From positions 1 to 45,479 of the forward strand of contig DASWRM010000013.1 in NCBI GenBank assembly GCA_036403155.1: a stretch of DNA of 45,479 nucleotides, written 5' to 3'. The translations under genes were made by a program, and so were the position numbers. Source of the DNA: Gaiellales bacterium (lineage in GTDB: Bacteria; Actinomycetota; Thermoleophilia; Gaiellales; JAICJC01). Shown here one piece after another: positions 1-45,479 of this stretch. Positions within the stretch are counted from its first letter, which is position 1. Every line of letters begins with the position of its first letter. Below the pieces are notes generated by a model. The model searched no databases. It had not been told where the DNA came from and saw only the letters and a program-made list of their open reading frames with translations.

Positions 1-1
1 C

Positions 2-160
2 TGGCCGCAGATCTACCCCGGTACGCGCAGCGAGCAGATGCGCACCGACGAGGATGGCCGCGCCGTGCGTCGGCCGGGCGGCCGGCCGATCCCCCAGTGG
101 CCGCAGCTGGCAGCCGGACACTCCGACGACATCCATGCTGCGGGCGATGCCGACCGCTGA
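2..160 (+). CDS. C-terminal fragment of an unidentified protein (truncated by window edge)
   Basis: Frame 2 is open from the first bases of the window to a TGA at 158-160 and gives about 52 residues rich in Pro, Gln, Arg and Asp, beginning WPQIYPGTRSEQMR. I do not recognise the family. The tail end (AAGHSDDIHAAGDADR) is hydrophilic, as expected for a C-terminus. The call rests only on an open frame that runs off the window edge and on plausible residue composition, so it could be chance. The upstream sequence would settle it. Confidence 0.35.
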   Translation, partial: WPQIYPGTRSEQMRTDEDGRAVRRPGGRPIPQWPQLAAGHSDDIHAAGDADR

Positions 161-503
161 AAGGGTCAGGTCGGGAGAGCGCCGTCCTTCGCCGCCCACC
201 GACGTCGGCGAGCGCCGTTCTGGCCGGACCCTTGGCTCGCGCACTCTGGTGCACCCGGTGAATACCAGCGATACGGACGCGGCAACGCCGACGGCTTCAC
301 GTGCTTCCGGCACTTGGGGATTGCCATGAGCTTCGGAGACATTGCCAGGTGAACTGAGTCCTGGACGGTGTCATGTGTGTGAGCGCAGCCTCAGAAGGGC
401 CAAGAATGGGGCCTCTAGCTGCCAGGTACGCTGGGGCCCTACAACCTGAACGGTTCTCGGTGCGTCCTCACGGGCAGCCCGCGGTCGGGGCTGATCGCGA
501 CGG
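161..503. other. Intergenic stretch with no supported gene
   Basis: About 340 bases, somewhat less GC-biased than the neighbouring coding DNA. Short frames exist on both strands, but none has a recognisable protein, ribosome-binding site or third-position GC bias. There is no tRNA-like cloverleaf and no obvious terminator. A GGGGCC...GGGGCCC motif near 409-440 is only a local GC-rich repeat. The promoter of the next gene begins at its right edge. Confidence 0.5.
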
Positions 504-509
504 TAGTCT
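504..509 (+). promoter_or_regulatory. -10 box (TAGTCT) of a probable leaderless promoter
   Basis: TAGTCT is followed by exactly 6 nt (TGTCTC) and then the GTG start at 516. Transcription would begin at or within a base of the start codon, and there is no Shine-Dalgarno sequence. It belongs to the leaderless series seen across the window. Confidence 0.6.
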
Positions 510-515
510 TGTCTC

Positions 516-1112
516 GTGCTCTTCCTCGTCTTCGGTGCCAGCGCGGCGGGGAAGACGTCGGTCGTCTCCCGGCTGCGCGGGACGGTCATCGGCCTGGACG
601 TCCACGACTTCGACGAGGTCGGGGTGCCACCCCAACCGACGATCGAGTGGCGGTACGAGGCGAACGAGTGGTGGCTGCGCCAGGCCCGCGACGCCGATGC
701 GCAGGGGACGGATCTGCTGGTCGCGGGCCAGACGCCGCCCGGCGAGATGCTCGCGGCGCCCTCCGCTCCCGCGGTCCGGATTCGCGCCTGCCTGCTCGAT
801 TGCGACGACGCCACCCGGCTCGCGCGGCTCGAAGAGCGGGGCGAAGAATGGCTCCGGGCGGCGGGCGGCACGCTCGACGACCACGTCGCCTGGGGTCGCT
901 GGATGCGGGACCACGCCGGCGACCGATTCCACCGCCTCGATGTGATCCGCCGGGACGACAGCCAGCGCTGGGAGCACCTGGACGCCGCGTGGGCGGCTGC
1001 CTCGTGGCCGGCGACGGTGGTCGACACGACCGAGACCATCGACGATGTCGTCTCGGCTCTGGTGGGCTGGGTCGAACGCGAGCGCGCGATCCGCGATGCC
1101 GGGGCGCGATGA
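516..1112 (+). CDS. P-loop kinase-like NTPase (AAA_18/gluconate-kinase-like fold)
   Basis: 198 residues. The N-terminal strand leads straight into a Walker A motif, GASAAGKTS (residues 7-15; Lys13, Thr14). Further on come DVHDFDEVG and a LLDCDDATRLARL segment typical of the region before the lid in small nucleotide or sugar kinases. The size (about 200 aa) fits a single-domain P-loop kinase. The substrate cannot be read from the sequence. The GTG start is chosen because it sits 6 nt after a TAGTCT -10 box and directly precedes the first beta strand. Its TGA overlaps the ATG of the next gene (ATGA), so the two are probably translationally coupled. Phosphotransferase activity is inferred from the fold; no specific reaction is claimed. 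Confidence 0.7.
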   Translation: MLFLVFGASAAGKTSVVSRLRGTVIGLDVHDFDEVGVPPQPTIEWRYEANEWWLRQARDADAQGTDLLVAGQTPPGEMLAAPSAPAVRIRACLLDCDDATRLARLEERGEEWLRAAGGTLDDHVAWGRWMRDHAGDRFHRLDVIRRDDSQRWEHLDAAWAAASWPATVVDTTETIDDVVSALVGWVERERAIRDAGAR

Positions 1113-2848
1113 GCGGCGGCGTCGCGCCGCCGAAGGCGCCGTCTCCGCGGGGCGGCCTGCGAGAGCCCCGACGGTGCCCCGGGTATGTTTCGGGCGACGT
1201 GGCCGACACGCTCTCACGGCTCGTGGGCAGAAACCTCCTGCCGCTCGCGTGCACAGCGCTCGCGGCCGTCGTCACGCTGCTCGTCGGAGTGTTCATGGCG
1301 CCGGGCATCGACGCGCCGTCGCACCTGTTTCAGACGTGGCTGTACCGCCATGGCGGATTCGACGTCTGGAACAACTACTGGTACGCCGGCCGCTACGAGT
1401 TCGTCAACTACAGCATCCTGTACTACGCGCTCGCCGCGCACGTCGGGCAGCTGGGGGTGCTCGTGCCGTGCTCGGGCATCCTGGCGGGATGCTTCTCGCT
1501 GGTCTGCCGTCGCGAGTGGGGCTGGGCGGCGCGTGGCCCGAGCCTGACGTTCGCCGGTACGGCGCCCTTCATCATGATGACCGGCGGTACGTACCCGTTC
1601 CTGGCCGGGATCGCCGCGTCGCTTGCCGCACTGCTGCTGCTGCAGCGCAGGCATCACGTGCTGTTCGGACTGGCGGTGCTGCTGACGCTCGGGTTCAGCC
1701 CGCTCTCCTTCTCGCTGCTCTGCGCGGTGCTCGCGGGCGTGCTGCTCGGCCAGTCCAATCCGCTGCACTCGGTGCGCGTCCACCGCACCGCGTTCGGCGC
1801 CGTGGTCGCCGTCTTCGTGGTCGGCGTGGTCATGCAGCGGGCGTTCCCCAGCCAGGGCTGGTACCCGTACGACCTCTGGGACGCGGCGATCGTGCTCGTG
1901 TTCTCGCTGGTGGGGCTATGGGTCGCCGGCCGGCACGCCCGGACGCGCTCCATGCGGGCGCTGTTCGCCGCTTATCTGGCGCTCAACCTGATCGCCTTTC
2001 TGCTCAAGGGGCCGATCGGCTCGAACCCGAGCCGGCTGTTTGCGATCGCGGGCGCGCCGATGCTGTGGCTCACCGCCAACCTGAACCCCCGCCGCTCGCG
2101 TCTCGTCGTCTTCCCGATCATCGCCCTCGCCGTCGCGCTGCAGGTCGGTCCCAAGGTGCGCGATGCCTACTCGGCATGGCAGAACCCCGCCGCGGTGCGC
2201 TCGTACTGGAGACCGGCGGTGCGCTTCCTGCGCGTGCACCGGGCCGAGGCGGCGGGATACCGGGTGGAAGCGGTGTCGACGTGGGGTCACTGGGAGGCCT
2301 ACTACGTCGCCCGGGCCGGCATCCCGCTCGCCCGCGGGTGGTTCCGGCAGGAGGACTTCCCCCAGAACGGGTCGCTGTACAACGAGCACATGACGGCCGC
2401 AGGCTTCCAGACCTGGCTGCGGTCGGTCGGCGTGCGCTACGTGCTGCTGCCCGACGCGCCGCTCGACTACAGCTCCGTCCGGGAGGCCAGCCTCCTGCGG
2501 AGCGGGCGGTCCGGGCTGGTGATCGCCGGGAGGACGCGCCACTGGACGTTCTACGAGCTGCCCGATCCGACACCGATCGTCACGGCACCGGCCGGCCGGT
2601 CGGCCCGGCTCACGTACCTCGGTCAGGAGCGCATCGTTATCGAGGTATCGGGGCCAGGCCGGTACGTGGCCCGCATCCGCTACTCGCCGTATCGCCATGC
2701 CCTCCCCGCAAGCGCCTGCCTCTCGCGGACCCGCAACGGCATGACCCTGATCACCGCGCACATGCCCGGATTCGTGCAGATGGACATCGACACGGATCCG
2801 GCCGCCGTCGCGGCAAATGCCGCCAACGGCCAGTCCGCTCGGTGCTGA
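1109..2848 (+). CDS. Polytopic membrane protein with C-terminal extracytoplasmic domain (PTPS_related/GT-C-like)
   Basis: 579 residues starting at the ATGA overlap with the kinase-like gene. After a short hydrophilic leader come about nine hydrophobic segments, the first at LLPLACTALAAVVTLLVGVF. Between TM1 and TM2 lies an aromatic-rich loop (APSHLFQTW, WNNYWYAGRYEF, YSILYYALAA) resembling membrane proteins annotated as 6-pyruvoyl-tetrahydropterin-synthase-related, which look like GT-C glycosyltransferase scaffolds. The last ~200 residues (from about VEAVSTWGHWEAYY) are soluble and probably face outward. A lipid-linked sugar transferase role is inference; no acidic catalytic motif could be assigned with certainty. 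It could also be an O-antigen-polymerase-like protein. Confidence 0.6.
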   Translation: MSGGVAPPKAPSPRGGLREPRRCPGYVSGDVADTLSRLVGRNLLPLACTALAAVVTLLVGVFMAPGIDAPSHLFQTWLYRHGGFDVWNNYWYAGRYEFVNYSILYYALAAHVGQLGVLVPCSGILAGCFSLVCRREWGWAARGPSLTFAGTAPFIMMTGGTYPFLAGIAASLAALLLLQRRHHVLFGLAVLLTLGFSPLSFSLLCAVLAGVLLGQSNPLHSVRVHRTAFGAVVAVFVVGVVMQRAFPSQGWYPYDLWDAAIVLVFSLVGLWVAGRHARTRSMRALFAAYLALNLIAFLLKGPIGSNPSRLFAIAGAPMLWLTANLNPRRSRLVVFPIIALAVALQVGPKVRDAYSAWQNPAAVRSYWRPAVRFLRVHRAEAAGYRVEAVSTWGHWEAYYVARAGIPLARGWFRQEDFPQNGSLYNEHMTAAGFQTWLRSVGVRYVLLPDAPLDYSSVREASLLRSGRSGLVIAGRTRHWTFYELPDPTPIVTAPAGRSARLTYLGQERIVIEVSGPGRYVARIRYSPYRHALPASACLSRTRNGMTLITAHMPGFVQMDIDTDPAAVAANAANGQSARC

Positions 2849-2893
2849 CGCGCGCTCTTCGCGCTGCGGTCCCCGTCTCCTGCCGCGAGGCGA

Positions 2894-2924
2894 TATGCTC
2901 CCAAGTCCGCTGATCTGCGGAGGA
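2894..2924 (+). promoter_or_regulatory. Promoter -10 (TATGCT) and Shine-Dalgarno (GGAGGA) for the CxxC coiled-coil gene
   Basis: TATGCT at 2894-2899 would place the transcript start near 2906. GGAGGA at 2919-2924 lies 5 nt before the ATG at 2930. Unlike most promoters in this window, this one leaves a real leader with a strong ribosome-binding site. Confidence 0.5.
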
Positions 2925-2929
2925 CGGGA

Positions 2930-3886
2930 ATGACGAGCATTGCCGAGAACACTGCGAGCTGTGCGCTCTGCCGCCGCCATCTGCTGGTGGGCGAGCCCGC
3001 GCGTCTGTACCAGGACCCCGGCTCCAAGCGGTTTCTGAAGGTCTGCCCGCTCTGCTACGAGCAGGCCGACCGGCGCGGCTGGCGCGCCGACGGACGGCCG
3101 ATCGTCGCCGTGCACGCGAACCCGCCTCGGGACGCCGCCCTCCGTGAGCGCGAGGGGCTGATCGACCGGCTGCGCGGACAGCTCCAGTCGGTCGAGTTCG
3201 ACCTCGACCAGGTGCGAAGCGCGCTCGCGAAGGCCGAGCAGCAGGCCGGCGAGCTCCGCACCGTCAAGCGGGAGATGAAGGACCTCTCGAACGAGCTGCG
3301 CCGCCGCGACCGTGAGCTGCGCGGGCTGGCCGACGAGAAGCGCCGCAGCGACGAGCGCGCAGCCCAGGCGGAGGCCGCGCACCGCGCCGAGATCAGCCGT
3401 CATCACCAGGTGGCCGCGAAGCTCGACGAGCAGACGGCCACCGTCGAGCGGCTGGAATCGCGCATGGCGCAGCTGGAGCAGGAGCTGGAGCACGAGCGCC
3501 GGCGCTACGCCGACCTGGCGGAGGCCCGCCGCACCGAGGGTGACGCCAGACAGATCCGCCGCATGGCGCTCGAGGCCTTCAACCGCTCCGCGAACGTGGA
3601 GCGCGTGATCGCCATCTCACGCAGCCTCGGCGATCCGGTCGTGAACGTCGCCGTCGAGGGCTGCGAGCTTCCCCGTGTCGTCTCGATCTGCGTTGCCTGG
3701 GACATCTCCTGGTATGAGTACGAGGTGCGGCTCGACCTGTACGAGCAGACCGTCTCGGTCGACGAGGCGCGCCGCGGGGACGACCCGCGCGACCTGCCGC
3801 CCCACCGCCTGCATCCCAACGCCGTGCTGCGGTCGGATCGCGTGGTGCTGACGATGCAGGCGTTCGGCGTCGGCGCCGCGGGCTAG
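2930..3886 (+). CDS. CxxC/CxxC zinc-binding-like N-terminus, long coiled coil and unknown C-terminal domain
   Basis: 318 residues. The first 50 contain two Cys pairs (C11-x2-C14 and C39-x2-C42) in CALCRRHL...KVCPLCYE, which would form a treble-clef or zinc-ribbon-like knuckle. Residues ~70-205 are heptad-like and charge-rich (Glu, Arg, Leu, Gln), so a long coiled coil is likely. The C-terminal ~100 residues (RSANVERVIAISRSLGDPVV onward) form a compact-looking alpha/beta domain I do not recognise. No signal peptide or membrane segment is present, so it is cytoplasmic. The start is fixed by the GGAGGA site. I know no characterised homologue. The architecture suggests an oligomeric scaffold or nucleic-acid-associated protein, which is inference. 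Confidence 0.7.
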   Translation: MTSIAENTASCALCRRHLLVGEPARLYQDPGSKRFLKVCPLCYEQADRRGWRADGRPIVAVHANPPRDAALREREGLIDRLRGQLQSVEFDLDQVRSALAKAEQQAGELRTVKREMKDLSNELRRRDRELRGLADEKRRSDERAAQAEAAHRAEISRHHQVAAKLDEQTATVERLESRMAQLEQELEHERRRYADLAEARRTEGDARQIRRMALEAFNRSANVERVIAISRSLGDPVVNVAVEGCELPRVVSICVAWDISWYEYEVRLDLYEQTVSVDEARRGDDPRDLPPHRLHPNAVLRSDRVVLTMQAFGVGAAG

Positions 3887-3894
3887 CGGCGCCG
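3871..3894 (+). terminator. GC-only stem-loop spanning the stop codon (possible U-less terminator)
   Basis: CGGCGCCGC (3871-3879) pairs perfectly with GCGGCGCCG (3886-3894) around a 6-nt loop that contains the TAG stop of the coiled-coil gene. There is no T tract after it, so it resembles the I-shaped hairpins proposed as terminators in high-GC actinobacteria. Confidence 0.4.
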
Positions 3895-3965
3895 CGCCGG
3901 TTCACCTCCGCGGGTGCCAAGTGGTCACGGATCGCCGGCAATCCGGTCGCGCGGCCTCATGCGGT

Positions 3966-4092
3966 GTTTGACTCCATCGGGTGGGGTGCCGCTCAACCAT
4001 CCGGCGAGATGTCGCGGACCCCTGTCGGCCGGGTGACGCCGCCGGTCGAGGGGTTTGACTCCCGCGGGCGGGTGCGGCGCTGCGGTATTGAC
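3966..4092. repeat. Composite intergenic repeat, copy A
   Basis: Two modules. Module 1 (3966-4008) contains TTTGACTCC...GGGTG...GCTCAACCATCC. Module 2 (about 4045-4092) contains TTTGACTCC..GCGG.C.GGGT followed by TGCGGTATTGAC. The same modules occur in the same order and orientation at 27001-27152; GCTCAACCATCC and TGCGGTATTGAC are identical 12-mers in both. It lies between the stop codons of two convergent genes and has no coding potential. Function unknown: a 3'-end processing, terminator-like or REP-like role is possible. Confidence 0.65.
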
Positions 4093-4109
4093 GCCGCGCG
4101 CGATCCCCG

Positions 4110-4856
4110 CTACGGCGGCGGTCCGCGGTCGAGCGGCTTGACCGCGAGCAGGCCGAACGCGAAGCCGCCGAGGTGCGCGAAGTAGGCGACGCCGCCGCCG
4201 CCTCCGCCGACCGAGCCGACGCCGGCCGACGCGCCCGCGACCTGCAGGCCGATCCAGATGAGCAGGAACAGCACTGCCGGAATCGGGATCGGGATCCAGC
4301 CGACCAGCGTGATCACGAACGCCCGCGGGAACATCAGCAGGTAGCCGCCCAGCACGGCCGCGATCGCCCCCGACGCGCCGATCGTCGGGACGTCGCTGCC
4401 CTGCGCTGCGAGCCACTGCAGGCCGACGGCCGCCACGCCGCCCAGCAGGTAGAACAGGATGAATCGCACCCGCCCGAGCCTGTCCTCGACGTTGTTCCCG
4501 AAGATCCACAGGAAGAGCATGTTGAAGAGCACGTGCGCCCATCCACCGTGGAGGAACATCGACGTGAGCACCGTCAGGGCGACCGGCACGTGATGCACCA
4601 TGAACGGGGCGTTCGCGCCGAGGTCGACGCGGTCGTCGCCCAGCTCGCAGGTGTGCTGAACCTCGCACGGGACGAAGCCGTACTCCGAGGTGATCGCCGT
4701 CTGGCTCTCGACCGGGAACACCTTGCCGCGGGTGGTCGGGAGGTGCTGCACCGGCCCGTAGATCTCGACCAGGAACACCGCGAGGTTGATCAGGATCAGC
4801 GCCACGGTGACCACGGGTCGCCGCCGGGTGGGGACGTTGTCGTGGAGCGGGATCAC
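4110..4856 (-). CDS. Rhomboid family intramembrane serine protease
   Basis: 248 residues with six or seven hydrophobic segments. The family hallmarks are present: HGGWAHVLFN (residues 103-112, including the oxyanion-hole Asn112), GASGA with catalytic Ser162, and AHLGG with catalytic His228. A loop after TM1 (~residues 40-90) holds two Cys (C64, C70) that could form a disulfide outside. A Gly-only stretch (~217-222) precedes the last helix. It would cleave membrane proteins within the bilayer; the substrate is unknown. It starts at a GTG that overlaps the TGA of the dehydrogenase gene (GTGA) and is probably translated by coupling. Confidence 0.93.
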   Translation of the reverse strand: MIPLHDNVPTRRRPVVTVALILINLAVFLVEIYGPVQHLPTTRGKVFPVESQTAITSEYGFVPCEVQHTCELGDDRVDLGANAPFMVHHVPVALTVLTSMFLHGGWAHVLFNMLFLWIFGNNVEDRLGRVRFILFYLLGGVAAVGLQWLAAQGSDVPTIGASGAIAAVLGGYLLMFPRAFVITLVGWIPIPIPAVLFLLIWIGLQVAGASAGVGSVGGGGGGVAYFAHLGGFAFGLLAVKPLDRGPPP

Positions 4857-5890
4857 ACGGCGGCGGCGCGGCGCGCCGCAGCGATCCGCTCACGCGCCAT
4901 CTGCTCGGCCGCGCGGCCGGGAGCCACTCCGTCGCGGCGCGCCCGCTCGAAGACGCCGGCCAGCGTGCCCTCGATTCGCTCCACGCTGCGCCGCGCCCGC
5001 TCGGCGTCGTAGCCGTCGCCGGCCAGCTCGTCGCCGATGTTGATCACGCCGCCCGCGTTGATTGCGAAGTCCGGCGCATAGACAATGCCGCGGCGCTTGA
5101 GCTCGTCGCCCATCGACGCATCGGCGAGCTGGTTGTTCGCCGCGCCGGCGACCACCCTGCATCGTAGCCGCCCGATCGTCTCAGGGCGGATCACCGCACC
5201 GAGCGCACAGGGCGAATACACCTCGCAGTCCACCTGGTGGATCTCGTCCGCCGGCGCGACCGTCGCCCCGAGCTCCGCGAGCGGCGCCACGCGATCCTCG
5301 TGGATGTCGGCGACCGTCACCTCGGCGCCCGCGTCGAGCAGATGGCGCGCGACGTCGGCGCCGACATGACCTGCTCCCTGCACGGCGACGCGGATCCCGC
5401 GGTACTCGTCGCCCAGTCCTGCCTCCGCCAGCGCGGCGCGGATCCCGCGGAAGACGCCCCAGGCCGTCATCGGCGAGGGATCTCCCGACCCACTGGGCAG
5501 CCCCGTGATGAAGCGCGTCTGCTTCGCCACCTGCTCGGCGTCGGCGGTGGTCGTGCCGACGTCCTCGGCGGCCAGGTAGGCGCCGCCCAACCGGTCGATG
5601 AACCGCCCGAGCGCCTGAAACTTCTCGGGCGTCTTGTCCGTGCGCGGGTCCCCGAGCACGACGGTCTTGCCGCCGCCCAGGTCGAGCCCGGCCAGCGCGT
5701 TCTTGTACGTCATGCCCTCCGAAAGGCGCTGCACGTCGGTGAGGGCGGCCTCGTCGCTCGGGTATGTCCACATCCGGATGCCGCCCAAACCGGGGCCGAG
5801 CGTCGTGTCGTGGACGGCGATGATCGCGCGGAGGCCGGATGCGCGATCCTGGCAGACGACGATCTGCTCGTGGTCGGCGAAGAGGCGCAC
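4853..5890 (-). CDS. Glu/Leu/Phe/Val dehydrogenase, leucine-dehydrogenase type
   Basis: 345 residues, the usual length for leucine/valine/phenylalanine dehydrogenases and shorter than glutamate dehydrogenases. The glycine-rich substrate region has Lys63 (TYKNALAG) and Lys75 (LDLGGGKTVV). Asp110 sits in YLAAEDVGT. The Rossmann NAD site is VAVQGAGHVG (168-177). The enzyme would reversibly deaminate branched-chain or aromatic amino acids to 2-oxo acids with NAD+; the exact substrate cannot be assigned. The GTG start is 8 nt after a TATACT -10 box. First gene of a two-gene operon with the rhomboid protease. Confidence 0.88.
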   Translation of the reverse strand: MRLFADHEQIVVCQDRASGLRAIIAVHDTTLGPGLGGIRMWTYPSDEAALTDVQRLSEGMTYKNALAGLDLGGGKTVVLGDPRTDKTPEKFQALGRFIDRLGGAYLAAEDVGTTTADAEQVAKQTRFITGLPSGSGDPSPMTAWGVFRGIRAALAEAGLGDEYRGIRVAVQGAGHVGADVARHLLDAGAEVTVADIHEDRVAPLAELGATVAPADEIHQVDCEVYSPCALGAVIRPETIGRLRCRVVAGAANNQLADASMGDELKRRGIVYAPDFAINAGGVINIGDELAGDGYDAERARRSVERIEGTLAGVFERARRDGVAPGRAAEQMARERIAAARRAAAV

Positions 5891-5898
5891 GACCGGCG

Positions 5899-5904
5899 AG
5901 TATA
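5899..5904 (-). promoter_or_regulatory. -10 box (TATACT) of a probable leaderless promoter
   Basis: On the minus strand, TATACT is followed by 8 nt (CGCCGGTC) and then the GTG of the leucine-dehydrogenase gene at 5890. No Shine-Dalgarno sequence fits in the gap. Confidence 0.6.
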
Positions 5905-5932
5905 GCCTCGGGCGGCCGGTTCCCCGGCCGAC

Positions 5933-6853
5933 CTACGACGCTTCGGCGACCTGCGCGGCGCGGACGGCGCCGCGGCTCGCGACCGAGTCGCGCTTGGCCC
6001 GCCGGTTCTGGATCAGCAGGTTCAGCAGCATCAGGATCACGGCCGCGAAGAAGATCATCGAGCCGATCACGTTCACCTGCACCGGGACGCCGGTGCGCGC
6101 GGCACCGTAGATGAACAGCGGGAACGTGATGTCAGGTCCCGCGTTGAACTGTGTGATGACGAAGTCGTCGATCGAGAGCGCGAACGCGAGCAGCGCCGCC
6201 GCCAGCACGCCGGGCATGATCAGCGGCAGCGTGATCTTCCGGAAGGTGGTGAGCTCGTTGGCGTACAGGTCCATCGCCGCCTCCTCCATGCGGCGGTCGA
6301 ACCCGTAGATCCGCGCCTTCACGGTCACCACCACGTAGCTGATGTTGAACATGACATGGGCTATCAGGATGGTCGTGAACCCACGGTTGAAGCTGATCGT
6401 GATGAACAGCGTCAGCAGCGACGAGCCCATCACGATCTCGGGCGTCGCCATCGGCAGGAAGATGACGAAGTTGGTGATGCTGCGGCCGCGGAAGCCGTAG
6501 CGCGCGAGGGCCAGCGCGACCAGCGTGCCGAGCACCGTGGCGATCAGCGTTGAGAGGAACGCGATCTTGAGCGACAGGATCACCGCGTCCTGGATCCCGG
6601 GCGTCGCGAACGGATGCTGCCACGCCGCGGTCGAGAACTTGTGCCACGTGAAGTTGAAGCGGCCCGGAGGCGCGTTGAAGCTGAACGCGACGACGATCGA
6701 GATCGGGATCAGCAGGTAGAGGAACGCCAGCGCGGCGTACACCGTCAGCACGTGGTAGCGCACCTTTGCCCAGAACCGGCTGGGCGGCCGCACGGTGGTC
6801 CGGTCGGCGGTCGGCTCGAGCGCGGCTGCCGGGAACTCGGCCTCCGTGGTCAT
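5933..6853 (-). CDS. potC: Spermidine/putrescine ABC transporter permease, PotC-like
   Basis: 306 residues, six predicted membrane helices, starting with VYAALAFLYLLIPISIVVAF. The cytoplasmic EAA loop reads EEAAMDLYANELTTFRKITL with the conserved Gly a few residues later (MPGV), which is the contact site for the ATPase. The IDDFVITQF segment is typical of PotC/PotI-type permeases of the polyamine/opine/Fe family. Last gene of the potA-D-B-C operon; its ATG shares one base with the potB stop (TGATG). The hydrophilic N-terminal tail (~30 aa) is longer than in Escherichia coli PotC. Confidence 0.9.
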   Translation of the reverse strand: MTTEAEFPAAALEPTADRTTVRPPSRFWAKVRYHVLTVYAALAFLYLLIPISIVVAFSFNAPPGRFNFTWHKFSTAAWQHPFATPGIQDAVILSLKIAFLSTLIATVLGTLVALALARYGFRGRSITNFVIFLPMATPEIVMGSSLLTLFITISFNRGFTTILIAHVMFNISYVVVTVKARIYGFDRRMEEAAMDLYANELTTFRKITLPLIMPGVLAAALLAFALSIDDFVITQFNAGPDITFPLFIYGAARTGVPVQVNVIGSMIFFAAVILMLLNLLIQNRRAKRDSVASRGAVRAAQVAEAS

Positions 6854-7734
6854 CAGGCCAGCTCCTCGGTGCCGAGGATGCGCGCGTAGACGATGACGAA
6901 CACCATGATGCCCGCCATCAGCGCGAACGACAGGGCGGCGGCCGACGGGTAGTCGTTGAAGGTCAGGAACTTACTCTGGATGACGTTGCCGATCATGGTC
7001 GTCTGCGTCGACCCGAGCAGGTAGGCGTTGATGTAGTCGCCGATGGCCGGGATGAACGTCAGCAGCGTCCCGGCGAAGATGCCGGGCAGCGACAGCGGCA
7101 ACGTGATCCGCAGGAACGCCCTCGCCCGGTTGGCGTACAGGTCGAGCGCCGCCTCGAGCAGCCGCGTGTCGATCTTCTCCAGGCTGACGTAGAGCGGCAG
7201 CGTCATGAACGGCAGGTAGTTGTAGGTGATGCCCGCGACCACCGCGAGCGGCGTGGCCAGCAGCCGCTGGCCCGACGTGAACCCGAGCGCGTCGGTCACC
7301 GACAGGATGTGCAGCGACTTGAACGTGGTGGTGACGATCCCGTGATCCGCCAGGATCGTCTCCCAGGCGAGTGTGCGGATCAGGTAGTTGGTGAAGAACG
7401 GCGCGATCACCAGCATCAGCAGCAGGTTCTTGTAGCGACCGCCGCGGAACGCGATTGCGTAGGCGAGCGGGTAGGCGATCACGAACGCAAGCAGCGTCGC
7501 CGACGCGGCGTAGATCAGCGACCGCGTCAGCTGCTCCTTGTTCGCGCTGATCGCATCCCCGTAGTTCGCGAACCGGTAGACCTGGGCGAAGCCGTCCAGC
7601 AGGTTGCCCGTGCGGGTCGACATGTCGAGCAGGTAGTACATCGGCACGAAGAAGAACACGGCCAGCCACAGCATCCCCGGGAGCAGCAGCGGGTATGCCG
7701 GGGCAGCGCGGAACAGCCGTGCGATTCGTGCCAC
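6853..7734 (-). CDS. potB: Spermidine/putrescine ABC transporter permease, PotB-like
   Basis: 293 residues with six predicted helices. The EAA loop is LLEAALDLYANRARAFLRIT followed by LSLPG. PotB-family features include FFTNYLIRTLAWETIL in the periplasmic loop before the first core helix and IPAIGDYINAYLLG near the end. It starts at a GTG preceded by AGGA, 7 nt after the potD stop. It should pair with PotC as the heterodimeric channel energised by PotA. Confidence 0.9.
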   Translation of the reverse strand: MARIARLFRAAPAYPLLLPGMLWLAVFFFVPMYYLLDMSTRTGNLLDGFAQVYRFANYGDAISANKEQLTRSLIYAASATLLAFVIAYPLAYAIAFRGGRYKNLLLMLVIAPFFTNYLIRTLAWETILADHGIVTTTFKSLHILSVTDALGFTSGQRLLATPLAVVAGITYNYLPFMTLPLYVSLEKIDTRLLEAALDLYANRARAFLRITLPLSLPGIFAGTLLTFIPAIGDYINAYLLGSTQTTMIGNVIQSKFLTFNDYPSAAALSFALMAGIMVFVIVYARILGTEELA

Positions 7735-7741
7735 CGGTGTC

Positions 7742-9001
7742 CTACGCGGTCCCGGTCAGGTCGGCGAACAGCTCGTTGAACTTCTGCTCCTCGTCGGCGG
7801 CCAGCAGCTTGAAGACATGCGCCTTGTCCAGCGTCGACTTGGGCGGGAAGATCAGCGGGTTCTTCGCCACGTTCGGGTCGCCCTGCAGGCCGATCGACGG
7901 GTCGCCGCTCTTGAGCACCTCGGCCGCACCGTTGACCGGGCAGATGTAGTTGACCCAGTCCTCGATCATCGCAGCGATGTTCGGCTGATAGCAGAAGTCC
8001 ATCCACAGGTGAGCGTTGTACGGATTCTTCGCGTGCTTGGGAATCATCAGGTTGTCTGTCCAGAGCATGCAGCCCTCGTCCGGCACGACGAACTTCAGGT
8101 GCGGGTTGTCAGGCAGCAGCTGCACCATGTCGCCAGACCACACCATGGCCGCGACCAGGTCGCCGTTGGCCAGGTGGTTCGAATAGTCGTTGCCGTAGAA
8201 GGCGCGGATCTGGTTGTTGTCGACGTAGGGCTTGATCACGTCGTGCGCCTTCTGCGCGTCGGCAACCGTGCAGTTCGCCGGGTCGATGCCCTGGTTGAGC
8301 ATCACCAGGCCGAACGTGTCGCGCATCTCGGTGAGGAGGCTGACCTTGCCCTTGAACTTCGGGTCCCACAGGTCGTCCACGCTCGTCAGGTCGCGGCCCG
8401 TCAGCTCCGAGTTGTACCCGATGCCGGTGAGCCCGGACTGCCAGGGCACGAGGTACTGGTCGTTCGGATCGATCGACCGGCCGTGGTAGGAGGGCAGCAG
8501 GTTCTGCTTGACGTTCGGGATCAGGTCCCACTCCAGCGGCTCCACGTAGCCGAACTGCACCCACTTGCCGGCCATCCAGTCGGTCAGCGTGACGAGGTCG
8601 CGCCCGATGTCCTGTCCGGCCTGGAGGGTGGCCTGGAACTTCCCGAAGAAGTCCTCGTTGTCGTTGATGTCCTCGATGTAGTGCGTGTTCGTGTTGTACT
8701 TCTTGTCGAACAGGTCGATCGAGGGGTGGCGGTGGTTCTCGACGTCGATGTACAGCGTCCAGTTCGACCAGTTCCAGGAGGGGGCGATCGTCTTCGGGTA
8801 CTTGACGGTGCCGCCGGTCGACGCTGCGGTCGACTTCGCGCCGCCGACGCTGCCGCCGCCGCACGCCGCCAGCAGGCTGGCCGCGGATAGCGCTCCGCCG
8901 GCGGCGCCGGCGCGCCGCAGCAGATCGCGCCGCGTGAGGGCGCCGCGGGCGAGCGACGCGTTGAGGTCGAAGGACGACGACCGCTTGGGGTCGGAACTCA
9001 T
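7742..9001 (-). CDS. potD: Polyamine ABC transporter substrate-binding protein, PotD-like, Tat lipoprotein
   Basis: 419 residues. The N-terminus carries a twin-arginine signal (TRRDLLRRAGAAGG) and then a lipobox LLAAC, so the protein is probably exported folded by Tat and lipidated at the Cys. The mature part is an SBP_bac family protein; WMAGKWVQFGYVEPLEWDLI and the VPWQSGLTGIGYNSELTG segment are typical of PotD/PotF. It is slightly larger than E. coli PotD (~350 aa), mainly from the long N-terminal region. It starts at the ATGA overlap with the potA stop. Ligand specificity (spermidine or putrescine) is inferred from operon context only. Confidence 0.88.
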   Translation of the reverse strand: MSSDPKRSSSFDLNASLARGALTRRDLLRRAGAAGGALSAASLLAACGGGSVGGAKSTAASTGGTVKYPKTIAPSWNWSNWTLYIDVENHRHPSIDLFDKKYNTNTHYIEDINDNEDFFGKFQATLQAGQDIGRDLVTLTDWMAGKWVQFGYVEPLEWDLIPNVKQNLLPSYHGRSIDPNDQYLVPWQSGLTGIGYNSELTGRDLTSVDDLWDPKFKGKVSLLTEMRDTFGLVMLNQGIDPANCTVADAQKAHDVIKPYVDNNQIRAFYGNDYSNHLANGDLVAAMVWSGDMVQLLPDNPHLKFVVPDEGCMLWTDNLMIPKHAKNPYNAHLWMDFCYQPNIAAMIEDWVNYICPVNGAAEVLKSGDPSIGLQGDPNVAKNPLIFPPKSTLDKAHVFKLLAADEEQKFNELFADLTGTA

Positions 9002-10110
9002 ACTTGCTCCTCCAGTGTTGGAACCTCACGGGTGTCGGTGATGACGAAGGTGTGCTCAGGATCCCACAGGACGCGCACCTGGTCGCCGCGGGTGGCGTGA
9101 CGCTCGCCACGTCCGATGTTCTGCGCGAACACCGTCAGATCCTGGCCGGTCGACGTCTCGACGATGTACTGCGTGCTGACGCCGATGTAGCTCACGTCCC
9201 TGACGGTGCCGCTCAGCGCGTTCCCATCGGAGGCGCCGTCGTCGGCGCCGACGATCCGCATCTTCTCGGGTCGCACGCCGATCCGCAGCTCCCTCGGCGC
9301 GCCGTCGAGCTGCTCGACGGGGACGCGCACGGTCGTGCCGTCCTGCAGCGTCAGCACGCCCGGCTCGGCGACGGTCGCCCACATCAGGTTCGAGACGCCC
9401 AGGAAGCCGGCGACGAACGCCGTCGACGGCTGCTCGTACAGCTCGCCCGGCGGGCCGATCTGCTCGACCTTTCCCTGGTTCATCACCGCGATCTGGTCGG
9501 CCATCGTCATGGCCTCCTCCTGATCGTGCGTGACGTGGATGAACGTGATGTTGACCTCGGTCTGGATCCGTTTCAGCTCGATCTGCATCTGCTTGCGCAG
9601 CTTCAGGTCGAGCGCGCCCAGCGGCTCGTCGAGCAGCAGGACGCGCGGCTTGTTGATCAGCGCGCGAGCCAGTGCGACGCGCTGCGCCTGGCCGCCGGAG
9701 AGCTGGGTCGGCTTGCGCTTCTCGAACCCGCCGAGCTGGACGAGGTCGAGCATCTCGCCGACCTGCTGCGTGACCTGGTGCTTCGACCCGCCGCCGCGCT
9801 GGCGGATGCCGAACGCGACGTTGTCGTGGATGTTCATGTGGGGGAACAGCGCGTAGTTCTGGAAGACGGTGTTGACCTCGCGCTTGTAGGGCGGCAGGCC
9901 GGTCACGTCGTGCTCGCCGAGGTACACGGTCCCGGCGGTCGGCTCCTCGAAGCCGCCGATCATGCGCAGCGTGGTGGTCTTGCCGCACCCCGACGGCCCC
10001 AGCAGCGCCACGAAGCCGCCACGCTCGAACGAAAGCGACAGGTCGTCCACGGCGGTCACCTCGCCGAACTGCTTGGTCACCTGCTCGAGGCGGACGTCAG
10101 GCTGCTCCAC
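8998..10110 (-). CDS. potA: Spermidine/putrescine ABC transporter ATP-binding protein, PotA-like
   Basis: 370 residues, the normal size for PotA. Walker A is GPSGCGKTT, the Q-loop lies in [12 protein letters not shown], the ABC signature is [15 protein letters not shown], Walker B is [13 protein letters not shown] and the switch His is in [10 protein letters not shown]. The last ~120 residues form a TOBE regulatory domain ([10 protein letters not shown]). It starts at a GTG with GGGAGG upstream. First gene of the potA-D-B-C operon, divergent from an Lrp/AsnC gene. Confidence 0.93.
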
Positions 10111-10135
10111 TCATCTCCCTCCCACGGGACGTGTT

Positions 10136-10165
10136 AGCGTAGTTCGCACGTTTCTGGCCTGTCAA
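10136..10165 (-). promoter_or_regulatory. Sigma70-type promoter of the pot operon
   Basis: On the minus strand, TTGACA (10160-10165) and TACGCT (10136-10141) are separated by 18 nt, placing the transcript start about 20 nt before the potA GTG. It is one of the few promoters in the window with a consensus -35. Confidence 0.6.
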
Positions 10166-10177
10166 CTTCGAACTTCG
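10164..10177. promoter_or_regulatory. Tandem AACTTCG repeat, candidate operator in the potA/lrp divergent gap
   Basis: AACTTCG occurs twice in immediate succession (10164-10170 and 10171-10177) and creates the palindrome TTCGAA at 10167-10172. The site overlaps the -35 box of the pot promoter and lies about 35-45 nt upstream of the divergent Lrp/AsnC start. Binding by the adjacent regulator is inference. Confidence 0.35.
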
Positions 10178-10210
10178 CAACAAATGCGGCAGAATATCAC
10201 GGGAATCGCC

Positions 10211-10654
10211 ATGAAGCTCGATGCGGTCGACCGCAGAATCATCGAGAGTCTACAGACCGACGGACGCCGGCCGTTCACCGCACTGGCGCGTGAGACGGGG
10301 ATCTCCGAAGCGGCCGTTCGCGCGCGCGTGCGGCGCCTCAAGGAGCACGGCGTGATCGACGTCGTCGCCGTCACGAACCCGCTCATGGTGGGGTTCGACA
10401 TCATGGCGATCGTCGGCATCCAGGCCAACAGCAACCTCGAGGAGATCGCCGACACCGTCTCGGAGTGGGACGAGACCAGTTACGTCGTCATCCTCTCCGG
10501 CAGCTTCGACCTGATGGTCGAGATCGTCTGCTCCGACAACCAGCACCTCCTCAAGCTGGTGCAGCGAATTCGCGACGTCCCCGGGGTCAAGGCGACCGAG
10601 ACGTTCATGTACCTCGACCTGCACAAGCAGACGTTTGCCTGGGGGACGCGGTAA
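10211..10654 (+). CDS. Lrp/AsnC family transcriptional regulator
   Basis: 147 residues, a typical Lrp/AsnC length. The N-terminal helix-turn-helix spans about residues 18-45 (TALARETGISEAAVRARVRR), opening with the family-typical DAVDRRIIESLQTDGR. The C-terminal RAM ligand-binding domain includes VGIQANSNLEEIAD and GSFDLMVEIVCSD. The start at 10211 aligns with family members; an in-frame ATG at 10184 would add 9 residues. It is divergent from the polyamine transporter operon with a 100-nt shared control region, so it may regulate that operon. The effector is unknown. Confidence 0.9.
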   Translation: MKLDAVDRRIIESLQTDGRRPFTALARETGISEAAVRARVRRLKEHGVIDVVAVTNPLMVGFDIMAIVGIQANSNLEEIADTVSEWDETSYVVILSGSFDLMVEIVCSDNQHLLKLVQRIRDVPGVKATETFMYLDLHKQTFAWGTR

Positions 10655-10683
10655 CGCTGCCGGCCGCGGGTCGCTCGACCGGC

Positions 10684-11556
10684 TCAGGGCGGGGAGCCGA
10701 GGCGCTCGGCCAGACGGGCGGCGCCGATCGACCGCGCGTGGTCGGCGGCGCGCGACCGGTCGAGCACCGCATCCGGTGGCGGAGCCACCGGGGCTTCGGC
10801 GTCCATCGTGGCGACGTGGCGGTAGAGCGGCAGGTCGGGATCGCCGAGCGACTCCGCCTGCCGCGCCGTGAGCTCGCCGCGTGCGGCGATCACGGCGTCG
10901 AGCGCCCCGTACCGCTGGAGCAGCTGTGCCGCGGTCTTCGCGCCGATGCCCCTCGCGCCCGGGATCCCGTCCGACGGGTCGCCTCGCAGGGCGATGAAGT
11001 CCGGCACCTGCGCCGGCTCGACGCCGTAGCGCTCGACCACCTCCGCGGGGCCGATGCGTGCGGGCGGACGCCCACCGGTCTGCGGCGCAAGGATCGTGAC
11101 GGCGTCGGATGCCAGCTGGTACGCGTCCCGGTCGGACGTGACCACGAGCGCCGTGCCGCCCGCGGCGGCCTCGGCTCGCGCCGCCGCCGCGAGGAAGTCG
11201 TCCGCCTCGTACCCCGGGCCCTCGGCGTTCGCGAACCCGAAGGCCGCCACGAGGTCGCGGAGGCGCCCAAGCTGGTCGACGATGTCGGGCTCGAAGGGCG
11301 GGCGGTGCGCCTGGTAGGACGGAAGCTCGCGGTGGCGGTACGTCGGCGTGCCGAGCGTGTCCCAGCAGGCCAGCACGGCGCGCGGCCGCTCGGCCTCGAG
11401 CAGCACGAGCAGCACGTTCGCAAAGCCGACGAGGGCGTTGATCGGCCGTCCGCCGGCCCCCTCGATCGGCGGCAGCGCGTGGTACGACCGGTGGGCGAGC
11501 GAATCGCCGTCGAGGACGAGCAGCGGTGCGGTGGCTGGTGCTCTCTCGGTGCTCAG
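10684..11556 (-). CDS. 5'-3' exonuclease (flap-endonuclease-type, stand-alone)
   Basis: About 290 residues, the length of free-standing PolI-type 5' nuclease domains. Metal-binding acids are visible in LLVLDGDSLAHR, YEADDFLAAAA and VVTSDRDAYQL. The helix-three-turn DNA-binding region is GDPSDGIPGARGIGAKTAAQ. It would remove 5' flaps or RNA primers. The start is uncertain: there is no ATG, GTG or TTG near the first beta strand. A CTG at 11556 forms a CTGA overlap with the argF stop and is preferred here on spacing; a GTG at 11616 would add 20 residues inside argF but has no Shine-Dalgarno site. Confidence 0.85.
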   Translation of the reverse strand: MSTERAPATAPLLVLDGDSLAHRSYHALPPIEGAGGRPINALVGFANVLLVLLEAERPRAVLACWDTLGTPTYRHRELPSYQAHRPPFEPDIVDQLGRLRDLVAAFGFANAEGPGYEADDFLAAAARAEAAAGGTALVVTSDRDAYQLASDAVTILAPQTGGRPPARIGPAEVVERYGVEPAQVPDFIALRGDPSDGIPGARGIGAKTAAQLLQRYGALDAVIAARGELTARQAESLGDPDLPLYRHVATMDAEAPVAPPPDAVLDRSRAADHARSIGAARLAERLGSPP

Positions 11557-12485
11557 GCCATGACCATAGCCATCAGCGCCTTCTGCGCGTGCAGCCGGTT
11601 CTCGGCCTCGTCCCACGCGGCCGACAGCGGCCCGTGCAGGACGTCGTGGGTGATCTCCTCCCCATAGTGCGCCGGGAGGCAGTGGAGGACGACGGGCGAG
11701 CCGCCGCACCGCCCGATCAGCTCGGCGTTCAGCTGGTACGGCGAGAGGTTCGCGATGCGCTGCTCCCGCTCCGCCTCCTGGCCCATGCTCGTCCAGACGT
11801 CCGTCGCTATGGCATCTGCGCCCGCGACGGCCTGGACGGGATCATCCGTGACGACGACGTTCCCCGCCGCGGCAACCACCGCCGGATCCGGCTCGAAGCC
11901 GAGCGGTGTGGCGACGGTCACCCGCATGCCGAGCATGCCCGCGGCCGCGATCAGGCTGTGGCAGACGTTGTTGCAGCCATCACCGACCCACGCCAGCCGT
12001 CTGCCGTCGAGCTCGCCGAGCCGCTCGCGAAGCGTCTGCACGTCGGCGAGTGCCTGGCAGGGGTGGTGGATGTCCGTGAGGCCGTTGATCACCGGCACCG
12101 TCGCGGCCGTCGCGAGCCGCTCGACCTGCGCGTGCGCCGCCGCGCGGATCATGATGCCGTCCACGTAGCGCGAGAGGACGAGGCCGGTGTCCTCGATCGT
12201 CTCGCCGCGTCCGAGCTGCATGTCGCCGGCCGCCAGGACGACCGCCGTGCCGCCGAGCTGGGTGATCCCAACCTCGAACGACACGCGCGTGCGGGTCGAC
12301 GGCTTCTGGAAGATCATCGCGAGCGTCCTGCCGGGCAGCAGCCGGTGCGGGACGCGCTCGCGCTGCAGGCGCTTGAGGTGGTCGGCCAGGTCGAGCAGCT
12401 CGGTCAGTCGGTCGCGGTCGAGCTGGTCCACCGAGAGCAGATCCTGGCCCGAGAGCGTGGGCGGTGCGTGCACGGCGACGGCCAT
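11553..12485 (-). CDS. argF: Ornithine carbamoyltransferase
   Basis: 310 residues, the standard length. The carbamoyl-phosphate site STRTR is at 63-67, HPCQ at 141-144, and HCLPAH at 268-273. The ornithine-side SMG loop (TSMGQEAE) at 233-235 separates it from aspartate carbamoyltransferase. It makes citrulline from ornithine and carbamoyl phosphate in arginine synthesis. No other arg gene is in the window. After HCLPAH the residue is Tyr where Arg is usual (HCLPAHRG). The ATG is 6 nt after an extended -10 box, so the mRNA is probably leaderless. Confidence 0.93.
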   Translation of the reverse strand: MAVAVHAPPTLSGQDLLSVDQLDRDRLTELLDLADHLKRLQRERVPHRLLPGRTLAMIFQKPSTRTRVSFEVGITQLGGTAVVLAAGDMQLGRGETIEDTGLVLSRYVDGIMIRAAAHAQVERLATAATVPVINGLTDIHHPCQALADVQTLRERLGELDGRRLAWVGDGCNNVCHSLIAAAGMLGMRVTVATPLGFEPDPAVVAAAGNVVVTDDPVQAVAGADAIATDVWTSMGQEAEREQRIANLSPYQLNAELIGRCGGSPVVLHCLPAHYGEEITHDVLHGPLSAAWDEAENRLHAQKALMAMVMA

Positions 12486-12491
12486 TGCATG

Positions 12492-12497
12492 AGTATA
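12492..12497 (-). promoter_or_regulatory. Extended -10 box (TGG-TATACT) of a leaderless argF promoter
   Basis: On the minus strand, TATACT preceded by TGG ends 6 nt before the argF ATG. The whole promoter sits in the AT-rich 39-nt gap after the Ig-repeat gene. The gap also holds an inverted GCAT-TCTT-ATGC (about 12508-12519) that could be half of an arginine-repressor site; that reading is weak. Confidence 0.6.
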
Positions 12498-12524
12498 CCA
12501 ACTTAGTGCATTCTTATGCGTAGA

Positions 12525-15500
12525 TCAGCGGATGCACGCGATGCTGCCGGTGACGGGAGACGCCGGGCCCCAACCGGAGATGTTGCCTGCGTTGTCGACC
12601 GCGCGGAACTGCACGTAGTACGTGCCCTTGTTCGAGAAGCTGACGCTGCTCTGGTCTGCCACGGCGGCTCCCCACGTGCTCCCGGCGTTGGTCGAGACGC
12701 GGTAGTCGTAGTGCGCGACGCCCGAGGCGGCGTCCGTCGAGGCGACCACGCTCACGGTGACGTGCTTCCGGCAGCTTGCCGCGCCCTGGCCGCCGCTCGC
12801 GGACGGCAGGGTGGGAGCGGTGGCGTCGATCTTCACGGTATTCGAGGCGCCGGCCGCAGCGGGAGTCCACGCCGACGCGTTGCCCGCATTGTCGACGGAC
12901 TGGAACTGGACGATCGTCGTGCCCTCCGCGCTGACCTGATACGTCGTCCCGGGCAGCAGCGTCGCGGACGACCACGTTGCGCCGCCGTTCGTCGACGTGC
13001 GCACGTAGAGGCCTTTCAGCCCGGACAGCGGGTCGGACGCGCCGGTCGCCGAGAGCGTCACAGCGGTCTTCTGCCACGTCAGCGAGCCGCCGCTGACCGT
13101 CGGCGCCACCGGCGCGGTGCGGTCGAGCTTGACCGTGTTCGCGCCTGCCACGGCCCCCGGCGTCCACGCCGAGGTGTTGCCCGCAGCGTCGCGGCTGCGG
13201 AACTGCACGTACGTGGTGCCCTGGGCGCTGACCTGGAGGGACGCCCCGCTCGCCGGTGCCGACCATGTCGTGCCGTCCGTCGAGGTGCGGTAGTCGTATC
13301 CGGCCAGTCCGCTGCCGCCGTCCGTCGCGCCGGCGGCGCCGATCGTCACGGACGCCGCGGTCTGCCAGCTCGCCGAGCCGCCCGTGACCGTGGGAGCCGT
13401 CGGCTGCGTGAGATCGAGCTTGACGGTGTTGGAAGCGCCCGCCGACGCGGGGGCCCAGGCGGAGGCATTGCCGGCGCCGTCGATCGCCCGGAACTGGACG
13501 AGCGTCGTGCCCTCGGTGCTCACCTGGTGCGACGCTCCTGCGGCTGCGGCCGACCAGGTGGCGCCGTTGTCGGCGGACGTCCGGTACTGGTAGGACATGC
13601 CACTGCCGCCGGTGTCCGTCGAGCCGGATGCGGAGACGGTCGCGGGGCTCATCTGCCAGCCAAGCGACCCGCCCGAGACGGCCGGTGCGGTGGGCGCCGA
13701 GCGGTCGAGCCGGACGGTGGCCTGCACCCACGCCGACTCGTTGCCGGCGTTGTCGATGCCCTCGAACCGGACGAGCGTCTCCCCTTCGCTGGAGACGACC
13801 AGCGACGAGCCCGCGGAGGGAGGCGACCAGCTGGCGCCCGAGTCGGTCGAGGTCTCGTAGCGGTAGCCCGCGAAGCCGCTGCCACCGGTGTCGGTGCTGT
13901 TCGCCGCCGACACGGTGGCGGACGCGGACGTCTTCCAGGTGGACGATCCGCCGGTCACGGCGGGCGAGCTCGGTGCGCTGCGGTCGATGCGGACGTGGAC
14001 GGCGACCCAGGCGGAGGTGCGGCCGGCTGCGTCCACGGCGCGGAATCCGACCTCGGTCGCTCCCTGGGCGCTCACGCTCAGCGAGGAGCCGCCGGACGCG
14101 GCCGTCCAGGTCGTCCCTCCGTCCGCGGATGTGCGGTACTCGTACCCGGCCAGGCCTGACCCGGCATCCGTGGATGCGGACGCCGAGACGAGGACGGACG
14201 GCACGCTCTGCCATGTCGAGGAGCCACCCGTCACGGTCGGTGCGGTGGGCGCGGTGCGGTCGAGCCTCACCGTGCCGGCCGCGGCCGGTGCCGCGGGAAG
14301 CCACGCGGACGTGTTGCCGGCGTTGTCGACACTGCGGAACTGGACCAGCGTCTCACCCTCTGCGGAAACGGCGACCGCCGTGCCGGTCGACGGTGCCGTC
14401 CATGTCGTGCCCCCGTCCGCCGACGTGCGGTGCTCCACGTGCAGGAGGCCGGACCCGCCCGCGTCCGCGGCTGCACCGGCGGTGATCGTGATGGACGCGG
14501 AGCTCTTCCAGGTCAGCGATCCGCCGCTGAGGCCCGAGAGGGTGGGCGCCGTATGGTCGAGCCTGACCGTCCCGGCGGCCGGCGCGGCGGGCGCCCACGC
14601 CGTGGCGTTCCCGGCGCCGTCGACGGCGCGGAACTGCACGAGCGTCGTGCCCTCGGCCGACACCGAGACGAGCGCGCCGGGGGTGGGGGACGACCAGGTC
14701 TGGCCGTTGTCCGTCGACGTGCGGTGCTCGTAGCCCGTCAAACCCGATCCGCCGGAATCCGTCGCGCCGGACGCCGTCACGTCGACTGAGGGTGCGGACT
14801 GCCAGGCCACTGAGCCGCCGGCCACCACGGGCACCGTCGGCGCCGTGCGGTCGATGCGCGCGGTCGCCTGCGCCCATCCCGAGGTGTTGCCCGCGCCGTC
14901 GAGGGCGCGGAACTGCACCAGCGTCTGGCCCTCGGCGGCGACCACGTCGTCCCACCCGGCGGCGGGAGCCGACCACGTCAGGCCGCCGTCGGTCGACGTG
15001 CGGTACTCGTAGCCGGCGAGGGCCGATCCGCCCGCATCGGTCGACCCGGACGCGGCGATGTCGAGGGTCTCGACGCTCTGCCAGACGGCCGAGCCGCCGG
15101 CGACCGACGGGTTCGTGGGGTTCGTGCGATCGATGCCGACCTGCGCCTGGATCCACGCCGAGTGCAGGTTGGCGAGGTCGACGCTCCGGAACTGGACGAG
15201 CGTCAGCCCCTCGGCGTTGACGAGCACCGTGTTGCCGGCGACCGGAGCGGACCAGGTCTGGCCGCCGTCGCTCGAGGAGCGGTGCTCGTAGAACGCGATC
15301 CCGGCGCCCTGCGCGTCGGTCGAGCCGCTCGCGGTGAGGAGCGCTGACGCGATGTTCTGCCAGCCGGAGGGCGCACCGGTGACGACCGGATCGGTCGGGA
15401 GCGTGCGGTCGAGGCGCACGGTGCTGCCCGCGTCCGCGACGGCGGGCGCCCAGCCGGACGTGTTGCCGACGGCGTCCGCGGACCGGAACTGCACGATGGT

Positions 15501-16358
15501 CTCGCCGTCGGCCGTGACGGCGACGCTGGGCCCGGATGCGGGGGCGGACCAGCTGGTGCCGCCGTCGGTCGACGTGCGGTACTCGTAGTGGTCGAAGCCG
15601 GCCCCGCCGACGTCCGCTCCGCCGGCCGCGCTGACCAGCACGCCGGACGTATTCTGCCATTGCAGGTCGCCGCCCGAGACGGTGGGTGCGAACGGTGCAA
15701 GCCGGTCGAGGCGCGCGGTTGCCTCGGCGCTGCCGGGAGCCGGCGACCAGGCGGAGGCGTTGCCCGCCTTGTCCAGCGCCCGGAACTGCGCGAGCGTCTC
15801 GCCGTCGGTGGTGATCGTCGCCAGGGCGCCCGCGGACGCGGCGCTCCACGTTGCGCCCCCGTCCGTCGAGGTTCGCATCTGGTAGCCGGCGAGGCCGCTG
15901 CCGGCATCGGTCGATCCCGCGGCGGTGATGCCGATCGAGGGCACCGTCTGCCAGGCCGAGGATCCGCCCGAGGCGACCGGTGTGCTGGGGGCGACGGTGT
16001 CGACAACCCACCGGACGGTGGCGAGCTTCTTTGCGCGGCCGCGTCCCTTCACCTCGACACGGAACCGGTGCCGGCCGTCGGTGAGGCCAACGTAGGTCTT
16101 CCGGCGCTTGCACCGGGCGAAGCGCTTTCCGTCCAGCGAGCACAGGGTGTGCCGCACCTTTCCCCTCGTCTTCCAGCGGAACGTCGCGCTCGACGACGAG
16201 GAGGCGGCGTGGGGCCGCGCGGTGATCGTCACGCGCAGGGAGCTTGCGGCAACGGCCTCGCCGGCCGCGGTAGCGGCGGCGATCGCGACGAGAACGACGA
16301 TGAGCGAGATCCGGCGGGTAGGCGGCCGCCGGAGACCTCGAAACGCGGCGGGGGGCAT
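12525..16358 (-). CDS. Large exported protein with twelve tandem Ig-like/OmpL47-type repeats
   Basis: 1277 residues. The N-terminus (RRPPTRRISLIVVLVAIAAA) is a signal peptide ending near AVAAS. Residues ~40-115 form a Cys-containing domain (TLCSLDGKRFARCKRRKTY, then GLTDGRHRFRVEVKG) common in exported proteins of this lineage. Then come twelve ~85-residue repeats, each opening with a xPTxPxVxGGSxxWQ-like strand, a GSGLAGYEYRTSTDGGxTWS core and a GETLVQFRAVDNAGNxSAW end. The final repeat is divergent, contains the only repeat-region Cys, and ends at SIACIR. I see no sortase motif, membrane anchor or S-layer domain. Probably a secreted or wall-associated adhesive or structural protein. The start is set by AAAGGA 9 nt before the ATG at 16358. 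Confidence 0.88.
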   Translation of the reverse strand: MPPAAFRGLRRPPTRRISLIVVLVAIAAATAAGEAVAASSLRVTITARPHAASSSSSATFRWKTRGKVRHTLCSLDGKRFARCKRRKTYVGLTDGRHRFRVEVKGRGRAKKLATVRWVVDTVAPSTPVASGGSSAWQTVPSIGITAAGSTDAGSGLAGYQMRTSTDGGATWSAASAGALATITTDGETLAQFRALDKAGNASAWSPAPGSAEATARLDRLAPFAPTVSGGDLQWQNTSGVLVSAAGGADVGGAGFDHYEYRTSTDGGTSWSAPASGPSVAVTADGETIVQFRSADAVGNTSGWAPAVADAGSTVRLDRTLPTDPVVTGAPSGWQNIASALLTASGSTDAQGAGIAFYEHRSSSDGGQTWSAPVAGNTVLVNAEGLTLVQFRSVDLANLHSAWIQAQVGIDRTNPTNPSVAGGSAVWQSVETLDIAASGSTDAGGSALAGYEYRTSTDGGLTWSAPAAGWDDVVAAEGQTLVQFRALDGAGNTSGWAQATARIDRTAPTVPVVAGGSVAWQSAPSVDVTASGATDSGGSGLTGYEHRTSTDNGQTWSSPTPGALVSVSAEGTTLVQFRAVDGAGNATAWAPAAPAAGTVRLDHTAPTLSGLSGGSLTWKSSASITITAGAAADAGGSGLLHVEHRTSADGGTTWTAPSTGTAVAVSAEGETLVQFRSVDNAGNTSAWLPAAPAAAGTVRLDRTAPTAPTVTGGSSTWQSVPSVLVSASASTDAGSGLAGYEYRTSADGGTTWTAASGGSSLSVSAQGATEVGFRAVDAAGRTSAWVAVHVRIDRSAPSSPAVTGGSSTWKTSASATVSAANSTDTGGSGFAGYRYETSTDSGASWSPPSAGSSLVVSSEGETLVRFEGIDNAGNESAWVQATVRLDRSAPTAPAVSGGSLGWQMSPATVSASGSTDTGGSGMSYQYRTSADNGATWSAAAAGASHQVSTEGTTLVQFRAIDGAGNASAWAPASAGASNTVKLDLTQPTAPTVTGGSASWQTAASVTIGAAGATDGGSGLAGYDYRTSTDGTTWSAPASGASLQVSAQGTTYVQFRSRDAAGNTSAWTPGAVAGANTVKLDRTAPVAPTVSGGSLTWQKTAVTLSATGASDPLSGLKGLYVRTSTNGGATWSSATLLPGTTYQVSAEGTTIVQFQSVDNAGNASAWTPAAAGASNTVKIDATAPTLPSASGGQGAASCRKHVTVSVVASTDAASGVAHYDYRVSTNAGSTWGAAVADQSSVSFSNKGTYYVQFRAVDNAGNISGWGPASPVTGSIACIR
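12580..16000 (-). repeat. Twelve tandem ~260-bp coding repeats
   Basis: The Ig-like units are visible as DNA-level repeats of roughly 255-265 bp, for instance the recurring stretch encoding tyrosine-arginine-threonine-serine around each CGGTACTCGTA-type motif. Similarity is high enough that recombination between units, and assembly collapse in short-read data, are likely. Confidence 0.75.
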
Positions 16359-16524
16359 GAACCGGTTCCTTTGAGGGGGGCTGGTTGGTATCGGCAGCAC
16401 GGCCCGACACCTGAATGACGCTTCACCGATTCCGTGCTGGTCACACAAATGCCACCCAACGCGGCCGCGCGCCTCCTCCTTCAGGGGGATGTGGACCTCC
16501 GCCGCCGCACGCCGGGAACGAGGG

Positions 16525-16530
16525 TACGCT
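16525..16530 (+). promoter_or_regulatory. -10 box (TACGCT) of a probable leaderless promoter
   Basis: TACGCT is followed by 6 nt (GATCGC) and the GTG of the YjbQ gene at 16537. Confidence 0.6.
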
Positions 16531-16536
16531 GATCGC

Positions 16537-16944
16537 GTGGAGCGGATCTCGCTGTCGACCGAGGCGCGTGAGCAGTTCGTCGACGTGACGGACCAGGTGG
16601 CCGCCGCCGTGCGGGCGCTGGGCGTGGAGGAGGGCGCGGTCGTCGTGCACGTGCCGCACACGACCGCGGCGGTCACGATCAACGAGGGGTTCGATCCCGA
16701 TGTCGCCCGCGATGTGCTCGGTGTGCTTCAGGCGCTCGTGCCGCACGAAGGGCACTACGCACACGCGGAGGGCAACTCCGACTCCCACGTGAAGGCGATC
16801 ATGGTCGGCTCGACCCAGCTCGTCGCGGTCGAGGGTGCGGAGCCGGTGCTGGGCCGGTGGCAGCGGATCTTCTTCTGCGAGTTCGACGGCCCCAGGCGCC
16901 GTCACCTGCTGGTCGGGCCGGTCACGGGCCCGTTGACCGGCTAG
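16537..16944 (+). CDS. YjbQ/UPF0047 family protein
   Basis: 135 residues, the family length. Conserved segments are VHVPHTTAAVTINEGFDPD, HYAHAEGNSDSHVKAIMVGS and GRWQRIFFCEFDGPR; the His and Glu residues in them form the presumed metal/active site of this trimeric fold. Some YjbQ proteins show thiamin-phosphate-synthase-like activity, but the physiological role is not settled. The GTG start lies 6 nt after a TACGCT box, which excludes an upstream ATG at 16489. The TAG stop overlaps tail-to-tail with the stop of the small minus-strand gene (CTAG). Confidence 0.88.
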   Translation: MERISLSTEAREQFVDVTDQVAAAVRALGVEEGAVVVHVPHTTAAVTINEGFDPDVARDVLGVLQALVPHEGHYAHAEGNSDSHVKAIMVGSTQLVAVEGAEPVLGRWQRIFFCEFDGPRRRHLLVGPVTGPLTG

Positions 16945-17078
16945 CGCAGGATGCTGCCGGCCACGGCGGCGAGGATGCACGCCGCGGCGGACGCCGCGAT
17001 CACGAGGTCGATGATCCGCATCGCCCCGAGCGAGTGCTCGTGCGGGGCGGGACGGGCGGTGGGATGGTCGGTGCTCAT
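16941..17078 (-). CDS. 45-residue single-pass membrane protein
   Basis: ATG at 17078, stop TAG at 16941-16943. The N-terminal ~23 residues are hydrophilic and His/Pro-rich (MSTDHPTARPAPHEHS), followed by one hydrophobic helix (IIDLVIAASAAACILAAVAG). A GGAG Shine-Dalgarno site lies about 9 nt before the start. Third codon positions are GC-rich, as in real genes here. The function is unknown. It overlaps the YjbQ stop codon on the opposite strand. It could be a small regulator of a membrane complex, but nothing in the sequence points to a partner. Confidence 0.6.
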   Translation of the reverse strand: MSTDHPTARPAPHEHSLGAMRIIDLVIAASAAACILAAVAGSILR

Positions 17079-17130
17079 GCTGCTGCTCCAGGGGTCGAGA
17101 CCCATACACCTTCGGCCTTCGGGCGGACGG

Positions 17131-17157
17131 ACTCCCTCACCCGTTTGCGGTATACGG
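17131..17157. repeat. Diverged partial copy C of the composite intergenic repeat
   Basis: GGACTCC followed by CACCCGTTTGCGGTATAC resembles the second module of copies A and B (TTTGACYCC... GTTTGCGGTATTGAC); the exact shared core is GTTTGCGGTAT. Like the other copies it lies just beyond the stop codon of a minus-strand gene (17160). The match is short, so it may be coincidental. Confidence 0.35.
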
Positions 17158-17159
17158 CG

Positions 17160-18149
17160 TCAACGCGGTGCGTCGCCGTCGATGCGGGTGCGGGGACGGA
17201 CAGCCGAGATGCCGTACCGTGCCCATCGCAGCGCGAGGATCAGCGCCCCGACGAGGGCGGTGGCGGTGCCCATCGCCAGGAACAGCACGCCCAGGGCGAT
17301 CGCCTGCTCGGCGCTTGTGGAGTCGCGGAGGAAGGACACGAACACCGCCTCCCGCACGCCGATCCCGTTCAGCGACACCGGCAGCACGAGTGCGGCGAAG
17401 AGCACCGGCCCGGTCGCGTAGATCTCGGCGACCGGCACGTCCAGCGAGAGCGCCTGCACCAGCATCCAGATCGTGCCCACCCGCGTCATCTGCACCAGCA
17501 GGGCCAGCCCGCATACCGCCGCCAGCGTTCCGCGGTGCTCGCGGTAGCCGTGCAGCGCCTCGTAGAACCGCTGCCCGGCGGCCAGCTGGCGGCCCGCCAC
17601 CCGCGGCTCCAGGTACCGGGCGGCGAGCCCGCGAAGCCGTGCGGAGAAGAGCAAGGCGAGCACGACGACGGCGGCGGCGCCGAACACCGCCTCTGCGGCG
17701 ACGACCTCCGGGCCGCCGGCCGAGTGGCCGCCGGCCGCATAGGCGACGACGGCCAGCGCGACCAGCGAGACGACGCCGACCAGCCGGTCGATCAGCACGG
17801 ACGCGACGGCCTCCGGCGCCTCGTGCGTCCGCCGCCCGAGCTCGACGGCGCGCACCGCGTCGCCGCCGACGGCTGCAGGCAGGAACTGCCCGATGAAGAG
17901 CGCGACGAAGTACGTGCGCGTCAGCCACCCGATCGGCGCATCGAGCCGCTTGGCGGACAGCAGCAGCCGCCACCGCCACGCCATCACCGGCACCGTCGCG
18001 ATGTTGACCGCGATCGCCAGCGCGACCCAGGCGGGGTCGGCCCCGCTCAGCGTCTGCCAGATCTCGCCCGGGTCGGTGAACCAGAGCAACGCCGCGAGCA
18101 CGACCGCCGACACCGCGGTGCCGGCGGCGACCCGCGTTCCCCGGGTCAT
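17160..18149 (-). CDS. UPF0104 / lysylphosphatidylglycerol-synthase-TM-type membrane protein
   Basis: 329 residues with seven or eight membrane helices. Conserved family segments are FLPAAVGGDAVRA, ASVLIDRLVGVVSLVAL and LPVSLNGIGVREAVFVSF. This family (AglD/MprF-TM related) often sits beside glycosyltransferases and is thought to act on lipid-linked intermediates, possibly as a flippase or lipid-modifying enzyme. The C-terminus is a short basic cytoplasmic tail. Last gene of the minus-strand sugar cassette; its ATG overlaps the aminotransferase stop (ATGA). Confidence 0.82.
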   Translation of the reverse strand: MTRGTRVAAGTAVSAVVLAALLWFTDPGEIWQTLSGADPAWVALAIAVNIATVPVMAWRWRLLLSAKRLDAPIGWLTRTYFVALFIGQFLPAAVGGDAVRAVELGRRTHEAPEAVASVLIDRLVGVVSLVALAVVAYAAGGHSAGGPEVVAAEAVFGAAAVVVLALLFSARLRGLAARYLEPRVAGRQLAAGQRFYEALHGYREHRGTLAAVCGLALLVQMTRVGTIWMLVQALSLDVPVAEIYATGPVLFAALVLPVSLNGIGVREAVFVSFLRDSTSAEQAIALGVLFLAMGTATALVGALILALRWARYGISAVRPRTRIDGDAPR

Positions 18150-19348
18150 CGCGTGAAGGCCGCGTGCAGCTTGTGCAGCGCCGCCAGCACGTCGTCGACG
18201 TCAGGCTCGGTATGTGCTCCCGCAAGCGGGAGGGAGAGCACCGTTCTCCCGGCCGCCTCGGTCGCCGGCAGCGAGACGTCCGGCAGGTTCTCCCGGTACC
18301 AGGTGAGCGTGTGCACGGGCAGGAAGTGCAGCCCCGTCGCGATGTTCTCCGCCATGAGCGCCGCCGCATAGCGGTCGCGGTCGCCGCCCGCCAGCTCGGG
18401 ATCGATGCGCACGACGTAGAGATGGTGGGCGTGGCGCCCGAACGGCGGCCGTGCAACGGGTGTGATCCCCGCGAGCCCCGCCAGTCCGCGGTCGTACCGT
18501 TCGACCAGGCGCAGGCGGTTGGCGAACAGCTGGTCGAGCCGGTCGAACTTGGGCAACGCGACCGCCGCCTGCAGGTCGGCGAGGTTGGCCTTGTAGCCTG
18601 GCACGACAACGTCGTAGTGGCCGAGGCTGCGCGAGTGCTGACGCCGCCAGGGGTCGCGCGTGATCCCCTGGGCCCGGAGCAGGCGCAGGCGCGCAGCCGC
18701 CTCGTCGTCGGCGGTCGTCACGACACCGCCTTCGCCGCCCGCGAGGCTCTTGGTGGCGTACAGGGAGAAGCACGTGTAGTCGCCGATCGAGCCGACGCGG
18801 CGGTCGCCGACGGTCGTCTCGACGGCATGGGCAGCGTCCTCCACCACGACGAGGGAGTGCTCGCGCGCGATCGCCATGATTGAATCCATGTCGCACGGCC
18901 CGCCCGCGAAGTGCACCGGCACGATGGCTCGGGTGCGCGGACCGATCGCCGCGCGGATCGCCTCCGGATCGATGTTCAGCGTTTCCGGGTCGACATCGGC
19001 GAACACCGGCTGCGCGCCGGTGTGGACGATCGCGTTCGTTGTCGCCGGCCACGTGAACGAGGACGTGATCACCTCGTCGCCCGCGTCGAGACCCGACGCA
19101 ACGAGCGCGAGGTTCAGCGCCGCGGTGCACGACGATGTCGCGACCGCGTTCGCCGCTCCCACCCGGGCGGCGAAGCGCTGCTCGAGCAGGGCGGCCCGCG
19201 GCCCGCTGGTCAGCCAGCCGGACCGAAGGGTCTCGACGACGGATGCGATCTCCTCTTCGCCGAGCACCGGCGGGGAAAACTCGAGCAGCCGCTCGCGCAC
19301 GGGGGCGCCGCCGTCGATGGCGGGTGTTGATGGGGTTGTGCTGCTCAT
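18146..19348 (-). CDS. DegT/DnrJ/EryC1 family sugar aminotransferase
   Basis: 400 residues. PLP-binding features are Lys200 in LYATKSLAGGEGG, Asp171 in VVEDAAHAV and the phosphate-cup region SSCTAALNLAL. HFAGGPCDM and NIATGLHFLPVH are typical of aminotransferases acting on keto-sugar nucleotides. It would transfer an amino group, usually from glutamate, to a 4-keto (or 3-keto) sugar nucleotide such as the product of the dehydratase-like enzyme two genes upstream. It starts at the ATGA overlap with the ATP-grasp gene. The sugar cannot be identified from sequence. Confidence 0.9.
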   Translation of the reverse strand: MSSTTPSTPAIDGGAPVRERLLEFSPPVLGEEEIASVVETLRSGWLTSGPRAALLEQRFAARVGAANAVATSSCTAALNLALVASGLDAGDEVITSSFTWPATTNAIVHTGAQPVFADVDPETLNIDPEAIRAAIGPRTRAIVPVHFAGGPCDMDSIMAIAREHSLVVVEDAAHAVETTVGDRRVGSIGDYTCFSLYATKSLAGGEGGVVTTADDEAAARLRLLRAQGITRDPWRRQHSRSLGHYDVVVPGYKANLADLQAAVALPKFDRLDQLFANRLRLVERYDRGLAGLAGITPVARPPFGRHAHHLYVVRIDPELAGGDRDRYAAALMAENIATGLHFLPVHTLTWYRENLPDVSLPATEAAGRTVLSLPLAGAHTEPDVDDVLAALHKLHAAFTR

Positions 19349-20490
19349 ACGACCTCGAACCGCACCGCCTGGACGGCGGCTCGCGCCCGATCGAGCGCCT
19401 CCTCCCGGGTCGCTCCCTGTGTGATCACGTAGCCGGCCCGGTCGGTGGCGGTGCGCAGAGGCCCGTACCGGTGCCCGGGGGCATGATAGAAGCTGGCCTC
19501 CCCCGGCCCGTCCGCCGAGACCAGCTCGCCCTCGGGCGCGCGCAGGAACTCGATCACGCAGGCGCCGGCGGGCCGCGGCTGGAGGCCGGCACCGTCGACC
19601 GGCACGCCGAGCGCCGCGCGGATGGCCTCCGCGGCCAGGTCGACGCCTGCGGCGAGCCGGCAGATCTCGGAGTCGTGACCGCCGCCCAGCCGTGCGGCCA
19701 CCTCCATGATGCGCGGCCCGTCCGGCGAGAGGATCAGCTGCGTGTAGCTGGGTCCGTTGCGGATCCCGAGAGCGCGCGCCGCGGCCTCCGCGGCCTCGGC
19801 CGCCGCCTGGTCGTCGAGCCCGCTCGGGTAGACGTGCCGCTGCGCGACGCCCGGGGCTCCGTCGAAGTGCTCCCGCGCGGTGACGGCGACCGCAACGAAC
19901 CGGTCGTCGACCGTGAAGCCGTTCACCGTGACCTCGGGACCAGGGACGAAGGCTTCGTACACCACCCGACCGCTTCGGGAGGCTCGGCGCGCCACCGTGG
20001 CTGCAGCGTCGACGTCGTCCCGGCGGCCAACGACGGTCATCGCGCGCTGCCCCTGGCGGTCGGGCGCCTTCACGACGCACGGGTAGGACGGCGGTGCGTC
20101 AAGCGACCACGCCGGCTGCGGGACGCCGGCCGCGTCCAGCGTCTCGCGCTGCGCGATCTTGTTCGTGCACCGCACCGCCGTGGCGACGTCGAGCGGGTGG
20201 GGGAGGCGCAGATCCTCGGCCACGTACGCGGCGATCCTGACCGGCCAGTCCGTGCCGGGCGCGATCAGCCCGCCGGCACCACGCTCGCGCGCCACCCGCA
20301 GCACCGCGTTGGTGTCCTCGGTCGACACCGCGACGTCGCCCACGCCGGGCCGGCTGTCGCAGATGACGGTCAGGGCGCCCAGCCGGTGAGCGGCGTCGAC
20401 CGCCTGGCGCTGCGCGGGCGCGCCGCCGAGGACGACAAGTGTCAGACCGTCTGCGCGGTCTGCTCGGCGGCGAGGACCTTCTGCCACCAC
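19345..20490 (-). CDS. ATP-grasp ligase (carbamoyl-phosphate-synthase/amino-acid-ligase type)
   Basis: About 381 residues. The N-terminal domain opens LTLVVLGGAPAQRQAVDAA. The ATP-grasp region includes YPCVVKAPDRQGQRAM (ATP Lys), YEAFVPGPEVTVNGF and the metal-binding IMEVAARLGGGHDSE. Such enzymes join a carboxylate to an amine through an acyl phosphate. Sitting between a nucleotide-sugar dehydratase-like gene and an aminotransferase, it may acylate an amino sugar with an amino acid; this is inference. Start options: GTG at 20490 with GGGAG 8 nt upstream (used here, overlapping the previous gene by 49 nt), or a CTG at 20445 forming a CTGA overlap. Confidence 0.85.
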   Translation of the reverse strand: MVAEGPRRRADRADGLTLVVLGGAPAQRQAVDAAHRLGALTVICDSRPGVGDVAVSTEDTNAVLRVARERGAGGLIAPGTDWPVRIAAYVAEDLRLPHPLDVATAVRCTNKIAQRETLDAAGVPQPAWSLDAPPSYPCVVKAPDRQGQRAMTVVGRRDDVDAAATVARRASRSGRVVYEAFVPGPEVTVNGFTVDDRFVAVAVTAREHFDGAPGVAQRHVYPSGLDDQAAAEAAEAAARALGIRNGPSYTQLILSPDGPRIMEVAARLGGGHDSEICRLAAGVDLAAEAIRAALGVPVDGAGLQPRPAGACVIEFLRAPEGELVSADGPGEASFYHAPGHRYGPLRTATDRAGYVITQGATREEALDRARAAVQAVRFEVV

Positions 20491-21437
20491 TCCGGGTTCT
20501 CCCGGTACCAGGCGATGGTCTCGGCCAGTCCGTCCGCAAAGGCGATGTTCGACCGCCACCCGAGCAGCCGCTCGGCCCTGTCCGTCGACCCGATGTGGCG
20601 GTCGACCTGTCCGGGCCGGTCGTCGACATGCCGCTTGAGGCTGGCCGGCTTGCCCAGCTGGTCGAGGATCATGTCCGCGATCTGCTCGACGGACTCGTCG
20701 ACGCCGGTCGCGACGTTGATGGTCTCGCCCTTCACCTGGGCGAGCGGCACCTCGCACGCGCGCGTGATCGCCTCCGCCGTGTCGAACACGTGAAGCCAGT
20801 CACGGCTGGCCTGCCCGCCGCCGTGGATCGTCAGCGGCCGGTCGGTGAGCGCCTGGATGATGAAGCGGGGGATCACCTTCTCCGGGTGCTGGTAGGGCCC
20901 GTAGTTGTTGAACGGGCGGATGATCACGACGGGCAGGTCGTAGGTGCACCAGTAGGAGTAGGCGAGCCGGTCGCCGCCGGCCTTGGTGCCGGCGTAGGGG
21001 GAGCGGGGGTTGATCGGGTGGTCCTCGGTCATCGGGTCGCTCTCGGCGGTGCCGTACACCTCGGACGAGGAGATCAGGACGAAGCGGTCGACCGGCCGCT
21101 CGCGGATGGCGTCGAGCAGCACCTGCGTGCCGACCACGTTCGTGGTCACGAACTCGGCGCCGCCCTGCTCGATCGACTTGGACACGTGGGACTCGGCGGC
21201 CGCGTTCACGATCACGTCGACCCCGTCCAGCGCTTCGGTGACGTCGTGCACGTCGCGGATGTCGCCCTTGATGAAGCGCAGCCGCTCGTGGCCCATGACG
21301 TCGTCCAGGTTGTCCAGGTTGCCCGCGTACGTCAGCGCGTCCATGGTCACGACCTCGTGCTCGGTGCGCTGCAGCAGGTACCGGATCATGTTGCTGGAGA
21401 TGAAACCGGCGCCGCCGGTGACGAGGATGCGCTTCAT
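20442..21437 (-). CDS. Extended SDR sugar-nucleotide enzyme, dTDP-glucose 4,6-dehydratase-like
   Basis: 331 residues. NAD-binding TGGAGFISSN lies at the N-terminus, the substrate-side SSSEVYGT at mid-protein, and the catalytic YxxxK in SPYAGTKAGGD. The RPFNNYGPYQHPEKVIPRFI segment is typical of RmlB/UDP-sugar dehydratases. It probably converts a dTDP- or UDP-hexose to a 4-keto-6-deoxy sugar, supplying the aminotransferase downstream; an epimerase or decarboxylase role is not excluded. It starts 4 nt after the GT2 stop. Confidence 0.87.
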   Translation of the reverse strand: MKRILVTGGAGFISSNMIRYLLQRTEHEVVTMDALTYAGNLDNLDDVMGHERLRFIKGDIRDVHDVTEALDGVDVIVNAAAESHVSKSIEQGGAEFVTTNVVGTQVLLDAIRERPVDRFVLISSSEVYGTAESDPMTEDHPINPRSPYAGTKAGGDRLAYSYWCTYDLPVVIIRPFNNYGPYQHPEKVIPRFIIQALTDRPLTIHGGGQASRDWLHVFDTAEAITRACEVPLAQVKGETINVATGVDESVEQIADMILDQLGKPASLKRHVDDRPGQVDRHIGSTDRAERLLGWRSNIAFADGLAETIAWYRENPEWWQKVLAAEQTAQTV

Positions 21438-21441
21438 GTGC

Positions 21442-22407
21442 CTACCCGAGCTCTCGATCGATGTAATAGATGGGGCGCTGTTCGATGTCCCTCTGGATGC
21501 GGGCGAGATATTCCCCGACCACGGCCATCAGGAATCCCTGCAGTCCCAGCACGAACAGCACCAGCCCGCCCAGCAGCAGCGGGCCGGGGAAGTTGCCGTG
21601 GCGGATCCAGTACACGACGCCCCAGAGGCCGACCACGAGCGACGTCAGGATACCGCCGATCGCCAGGATCGCGCCCACCCACTGCACCATCTGCGCCCAG
21701 AAACCCGTCAGCACGTGGAGGCCCAGGCGGATCAGCTTGAACGCCCCGTAGCGGCTGCGGTCGGCGCGCGCCTCGTGCTGCAGGTCGACCTCGGTCACCC
21801 GCGCGCCGGTGGTGCACACCAGCGCCTTGGTGAACTTCTGCCGCCCGATCCGGTGCATGACCGGCTCGATCGCATCCCGCCGGTAGGCGTTGAACGCGCA
21901 GCCGAAGTCCGAGATCGGTGCCCCCGTCAGCCGGGCCAGCAGGCCGTTGATCACGCGTGAGGGCATCCGGCGAAGGAAGAAGGCATCGCGCCGCACGATC
22001 CGGCGGCCGCTCGCGACGTCCGCGCCGTCGCGGATCGCCGCCACCAGCTTGGGGATGTCACTCGGCCGGTTCTGGAGGTCGCCGTCCATCGTGACGACGA
22101 TCCGGCCGCGCGCCCGGGCGATACCGGCGTGCATCGCCGGGTGCTGGCCGAAGTTGCGCTTGAAGGAGATCACGCGGACGCGCGGGTCGCGCCCGTGGAT
22201 GCCCTCGAGCAGCGCCATCGTCCCGTCGGTGGAGCCGTCGTCGACGAAGATCACCTCGGCCATGATGGCCGCCTGCGACAGCGTCTCGTCGATGCCTTGC
22301 CAGAGGCGCTCGAGGGTCGCCTGCTCGTTCAGGACCGGGATCACGATCGTCACCTCGGGCGCGTGCAGCGCGCGTTCGGCGGCCTGCGGTGCGGCTTCCG
22401 TCGCCAT
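21442..22407 (-). CDS. Polyprenyl-phosphate glycosyltransferase, GT2 (ArnC/GtrB/DPM-like)
   Basis: 321 residues. The GT-A core has TIVIPVLNEQATL, VIFVDDGSTDGT and the metal-binding TMDGDLQNRP. Membrane-proximal motifs DFGCAFNAYRRDAI and RYGAFKLIRLG are followed by two C-terminal membrane helices (about 235-305) and a short tail ending with RDIEQRPIYYIDREL. The family transfers a sugar from a nucleotide donor to undecaprenyl or decaprenyl phosphate. It leads the minus-strand sugar cassette and probably makes the lipid-linked donor used by the divergent GT-C protein. ATG 6 nt after a TACGCT box. Confidence 0.92.
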   Translation of the reverse strand: MATEAAPQAAERALHAPEVTIVIPVLNEQATLERLWQGIDETLSQAAIMAEVIFVDDGSTDGTMALLEGIHGRDPRVRVISFKRNFGQHPAMHAGIARARGRIVVTMDGDLQNRPSDIPKLVAAIRDGADVASGRRIVRRDAFFLRRMPSRVINGLLARLTGAPISDFGCAFNAYRRDAIEPVMHRIGRQKFTKALVCTTGARVTEVDLQHEARADRSRYGAFKLIRLGLHVLTGFWAQMVQWVGAILAIGGILTSLVVGLWGVVYWIRHGNFPGPLLLGGLVLFVLGLQGFLMAVVGEYLARIQRDIEQRPIYYIDRELG

Positions 22408-22413
22408 GTCGGA

Positions 22414-22419
22414 AGCGTA
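22414..22419 (-). promoter_or_regulatory. -10 box (TACGCT) of a probable leaderless promoter for the sugar cassette
   Basis: On the minus strand, TACGCT is followed by 6 nt (TCCGAC) and the ATG at 22407. It shares an 82-nt divergent gap with the GT-C promoter. Confidence 0.6.
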
Positions 22420-22475
22420 CCGGTTCGTGCGGATCCGGACGTGCCCTTCGGCCGCGCCCCTCCCGGCCCGGTCGT

Positions 22476-22481
22476 CATAAT
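22476..22481 (+). promoter_or_regulatory. -10-like box (CATAAT) of a probable leaderless promoter
   Basis: CATAAT (5 of 6 matches to TATAAT) is followed by 8 nt and the ATG of the GT-C gene at 22490. No Shine-Dalgarno sequence is present. Confidence 0.45.
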
Positions 22482-22489
22482 CCCGCGCG

Positions 22490-24115
22490 ATGCGCGCCTT
22501 CCCCACCGACCGCTGGGCGCCCGCCACAGCGGCGCTCGCGACCGTCGGCTATGCGGTCGCCGTGATCGGGTTCGGGCTCGTCTTCCGGCCGCTGCACAAC
22601 GACGAGGGCGTCACGCTGTCGGTGGCCGGTCAGAAGTCCCCGCGCGACGTCCTCGAGACGGCGATCGACGAGCGTCACGGGCCGCCCCTGCACTACCTCG
22701 CGGTGCACGCGTCGCTCGCGATCCGCGACGACATGCTGGGCCTGCGCATGCCGTCGGCGGTGTTCGGGATCCTGGCCGTGGCGCTCGCGTACGGGTTCGG
22801 GCGGGAGCTGCTCGGGCGCGCCTGCGGGGCGGTGCTCTCGGTGATCGTGGCGACGCTGCCAGAGGTGGTGCACCTGGCGCAGTTCGCGCGCGGGTACACC
22901 GCGATGCTGGCGGCGTCGTTCGGGAGCCTGTGGCTGCTGCTCCTGCTCGTGCGGACCCGGCGGGCGCGGTACCTCGTGCCGTACGCGACCTCGGCGCTGC
23001 TGCTCGTGGCTTCCCATCCGTTCGGCCTGTTCGCGCTGGCATCCGAGCTGACGCTGCTCGTGGTGCTCGGCCTTGCCCCGCTCCGCCGCGGCTGGCGCGC
23101 GCAGCGCAGGAACGCCGCCGTCCTCAGCGTCGCGCTGGTCGCCGGGCTGGTCGCGCTCGTGCTGCTCTACCGGGTGTACTCGCAGCTTCGCCCGAAGTAC
23201 GGGGTGGGGCAGGGCGGGTCGGTCGTCGACCTCGGCTCCAGCGAGTTCTGGCGGCGCATCGGCGACTCCTGGACCGGATCGTCGCACGTCACGGTATGGG
23301 TGCTGCTCGCGGCGGCGGCGGCGGCCGGGCTCGCCGCGCTGTGGCAGCGCGACCGCCGCGCCGCCTTCATCCTGGCGGTCTGGCTGGTGCAGCCCGTGGC
23401 GCTCCTGTCCGTGCTGACGGCGACATCGAGCGACTTCGCACCGGAGCGCCATCTCTCGTTCCTGATCCCCGCGTACGCCGCCGCGCTCGCGAGCTTTCTG
23501 GTCGAGATCGGTCGCCGCGCGGGACGCTACGGCGTTCCGGTCGCCGTGGCGGCGACGGTGCTGCTGGCGGCCCCGGGAGTGACCGCGCTCAGCCGCGACA
23601 TCGGCAACTTCACGCCCGACCTGCGGAACGCGAGCCTCTATCTGGGCGCGCGCTTCGACCCGTCCGACGTGCTGCTCTCGACCGGCGGCGTCCCGGAGCC
23701 CGCGGTGGACGCGCGGCTCTACGGTGCGTACATGGTGCTCGAGGCGCGCGATCAGGACCCGCTTTCGCGGTGGCGGGACGTCGGCAAGGACACGGGCTGC
23801 AACCTGGTCGAGCGGCTCGACGTGCCGGCCGGCCCGAGGGACGCGTGGGTGCTGCTGCGGTCCCCCGACCCGGAGACGCTCCACATCCGGCTCGAGGCGA
23901 CCGGCTTCGACGACGTGGCGGTGTTCGGGCCGTTCGTGATTGCCCGGCGCCACCTCGAGTTCCACACCGCTACGGCGGCGATCCGGGCCGGGCTTCGCGC
24001 ATACCGCGTCGCGCGACTGCTCAGCCCTGGGACACCTGACTTCGCCCGGCTGGCAGGCACCTACCGGGCGGCCCGCGGGTATGCGCGGCACCCGGAGCGC
24101 TGCCCGTCCGGTTAG
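22490..24115 (+). CDS. GT-C membrane glycosyltransferase (GT39/ArnT-like)
   Basis: 541 residues with about ten membrane helices. After TM1 comes FRPLHNDEGVTLSVAG, whose Asp-Glu in the first outside loop matches the catalytic acidic motif of dolichyl/undecaprenyl-phosphate sugar transferases. ERHGPPLHYLAVH and the QFARGYTAMLAA helix are also family-like. The last ~150 residues are mostly hydrophilic, with ASLYLGARFDPSDVLL, and probably extracytoplasmic. It would use the lipid-linked sugar made by the divergent GT2 enzyme. Its 3' end overlaps the convergent peptidase gene by 4 nt. Confidence 0.8.
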   Translation: MRAFPTDRWAPATAALATVGYAVAVIGFGLVFRPLHNDEGVTLSVAGQKSPRDVLETAIDERHGPPLHYLAVHASLAIRDDMLGLRMPSAVFGILAVALAYGFGRELLGRACGAVLSVIVATLPEVVHLAQFARGYTAMLAASFGSLWLLLLLVRTRRARYLVPYATSALLLVASHPFGLFALASELTLLVVLGLAPLRRGWRAQRRNAAVLSVALVAGLVALVLLYRVYSQLRPKYGVGQGGSVVDLGSSEFWRRIGDSWTGSSHVTVWVLLAAAAAAGLAALWQRDRRAAFILAVWLVQPVALLSVLTATSSDFAPERHLSFLIPAYAAALASFLVEIGRRAGRYGVPVAVAATVLLAAPGVTALSRDIGNFTPDLRNASLYLGARFDPSDVLLSTGGVPEPAVDARLYGAYMVLEARDQDPLSRWRDVGKDTGCNLVERLDVPAGPRDAWVLLRSPDPETLHIRLEATGFDDVAVFGPFVIARRHLEFHTATAAIRAGLRAYRVARLLSPGTPDFARLAGTYRAARGYARHPERCPSG

Positions 24116-25572
24116 GCCAGCCCCTCGCGCGCCTGCGCGGCCAGCACCGGGAAGTCGATCCGCTCGCCGGTGATCTCGTGCAGCAGGTCGTCCGCGTCCA
24201 GCGACTGGCCCAGCTCCCACACCTCGCGGAGCAGCATGCCCGCCTCCCGGCGCTTGAACCAGGCGCCGCCCCAGCGGTCCCGAAGCCAGGCCGAGAGCTG
24301 CGCCTCGAATGCCCACGCGCGCAGGTAGCAGGTGCAGTAGAAGCCGCCGTCGACGTCCTCGAGGTAATCCGACGCCGGGAACGGGACGCCGCAGGCCGCG
24401 GACTGCAGCTCCGCGTAGCGCTCGGGCAGCTCCTCGAGCGGGGTGCCGCTGTGCAGCTCGAGCTCGTAGGCAAGCTTGCCGGCGTAGCGGCGCAGCGTGA
24501 ACAGCTTGATGAAGGCGGAGAACCGGACGAAATCGTCGCTTCGCGGCATGTCCAGCCGGGCGGACAGCCAGTGCGGGTCGGGGACGAGGTACTCGAACAG
24601 GAACGCGAATCCCTCGGTGACCCCGTTGTCGCCCAGCAGGCGGGCCTCGGCAGGCAGCGACCGCTGCGTGTGCGCGAAGTGCTCGGTGTGGCCGGCTTCG
24701 TGGAAGAGGGCGAGGTAGTCCTCCTGCCCGCCCTGCGGGAGCGTGACGAGAACGACCCGGTCGGGAACGCGGATCGGCGCGCAGAAGGCGCGCGGCTGCT
24801 TGCCCCGGCGGGCATCGACGTCCAGCTCGACGTTTCGCTGCCGGTCGATGTCGATGCCCATGCCGGCAAGCGTGGCGCGCAGGGCCGGTAGCGCGCGATC
24901 CGGCGGGAAGGCGGCGTCGAACTCCGGCGCGCGGAGCAGGCGGGAGAGGTCGGCCGGGCCGGCGTCCTCGATCGCGACGCCGACGCGGTCGCGCAGCTGC
25001 CGTTCGAGCTCCTGCGCGAAGAGCGCCTCGGTCTGCTCGAGGAAGGCGTCGGTGTCGGCGCGCAGCCCGGCCGGGTCGAACCCGAGGCGCTCGTAGAGCT
25101 CGAGCACGGTGGACGCCCCGAGCTCGGCCGTCAACTCCCGCTCGCGCAGCGCAATCGACTCGAGCAGGGGGTTCAGCTCCCGCTGGGTGACCTCGCACCG
25201 CCGCCTGTGGAGCTCTCGGCGGCGACCGTGATCTGGCTCGTTCAGCAGCCGCGGCCGCACCTCGCGGTAGGGGATCTCACCGCCGTCGAACGGCACGGTG
25301 AGCGCGGCCTCGCGATTCGCCGCCTCGTCGGTCAGGTGCTTCGTGCCGTCGCCGACGTAGGCCTCCGCAGCGAAACGCCGGAGCTCCGCGGGTGCGCCCG
25401 TGTCGGCCAGCTCGCGCGCGCTGGCGAGCGTCGTCAGGTGCCCGTAACGGTCGTAGATCGGCGCCATCTCCATGGTCGCCTTCAGGCCGGCGTTGTGCGC
25501 GTAGTACTCCGCCAGCGTCTCGGCCATCATCTCCTCGAGCTCGGCGCGGTAGGTCTCGAGGTCTATCGGCAC
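24112..25572 (-). CDS. M3-like zinc metallopeptidase (oligopeptidase/carboxypeptidase gluzincin)
   Basis: 486 residues, cytoplasmic (no signal). The zinc site HEAGH is at 291-295 with the downstream Glu ligand in NGVTEGFAFLFE (Glu320), so it is a gluzincin. An all-helical N-terminal half and a substrate-side YCTCYLRAWAFEA resemble M3/M32-type peptidases, though it is shorter than classic M3 enzymes (~600-680 aa). It likely trims peptides in the cytoplasm. It starts at a GTG 6 nt after a TAGTGT box whose bases also form the -10 box of the divergent methyltransferase gene 19 nt away. Confidence 0.82.
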   Translation of the reverse strand: MPIDLETYRAELEEMMAETLAEYYAHNAGLKATMEMAPIYDRYGHLTTLASARELADTGAPAELRRFAAEAYVGDGTKHLTDEAANREAALTVPFDGGEIPYREVRPRLLNEPDHGRRRELHRRRCEVTQRELNPLLESIALRERELTAELGASTVLELYERLGFDPAGLRADTDAFLEQTEALFAQELERQLRDRVGVAIEDAGPADLSRLLRAPEFDAAFPPDRALPALRATLAGMGIDIDRQRNVELDVDARRGKQPRAFCAPIRVPDRVVLVTLPQGGQEDYLALFHEAGHTEHFAHTQRSLPAEARLLGDNGVTEGFAFLFEYLVPDPHWLSARLDMPRSDDFVRFSAFIKLFTLRRYAGKLAYELELHSGTPLEELPERYAELQSAACGVPFPASDYLEDVDGGFYCTCYLRAWAFEAQLSAWLRDRWGGAWFKRREAGMLLREVWELGQSLDADDLLHEITGERIDFPVLAAQAREGLA

Positions 25573-25577
25573 CCACC

Positions 25578-25584
25578 TACACTA
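25578..25584. promoter_or_regulatory. Shared bidirectional -10 element (TACACTA/TAGTGTA)
   Basis: Plus strand: TACACT (25578-25583), then 8 nt, then ATG at 25592. Minus strand: TAGTGT (25579-25584), then 6 nt, then GTG at 25572. Both divergent genes would be leaderless, with each -35 region inside the other's coding sequence. Confidence 0.55.
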
Positions 25585-25591
25585 CCGGCCG

Positions 25592-26947
25592 ATGCCGGCA
25601 GTCACACGCAACCAGGAGCTCGAGCTGACGATCGACAGCCTCGCCTACGGCGGGCGCGGCGTTGCCCGCCATGGCGACCTCGTCGTGTTCGTCGCACGCG
25701 CGCTCCCCGGAGATCGGGTGCGGGCGCGGGTGACCAAATTCAAGCGCCGGTACGCCGAGGCGCGTGCCGTGGAGGTGCTCGAGCCCGGGCCGGGCCGCGT
25801 TGCGCCGAGGTGCGCGCACTTCGGCGTGTGCGGCGGGTGCTCGTGGCAGGACCTGGACTACGCGCAGCAGCTGCGGCACAAGCAGGCACAGGTGGCCGAC
25901 GCCCTCGAGCGGCTTGGGCGGCTCGACGGGGTCGAGCTGCGGTCGATCGAGCCGGCCACGGAGATCTGGGGATACCGCAACAAGCTGGAGTACTCGTGGT
26001 CGCAGTCGCCGGACGGCCCTGCGCTCGGGTTCCACGTGGCCGGCCGGTGGGACCGGCTGATGGCGGTCGAGACATGCCACATCGCGTCGGAGGCGTCGAA
26101 CCGGGTGCGGCGCGGGTTCGAGCGGTGGGCGCGGACGCAGCGGCTGGAGGCGTACGACCAGCGCACCGGGGAGGGATTCCTCAGGCATCTGGTCGTGCGC
26201 GAGGGTCGCCGCACCGGCGAGCTGCTGGCGATGCTCGTGACCGCGCCGGGAGGCGTGCCCGCCGTCGACCGGCTCGCCGAGCTGGTGGGCGGCGACACGG
26301 TCGGCGTCGTCCACGCGGTCAACGACGGCGTGGCCGAGATCACGGGCGGGCTGGACGCGGTACCGCTGTTCGGGTCGTCCGAGTTCGAGGAGCGGATCCT
26401 CGGCTTGACGTTGCGCCTGTCGGCCGGCGCGTTCATGCAGACCAACACCGAGATGTGCGACGTGCTCTACGGGCACGCGCTCGAGGCGGCGAGGCTCGGC
26501 GCGGACGATGTCGTCTGGGATCTGTACTGCGGCGCCGGCGCGATCGGCCTGCTGGCCGCGCCGCACGCCGCGCGGGTGGTCGGAATCGAGATCTCGGCCG
26601 AGTCGATCGAGCGCGCGCGCGGCAATGCCGCGAGAAACGGCATCGCGAACGCCGAGTTCGCGCAGGGGGACGTCGCGAAGGAGGTGCGGCCGCTGCTCGA
26701 GCGCGCGCCGCGGCCGGACGTCGTGTTCGTCGACCCGCCGCGGGCCGGGCTGACCCCGAGGGCGGTGCGCCGGGTGCTGGAGCTCGCGCCCGAGCGGATC
26801 GCCTACGTCTCGTGCAACCCGACCACGCTCGCGCCGAACGCGCGGCAGCTGGTGGACGGGGGCTACCGGATCGACTGGGTGCGGCCCGTGGACATGTTCC
26901 CGCACACGCACCACATCGAGTCCGTGGCGCAGTTCACCCGGGCCTGA
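25592..26947 (+). CDS. rlmD: 23S rRNA (uracil-5-)-methyltransferase, RlmD/RumA type
   Basis: 451 residues. The N-terminal TRAM domain (about 1-65) is followed by an Fe-S cluster set, C74-x5-C80-x2-C83 plus C162 (ETCHIAS). The SAM site is LYCGAGAIGL (311-320). FVDPPRAGL lies near 379-387 and the catalytic nucleophile Cys408 is in YVSCNPTTL. It should methylate C5 of a uracil in 23S rRNA. TrmA is less likely because of the TRAM domain and Fe-S cysteines, but RlmD and RlmCD specificities cannot be separated here. ATG 8 nt after TACACT. Confidence 0.9.
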   Translation: MPAVTRNQELELTIDSLAYGGRGVARHGDLVVFVARALPGDRVRARVTKFKRRYAEARAVEVLEPGPGRVAPRCAHFGVCGGCSWQDLDYAQQLRHKQAQVADALERLGRLDGVELRSIEPATEIWGYRNKLEYSWSQSPDGPALGFHVAGRWDRLMAVETCHIASEASNRVRRGFERWARTQRLEAYDQRTGEGFLRHLVVREGRRTGELLAMLVTAPGGVPAVDRLAELVGGDTVGVVHAVNDGVAEITGGLDAVPLFGSSEFEERILGLTLRLSAGAFMQTNTEMCDVLYGHALEAARLGADDVVWDLYCGAGAIGLLAAPHAARVVGIEISAESIERARGNAARNGIANAEFAQGDVAKEVRPLLERAPRPDVVFVDPPRAGLTPRAVRRVLELAPERIAYVSCNPTTLAPNARQLVDGGYRIDWVRPVDMFPHTHHIESVAQFTRA

Positions 26948-26959
26948 CGGCCGCCCGGG
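26937..26959 (+). terminator. GC-rich stem-loop spanning the rlmD stop codon
   Basis: CCCGGGC (26937-26943) pairs with GCCCGGG (26953-26959) around a 9-nt loop that contains the TGA stop. There is no T tract, as with the hairpin at the end of the coiled-coil gene at 3871-3894. Confidence 0.35.
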
Positions 26960-26970
26960 GGCCGGCGACC

Positions 26971-26990
26971 CGTCACGATTCCGTCACGAT
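26971..26990. repeat. Tandem CGTCACGAT direct repeat
   Basis: CGTCACGAT occurs at 26971-26979 and 26982-26990, just upstream of copy B of the intergenic repeat. Function unknown; it may be part of the same mosaic element. Confidence 0.4.
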
Positions 26991-27000
26991 CCCGCATCAA

Positions 27001-27152
27001 CCACCCGTCGGGGCTTTGACTCCAATAATTGGGTGATGCGCGGGGACGGCTCAACCATCCCGGTGAACCGTCACAATTGTGTGTCAAGACGGCACCACCC
27101 ACCCGTCGGGGCTTTGACCCCGCGGACCGGGTCGCCGGTTTGCGGTATTGAC
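27001..27152. repeat. Composite intergenic repeat, copy B, with an internal 23-bp duplication
   Basis: CCACCCGTCGGGGCTTTGAC plus TCC begins at 27001 and recurs at 27099 with one change (T to C). Module 1 continues with GCTCAACCATCC (27049-27060); module 2 ends with TGCGGTATTGAC (27141-27152). Both 12-mers are shared exactly with copy A at 3966-4092. Two palindromes lie within: CCAATAATTGG (27022-27032) and CACAATTGTG (27072-27081). It is in a convergent gap, AT-richer than its surroundings and non-coding. Confidence 0.7.
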
Positions 27153-27188
27153 AAGCCGCCGGGAGCCGTCCGCCCATCGCAGCTCGCG

Positions 27189-28040
27189 TCAGATGCCCGC
27201 CGGCACGCCGTGCATGATCTCGGCCAGCTGCCGAACGCCGTCGGCGATGCGCGGCGACGGCCGCGAGAAGTGGGCGTTCGCGTCGACGGCCACGTGCGGC
27301 GCCGGCAGGTCGAGCACAGACGCGTCGGCCTCGGCACGCTCGCGGCCGAACCCGCACGGCCCGGCGACGATCAGCTCAGGCTCCGCCGCGGCGACCGCCT
27401 CCCACGTCGTCGGGAACGACGGCTGCCCGGCGCGGCCGAGCACGTCCCGCCCGCCTGCAAGATCCACCATCTCAGGCACCCAGTGGCCGGATGCGAAGGG
27501 CGGGTCCAGCCACTCGGCGACAAAGATCGCCCGCTGCGGCATCCCCGCGACCGCGTCCATCGCGCCGACGATCGTCCGCCGCATCGTCGTGACCAGATCC
27601 ACGCCGCGTTCGCAGCTTCCCGACCGGCACACATCGAGCCGGTCGGCGAGCAGCCGAACCGTGCCCTCGATCTCCCCGATCGTGCGCGGGTCGAGCGAGA
27701 TCACCTCCGCCTGAACCGCTCGCAGCTCCGACACCTCGTCCGACGACACGGCGCACACCCTGCAGAGATCCTGCGTGATGATCAGGTCCGGCTCCAGCTC
27801 GGCCAGCACCGCCTCGTCGACCGCGTAGAGCGATCTGCCCTCGAGCACCGCGGCACGCACGGCCTCGTCGATATGGCGCTCGTCCATCCGGGCCGTGTCG
27901 ACGCGCGCAGCCGTCACCACCGGCAGCTCGAGCACCTCCTCGGGGTAGTCGCATTCGGCCGACCGTCCGACCAGGAGATCCGCCAGTCCGAGGGCCGCGA
28001 CGATCTCGGTTGCGCTCGGAAGCAGCGAGACGATGCGCAT
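27189..28040 (-). CDS. BtuF-like cobalamin-binding-fold protein without signal peptide
   Basis: 283 residues. MRIVSLLPSATEIVAALGL at the N-terminus and AEWLDPPFASGHWVPEM at mid-protein match the helical-backbone metal/cobalamin-binding family (BtuF/FecB fold). There is no signal peptide or lipobox and no neighbouring permease or ATPase, so it is probably cytoplasmic and not an ordinary ABC transporter component. Cys are unusually placed (DLCRVCAVS, DVCRSGSCE). It may bind a corrinoid, haem or another cofactor; the true ligand is unknown. ATG 6 nt after a TAGGCT box. Confidence 0.8.
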   Translation of the reverse strand: MRIVSLLPSATEIVAALGLADLLVGRSAECDYPEEVLELPVVTAARVDTARMDERHIDEAVRAAVLEGRSLYAVDEAVLAELEPDLIITQDLCRVCAVSSDEVSELRAVQAEVISLDPRTIGEIEGTVRLLADRLDVCRSGSCERGVDLVTTMRRTIVGAMDAVAGMPQRAIFVAEWLDPPFASGHWVPEMVDLAGGRDVLGRAGQPSFPTTWEAVAAAEPELIVAGPCGFGRERAEADASVLDLPAPHVAVDANAHFSRPSPRIADGVRQLAEIMHGVPAGI

Positions 28041-28046
28041 GCCCGA

Positions 28047-28052
28047 AGCCTA
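28047..28052 (-). promoter_or_regulatory. -10 box (TAGGCT) of a probable leaderless promoter
   Basis: On the minus strand, TAGGCT is followed by 6 nt (TCGGGC) and the ATG at 28040. Confidence 0.55.
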
Positions 28053-28080
28053 GACCCGGCCGCCGGCGTGCCGCGCGCCG

Positions 28081-29967
28081 CTAGCGCAGGGCGTCGACCA
28101 GCTGGACGGCGCGCGGCGTCCCCAGCCCCGTGACGTCGTCCCACCCCGGCGCCGTCCGCAGCGACGTGTCGCGGTCGAGCGAGCGCAGCAGCGTCGAGAT
28201 CGTCCCGTCCGGGTTCAGTCGATGCCGCAGCACGGCCAGGTGGCCGCCGCTCGGCGTGATGTCGTTGAACACCCCGCGCCCTGCGAGCGCGTACAGCGCA
28301 GGGTTGAGAAAGCCGTTCGACCGGCCGGAGGACTGGTTCGCAAGCGTTGCCAGCCCTGCCATCAGAGGCGCTGAGAGGCTCGTGCCGCCGATCCAGGTCT
28401 GCTTCTGCTCGGTTCCGCCGTTCGGCTTCGAGAACGTCTGCGTGAAGAGCACGCCCGTCTGCGGGTCGGCGACCATCGCCACGTCGGGCTCCGCCCGCTG
28501 CGTCCCGGGCACCACGCCGTCCTGATACGACGGCTTCGCGTACAGGCGGCTCGCGCCGCCGCCGGCGCCGTAGAGGAACGAGCCGGGGAACGAGGGTGCC
28601 CATCGCCGCCCGGTCCAGCCCAGCTCGGTCGTGCCCCAGCCCGTCTCCCACAGCCGCTCCCCGCTCGCGCCCACCGCCAGGCTCGTCCCGCCGACCGACG
28701 TCACGAGCGGGCTCGAGTCCGGGAACCCGGCCGAGACGCGCCCCACCGCGCCGAGGTTGTCGCCGTCGTCGCCGGACGCGAACACCATCTCCATCCCCTG
28801 TGCCTGGGCCTGCTCGAACACCGAGTTCAGCGCCCGCACCTCGCCCTTCGATGCGTCCGACTCCGCCATCCCCCAGCTGTTCGACACGACGTCGGCCAGC
28901 CGGTTGTCGACCACCTCGTTCAGTGCCTGGTCGAGGCCCTTGGTGGTGTTCGCCGCTCCCACGTAGACGATCCGCGCCTGCGGCGCGATCGCGTGCGTCC
29001 ACTCCACGTCGAGCGCCTGCTCGATGTACCAGTTCTGCGTCTCCGCCGGATCCTTCGGGTACTTCAGCGTCCCGGGCGCGACCACCTCGCTGTAGCGGAC
29101 GGGCGGCAGCCCGAACGACCGCGAGAAGCTCCTGATGTCCGAGCGGATCGTGGGGGAGAAGAACGCGCCGGTGATCGCGATCGTCTGCCCGCGCCCGTCC
29201 AGGCCGCGAGCGTGCAGATCGTCGATGCCGTACGCCGAGGCGATCTGCGACGGTGTGTAGCCGCAGAGCAGCCACGGCAGCGGCTGCCCGGGGGCGAACG
29301 GGTTCGGAAACCGCGTGCTCGTTCGCTCGCCCCAGGAGTGGGAGCAGGGGCCGAGCGACGTTCCCGTCGGCGGCGGCGGCGGCGCGTGCTTCGCCCGTGG
29401 CTCGGCGAGCGCGTACGCGCTGTCCAGCCCGGTGATCGCGGTCACCGTGGGCGCCAGGTCGTTCGGGATGACCGGGTCGGAGTCCGGCGCGCGCACCGTT
29501 TGCCCGTTGACCTGGTACAGCGACTCGTTCACGCCGAAGGCCTGCTCCACCTGCGCCACGGATCCTGAGGCCGTCACGAACAACCGGTTCTTCGGCACCT
29601 CGACCAGATCGAACCGCTCGCCGGTCAGCCAGCGGGCGACGCGCTTGACGTCGCGCTCCTCCGGCGCGAAGCGGCTCCGGAACTCCTGCGGGCTCAGCCA
29701 TCGGTGGTACTGCGCGCTGGTCGCGTCCCGCTGCTCCGCGAGCAGGTCATCCAGGCCGGACTGGTCCCGCCATCCCAGCCAGACCGAGAACACCACCCGG
29801 CCGTTCGGGGATGCCTGGCCCGCCTGGTTCCCCCGCGTCGCCCACGAGGGCGCGGTGCCGGGTACATGCGCGTGCGACGTGGCCTGCGCCGTCGCCGAGG
29901 ATGCCAGGAGCGCGGCCCCGATCAGGGCTGGGACTGAGGTGCGGCGGAGCAGCCCGAGCGGAGCCAT
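28081..29967 (-). CDS. Secreted S53 family serine-carboxyl protease (sedolisin/kumamolisin-like)
   Basis: 628 residues. A signal peptide (LLRRTSVPALIGAALLASSA) is followed by a pro-kumamolisin domain to about residue 190 (LDDLLAEQRDATSAQYHRWL and RVARWLTGERFDLVEVPKNR). The catalytic Glu/Asp pair lies in EQALDVEWTHAIAPQ, the oxyanion region in DVVSNSWGM, and the nucleophile Ser in GGTSLSAPLMAG. S53 enzymes are acid-active extracellular endopeptidases that self-process the pro-domain. Third gene after the UDG-like and presenilin-like genes, 23 nt beyond the latter, with GGGTGAGGG just before the ATG. Confidence 0.93.
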   Translation of the reverse strand: MAPLGLLRRTSVPALIGAALLASSATAQATSHAHVPGTAPSWATRGNQAGQASPNGRVVFSVWLGWRDQSGLDDLLAEQRDATSAQYHRWLSPQEFRSRFAPEERDVKRVARWLTGERFDLVEVPKNRLFVTASGSVAQVEQAFGVNESLYQVNGQTVRAPDSDPVIPNDLAPTVTAITGLDSAYALAEPRAKHAPPPPPTGTSLGPCSHSWGERTSTRFPNPFAPGQPLPWLLCGYTPSQIASAYGIDDLHARGLDGRGQTIAITGAFFSPTIRSDIRSFSRSFGLPPVRYSEVVAPGTLKYPKDPAETQNWYIEQALDVEWTHAIAPQARIVYVGAANTTKGLDQALNEVVDNRLADVVSNSWGMAESDASKGEVRALNSVFEQAQAQGMEMVFASGDDGDNLGAVGRVSAGFPDSSPLVTSVGGTSLAVGASGERLWETGWGTTELGWTGRRWAPSFPGSFLYGAGGGASRLYAKPSYQDGVVPGTQRAEPDVAMVADPQTGVLFTQTFSKPNGGTEQKQTWIGGTSLSAPLMAGLATLANQSSGRSNGFLNPALYALAGRGVFNDITPSGGHLAVLRHRLNPDGTISTLLRSLDRDTSLRTAPGWDDVTGLGTPRAVQLVDALR

Positions 29968-29990
29968 CCCTCACCCATCGACTGCCGGCA

Positions 29991-30740
29991 TCAGGCCGAG
30001 GAGTCCCGTTCGGGTGAACCAGCTCTCCCCCGGATGCGATCGGCCAGCTGCGCGCCGTTCGCCGTCAGGAACGCGATCGAGAGCAGGGGCAGCGCGGGCA
30101 ACGCCCGGTTCAGCTCGTACGAGAGGTACAGCGTCAGCCCGAACGAGGCGGTCATCGCCGCCCACGTTACGGCCGGTCGCAGGCCGAACACCCGAGCCGC
30201 GGCGAGGAACACCGAGAAGAACACGAAGTCGCTGGCGCCGATCTGCGCCACGCCCTCGCTTCCCAGCGGGTGGAACGCGAGCGTGAACGCGTTCAGCACC
30301 TGCTCGTGGTGCTCGACGATCACCTTCGTCGGACCCGCCGCGACGCTGTAGGTGTCCACCACCGCGATCAGGATCGCGATGCCGACGATCTCGACCGGCG
30401 TCTGCAGCAGCGACGCCAGCGTCAGCCCGATCAGCGACGCGGCGAGCAGCTTCGTCAGCGTCGCGGGCGTGCCCGGATAGCCGGCCCAGATCAGCACCGC
30501 CGTCGCGCCGGCCGCGGCGACGGCCGCGGCGAGCAGCCTCGGCCCCAACCGCGCAAGCGGCTCGAGCGCGAACGGCACCAGCGTTGCGAGCGGGATCGAC
30601 ACCAGCGCGAGCCCGGCGACGTCGGCGGCGGTGCCGGCACTGCGCGCGACATGGGGCGCCAGCAGGTCGAAGGCAGCCAGCGCTGCGAGCGCCGCGCACG
30701 CGCGCCGCGCGATCAGTACGGTGGAAGGTTCTCGTACCAC
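29991..30740 (-). CDS. Presenilin/SPP-like intramembrane aspartyl protease homologue
   Basis: 249 residues with about seven to nine hydrophobic helices. Three segments match the presenilin/signal-peptide-peptidase family in order: a helix with ILIAVVDTYSVAAG (Asp129), a helix with QIGASDFVFFSVFL (Asp171, where presenilins have GLGDFIFYSVL), and RALPALPLL (PAL motif, 215-217) before the last helix. The Gly normally just before the second Asp is Ser here (GASD for GxGD). It would cleave substrates within the membrane; an SPP_2-type (archaeal-like) grouping is my best guess. Start: GTG at 30740, or CTG at 30716 forming a CTGA overlap with the UDG-like gene. It lies in an operon with an S53 protease. 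Confidence 0.72.
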   Translation of the reverse strand: MVREPSTVLIARRACAALAALAAFDLLAPHVARSAGTAADVAGLALVSIPLATLVPFALEPLARLGPRLLAAAVAAAGATAVLIWAGYPGTPATLTKLLAASLIGLTLASLLQTPVEIVGIAILIAVVDTYSVAAGPTKVIVEHHEQVLNAFTLAFHPLGSEGVAQIGASDFVFFSVFLAAARVFGLRPAVTWAAMTASFGLTLYLSYELNRALPALPLLSIAFLTANGAQLADRIRGRAGSPERDSSA

Positions 30741-31318
30741 TCGCCGAGCACCTTGAACGCCGACCAGAAGTCCCGCTTCGCCGTGGAGTCGTTCAGCGAG
30801 CCGTCGATGTCGGGCACGGCGAGCACGTCGATGGTGGGCGTGAACGGCTGGATCATGCCCGGCGTGTACTCGACGCCCGCCGCGAGCGGGAACTCGAGCC
30901 CGTTGAGAAAGCTCACCGACTCCTCGCCCATCGCGACGACGATGCCCGGCTGGGTGATGTGCAGCTCGCGCGTCAGCCAGGCACGCGCCTGGGCGACGTC
31001 GTCGTCGTCGGGCTCGATGTCGACCTTCAGGCACACGCTTCCATACAGCTTGAGGGGGTCGATGCGAAGCCGCTCGATGCTCTTCAGCACCGCCTGGCCG
31101 GCGCGGCCGAAGAACGCGACGCCTTCCTGCACCTCCGCGGGCATCGGCCGGTACTTGAGCAGGAAGATGTCCGCGAGCGGATGCCCGGTTCCCATCACGG
31201 GCGCCTGCGACGGGTGCCGCTCGCCGATCCACGTGGCGATCTCGTGGCCGAGCTGGTTCGTCTCGGCGATGGCGCGCGCCTGGTAGCGCTCGTAGATCTG
31301 ATCGTCGGGAACGCTCAC
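30713..31318 (-). CDS. Uracil-DNA-glycosylase-superfamily-like protein lacking Fe-S cysteines
   Basis: About 201 residues. GTGHPLADIFLLKYRP and EGVAFFGRAGQAVLKSIERL resemble motif 1 and the FxGRAG region of UDG families 4/5, and the spacing to IVVAMGEESVSFLNG is also similar. Only one Cys is present, so the four-Cys Fe-S cluster of families 4/5 is absent. The usual HP motif near the C-terminus is replaced by AVPDIDGSLND. Glycosylase activity is therefore doubtful; it may be a divergent nucleic-acid-binding member. The GTG start at 31318 gives SVPDDQIYERYQ and sits 6 nt after a CAATAT box; an ATG at 31336 is the alternative. Confidence 0.7.
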   Translation of the reverse strand: MSVPDDQIYERYQARAIAETNQLGHEIATWIGERHPSQAPVMGTGHPLADIFLLKYRPMPAEVQEGVAFFGRAGQAVLKSIERLRIDPLKLYGSVCLKVDIEPDDDDVAQARAWLTRELHITQPGIVVAMGEESVSFLNGLEFPLAAGVEYTPGMIQPFTPTIDVLAVPDIDGSLNDSTAKRDFWSAFKVLGEWYENLPPY

Positions 31319-31324
31319 CCCGTC

Positions 31325-31330
31325 ATATTG
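31325..31330 (-). promoter_or_regulatory. Weak -10-like box (CAATAT) before the UDG-like gene
   Basis: On the minus strand, CAATAT is followed by 6 nt and the GTG at 31318. It deviates from TANNNT at position 1, so it is the least certain of the leaderless series. Confidence 0.3.
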
Positions 31331-31411
31331 GCGCATCCGCGAGCGAAACCTCCACCCAGGGCAACCTCCGAGGGTCAAGGCCGTGGGATTCGTGGCCGAT
31401 CACACCTGGAG

Positions 31412-32845
31412 ATGCCTCGGCCGTCCCGACCCGTCATGCTCGCCTCCCTGGCCGCGCTGGCTCCGCCGCTGCTCGTGGCCGCCGGAGCTCGCACGGTGGC
31501 CGGCGAGTTCGAGCTGCCGGGGGTGCATGTCGTGGCCGTCACGGGCACGGCATCGTTCGCGGCCGTCATCTCCGTGTTGATGACGCGTGCCGCACTGCAC
31601 CGCAATGACATGCGCGCAGGCCTGGTCGGCGTCGCGTTCACGGCCGTCGCCGGCCTGATGACGGTGCACGGCCTCGCCACCCCGGGCTTCCTGCTCGAGG
31701 AGTACGGGCGCAACGCGACCGTCGGCCTGGCCGGCGTTCTCGCCGTGCCGGCCGGCGGGCTGCTGCTCGCGGCCGCGACGCTGGCGCCCACGGTGGCGGC
31801 AGGTGCGCGGCGAATCGTGATGCGCCTCCAGATGGCGGTGCTGGCCGCGCTGCTCGGCTTCGGCGTCATCGGGCTGACGCACCCGGCGCTGATCCCGCTG
31901 ATCCCGCTGCAGATCGAGCCGTGGGCCTACGTCGTGCTCTTCCCCGTCGCCGCGGTGTACGGATGGCTCGCCTGGCGCGCCGTGCACACCCATCAGCTGA
32001 CGGGCCGGCGCGCCGACCTCGTCGTCGCAATCGGGCTGGCCTGGCTCGGCGCCTCGATCGTCTTCTACATGCTCGCGGACGTGTGGTCGTTCCAGTTCTG
32101 GGCGGCGCACGCGCTCGAGGCAATCGGGTTCGCGGCCGTCGCCGGCGCGGTTGCGGTCGACCTGGCCCGGCAGGTGCCGTCGCATCACCTGTACCGCCGG
32201 ATCGACGGCAGCGATCTGCTGGAGTCCGAGGAGGACTTGCTCGGCGGCTACGTCCGCAGCCTGACGGCGACGATGGAGCTCCGAGATCCGACCACGCGCG
32301 AGCATGCCCGCCGGGTGGCCGCGCTGGCCGTCCGCGTCGGGATGCACGCCGGCCTGCCGGACCCCTCGCTCCGCACGCTGGCGATCGCCGGTCTGCTGCA
32401 TGACATCGGCAAGCTGCAGGTGCCCGAGACGATCCTCAGGAAGCCGGGCCGGCTGACGGACGAGGAGTTCGCGGTGATCAAGACCCATCCCGACCGCGGC
32501 GCCGATCTGCTCGCGCACCTGGGCGGATTCGACCGCGAGCTGCCGCTCGTCCGGCACCACCACGAGCGGTTCGCGGGCGGCGGCTACCCGTCCGGCGGCC
32601 CGGCGGAGCGGCTGCCGGTCGAGGTACGGATCCTCACGCTCTGCGACGTCTACGACGCCCTGACCAGCATGCGGGCGTACCGCGAGCCGTGGACGCACGA
32701 TCGGGCGATGGAGCAGATCGTCAGCGAGTCGGGGACGACGTTCGACCCGGCCTGCGTCGCCGCGCTGACCGAGGTGCTGTCCGGGCCGGACGTGCGTGTG
32801 ACGGTACTGCGCCGGTCGCTCGGCCGCCGGCACGTCATCGCCTGA
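31412..32845 (+). CDS. Membrane-bound HD-GYP domain phosphodiesterase
   Basis: 477 residues. Eight predicted membrane helices fill residues ~8-250, forming an unrecognised integral sensor region. A short linker (SHHLYRRIDGSDLLESEEDL) leads to the HD-GYP domain: HARRVAALAVRVG, the HD pair in LLHDIGKLQVPE, KTHPDRGADLL and HHERFAGGGYPSGG. The usual HHExxDGxGYP has Ala in place of Asp here, which may affect metal binding or turnover. HD-GYP proteins normally hydrolyse cyclic di-GMP. No GGDEF protein is in the window. The start is uncertain: ATG 31412 or 31436. Confidence 0.85.
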   Translation: MPRPSRPVMLASLAALAPPLLVAAGARTVAGEFELPGVHVVAVTGTASFAAVISVLMTRAALHRNDMRAGLVGVAFTAVAGLMTVHGLATPGFLLEEYGRNATVGLAGVLAVPAGGLLLAAATLAPTVAAGARRIVMRLQMAVLAALLGFGVIGLTHPALIPLIPLQIEPWAYVVLFPVAAVYGWLAWRAVHTHQLTGRRADLVVAIGLAWLGASIVFYMLADVWSFQFWAAHALEAIGFAAVAGAVAVDLARQVPSHHLYRRIDGSDLLESEEDLLGGYVRSLTATMELRDPTTREHARRVAALAVRVGMHAGLPDPSLRTLAIAGLLHDIGKLQVPETILRKPGRLTDEEFAVIKTHPDRGADLLAHLGGFDRELPLVRHHHERFAGGGYPSGGPAERLPVEVRILTLCDVYDALTSMRAYREPWTHDRAMEQIVSESGTTFDPACVAALTEVLSGPDVRVTVLRRSLGRRHVIA

Positions 32846-32854
32846 CGGCGGCGG

Positions 32855-34660
32855 TCAGCTCCCGGTCTTCCCGACCTGCTGCACCCACTTCAGCCCCTGC
32901 AGGTACAGGAGGTTCTTCGGCCTGCGGACGATCTCGTTGTGGCGCATCGACACGAGGAACTCCTCCGGCCCGTCGAACGCGGGGATGCGGTTGATCGCCG
33001 TGCCGATGCCCTGCAGCACATGCGCGTCCGAGCCGGCGGACTGGACGAGGTTGTACTTGGTGGCGAACCGGAGCGCGTCGTCGTTGAACGAGTCGAACAG
33101 CAGGCGCGAGTTGTAGACCTCGAAGACGTCGATCTCGTCCAGGTGGCGCAGCAGCGTCGAGGAGTCCGGGATGGTGTGCAGCCGGTCGAACGGGTGAGGC
33201 ATCAGCACGAGGCCGCCCTGGCGCTGGATCTCCAGGATCGTGTCGGCCATCGGCATGCCCTTCTCTATCCGCTCGGTGAGGAACAGGCCGATCACCTCGC
33301 CCTGTGCAGTCTTCACCTCCTCGCCGACGATCACGGTGATCGGCTTGCCGAGCGCCGCGGCCTCGAATGCTCCCGAGATCTCGTTGTGGTCGGTGATCGC
33401 GATGGCGCCGAGCCCCTGCGCGATGCAGTGGTCGACGAGGGCCTCCGGGTCGGTCGCACAGTCGTGCGAGTGGCTCGTGTGCATGTGCAGGTCGACCTCG
33501 ACCATCTGCCGCCTCACCGGCGGCATGCCGGTCTTCGCCCGGCGCCGGTGGAGCAGGCTGTCGTAGAGCGCCTCCAGCCGGGCGGCGAGGGCATCCGCGC
33601 TGCGCTCGGCGGCTGCCGTGAAGGCCTCGCCGGAGACCCGTGCGCGCAGCGCGCCATCCTCCAGCGCGCGCACGGCGGCGGCGGCGGCCAGCGGCGGCTG
33701 GTCGACCGCGTAGCGAAGGGCAGGCCCGTCGTCGTCGGCCGACACGACCACCGCCCCGGCGGCCCGTGCCTCCCATGCGAGCGCGCTGCTGCCATCCGGT
33801 GCGGCGACGAACACCTCCGCGCTGCGCAGGAGCACCGCCCGCGCCTCGTCCGTCTCGAGCCCCTCGACGCGCACGCGGCCGCGTGCGCGTGGCGGGATGT
33901 ACGGCCGCATCGGCCGTCGGCCGCGACGGTCCCAGGCGAGCACCAGCTCGACGTCCGGGGCGTCGGCGGCCATGCGCAGCAGCCCGCGCACGACGGTGCG
34001 GGCCTCGCCCGTCCACTCGGCGACGACCATGCCCTTGCGCTTCTCGCCGCCCCTGGCGAACGCGGGCGCTATGGGGGCCGGCTCGATCCGGTACTCGCCG
34101 GGGTAGACGCCCGCCGCCTGCTCCGCGGCCTGCGGGCTGGCGGCGATCAGCGCGTCGATGCGCGCGCCGTAGCGCTTCCGGCTGCCGCCGCGGATCGGGT
34201 AGGCGACCGCGCGCTCGACCTCGGCATGGAACGTCGCGACGGTCAGCCCGCGCGTGTGCCGCAGGGCCGCCGTTGCCAGACCGGGCACCGTCGGCTCGTG
34301 CGCATGGACGATCTCGAACCCGCCCTCTCCCACCGCCAGCGCCACGTTGGCCGATGCGGCAACGGGGATCCCGGCGCCGCGCCCGCGACCGCGCGAGCCG
34401 TGCGGCACGGCGGGCCCCACGGCAACGGCGAGCGGTTCGCCGGGCAGCGCGTGGATCGCCTCGGCGTCGCCGCCCGCGAGCGCACGCAGGCGCTGCCGGC
34501 CGCTGCGCAGGGCCCGCGTGGACGCGCTCGGCGCGAGCACCGTGACGCGGTGCCCACGCCGGGCGAGGCCGGTTGCCTCGTTGCGGACGTACTCGGCGAC
34601 CGGGTGCGACCCGGCCAGCGCGTACGGCGAGACGAGGCAGATCCTCAGCGTTTCGACCAT
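32855..34660 (-). CDS. GT4-type glycosyltransferase fused to a PHP phosphoesterase domain
   Basis: 601 residues. Residues 1-~375 form a GT-B glycosyltransferase of the GT4/PimA type (RICLVSPYALAGSHPVAEYV, IVHAHEPTVPGLA, FVAAPDGSSALAWEARAAG). The usual EGxxxxxxEA acceptor motif is degenerate. Residues ~387-601 are a PHP domain: DLHMHTSHSHD (H392, H394), AITDHNE, LMPHPFDRLH and SAGSDAH supply the metal ligands of a trinuclear phosphoesterase. It lies 17 nt after the inositol-phosphate-synthase gene, so it probably acts on inositol phospholipids; see findings. ATG 33505 before the PHP part has GAGG upstream and could give a separate PHP product. Confidence 0.82.
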   Translation of the reverse strand: MVETLRICLVSPYALAGSHPVAEYVRNEATGLARRGHRVTVLAPSASTRALRSGRQRLRALAGGDAEAIHALPGEPLAVAVGPAVPHGSRGRGRGAGIPVAASANVALAVGEGGFEIVHAHEPTVPGLATAALRHTRGLTVATFHAEVERAVAYPIRGGSRKRYGARIDALIAASPQAAEQAAGVYPGEYRIEPAPIAPAFARGGEKRKGMVVAEWTGEARTVVRGLLRMAADAPDVELVLAWDRRGRRPMRPYIPPRARGRVRVEGLETDEARAVLLRSAEVFVAAPDGSSALAWEARAAGAVVVSADDDGPALRYAVDQPPLAAAAAVRALEDGALRARVSGEAFTAAAERSADALAARLEALYDSLLHRRRAKTGMPPVRRQMVEVDLHMHTSHSHDCATDPEALVDHCIAQGLGAIAITDHNEISGAFEAAALGKPITVIVGEEVKTAQGEVIGLFLTERIEKGMPMADTILEIQRQGGLVLMPHPFDRLHTIPDSSTLLRHLDEIDVFEVYNSRLLFDSFNDDALRFATKYNLVQSAGSDAHVLQGIGTAINRIPAFDGPEEFLVSMRHNEIVRRPKNLLYLQGLKWVQQVGKTGS

Positions 34661-34677
34661 GGCGGGAGCCGGTTCGG

Positions 34678-35829
34678 TCAGCTGTTCGCCGCCGCCTTCT
34701 GCTTCTTCCCGGGCTTCGCGCCGTACTGCCCGATGAAGGTCTCGACCTGCGTGTGGCACTCGTCGTCAGGGTGCTGTACCGGCGGGGACTTCATGAAGTA
34801 GGCCGACGGCCACTCCAGCGCGCCGCCGATGCCGTTGTCGAGCGCCAGCTTCGCGCAGCGGACGGCGTCGATCACGATCCCTGCGGAGTTCGGGGAGTCG
34901 ACCACCTCGAGCTTGAGCTCGATGTTCAGCGGCACGTCGCCGAACGAGCGGCCCTCGAGCCGGATGTACGCCCACTTCCGGTCCTCGAGCCAGGCCACGT
35001 GGTCGGAGGGGCCGATATGCACGTTCTTGGCGCCGAGATCGTGGTCCAGCTGCGAGGTGACGGCGTTGGTCTTCGAGATCTTCTTGCTCTCGAGGCGCTC
35101 GCGCTCCAGCATGTTCAGGAAGTCGGTGTTGCCGCCGACGTTCAGCTGGTGCGTGCGCTCGAGCCGCACGCCGCGCTCCTGGAACAGCCGCGCCAGCTTG
35201 CGGTGCACGATCGTCGCGCCGACCTGGGACTTGATGTCGTCGCCGACGATCGGCAGGCCCTTCTCCTCGAACCGGCGGCGCCAGTAGGGCTCGCGTGCGA
35301 TGAAGACGGGGATGCAGTTGACGAAGCCGCAACCGGCCGCGAGCACCTGCTCGACGTACCACTTGGTCGCCTCCTCGGAGCCGACCGGCAGGTAGCTGAC
35401 GACGACATCCGTCTTCGTCTCCTGCAGGATGCGCACGACGTCGGACGTCTCGCCGGGCGCCTTGGTGATCACCTGGGACAGGTACTTGCCGATGCCGTCG
35501 TGGGTCATGCCGCGCTGGACGGGCACGCCGAGCGTCGGCACCTCGGAGAACGTCACGGTGTTGTTCTGCCCGCTGAAGATCGCCTCGGACAGGTCCTTGC
35601 CGACCTTGTCGGCGTCGATGTCGAAGGCGGCCGAGAATTCGATGTCCGAGATGTGGTAGCCGCCCAGGTCGACGTGCATCAGGCCCGGCACGCGCTCGCC
35701 GGGGTCGGCGTCCTTGTAGTACTCGACACCCTGCACGAACGACGAGGCGCAGTTGCCGACGCCGACGATGGCGACGCGCACCTTCCCGTTCGAGCTGCGG
35801 TGTCCGTTCTGAGAGGCCGTCTCGGCCAT
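34678..35829 (-). CDS. ino1: myo-Inositol-1-phosphate synthase (actinobacterial type)
   Basis: 383 residues, the length of actinobacterial Ino1 (shorter than the ~530-aa eukaryotic enzyme). The NAD site is [61 protein letters not shown] and [11 protein letters not shown] are family signatures that include the catalytic Lys region. It converts glucose-6-phosphate to inositol-3-phosphate, the head group used by the PIP synthase encoded just upstream. GGAGGAG inside the end of that gene serves as its ribosome-binding site. Confidence 0.95.
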
Positions 35830-35831
35830 GC

Positions 35832-36449
35832 CTACTCCTCCAGTTTCGATTGCAATTGGGTGCGGACGAAGGCCATGCGCTGGGCAACGGTGAACGCGGT
35901 CAGCGCGGCCAGGACGTAGATGACGTAGGGCAGGACTCCCAGGCCGGCGAACGGCAGTGCCACCGCCAGCAGGACGATCCGCTCTGCGCGCGCCATCAGG
36001 CCGACGTCGCCCTTGAGGCCGAGCGCCTCGGCCTTGGCACGCGTGTAGCTGACGAGGAACGAGCCCACCAGCGCGACGAATACGCACGCGAGCGCGACGG
36101 TATGCCCCTGGTCGGCGAGCACGAGCGCGATTGCGCCCAGCACGACGCCCTCGCTCATGCGGTCGAGCGTCGAATCGAGGAAGCCGCCGAACGGGGTCAT
36201 CTTCCCGTGCGCCCGGGCGAGCGCCCCGTCCAGGGCGTCGATCACGCTGCCCAGGATGAAGACGGCCGCGGCCCACACCCAGTGGCGCTCGTAGATCAGC
36301 GCGCCGGCTGCGACGTTCAGCAGGAACCCGGAGGTGGTGAGCTGGTTCGGGGTCAGCGGAACGCTGCGGAAGCGCTGCATGAAGCGCAGCGCGACGCTGC
36401 GCCCGCCGTTGGTGTAGCCGTCCTTCAGCCGGGCAAGGGAGGTGGTCAT
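35832..36449 (-). CDS. pgsA: CDP-alcohol phosphatidyltransferase, probable phosphatidylinositol-phosphate synthase
   Basis: 205 residues with about six helices. The family motif is complete: D71-x2-DG-x2-AR-x8-G-x3-D-x3-D96 ([12 protein letters not shown]...[10 protein letters not shown]). It transfers a phosphatidyl group from CDP-diacylglycerol to an alcohol phosphate; with ino1 immediately downstream, inositol-3-phosphate is the likely acceptor. The product would be PIP, which then needs dephosphorylation. It could instead be a PgsA-type phosphatidylglycerophosphate synthase, but the context argues against that. ATG 7 nt after an extended TATAGT box. Confidence 0.88.
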
Positions 36450-36456
36450 CGCGCGT

Positions 36457-36462
36457 ACTATA
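36457..36462 (-). promoter_or_regulatory. Extended -10 box (TGG-TATAGT) of a leaderless pgsA promoter
   Basis: On the minus strand, TATAGT preceded by TGG is followed by 7 nt (ACGCGCG) and the ATG at 36449. It gives the inositol genes a start of their own, independent of the PAP2 gene upstream. Confidence 0.6.
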
Positions 36463-36516
36463 CCACGCGCGCTATCTCGTGCATGGACCAGCCGCAGCCG
36501 CGGCGTGCCGGTGGCG

Positions 36517-37305
36517 CTACGCCGGTTCGAGGCGCAGGCGCCGCCGGGCCGACTCCGGCAGCGTGGGATGGTGCCGCTCGATCACCCACGCGACCGCGAG
36601 CGCGACCAGCGCGAGCACCGCGCCGAGCACGGCGTCGAGCCAGAAGTGGTTGCCGGTGGCGACGATCGAGAACACGATCAGCGGCGGGTAGAGCAGCCAC
36701 GTCAGCCGTACGGCGGTGCGGCGGACGAGGAAGAAACAGCTCGCCCCGATGATCAGCGAGAAGCAGGTGTGGACGCTCGGCACGGCAGCGAACGGATTCG
36801 AAAGGAATGCGATCGGCCCGGAGTCGAAGTTCACGCTGGCCGTCTTCTCCAGCGTGTCGATGAACCCGAGGTCGGTGAGCATCCGCGGCGGCGCGGTGGG
36901 GAAGAAGAAGTAGCCGACCAGCGCGATCGCCATCGCCGAGAACACGATGTTGCGGACGAAGTAGTAGTGATGGTTCCGCCGGAGGTAGAGCCAGAACATG
37001 AACAGCGTCGTCACCGCGAAGTGCGCGTGGAAGTATGTGATGTTGGCCACGTCGAGAACGGAAGGGTGGCGGAGCGCGAAGTGCTGCACGTCCATCTCGC
37101 TGAAGATGCCGAGCGTGCGCTCGACAGAGACGACGTCGCGGGCGTGGTTGAAGGCGGCGGCCAGGTCGCCCTCGGCGAAGGTGCGCGAGAGCTCGTAGAG
37201 GAGATCGACGCCGACGAACAGTCCGAGCTGCAGCACGAAGTCCGGCCAGCCCTTGGGCAGGATCCTGAGCCGCTCGCGGGACCGCGCTGACGCCAGCGTC
37301 GCCAT
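36517..37305 (-). CDS. PAP2_3 / Aur1-like (inositol-phosphorylceramide-synthase-like) membrane protein
   Basis: 262 residues with about six helices. PAP2-superfamily motifs are AAVPSVHTCFSLI (the PSxH motif) and GNHFWLDAVLG (the HxxxD motif), with FFFPTAPPRML upstream; the overall pattern matches Aur1/IPC-synthase-like PAP2_3 proteins. These transfer a phosphoalcohol (for example phosphoinositol) between lipids or act as lipid phosphatases. It lies directly upstream of PIP synthase and Ino1, which favours an inositol-lipid substrate (inference). ATG 6 nt after a TAGCAT box. Confidence 0.83.
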   Translation of the reverse strand: MATLASARSRERLRILPKGWPDFVLQLGLFVGVDLLYELSRTFAEGDLAAAFNHARDVVSVERTLGIFSEMDVQHFALRHPSVLDVANITYFHAHFAVTTLFMFWLYLRRNHHYYFVRNIVFSAMAIALVGYFFFPTAPPRMLTDLGFIDTLEKTASVNFDSGPIAFLSNPFAAVPSVHTCFSLIIGASCFFLVRRTAVRLTWLLYPPLIVFSIVATGNHFWLDAVLGAVLALVALAVAWVIERHHPTLPESARRRLRLEPA

Positions 37306-37311
37306 GGTTCC

Positions 37312-37317
37312 ATGCTA
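37312..37317 (-). promoter_or_regulatory. -10 box (TAGCAT) of a probable leaderless promoter
   Basis: On the minus strand, TAGCAT is followed by 6 nt (GGAACC) and the ATG of the PAP2 gene at 37305. Confidence 0.55.
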
Positions 37318-37349
37318 CCCGACGAGGCGGATCCGCAGACGGCGGTCGT

Positions 37350-38363
37350 CTACCCGCCGATGTGCGACATCTCGACGCGCCGGCGGTCGCGGGTCTCGGC
37401 GCCGCGGATCTCGGAGTAGCGGTCGGCGCGGCCCCGCCAGACGCCGGTGAGCATGGCGGCGAGCTCGCGGTCGGAGGCGCCCGCGCGAAGGGGAGCGCGC
37501 ATGTCGGTGCCGTGGGTGCCGAACAGGCAGGTGTAGACCTCGCCCTCGGCCGAGAGCCGGGCGCGGGTGCAGCCGCCGCAGAACGGGCGGGTGACGGATG
37601 CGATCACGCCGATCTCGCCCGCGCCGTCGGCGTAGCGGTAGCGGGTCGCCACCTCGCCCGGGTAGTTCGCGGGGAGGGGCTCGAGCGGCCAGCGCTCGCC
37701 GATGCGCTCCAGGATCTCGCCGGCGGGCACGACATCGTCCAAGCGCCAGCCGTTCGTCGTGCCCACGTCCATGTACTCGATGAAGCGCACGACGGCGCCG
37801 GTGCCTCTGAAGTGGCCCGCCATGCCGGCCACCGAATCCTCGTTGACGCCGCGCTTGACGACGGTGTTGACCTTGACGGGCAGCCCGGCCGCCTGCGCCG
37901 CCTCGATGCCGGCGAGCACGCGCGCGACCGGGAAGCGCACGTCGTTCATCGCCTGGAAGACGTCGTCCTCCAGCGAGTCGAGGCTGACGGTGATTCGGTC
38001 GAGCCCGGCATCGCGCAGGCGCTGCGCCTTGGCGGGCAGGAGCGAGCCGTTCGTGGTCAGCGTGAGGTCGGAGAGGCCGTCGTCACGCAGGCCGGAGAGC
38101 ATGCCGATCAGCCGCTCGACGTCGCGGCGGACGAGCGGCTCGCCGCCCGTGACGCGGATCTTGCTGACCCCCGCGGCGACGAAGATCCCGGCCAGGCGGA
38201 CGATCTCCTCGAAGCTGAGCAGCTGCTCTCGTGCGAGGAACTGGAAATCGTGTCCGAACACCTCGCGCGGCATGCAGTACGTGCACCGGAAGTTGCACCG
38301 GTCGGTGACCGAGATGCGCAGGTCGTGCAGGGGGCGTGCGAGAGTGTCGGTGACCGGAGCCAT
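37350..38363 (-). CDS. moaA: GTP 3',8-cyclase MoaA (radical SAM)
   Basis: 337 residues. The radical-SAM cluster is C23-x3-C27-x2-C30 in [23 protein letters not shown] is the SAM-binding region. The C-terminal second cluster has CGGCTRARL and a later Cys in YTCLFG. The C-terminal Gly-Gly tail (SHIGG) is characteristic and needed for catalysis. It starts molybdenum-cofactor synthesis from GTP. No other moa or moe gene is in the window. The ATG at 38363 is 7 nt after a TACTCT box; an upstream ATG at 38399 is unlikely. Its 5' end may overlap that of the divergent nth gene by 14 nt. Confidence 0.93.
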
Positions 38364-39117
38364 CCCGAGAAGAGTACCCATCAGCCGCTTCGCGACCATC
38401 CTCGATCGCCTCCACGCTCAGCTCGGCGAGCCTCGCCACCGGAGGCTCGCCCCGCTCGACGAGCTGCTCATGACGGTGCTCTCGCAGAACACGAGCGACG
38501 TCAACACCGGCCGCGCCTACCGGGCGATGCGCGAGCGGTTCGGCACGTGGCGTGAGGTGATGGAGGCCGATCCGGCGGCGCTGGTCGAGGTGCTGCGGCC
38601 GGGTGGGCTGGCGAACCAGAAGGCGCCGCGCATCCAGTCCATCCTGCGAGAGCTGGACGCATCGGACCAGGGCCTCGAGCTGGAATGGCTGGCCGGCTGC
38701 GATCCGAACGACGCGCTGGCATTCCTCACGGCGCTGCCGGGGGTGGGGGCGAAGACGGCGAGCTGCGTGCTGCTCTTCTCGTTCGGCATGCCGGTGATGC
38801 CGGTCGATACGCACGTCCACCGGATCGCGCTTCGGCTGGGGCTGATCGGGCCGCGGGTGTCCGCCGAGGCGGCGCACCCGCTGCTGACCGCGATGACGCC
38901 GCCACACCGGATGCTCGAGGCGCACCTGCTCCTGATCGCGCACGGCCGGACGACGTGCAAGGCGCGGCGGCCGCTGTGCGGCGAGTGCGTGCTGCTCGAC
39001 CTCTGCCCGACCGGCCTCGCCGCGGACGGCGCGCCGGCCGCGCAACCTCCCGTTACGCGTTCGCGTCAGCCGGGAGCCGTTTCTCGAACCAGTGGTGCGC
39101 GTAGCGCTCGTCGTTGA
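38350..39117 (+). CDS. nth: Endonuclease III-like DNA glycosylase/AP lyase
   Basis: About 255 residues. The helix-hairpin-helix is [15 protein letters not shown] with the catalytic Lys, and the catalytic Asp is in MPVDTHVHR. The Fe-S cluster set C-x6-C-x2-C-x5-C is complete ([18 protein letters not shown]). SQNTSDVN replaces the SQxTTD seen in E. coli Nth. The start is unclear: no ATG precedes the first helix ([14 protein letters not shown]). A GTG at 38350 is the nearest in-frame start and overlaps the moaA 5' end head to head. The 3' end runs 65 nt into the convergent MarR-GNAT gene. Confidence 0.85.
38371..38376 (-). promoter_or_regulatory. -10 box (TACTCT) of a probable leaderless moaA promoter
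   Basis: On the minus strand, TACTCT is followed by 7 nt (TCTCGGG) and the ATG at 38363. It lies inside the first codons of the divergent nth gene. Confidence 0.55.
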
Positions 39118-39952
39118 AGGGCGCAACCTCGCGGTATCCCGACGAGCGGTAGAGCGCGATCGCCTCGACCAGCGCCCGGTTGGTCTCCAGCCGCACCGCC
39201 GGTGCGCCGTTCCCGGCCGCAAACGACTCGAGCTCGCGCAGCAGCCGCCGTCCCAACCCCAGGCCGCGGGCGCCGGGCGAGACCCACATGCGCTTCAGCT
39301 CGGCCGGTGCATCGCCGTGCAGCTTGACGGCGCCGCACGCGACCGCCTCGCCGCGCAGCCTGGCGAGCAGGAGCACGCCGCGCGGCGCGCGGAGCTCGTC
39401 GTCATCGGCGGGGAGGCTCCTCGCCGGGTCGAACCCGCCGTCGAAGCGGGTGCCCAGCTCGTCGACGTAGCGGGCGACGCACCGCCGGGCGTCCGCCTCC
39501 GCGGGATCGGCCGGCCGGATCGCGACCATGGACGCGCGCAGGAGCCGCTCGACCTCGTCGACGGCTGTCACCAGCCGGTCTCGCTGGCGCTCGTCGAGCG
39601 GCTCGAGCATCGACCGCACCAGCTCGTCCGAGCGGCGGTCGAGCTGCTCGTGCTCCGCACGGCCTCGTCGCGTCAGCCGCGCCCGCCGCAACCGGCGGTC
39701 GTGAGCTGCCGGCTCGACGGTCACGAGCCCGTCGCGCTCGAGCGCCCGCAGCATGCGCGACGCGTAGCCCGCATCGATCCCGAGACGGCTCCTGAGCTCG
39801 CGGACGTCCGCGCCCGCGGGCCCGATCTCCCACAGCAGGCGCGTCTCGCCGAGCGGCCGCCCACGGCCGAGGTACGTCTCCTCCAGGCCGCCGATTCGCT
39901 CCGTGACCGTGCGGTTGAAGGCGCGGATGCGCCCGATCTGCTCATCCTGCAT
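39053..39952 (-). CDS. MarR-type regulator fused to a GNAT acetyltransferase
   Basis: 299 residues. Residues ~1-145 are a MarR winged helix (ELRSRLGIDAGYASRMLRAL and the wing RRLRRARLT). Residues ~155-299 are a GNAT domain with the acetyl-CoA loop GARGLGLGRRLL. MarR-GNAT fusions are a known arrangement; the acetylated substrate is unknown. The start at 39952 (MQDEQIGRIRAF) lies 7 nt after a TAGAGT box, and a perfect 16-bp palindrome overlaps that box, so autorepression is likely. In-frame upstream ATGs would lie in the promoter. Confidence 0.88.
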   Translation of the reverse strand: MQDEQIGRIRAFNRTVTERIGGLEETYLGRGRPLGETRLLWEIGPAGADVRELRSRLGIDAGYASRMLRALERDGLVTVEPAAHDRRLRRARLTRRGRAEHEQLDRRSDELVRSMLEPLDERQRDRLVTAVDEVERLLRASMVAIRPADPAEADARRCVARYVDELGTRFDGGFDPARSLPADDDELRAPRGVLLLARLRGEAVACGAVKLHGDAPAELKRMWVSPGARGLGLGRRLLRELESFAAGNGAPAVRLETNRALVEAIALYRSSGYREVAPFNDERYAHHWFEKRLPADANA

Positions 39953-39955
39953 TTG

Positions 39956-39971
39956 TCTGACTCTAGTCAGA
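39956..39971. promoter_or_regulatory. MarR-type operator palindrome overlapping the -10 box
   Basis: TCTGACT (39956-39962), CT, AGTCAGA (39965-39971): perfect 7-bp arms around 2 nt, similar to known MarR-family sites of the TTGACTnnAGTCAA type. It covers the -10 box TAGAGT (39960-39965, minus strand) of the MarR-GNAT gene. Confidence 0.65.
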
Positions 39972-40021
39972 TTTGAGGCGCACGGAGCCATGATCGCCGC
40001 GACTGGCACGCCCTCGACAAA

Positions 40022-40051
40022 CTTGCTATAAAGCGACTGAGATTTTCTATC
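40022..40051 (+). promoter_or_regulatory. dnaK promoter region with degenerate HAIR-like element
   Basis: CTTGCTA-N7-ACTGAGA (40022-40042) keeps the 7-7-7 geometry of the HspR-binding HAIR element (CTTGAGT-N7-ACTCAAG) but matches only about 4 of 7 bases per arm. TTGCTA-N17-TCTATC overlaps it as a weak promoter. AAGGAG (40076-40081) is the ribosome-binding site. Confidence 0.4.
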
Positions 40052-40092
40052 CCAGAATGGCTGATGTACCCGTACAAGGAGCAGATTTCCGT

Positions 40093-41996
<1,904 letters not shown>

Positions 41997-42000
<4 letters not shown>

Positions 42001-42551
42001 CCGAGCAGCGACCCACCACGGAGCCCGATCCCGCCACGGCGGGGTCGGGCTCCGACACCGGCGTGGACGAGGCCGAGCAGGTCGAGTCGGAGCTGGACGA
42101 GGCGCGGCGGGCGGCCGAGGAATACCTGGCCGACCTGCGCCGCGTCGCCGCGGACTTCGACAACTACCGCAAGCGGGTGGCCCGAGACGCGGAGGCGCAG
42201 GCGACCCGCGCGGCCGAGTCGCTGGTGTCCGAGCTGCTCCCGGTGCTCGACAACCTCGAGCGCGCGCTGGACGCATCCGAGCACCACGAGGACGCGAAGG
42301 TTGCCGAGGGCGTCAAGCTCGTCCAGCAGCAGCTGGTCGACCTGCTGCGCCGCCGGGGGCTGGAGGAGATCGCCACCGAGCCGGGCGGGCGGTTCGACCC
42401 CCACGTGCACGAGGCGCTCAGCCAGCAGCCATCCGAGCATCCCGAGGGAGCGATCTCCGAGGTGTGGCAGCGCGGCTACCGGCTGGGAGACCGCGTGGTG
42501 CGACCGGCCCGCGTGGTCGTGTCGAGCGGCAGCCCCGCAGAGGAGAACTGA
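41997..42551 (+). CDS. grpE: Nucleotide exchange factor GrpE
   Basis: 184 residues. An acidic disordered N-terminus (~1-35) leads to a long coiled-coil helix ([20 protein letters not shown]), a short four-helix part ([12 protein letters not shown]) and the C-terminal beta domain with FDPHVHEAL and VLQ-like [19 protein letters not shown]. It releases ADP from DnaK. GTG start within the dnaK stop (GTGA). Confidence 0.93.
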
Positions 42552-43664
42552 GTGCCGTCGCATTACGAGACGCTGGGCGTTCCCAAGAACGCCTCCGCTG
42601 ACGACATCAAGAAGGCCTATCGCAAGCTGGCCCGCAAGTACCACCCCGATGCCAATCCGGGCGACGCGGCCGCCGAGGCGCGCTTCAAGGAGATCAACGA
42701 GGCGCACGACGTGCTCTCCGACCCCGAGAAGCGCAAGCAGTACGACGCGTTCGGCCAGACGTTCCGGCCGGGCCAGGGCCCCACGCCCGGTGGCGGCTTC
42801 GGCGGCTTCGAGGGATTCGACATGCGCAACGCGGCGGAGGGCTTCGACCTCGGCGACCTGTTCGGCGGGTTGTTCGCCCGCGGCGGCCGCGGCCAGGAGC
42901 CGCGCTCGCTGCGCGGGGCCGACGTCGAGGTGTCGGTGCGCGTCTCGTTCGAGGACGCGCTGCACGGCGCCACGGTGAAGGTACCGGTCGTCAAGGCCAA
43001 CACGTGCACCCAGTGCCATGGCAGCGGCGCCGCGCCGGGCACCTCGCCGACGATCTGTCCGGAATGCAAGGGCCGCGGCGTCACCGCCGAGAGCCAGGGC
43101 TTCTTCTCCCTCAGCCACACCTGCCGCCGCTGTGGCGGGGCCGGCACCATCATCGAGCAGCCATGTGGAGTCTGCGGAGGCAACGGACGCGTCCGCTCGA
43201 CCAAGACCTATCAGGTGCGCATCCCCGCCGGCGTCAAGAACGGCACGCGGATCAAGGTCAAGGGCAAGGGGGAGGCGGCGCCGCGCGGTGGCGAGCCGGG
43301 CGACCTCTACGTCGTGACGCAGGTCGAGGAGAGCGGGCTGTTCCAGCGCCGCGGCGACGAGCTGGTGGTCGACGTGCCGGTCACGTTCGCCGAGGCGTCC
43401 ATGGGCGCCGAGGTCGAGCTGCCCACGCCCGACGGCCAGCGCGTGAAGGTCAAGGTGCCGGCCGGCTCGACGGACGGCAAGACGCTGCGGGTGAAGGGCC
43501 GCGGCGCGCCTCGCCTGAACGGCGGCGGCACCGGCGACCTGCTGGTGCGGCTGCGGATCGCAGTGCCGTCCAAGCTGTCCAAGAAGGAGCGCGAGGCGCT
43601 GGAGAAGCTCGACGAGCTGCAGCGCTCCAGCCACGGCAACCCGCGTGACAGGCTGTTCGCATGA
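42552..43664 (+). CDS. dnaJ: Chaperone DnaJ (type I Hsp40)
   Basis: 370 residues. The J domain has [10 protein letters not shown] (the HPD motif), then a Gly/Phe-rich linker ([11 protein letters not shown]). The zinc region carries four CxxCxGxG repeats: [24 protein letters not shown] and CGVCGGNG. The client-binding C-terminal domains follow. It stimulates DnaK ATP hydrolysis and delivers substrates. The GTG start follows the grpE stop directly. Confidence 0.96.
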
Positions 43665-44071
43665 TCGACCCGGCCGAGCACCCGCGCTACTCGATCTCGG
43701 TGGCCGCCGAGCTGGCCGGGATGCACCCGCAGACCCTGCGGATGTACGACGCGAAGGGGCTGGTCAGCCCGCGGCGGACGCCCGGCGGAACGCGCCGCTA
43801 CTCGGACTCAGACATCGCACGGCTTCGCAAGATCACCCGGCTGACCGGCGAGCTGGGGATGACGATCTCGGGGGCGATCCACGTGATGGCGCTCGAAGGC
43901 ACCGTCGATGAGCTGCACCGCAGGGTGCGGGCGCTGGAAGCACAGCTCGACCGTGAGACGCGGCGGCTGCACCAGGAGGTGTCGGCCGTTCACCGCCGCT
44001 ACCGCCGGGACCTGATCCCCTACACACCACCAAAACACCCGGAGAGATGGATTTCCAGAAACTCACCATAA
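43661..44071 (+). CDS. hspR: Heat-shock repressor HspR (MerR family)
   Basis: 136 residues. The MerR-type winged helix is [20 protein letters not shown] followed by [16 protein letters not shown]; a coiled-coil segment ([20 protein letters not shown]) and a short tail follow. HspR represses the dnaK operon and clpB by binding HAIR sites with DnaK as co-repressor. The start is in the dnaJ stop (ATGA); its 3' end overlaps clpB by 25 nt. Confidence 0.92.
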
Positions 44072-45479
44072 AGGCACAGGAGGCGTTCGCCTCAGCCCAG
44101 GGCGACGCGATCGCCCGCGGCAACCCGGAGCTGACGCCCGATCATCTGCTGGCGGCGCTGATCGACCAGCAGGACAGCGTCTCCGCGCGCGTGCTCGAGA
44201 AGGCGGGCGAGAGCCCGTCGGCGGTGCGCGCGGCGGCGGAGCAGCGGCTGTCCGCGCTTCCTCGCATGCAGGGCGCGAACGCACAGCCCCAGGCGAGCCG
44301 CGCCCTTCGCGCTGTGCTCGAGTCCGCCTTCGCCGAGGCCGAGGCGCTGAACGACGAGTACGTCGCGAGCGAGCACCTGCTGCTCGCGCTCGCCGACGGC
44401 GCGAGCGTCGACCGCCAGGCGATCATGAAGGCGCTCGTCGACGTGCGGGGCGGCCAGCGAGCCGCCTCGCCGGAGGCGGAGGGCACGTACGCGGCGCTCG
44501 AGAAGTTCGGCCGCGACCTGACCGAGCTGGCCGAGCGCGGCAAGCTCGACCCCGTGATCGGCCGCGACGAGGAGGTCCGCCGCGTCATCCAGGTGCTGTC
44601 GCGCCGCACGAAGAACAACCCCGTGCTGATCGGCGAGCCCGGCGTCGGCAAGACCGCGATCGTCGAGGGGCTCGCTCAGCGGATCGTGAACGGCGACGTC
44701 CCCGAGGGTTTGAAGAACAAACGCCTCCTCTCGCTCGACCTGGGCGCACTGATCGCCGGCGCCAAGTTTCGCGGCGAGTTCGAAGAGCGGCTCAAGGCGG
44801 TATTGAAGGAGCTCACGGAGGGGGAGGGACAGTTCATCACCTTCATCGACGAGCTGCACACGCTCGTCGGGGCGGGGAAGGCAGAAGGGTCGATGGACGC
44901 GGGCCAGATGCTCAAGCCGATGCTGGCGCGCGGCGAGCTCCGCGTCGTCGGTGCGACGACGCTCGACGAGTACCGCAAGCACGTCGAGAAAGACGCTGCG
45001 CTCGAGCGCCGCTTCCAGCCGGTATACGTCGGCGAGCCAAGCGTCGAGAGCACGATCGCGATCCTGCGCGGGCTCAAGGAGCGCTACGAGGCGCATCATG
45101 GCGTGCGCATCACCGACGGCGCCGTGATCGCCGCGGCGACGCTCTCGCACCGCTACATCGGCGACCGCTTCCTGCCGGACAAGGCGATCGATCTCCTCGA
45201 CGAAGCCTCGTCCCGTCTCCGCATCGAGATCGACTCCATGCCACAGGAGATCGATGAGGTTGAGCGCCGCATCATGCAGCTCGAGATCGAGCGCACCGCA
45301 CTGCAGAAGGAAAAGGACGCCGCATCGAAGGAGCGCCGACAGATCATCGAGCGTGAGCTCGCGGAGCTGAAGGAGTACCTGGGCGACGCCTACGACCACG
45401 CGCGGCTGCAGCGCTACGAGCAGGCGGTCGACGAGGAACTCGCGGAGGTGGGCGACGAGCCGACGCTCTACCGGACATC
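44047..45479 (+). CDS. clpB: ATP-dependent chaperone ClpB (N-terminal part, cut by window end)
   Basis: The first 477 residues are present of a protein usually ~860 long. The Clp N domain ([16 protein letters not shown]...) is followed by NBD1 with Walker [10 protein letters not shown] (196-204), Walker B FIDELHTL (266-273) and the sensor region [15 protein letters not shown]. The start of the coiled-coil M domain ([20 protein letters not shown]) is visible, which identifies ClpB rather than ClpA or ClpC. GGAGAG lies just before the ATG, inside hspR. With DnaK it disaggregates proteins after heat stress. Confidence 0.95.

Follow-up and report, generated by a model that had tools for sequence, protein, structure and literature searches.

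A presenilin-like family of putative intramembrane proteases in Thermoleophilia, encoded beside a UDG-fold gene

Results

A presenilin-like membrane protein is encoded between a UDG-fold gene and an S53-type protease gene

The window, that is, the whole stretch of 45,479 nucleotides from a Gaiellales bacterium (a soil-type actinobacterium of the class Thermoleophilia) that was analyzed here, contains the following features at the locus under study:

29991..30740, minus strand: presenilin-like eight-helix membrane protein, 249 aa, GTG start
30327..30362, minus strand: VVD129TYSVAAGPT, first catalytic-type Asp and GPT motif
30228..30239, minus strand: GASD, Gly168 to Asp171, second catalytic-type Asp
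30087..30104, minus strand: ALPALP (PAL motif) before the last helix
30713..31378, minus strand: UDG-superfamily-fold gene, upstream, 28-bp overlap
28081..29967, minus strand: pro-kumamolisin/S53-type secreted protease gene, downstream

The presenilin-like open reading frame starts with GTG and shares its first 28 bp with the upstream gene, the two probably being translationally coupled; the S53 gene lies 24 bp downstream. Among named relatives, the nearest (L031, 75% identity) is a Thermoleophilia metagenome bin. A sequence-only reading of this stretch had proposed that the gene encodes a presenilin/SPP-like intramembrane protease. Its open reading frame, coordinates and numbering of Asp129 and Asp171 are exact, and the three segments that it singled out, AVVDTYSV, IGASDFVFFSVF and ALPALP, are all present as given. 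The same window also carries a rhomboid protease gene (4140-4574, minus strand; PF01694, 114 bits).

Profile searches and structure prediction demonstrate homology to presenilin

Presenilin (PF01080) was the only Pfam family matched by the window protein (E=1.4e-4), with a score of 21.2 bits that lies below the curated cut-off of 34.3 bits. PF01080 exceeded this cut-off in none of 149 class genomes, which is a point against a protease. A search of NCBIfam with the window protein gave no match. The sequence-only reading had named two further models, neither of which turned out to be the relevant one: PF06550 (archaeal SPP) matched nothing in the window's genome at E<=0.001, with controls being detected, and Pfam SPP (PF04258) did not match the window protein. 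Among the 56 aligned members of the family, 12 matched PF01080 at E<=1, the best at 1.6e-6; other membrane families such as DUF4267 produced scattered weak matches, to fewer members and with worse E-values than presenilin. The earlier concern that an unrelated transporter family might score better did not materialize, as none does so for the window protein.

A profile of the 56 aligned members, searched against PDB sequences, retrieved presenilin-2 (E=3.5e-7) and presenilin-1 (E=2.5e-5) in an alignment that is collinear over the TM6, TM7 and PAL regions. In TM6, 'vDaySVaaGPTkaive' of the profile is placed on 'YDLVAVLcpKGPLRMLVE' of presenilin, and the GPT motif of the window protein (30327..30362) aligns with YDLVAVLcpKGPLR. 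In TM7, 'LGlsDvlFfaLF' is placed on 'LGLGDFIFYSVL', and in the PAL region 'PALP' on 'PALP'.

The AlphaFold2 model of the window protein (mean pLDDT 92.8, pTM 0.90) has eight transmembrane helices, compared to nine in A22 GxGD proteases. D129 is located in helix 5 (115-135) and D171 in helix 6 (169-184), and the loop that leads into helix 6 contains two short strands (153-156 and 165-168); strands of this kind serve substrate binding in presenilin (PMC12067869). Foldseek ranked gamma-secretase presenilins first (E 1.3e-4). The fold check suggested by the sequence-only reading came out in its favor: with Z 10.5-16.8, the 24 top chains in VIA-align came without exception from presenilin, SPPL2a or archaeal PSH, far above the first unrelated chain at Z 5.7. 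The alignment to PSEN1 reached Z 16.8 (rmsd 3.5, 197 aligned), followed by SPPL2a with Z 14.8 and PSH with Z 14.1. The helix correspondence before TM6 is ambiguous between the sequence and structure alignments. As profile, AlphaFold2 model and structure alignments agree, the protein is homologous to presenilin and shares its fold.

The family is common in Thermoleophilia

Relatives were found in 143 of 299 sampled Thermoleophilia genomes with the profile and in 136 of 299 with the single sequence. The earlier statement that bacterial members are rare therefore does not hold for this class. In a phylum sample of 396, relatives outside the class occurred in one family (f23), with one marginal match in another (f33). 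Scanning genome contigs with the single sequence gave only one close relative, and a mobile origin was rejected, since the single-sequence query found no relative in viral contigs. The proteins constitute a large bacterial family that is unnamed in Pfam and NCBIfam. Neither the window's genome nor 137 of 149 class genomes contain SppA (PF01343, S49) at E<=1e-10. The presenilin-like gene was considered as its replacement and this was rejected: 8 of the 12 genomes with SppA have an intact presenilin-like gene as well, and the two genes thus do not avoid each other.

A UDG-fold gene accompanies the presenilin-like gene

All 90 class loci have a gene with UDG fold upstream of the presenilin-like gene in the same orientation, and in at least 55 of these the two genes have overlapping ends with the chosen starts. 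Outside the class, the UDG-like gene precedes the presenilin-like gene in 8 of 9 loci, its copy there being much more decayed. The sequence-only reading had proposed co-transcription with both neighbors of the gene. While the UDG-like gene is indeed conserved, with its UDG motif lost, the S53 neighbor occurs in only 6 of 90 loci, all from the window's own family.

The UDG-like protein matches TIGR03914 (E 9.5e-10) and PDB 4zbx (3.2e-6). The GExPG motif of UDGs is replaced in it, the aligned stretch reading KYRPM. K57 is invariant in 86 members, and GSGHPLAD and a C-terminal PPY are class-specific invariants. The UDG-like protein of the class may form an undescribed subfamily of its own. A role of PPY as a docking site for the membrane protein found no support, as genomes lacking the membrane gene conserve it to the same degree. 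The UDG-fold protein is probably a partner or regulatory protein rather than a DNA-repair enzyme.

It is quite conceivable, if short of an even chance, that the pair reflects nothing but inherited chromosomal synteny without a functional link. A wider block is also conserved around the two genes (CDP-alcohol phosphatidyltransferase, inositol-phosphate synthase, GT4-PHP, TrmA), and 280 of 299 class genomes carry the UDG-like gene, about half of them lacking the membrane gene. However, among the neighbors tested the UDG-like gene alone reaches 90 of 90 loci, with at least 55 overlapping ends, and the pairing recurs outside the class although the UDG-like sequence has decayed there.

The glycine before the second aspartate is replaced throughout the family

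Motifs were counted in 111 aligned members. The residue preceding the second Asp (Asp2) is Pro in 45, Ser in 44, Ala in 11, Thr in 7 and Val in 4 of them, and Gly in none; the Gly three positions before Asp2 is kept in 104. The first Asp (Asp1) is kept in 109, Asp2 in 103 and the PAL proline in 105 members, with LPALP, VPALP or IPALP occurring in 86. In the 56-member alignment, D129, S132, G136, G168, D171 and P218 are invariant, which speaks against a chance resemblance of the motifs. Members with Asp2 thus read Gx[PSATV]D instead of the GxGD of A22, and in place of YD most have VD or ID, with V preceding the first Asp in 66 of 90. Shared with A22 are the two Asp in consecutive membrane helices, the PAL motif before the last helix and the presenilin fold. 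The motif is thus GxSD or GxPD as a rule of the family. The earlier reading was correct about Ser before Asp171, which it regarded as odd, but this residue is no peculiarity of a single gene, as Gly has been lost family-wide (0/111). In a quick tree, the Pro state characterizes a single 48-row clade (SH-aLRT 99), inside which Ser turns up again; in the remaining members, Ser is the most frequent residue.

In human PS1, a requirement for Gly384 has been reported (Steiner 2000, cited in PMC2405781), and PS1 G384A is described as active with Abeta42 raised sixfold (PMC2405781). In light of these two reports, Pro is the most surprising variant. Ser or Pro at the site of a reportedly required Gly and Val in place of the Tyr of YD are both points against a protease.

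Some lineages lack Asp2. Five members in genus g74 keep Asp1, have Thr at Asp2 and have lost the PAL prolines; two members in genus g72 have lost both Asp, and one member in f5 has Ala at Asp2. At these loci (L088, L122-L125, L127, L143, L085), with Asp2 or both Asp lost, the gene still lies beside the UDG-like gene. The Asp2-less forms look like natural pseudoproteases that arose in three losses after an active ancestor, and their retention suggests that part of the role may be non-catalytic.

Extending this to the whole family, the presenilin fold would serve without proteolysis, the Gly before Asp2 being gone, as a membrane scaffold or channel for the UDG-fold partner. We consider this unlikely. 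A scaffold would not demand both Asp, the PAL motif and the GxxD Gly, which are kept in more than 90% of very divergent members, whereas the arguments in its favor are the absence of the Gly before Asp2 in 111 of 111 members, the reported requirement for human G384 and the two genera and one single genome that keep an Asp2-less gene beside the UDG-like gene. The latter look like secondary decay confined to individual lineages, and Ala at the Gly384 position leaves PS1 active (PMC2405781).

Charge distribution and extra domains point to an SPP-like orientation

Since the protein has eight helices, both termini should be on the same side of the membrane. In 56 of 56 sequences, Lys and Arg are commoner on the side of the termini than on that of the catalytic loop (mean K+R 8.8 versus 2.9), even though the catalytic loop is the longest. 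This bias predicts termini in the cytosol and a catalytic loop on the outer side.

Two members carry a calcineurin-like phosphoesterase domain at their C-terminus (L018:50-1498:- and L020:563-1993:-); metallophosphoesterases are normally cytosolic. In eight loci (L071, L074, L080, L081, L149-L152; for example L152:788-1114:-), the catalytic loop is extended by an inserted domain of roughly 105 aa that is modeled as FN3-like. Its best structure matches are FN3 domains, with Z up to 7.9, which on its own is modest, and its strand order suggests that the insert may be circularly permuted, the strand that normally comes first being the last. Both the C-terminal fusion and the loop insert agree with termini inside and catalytic loop outside.

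The predicted arrangement, with an extracellular catalytic loop, is that of SPP and the reverse of that in presenilin; SPP/SPPL proteins have an orientation opposite to presenilin and act on type II substrates (PMC7366577). From this predicted SPP-like orientation we infer N-in substrates, for example signal-peptide remnants or tail anchors. A presenilin-like orientation, with the active site opening to the cytosol and N-out (type I) segments being cut, appears quite improbable: the sequence is closer to presenilin than to the SPP models, none of which the window protein matches, but the charge bias, the cytosolic-type C-terminal fusions and the FN3-like insert point the opposite way. Further C-terminal extensions, which consist of unassigned domains, are found in L019:1501-3036:+, L046:4173-5711:+ and L069:1785-3302:+.

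Discussion

Presenilin and SPP have been described in eukaryotes and archaea, and presenilin is known as an Alzheimer's-linked protease. In the literature searched, which largely lies outside subscription journals so that a prior mention is possible, no paper on a bacterial presenilin was found. An unrelated polytopic transporter with presenilin motifs by chance, which the sub-threshold Pfam score and the scattered weak matches of members to families such as DUF4267 might suggest, can practically be dismissed, since profile, fold and conservation consistently point to presenilin and the PDB profile match and structure alignment refute it.

We regard it as likely that the window protein, a homolog of presenilin/SPP, is a diaspartyl intramembrane protease, which would be oriented like SPP, would act on N-in substrates and would have the UDG-fold protein as its partner. 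In the proposed mechanism, the eight membrane helices would place Asp129 in helix 5 and Asp171 in helix 6 next to each other and to the PALP segment, where the two Asp would activate water to cut a transmembrane helix. The substrate helix would enter and partly unwind against the short beta strands that immediately precede GxSD. With cytosolic termini and an outward catalytic loop, the enzyme may act on N-in segments of type II, signal-peptide-like or tail-anchor-like character. The protease would be made together with the UDG-fold protein, which lacks the UDG motif and may serve as partner or regulator.

Because GxGD, YD and the Pfam cut-offs are lacking and the two Asp, PAL and fold are present, the proteins fall outside the strict GxGD family and make up a new sister family with the presenilin fold. 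This previously undescribed family has Gx[S/P/A/T]D as its second motif and most likely works like SPP. More tentatively, and only as a possibility, the family may be SPP-oriented, work although Ser or Pro occupies the position of the 'required' Gly, be controlled by a UDG-fold partner that is catalytically dead and encoded on the same message, and be an origin of natural pseudoproteases.

G384A, a change at the active-site Gly, is a familial Alzheimer's disease change. The compact bacterial family holds many natural variants at this position, including a clade nearly fixed for Pro, and together with the lineages losing Asp these make the role of the Gly position directly testable. The small bacterial enzymes may also serve as good structural models.

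Compared to known systems, the UDG-like neighbor has recognizable homology to family 4 UDG/UdgX (PF03167), but GExPG aligns to KYxPx, the match stops short of the HPS region, and GSGHPLAD and the C-terminal PPY are invariants of its own. SPP/SPPL (PF04258, A22B) is similar to the window protein in fold (SPPL2a Z 14.8), predicted orientation, PAL and the two Asp, whereas the window protein has no Pfam SPP match and lacks the Gly of GxGD and the Tyr of YD. Archaeal PSH/MCMJR1 (PF06550; PDB 4hyg, 4y6k) is likewise a prokaryotic single chain of similar size and fold (Z 14.1), and the initial prediction for MCMJR1 gave 8 TMs, with its motifs in TM5/6 (PMC2947513); unlike the window protein, PSH carries GxGD and YD, and PF06550 matches nothing in the window's genome. 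Presenilin (PF01080, MEROPS A22A) is the best match of the window protein in both sequence and structure. The two have in common the Asp in consecutive helices, the GP motif after the TM6 Asp, LGxxDFxF, ALPALP and the strands before the second Asp. In contrast to presenilin, the window protein is bacterial, about half as long and modeled with 8 helices instead of 9, and the new family has VD for YD, Gx[SPATV]D for GxGD and the opposite predicted orientation.
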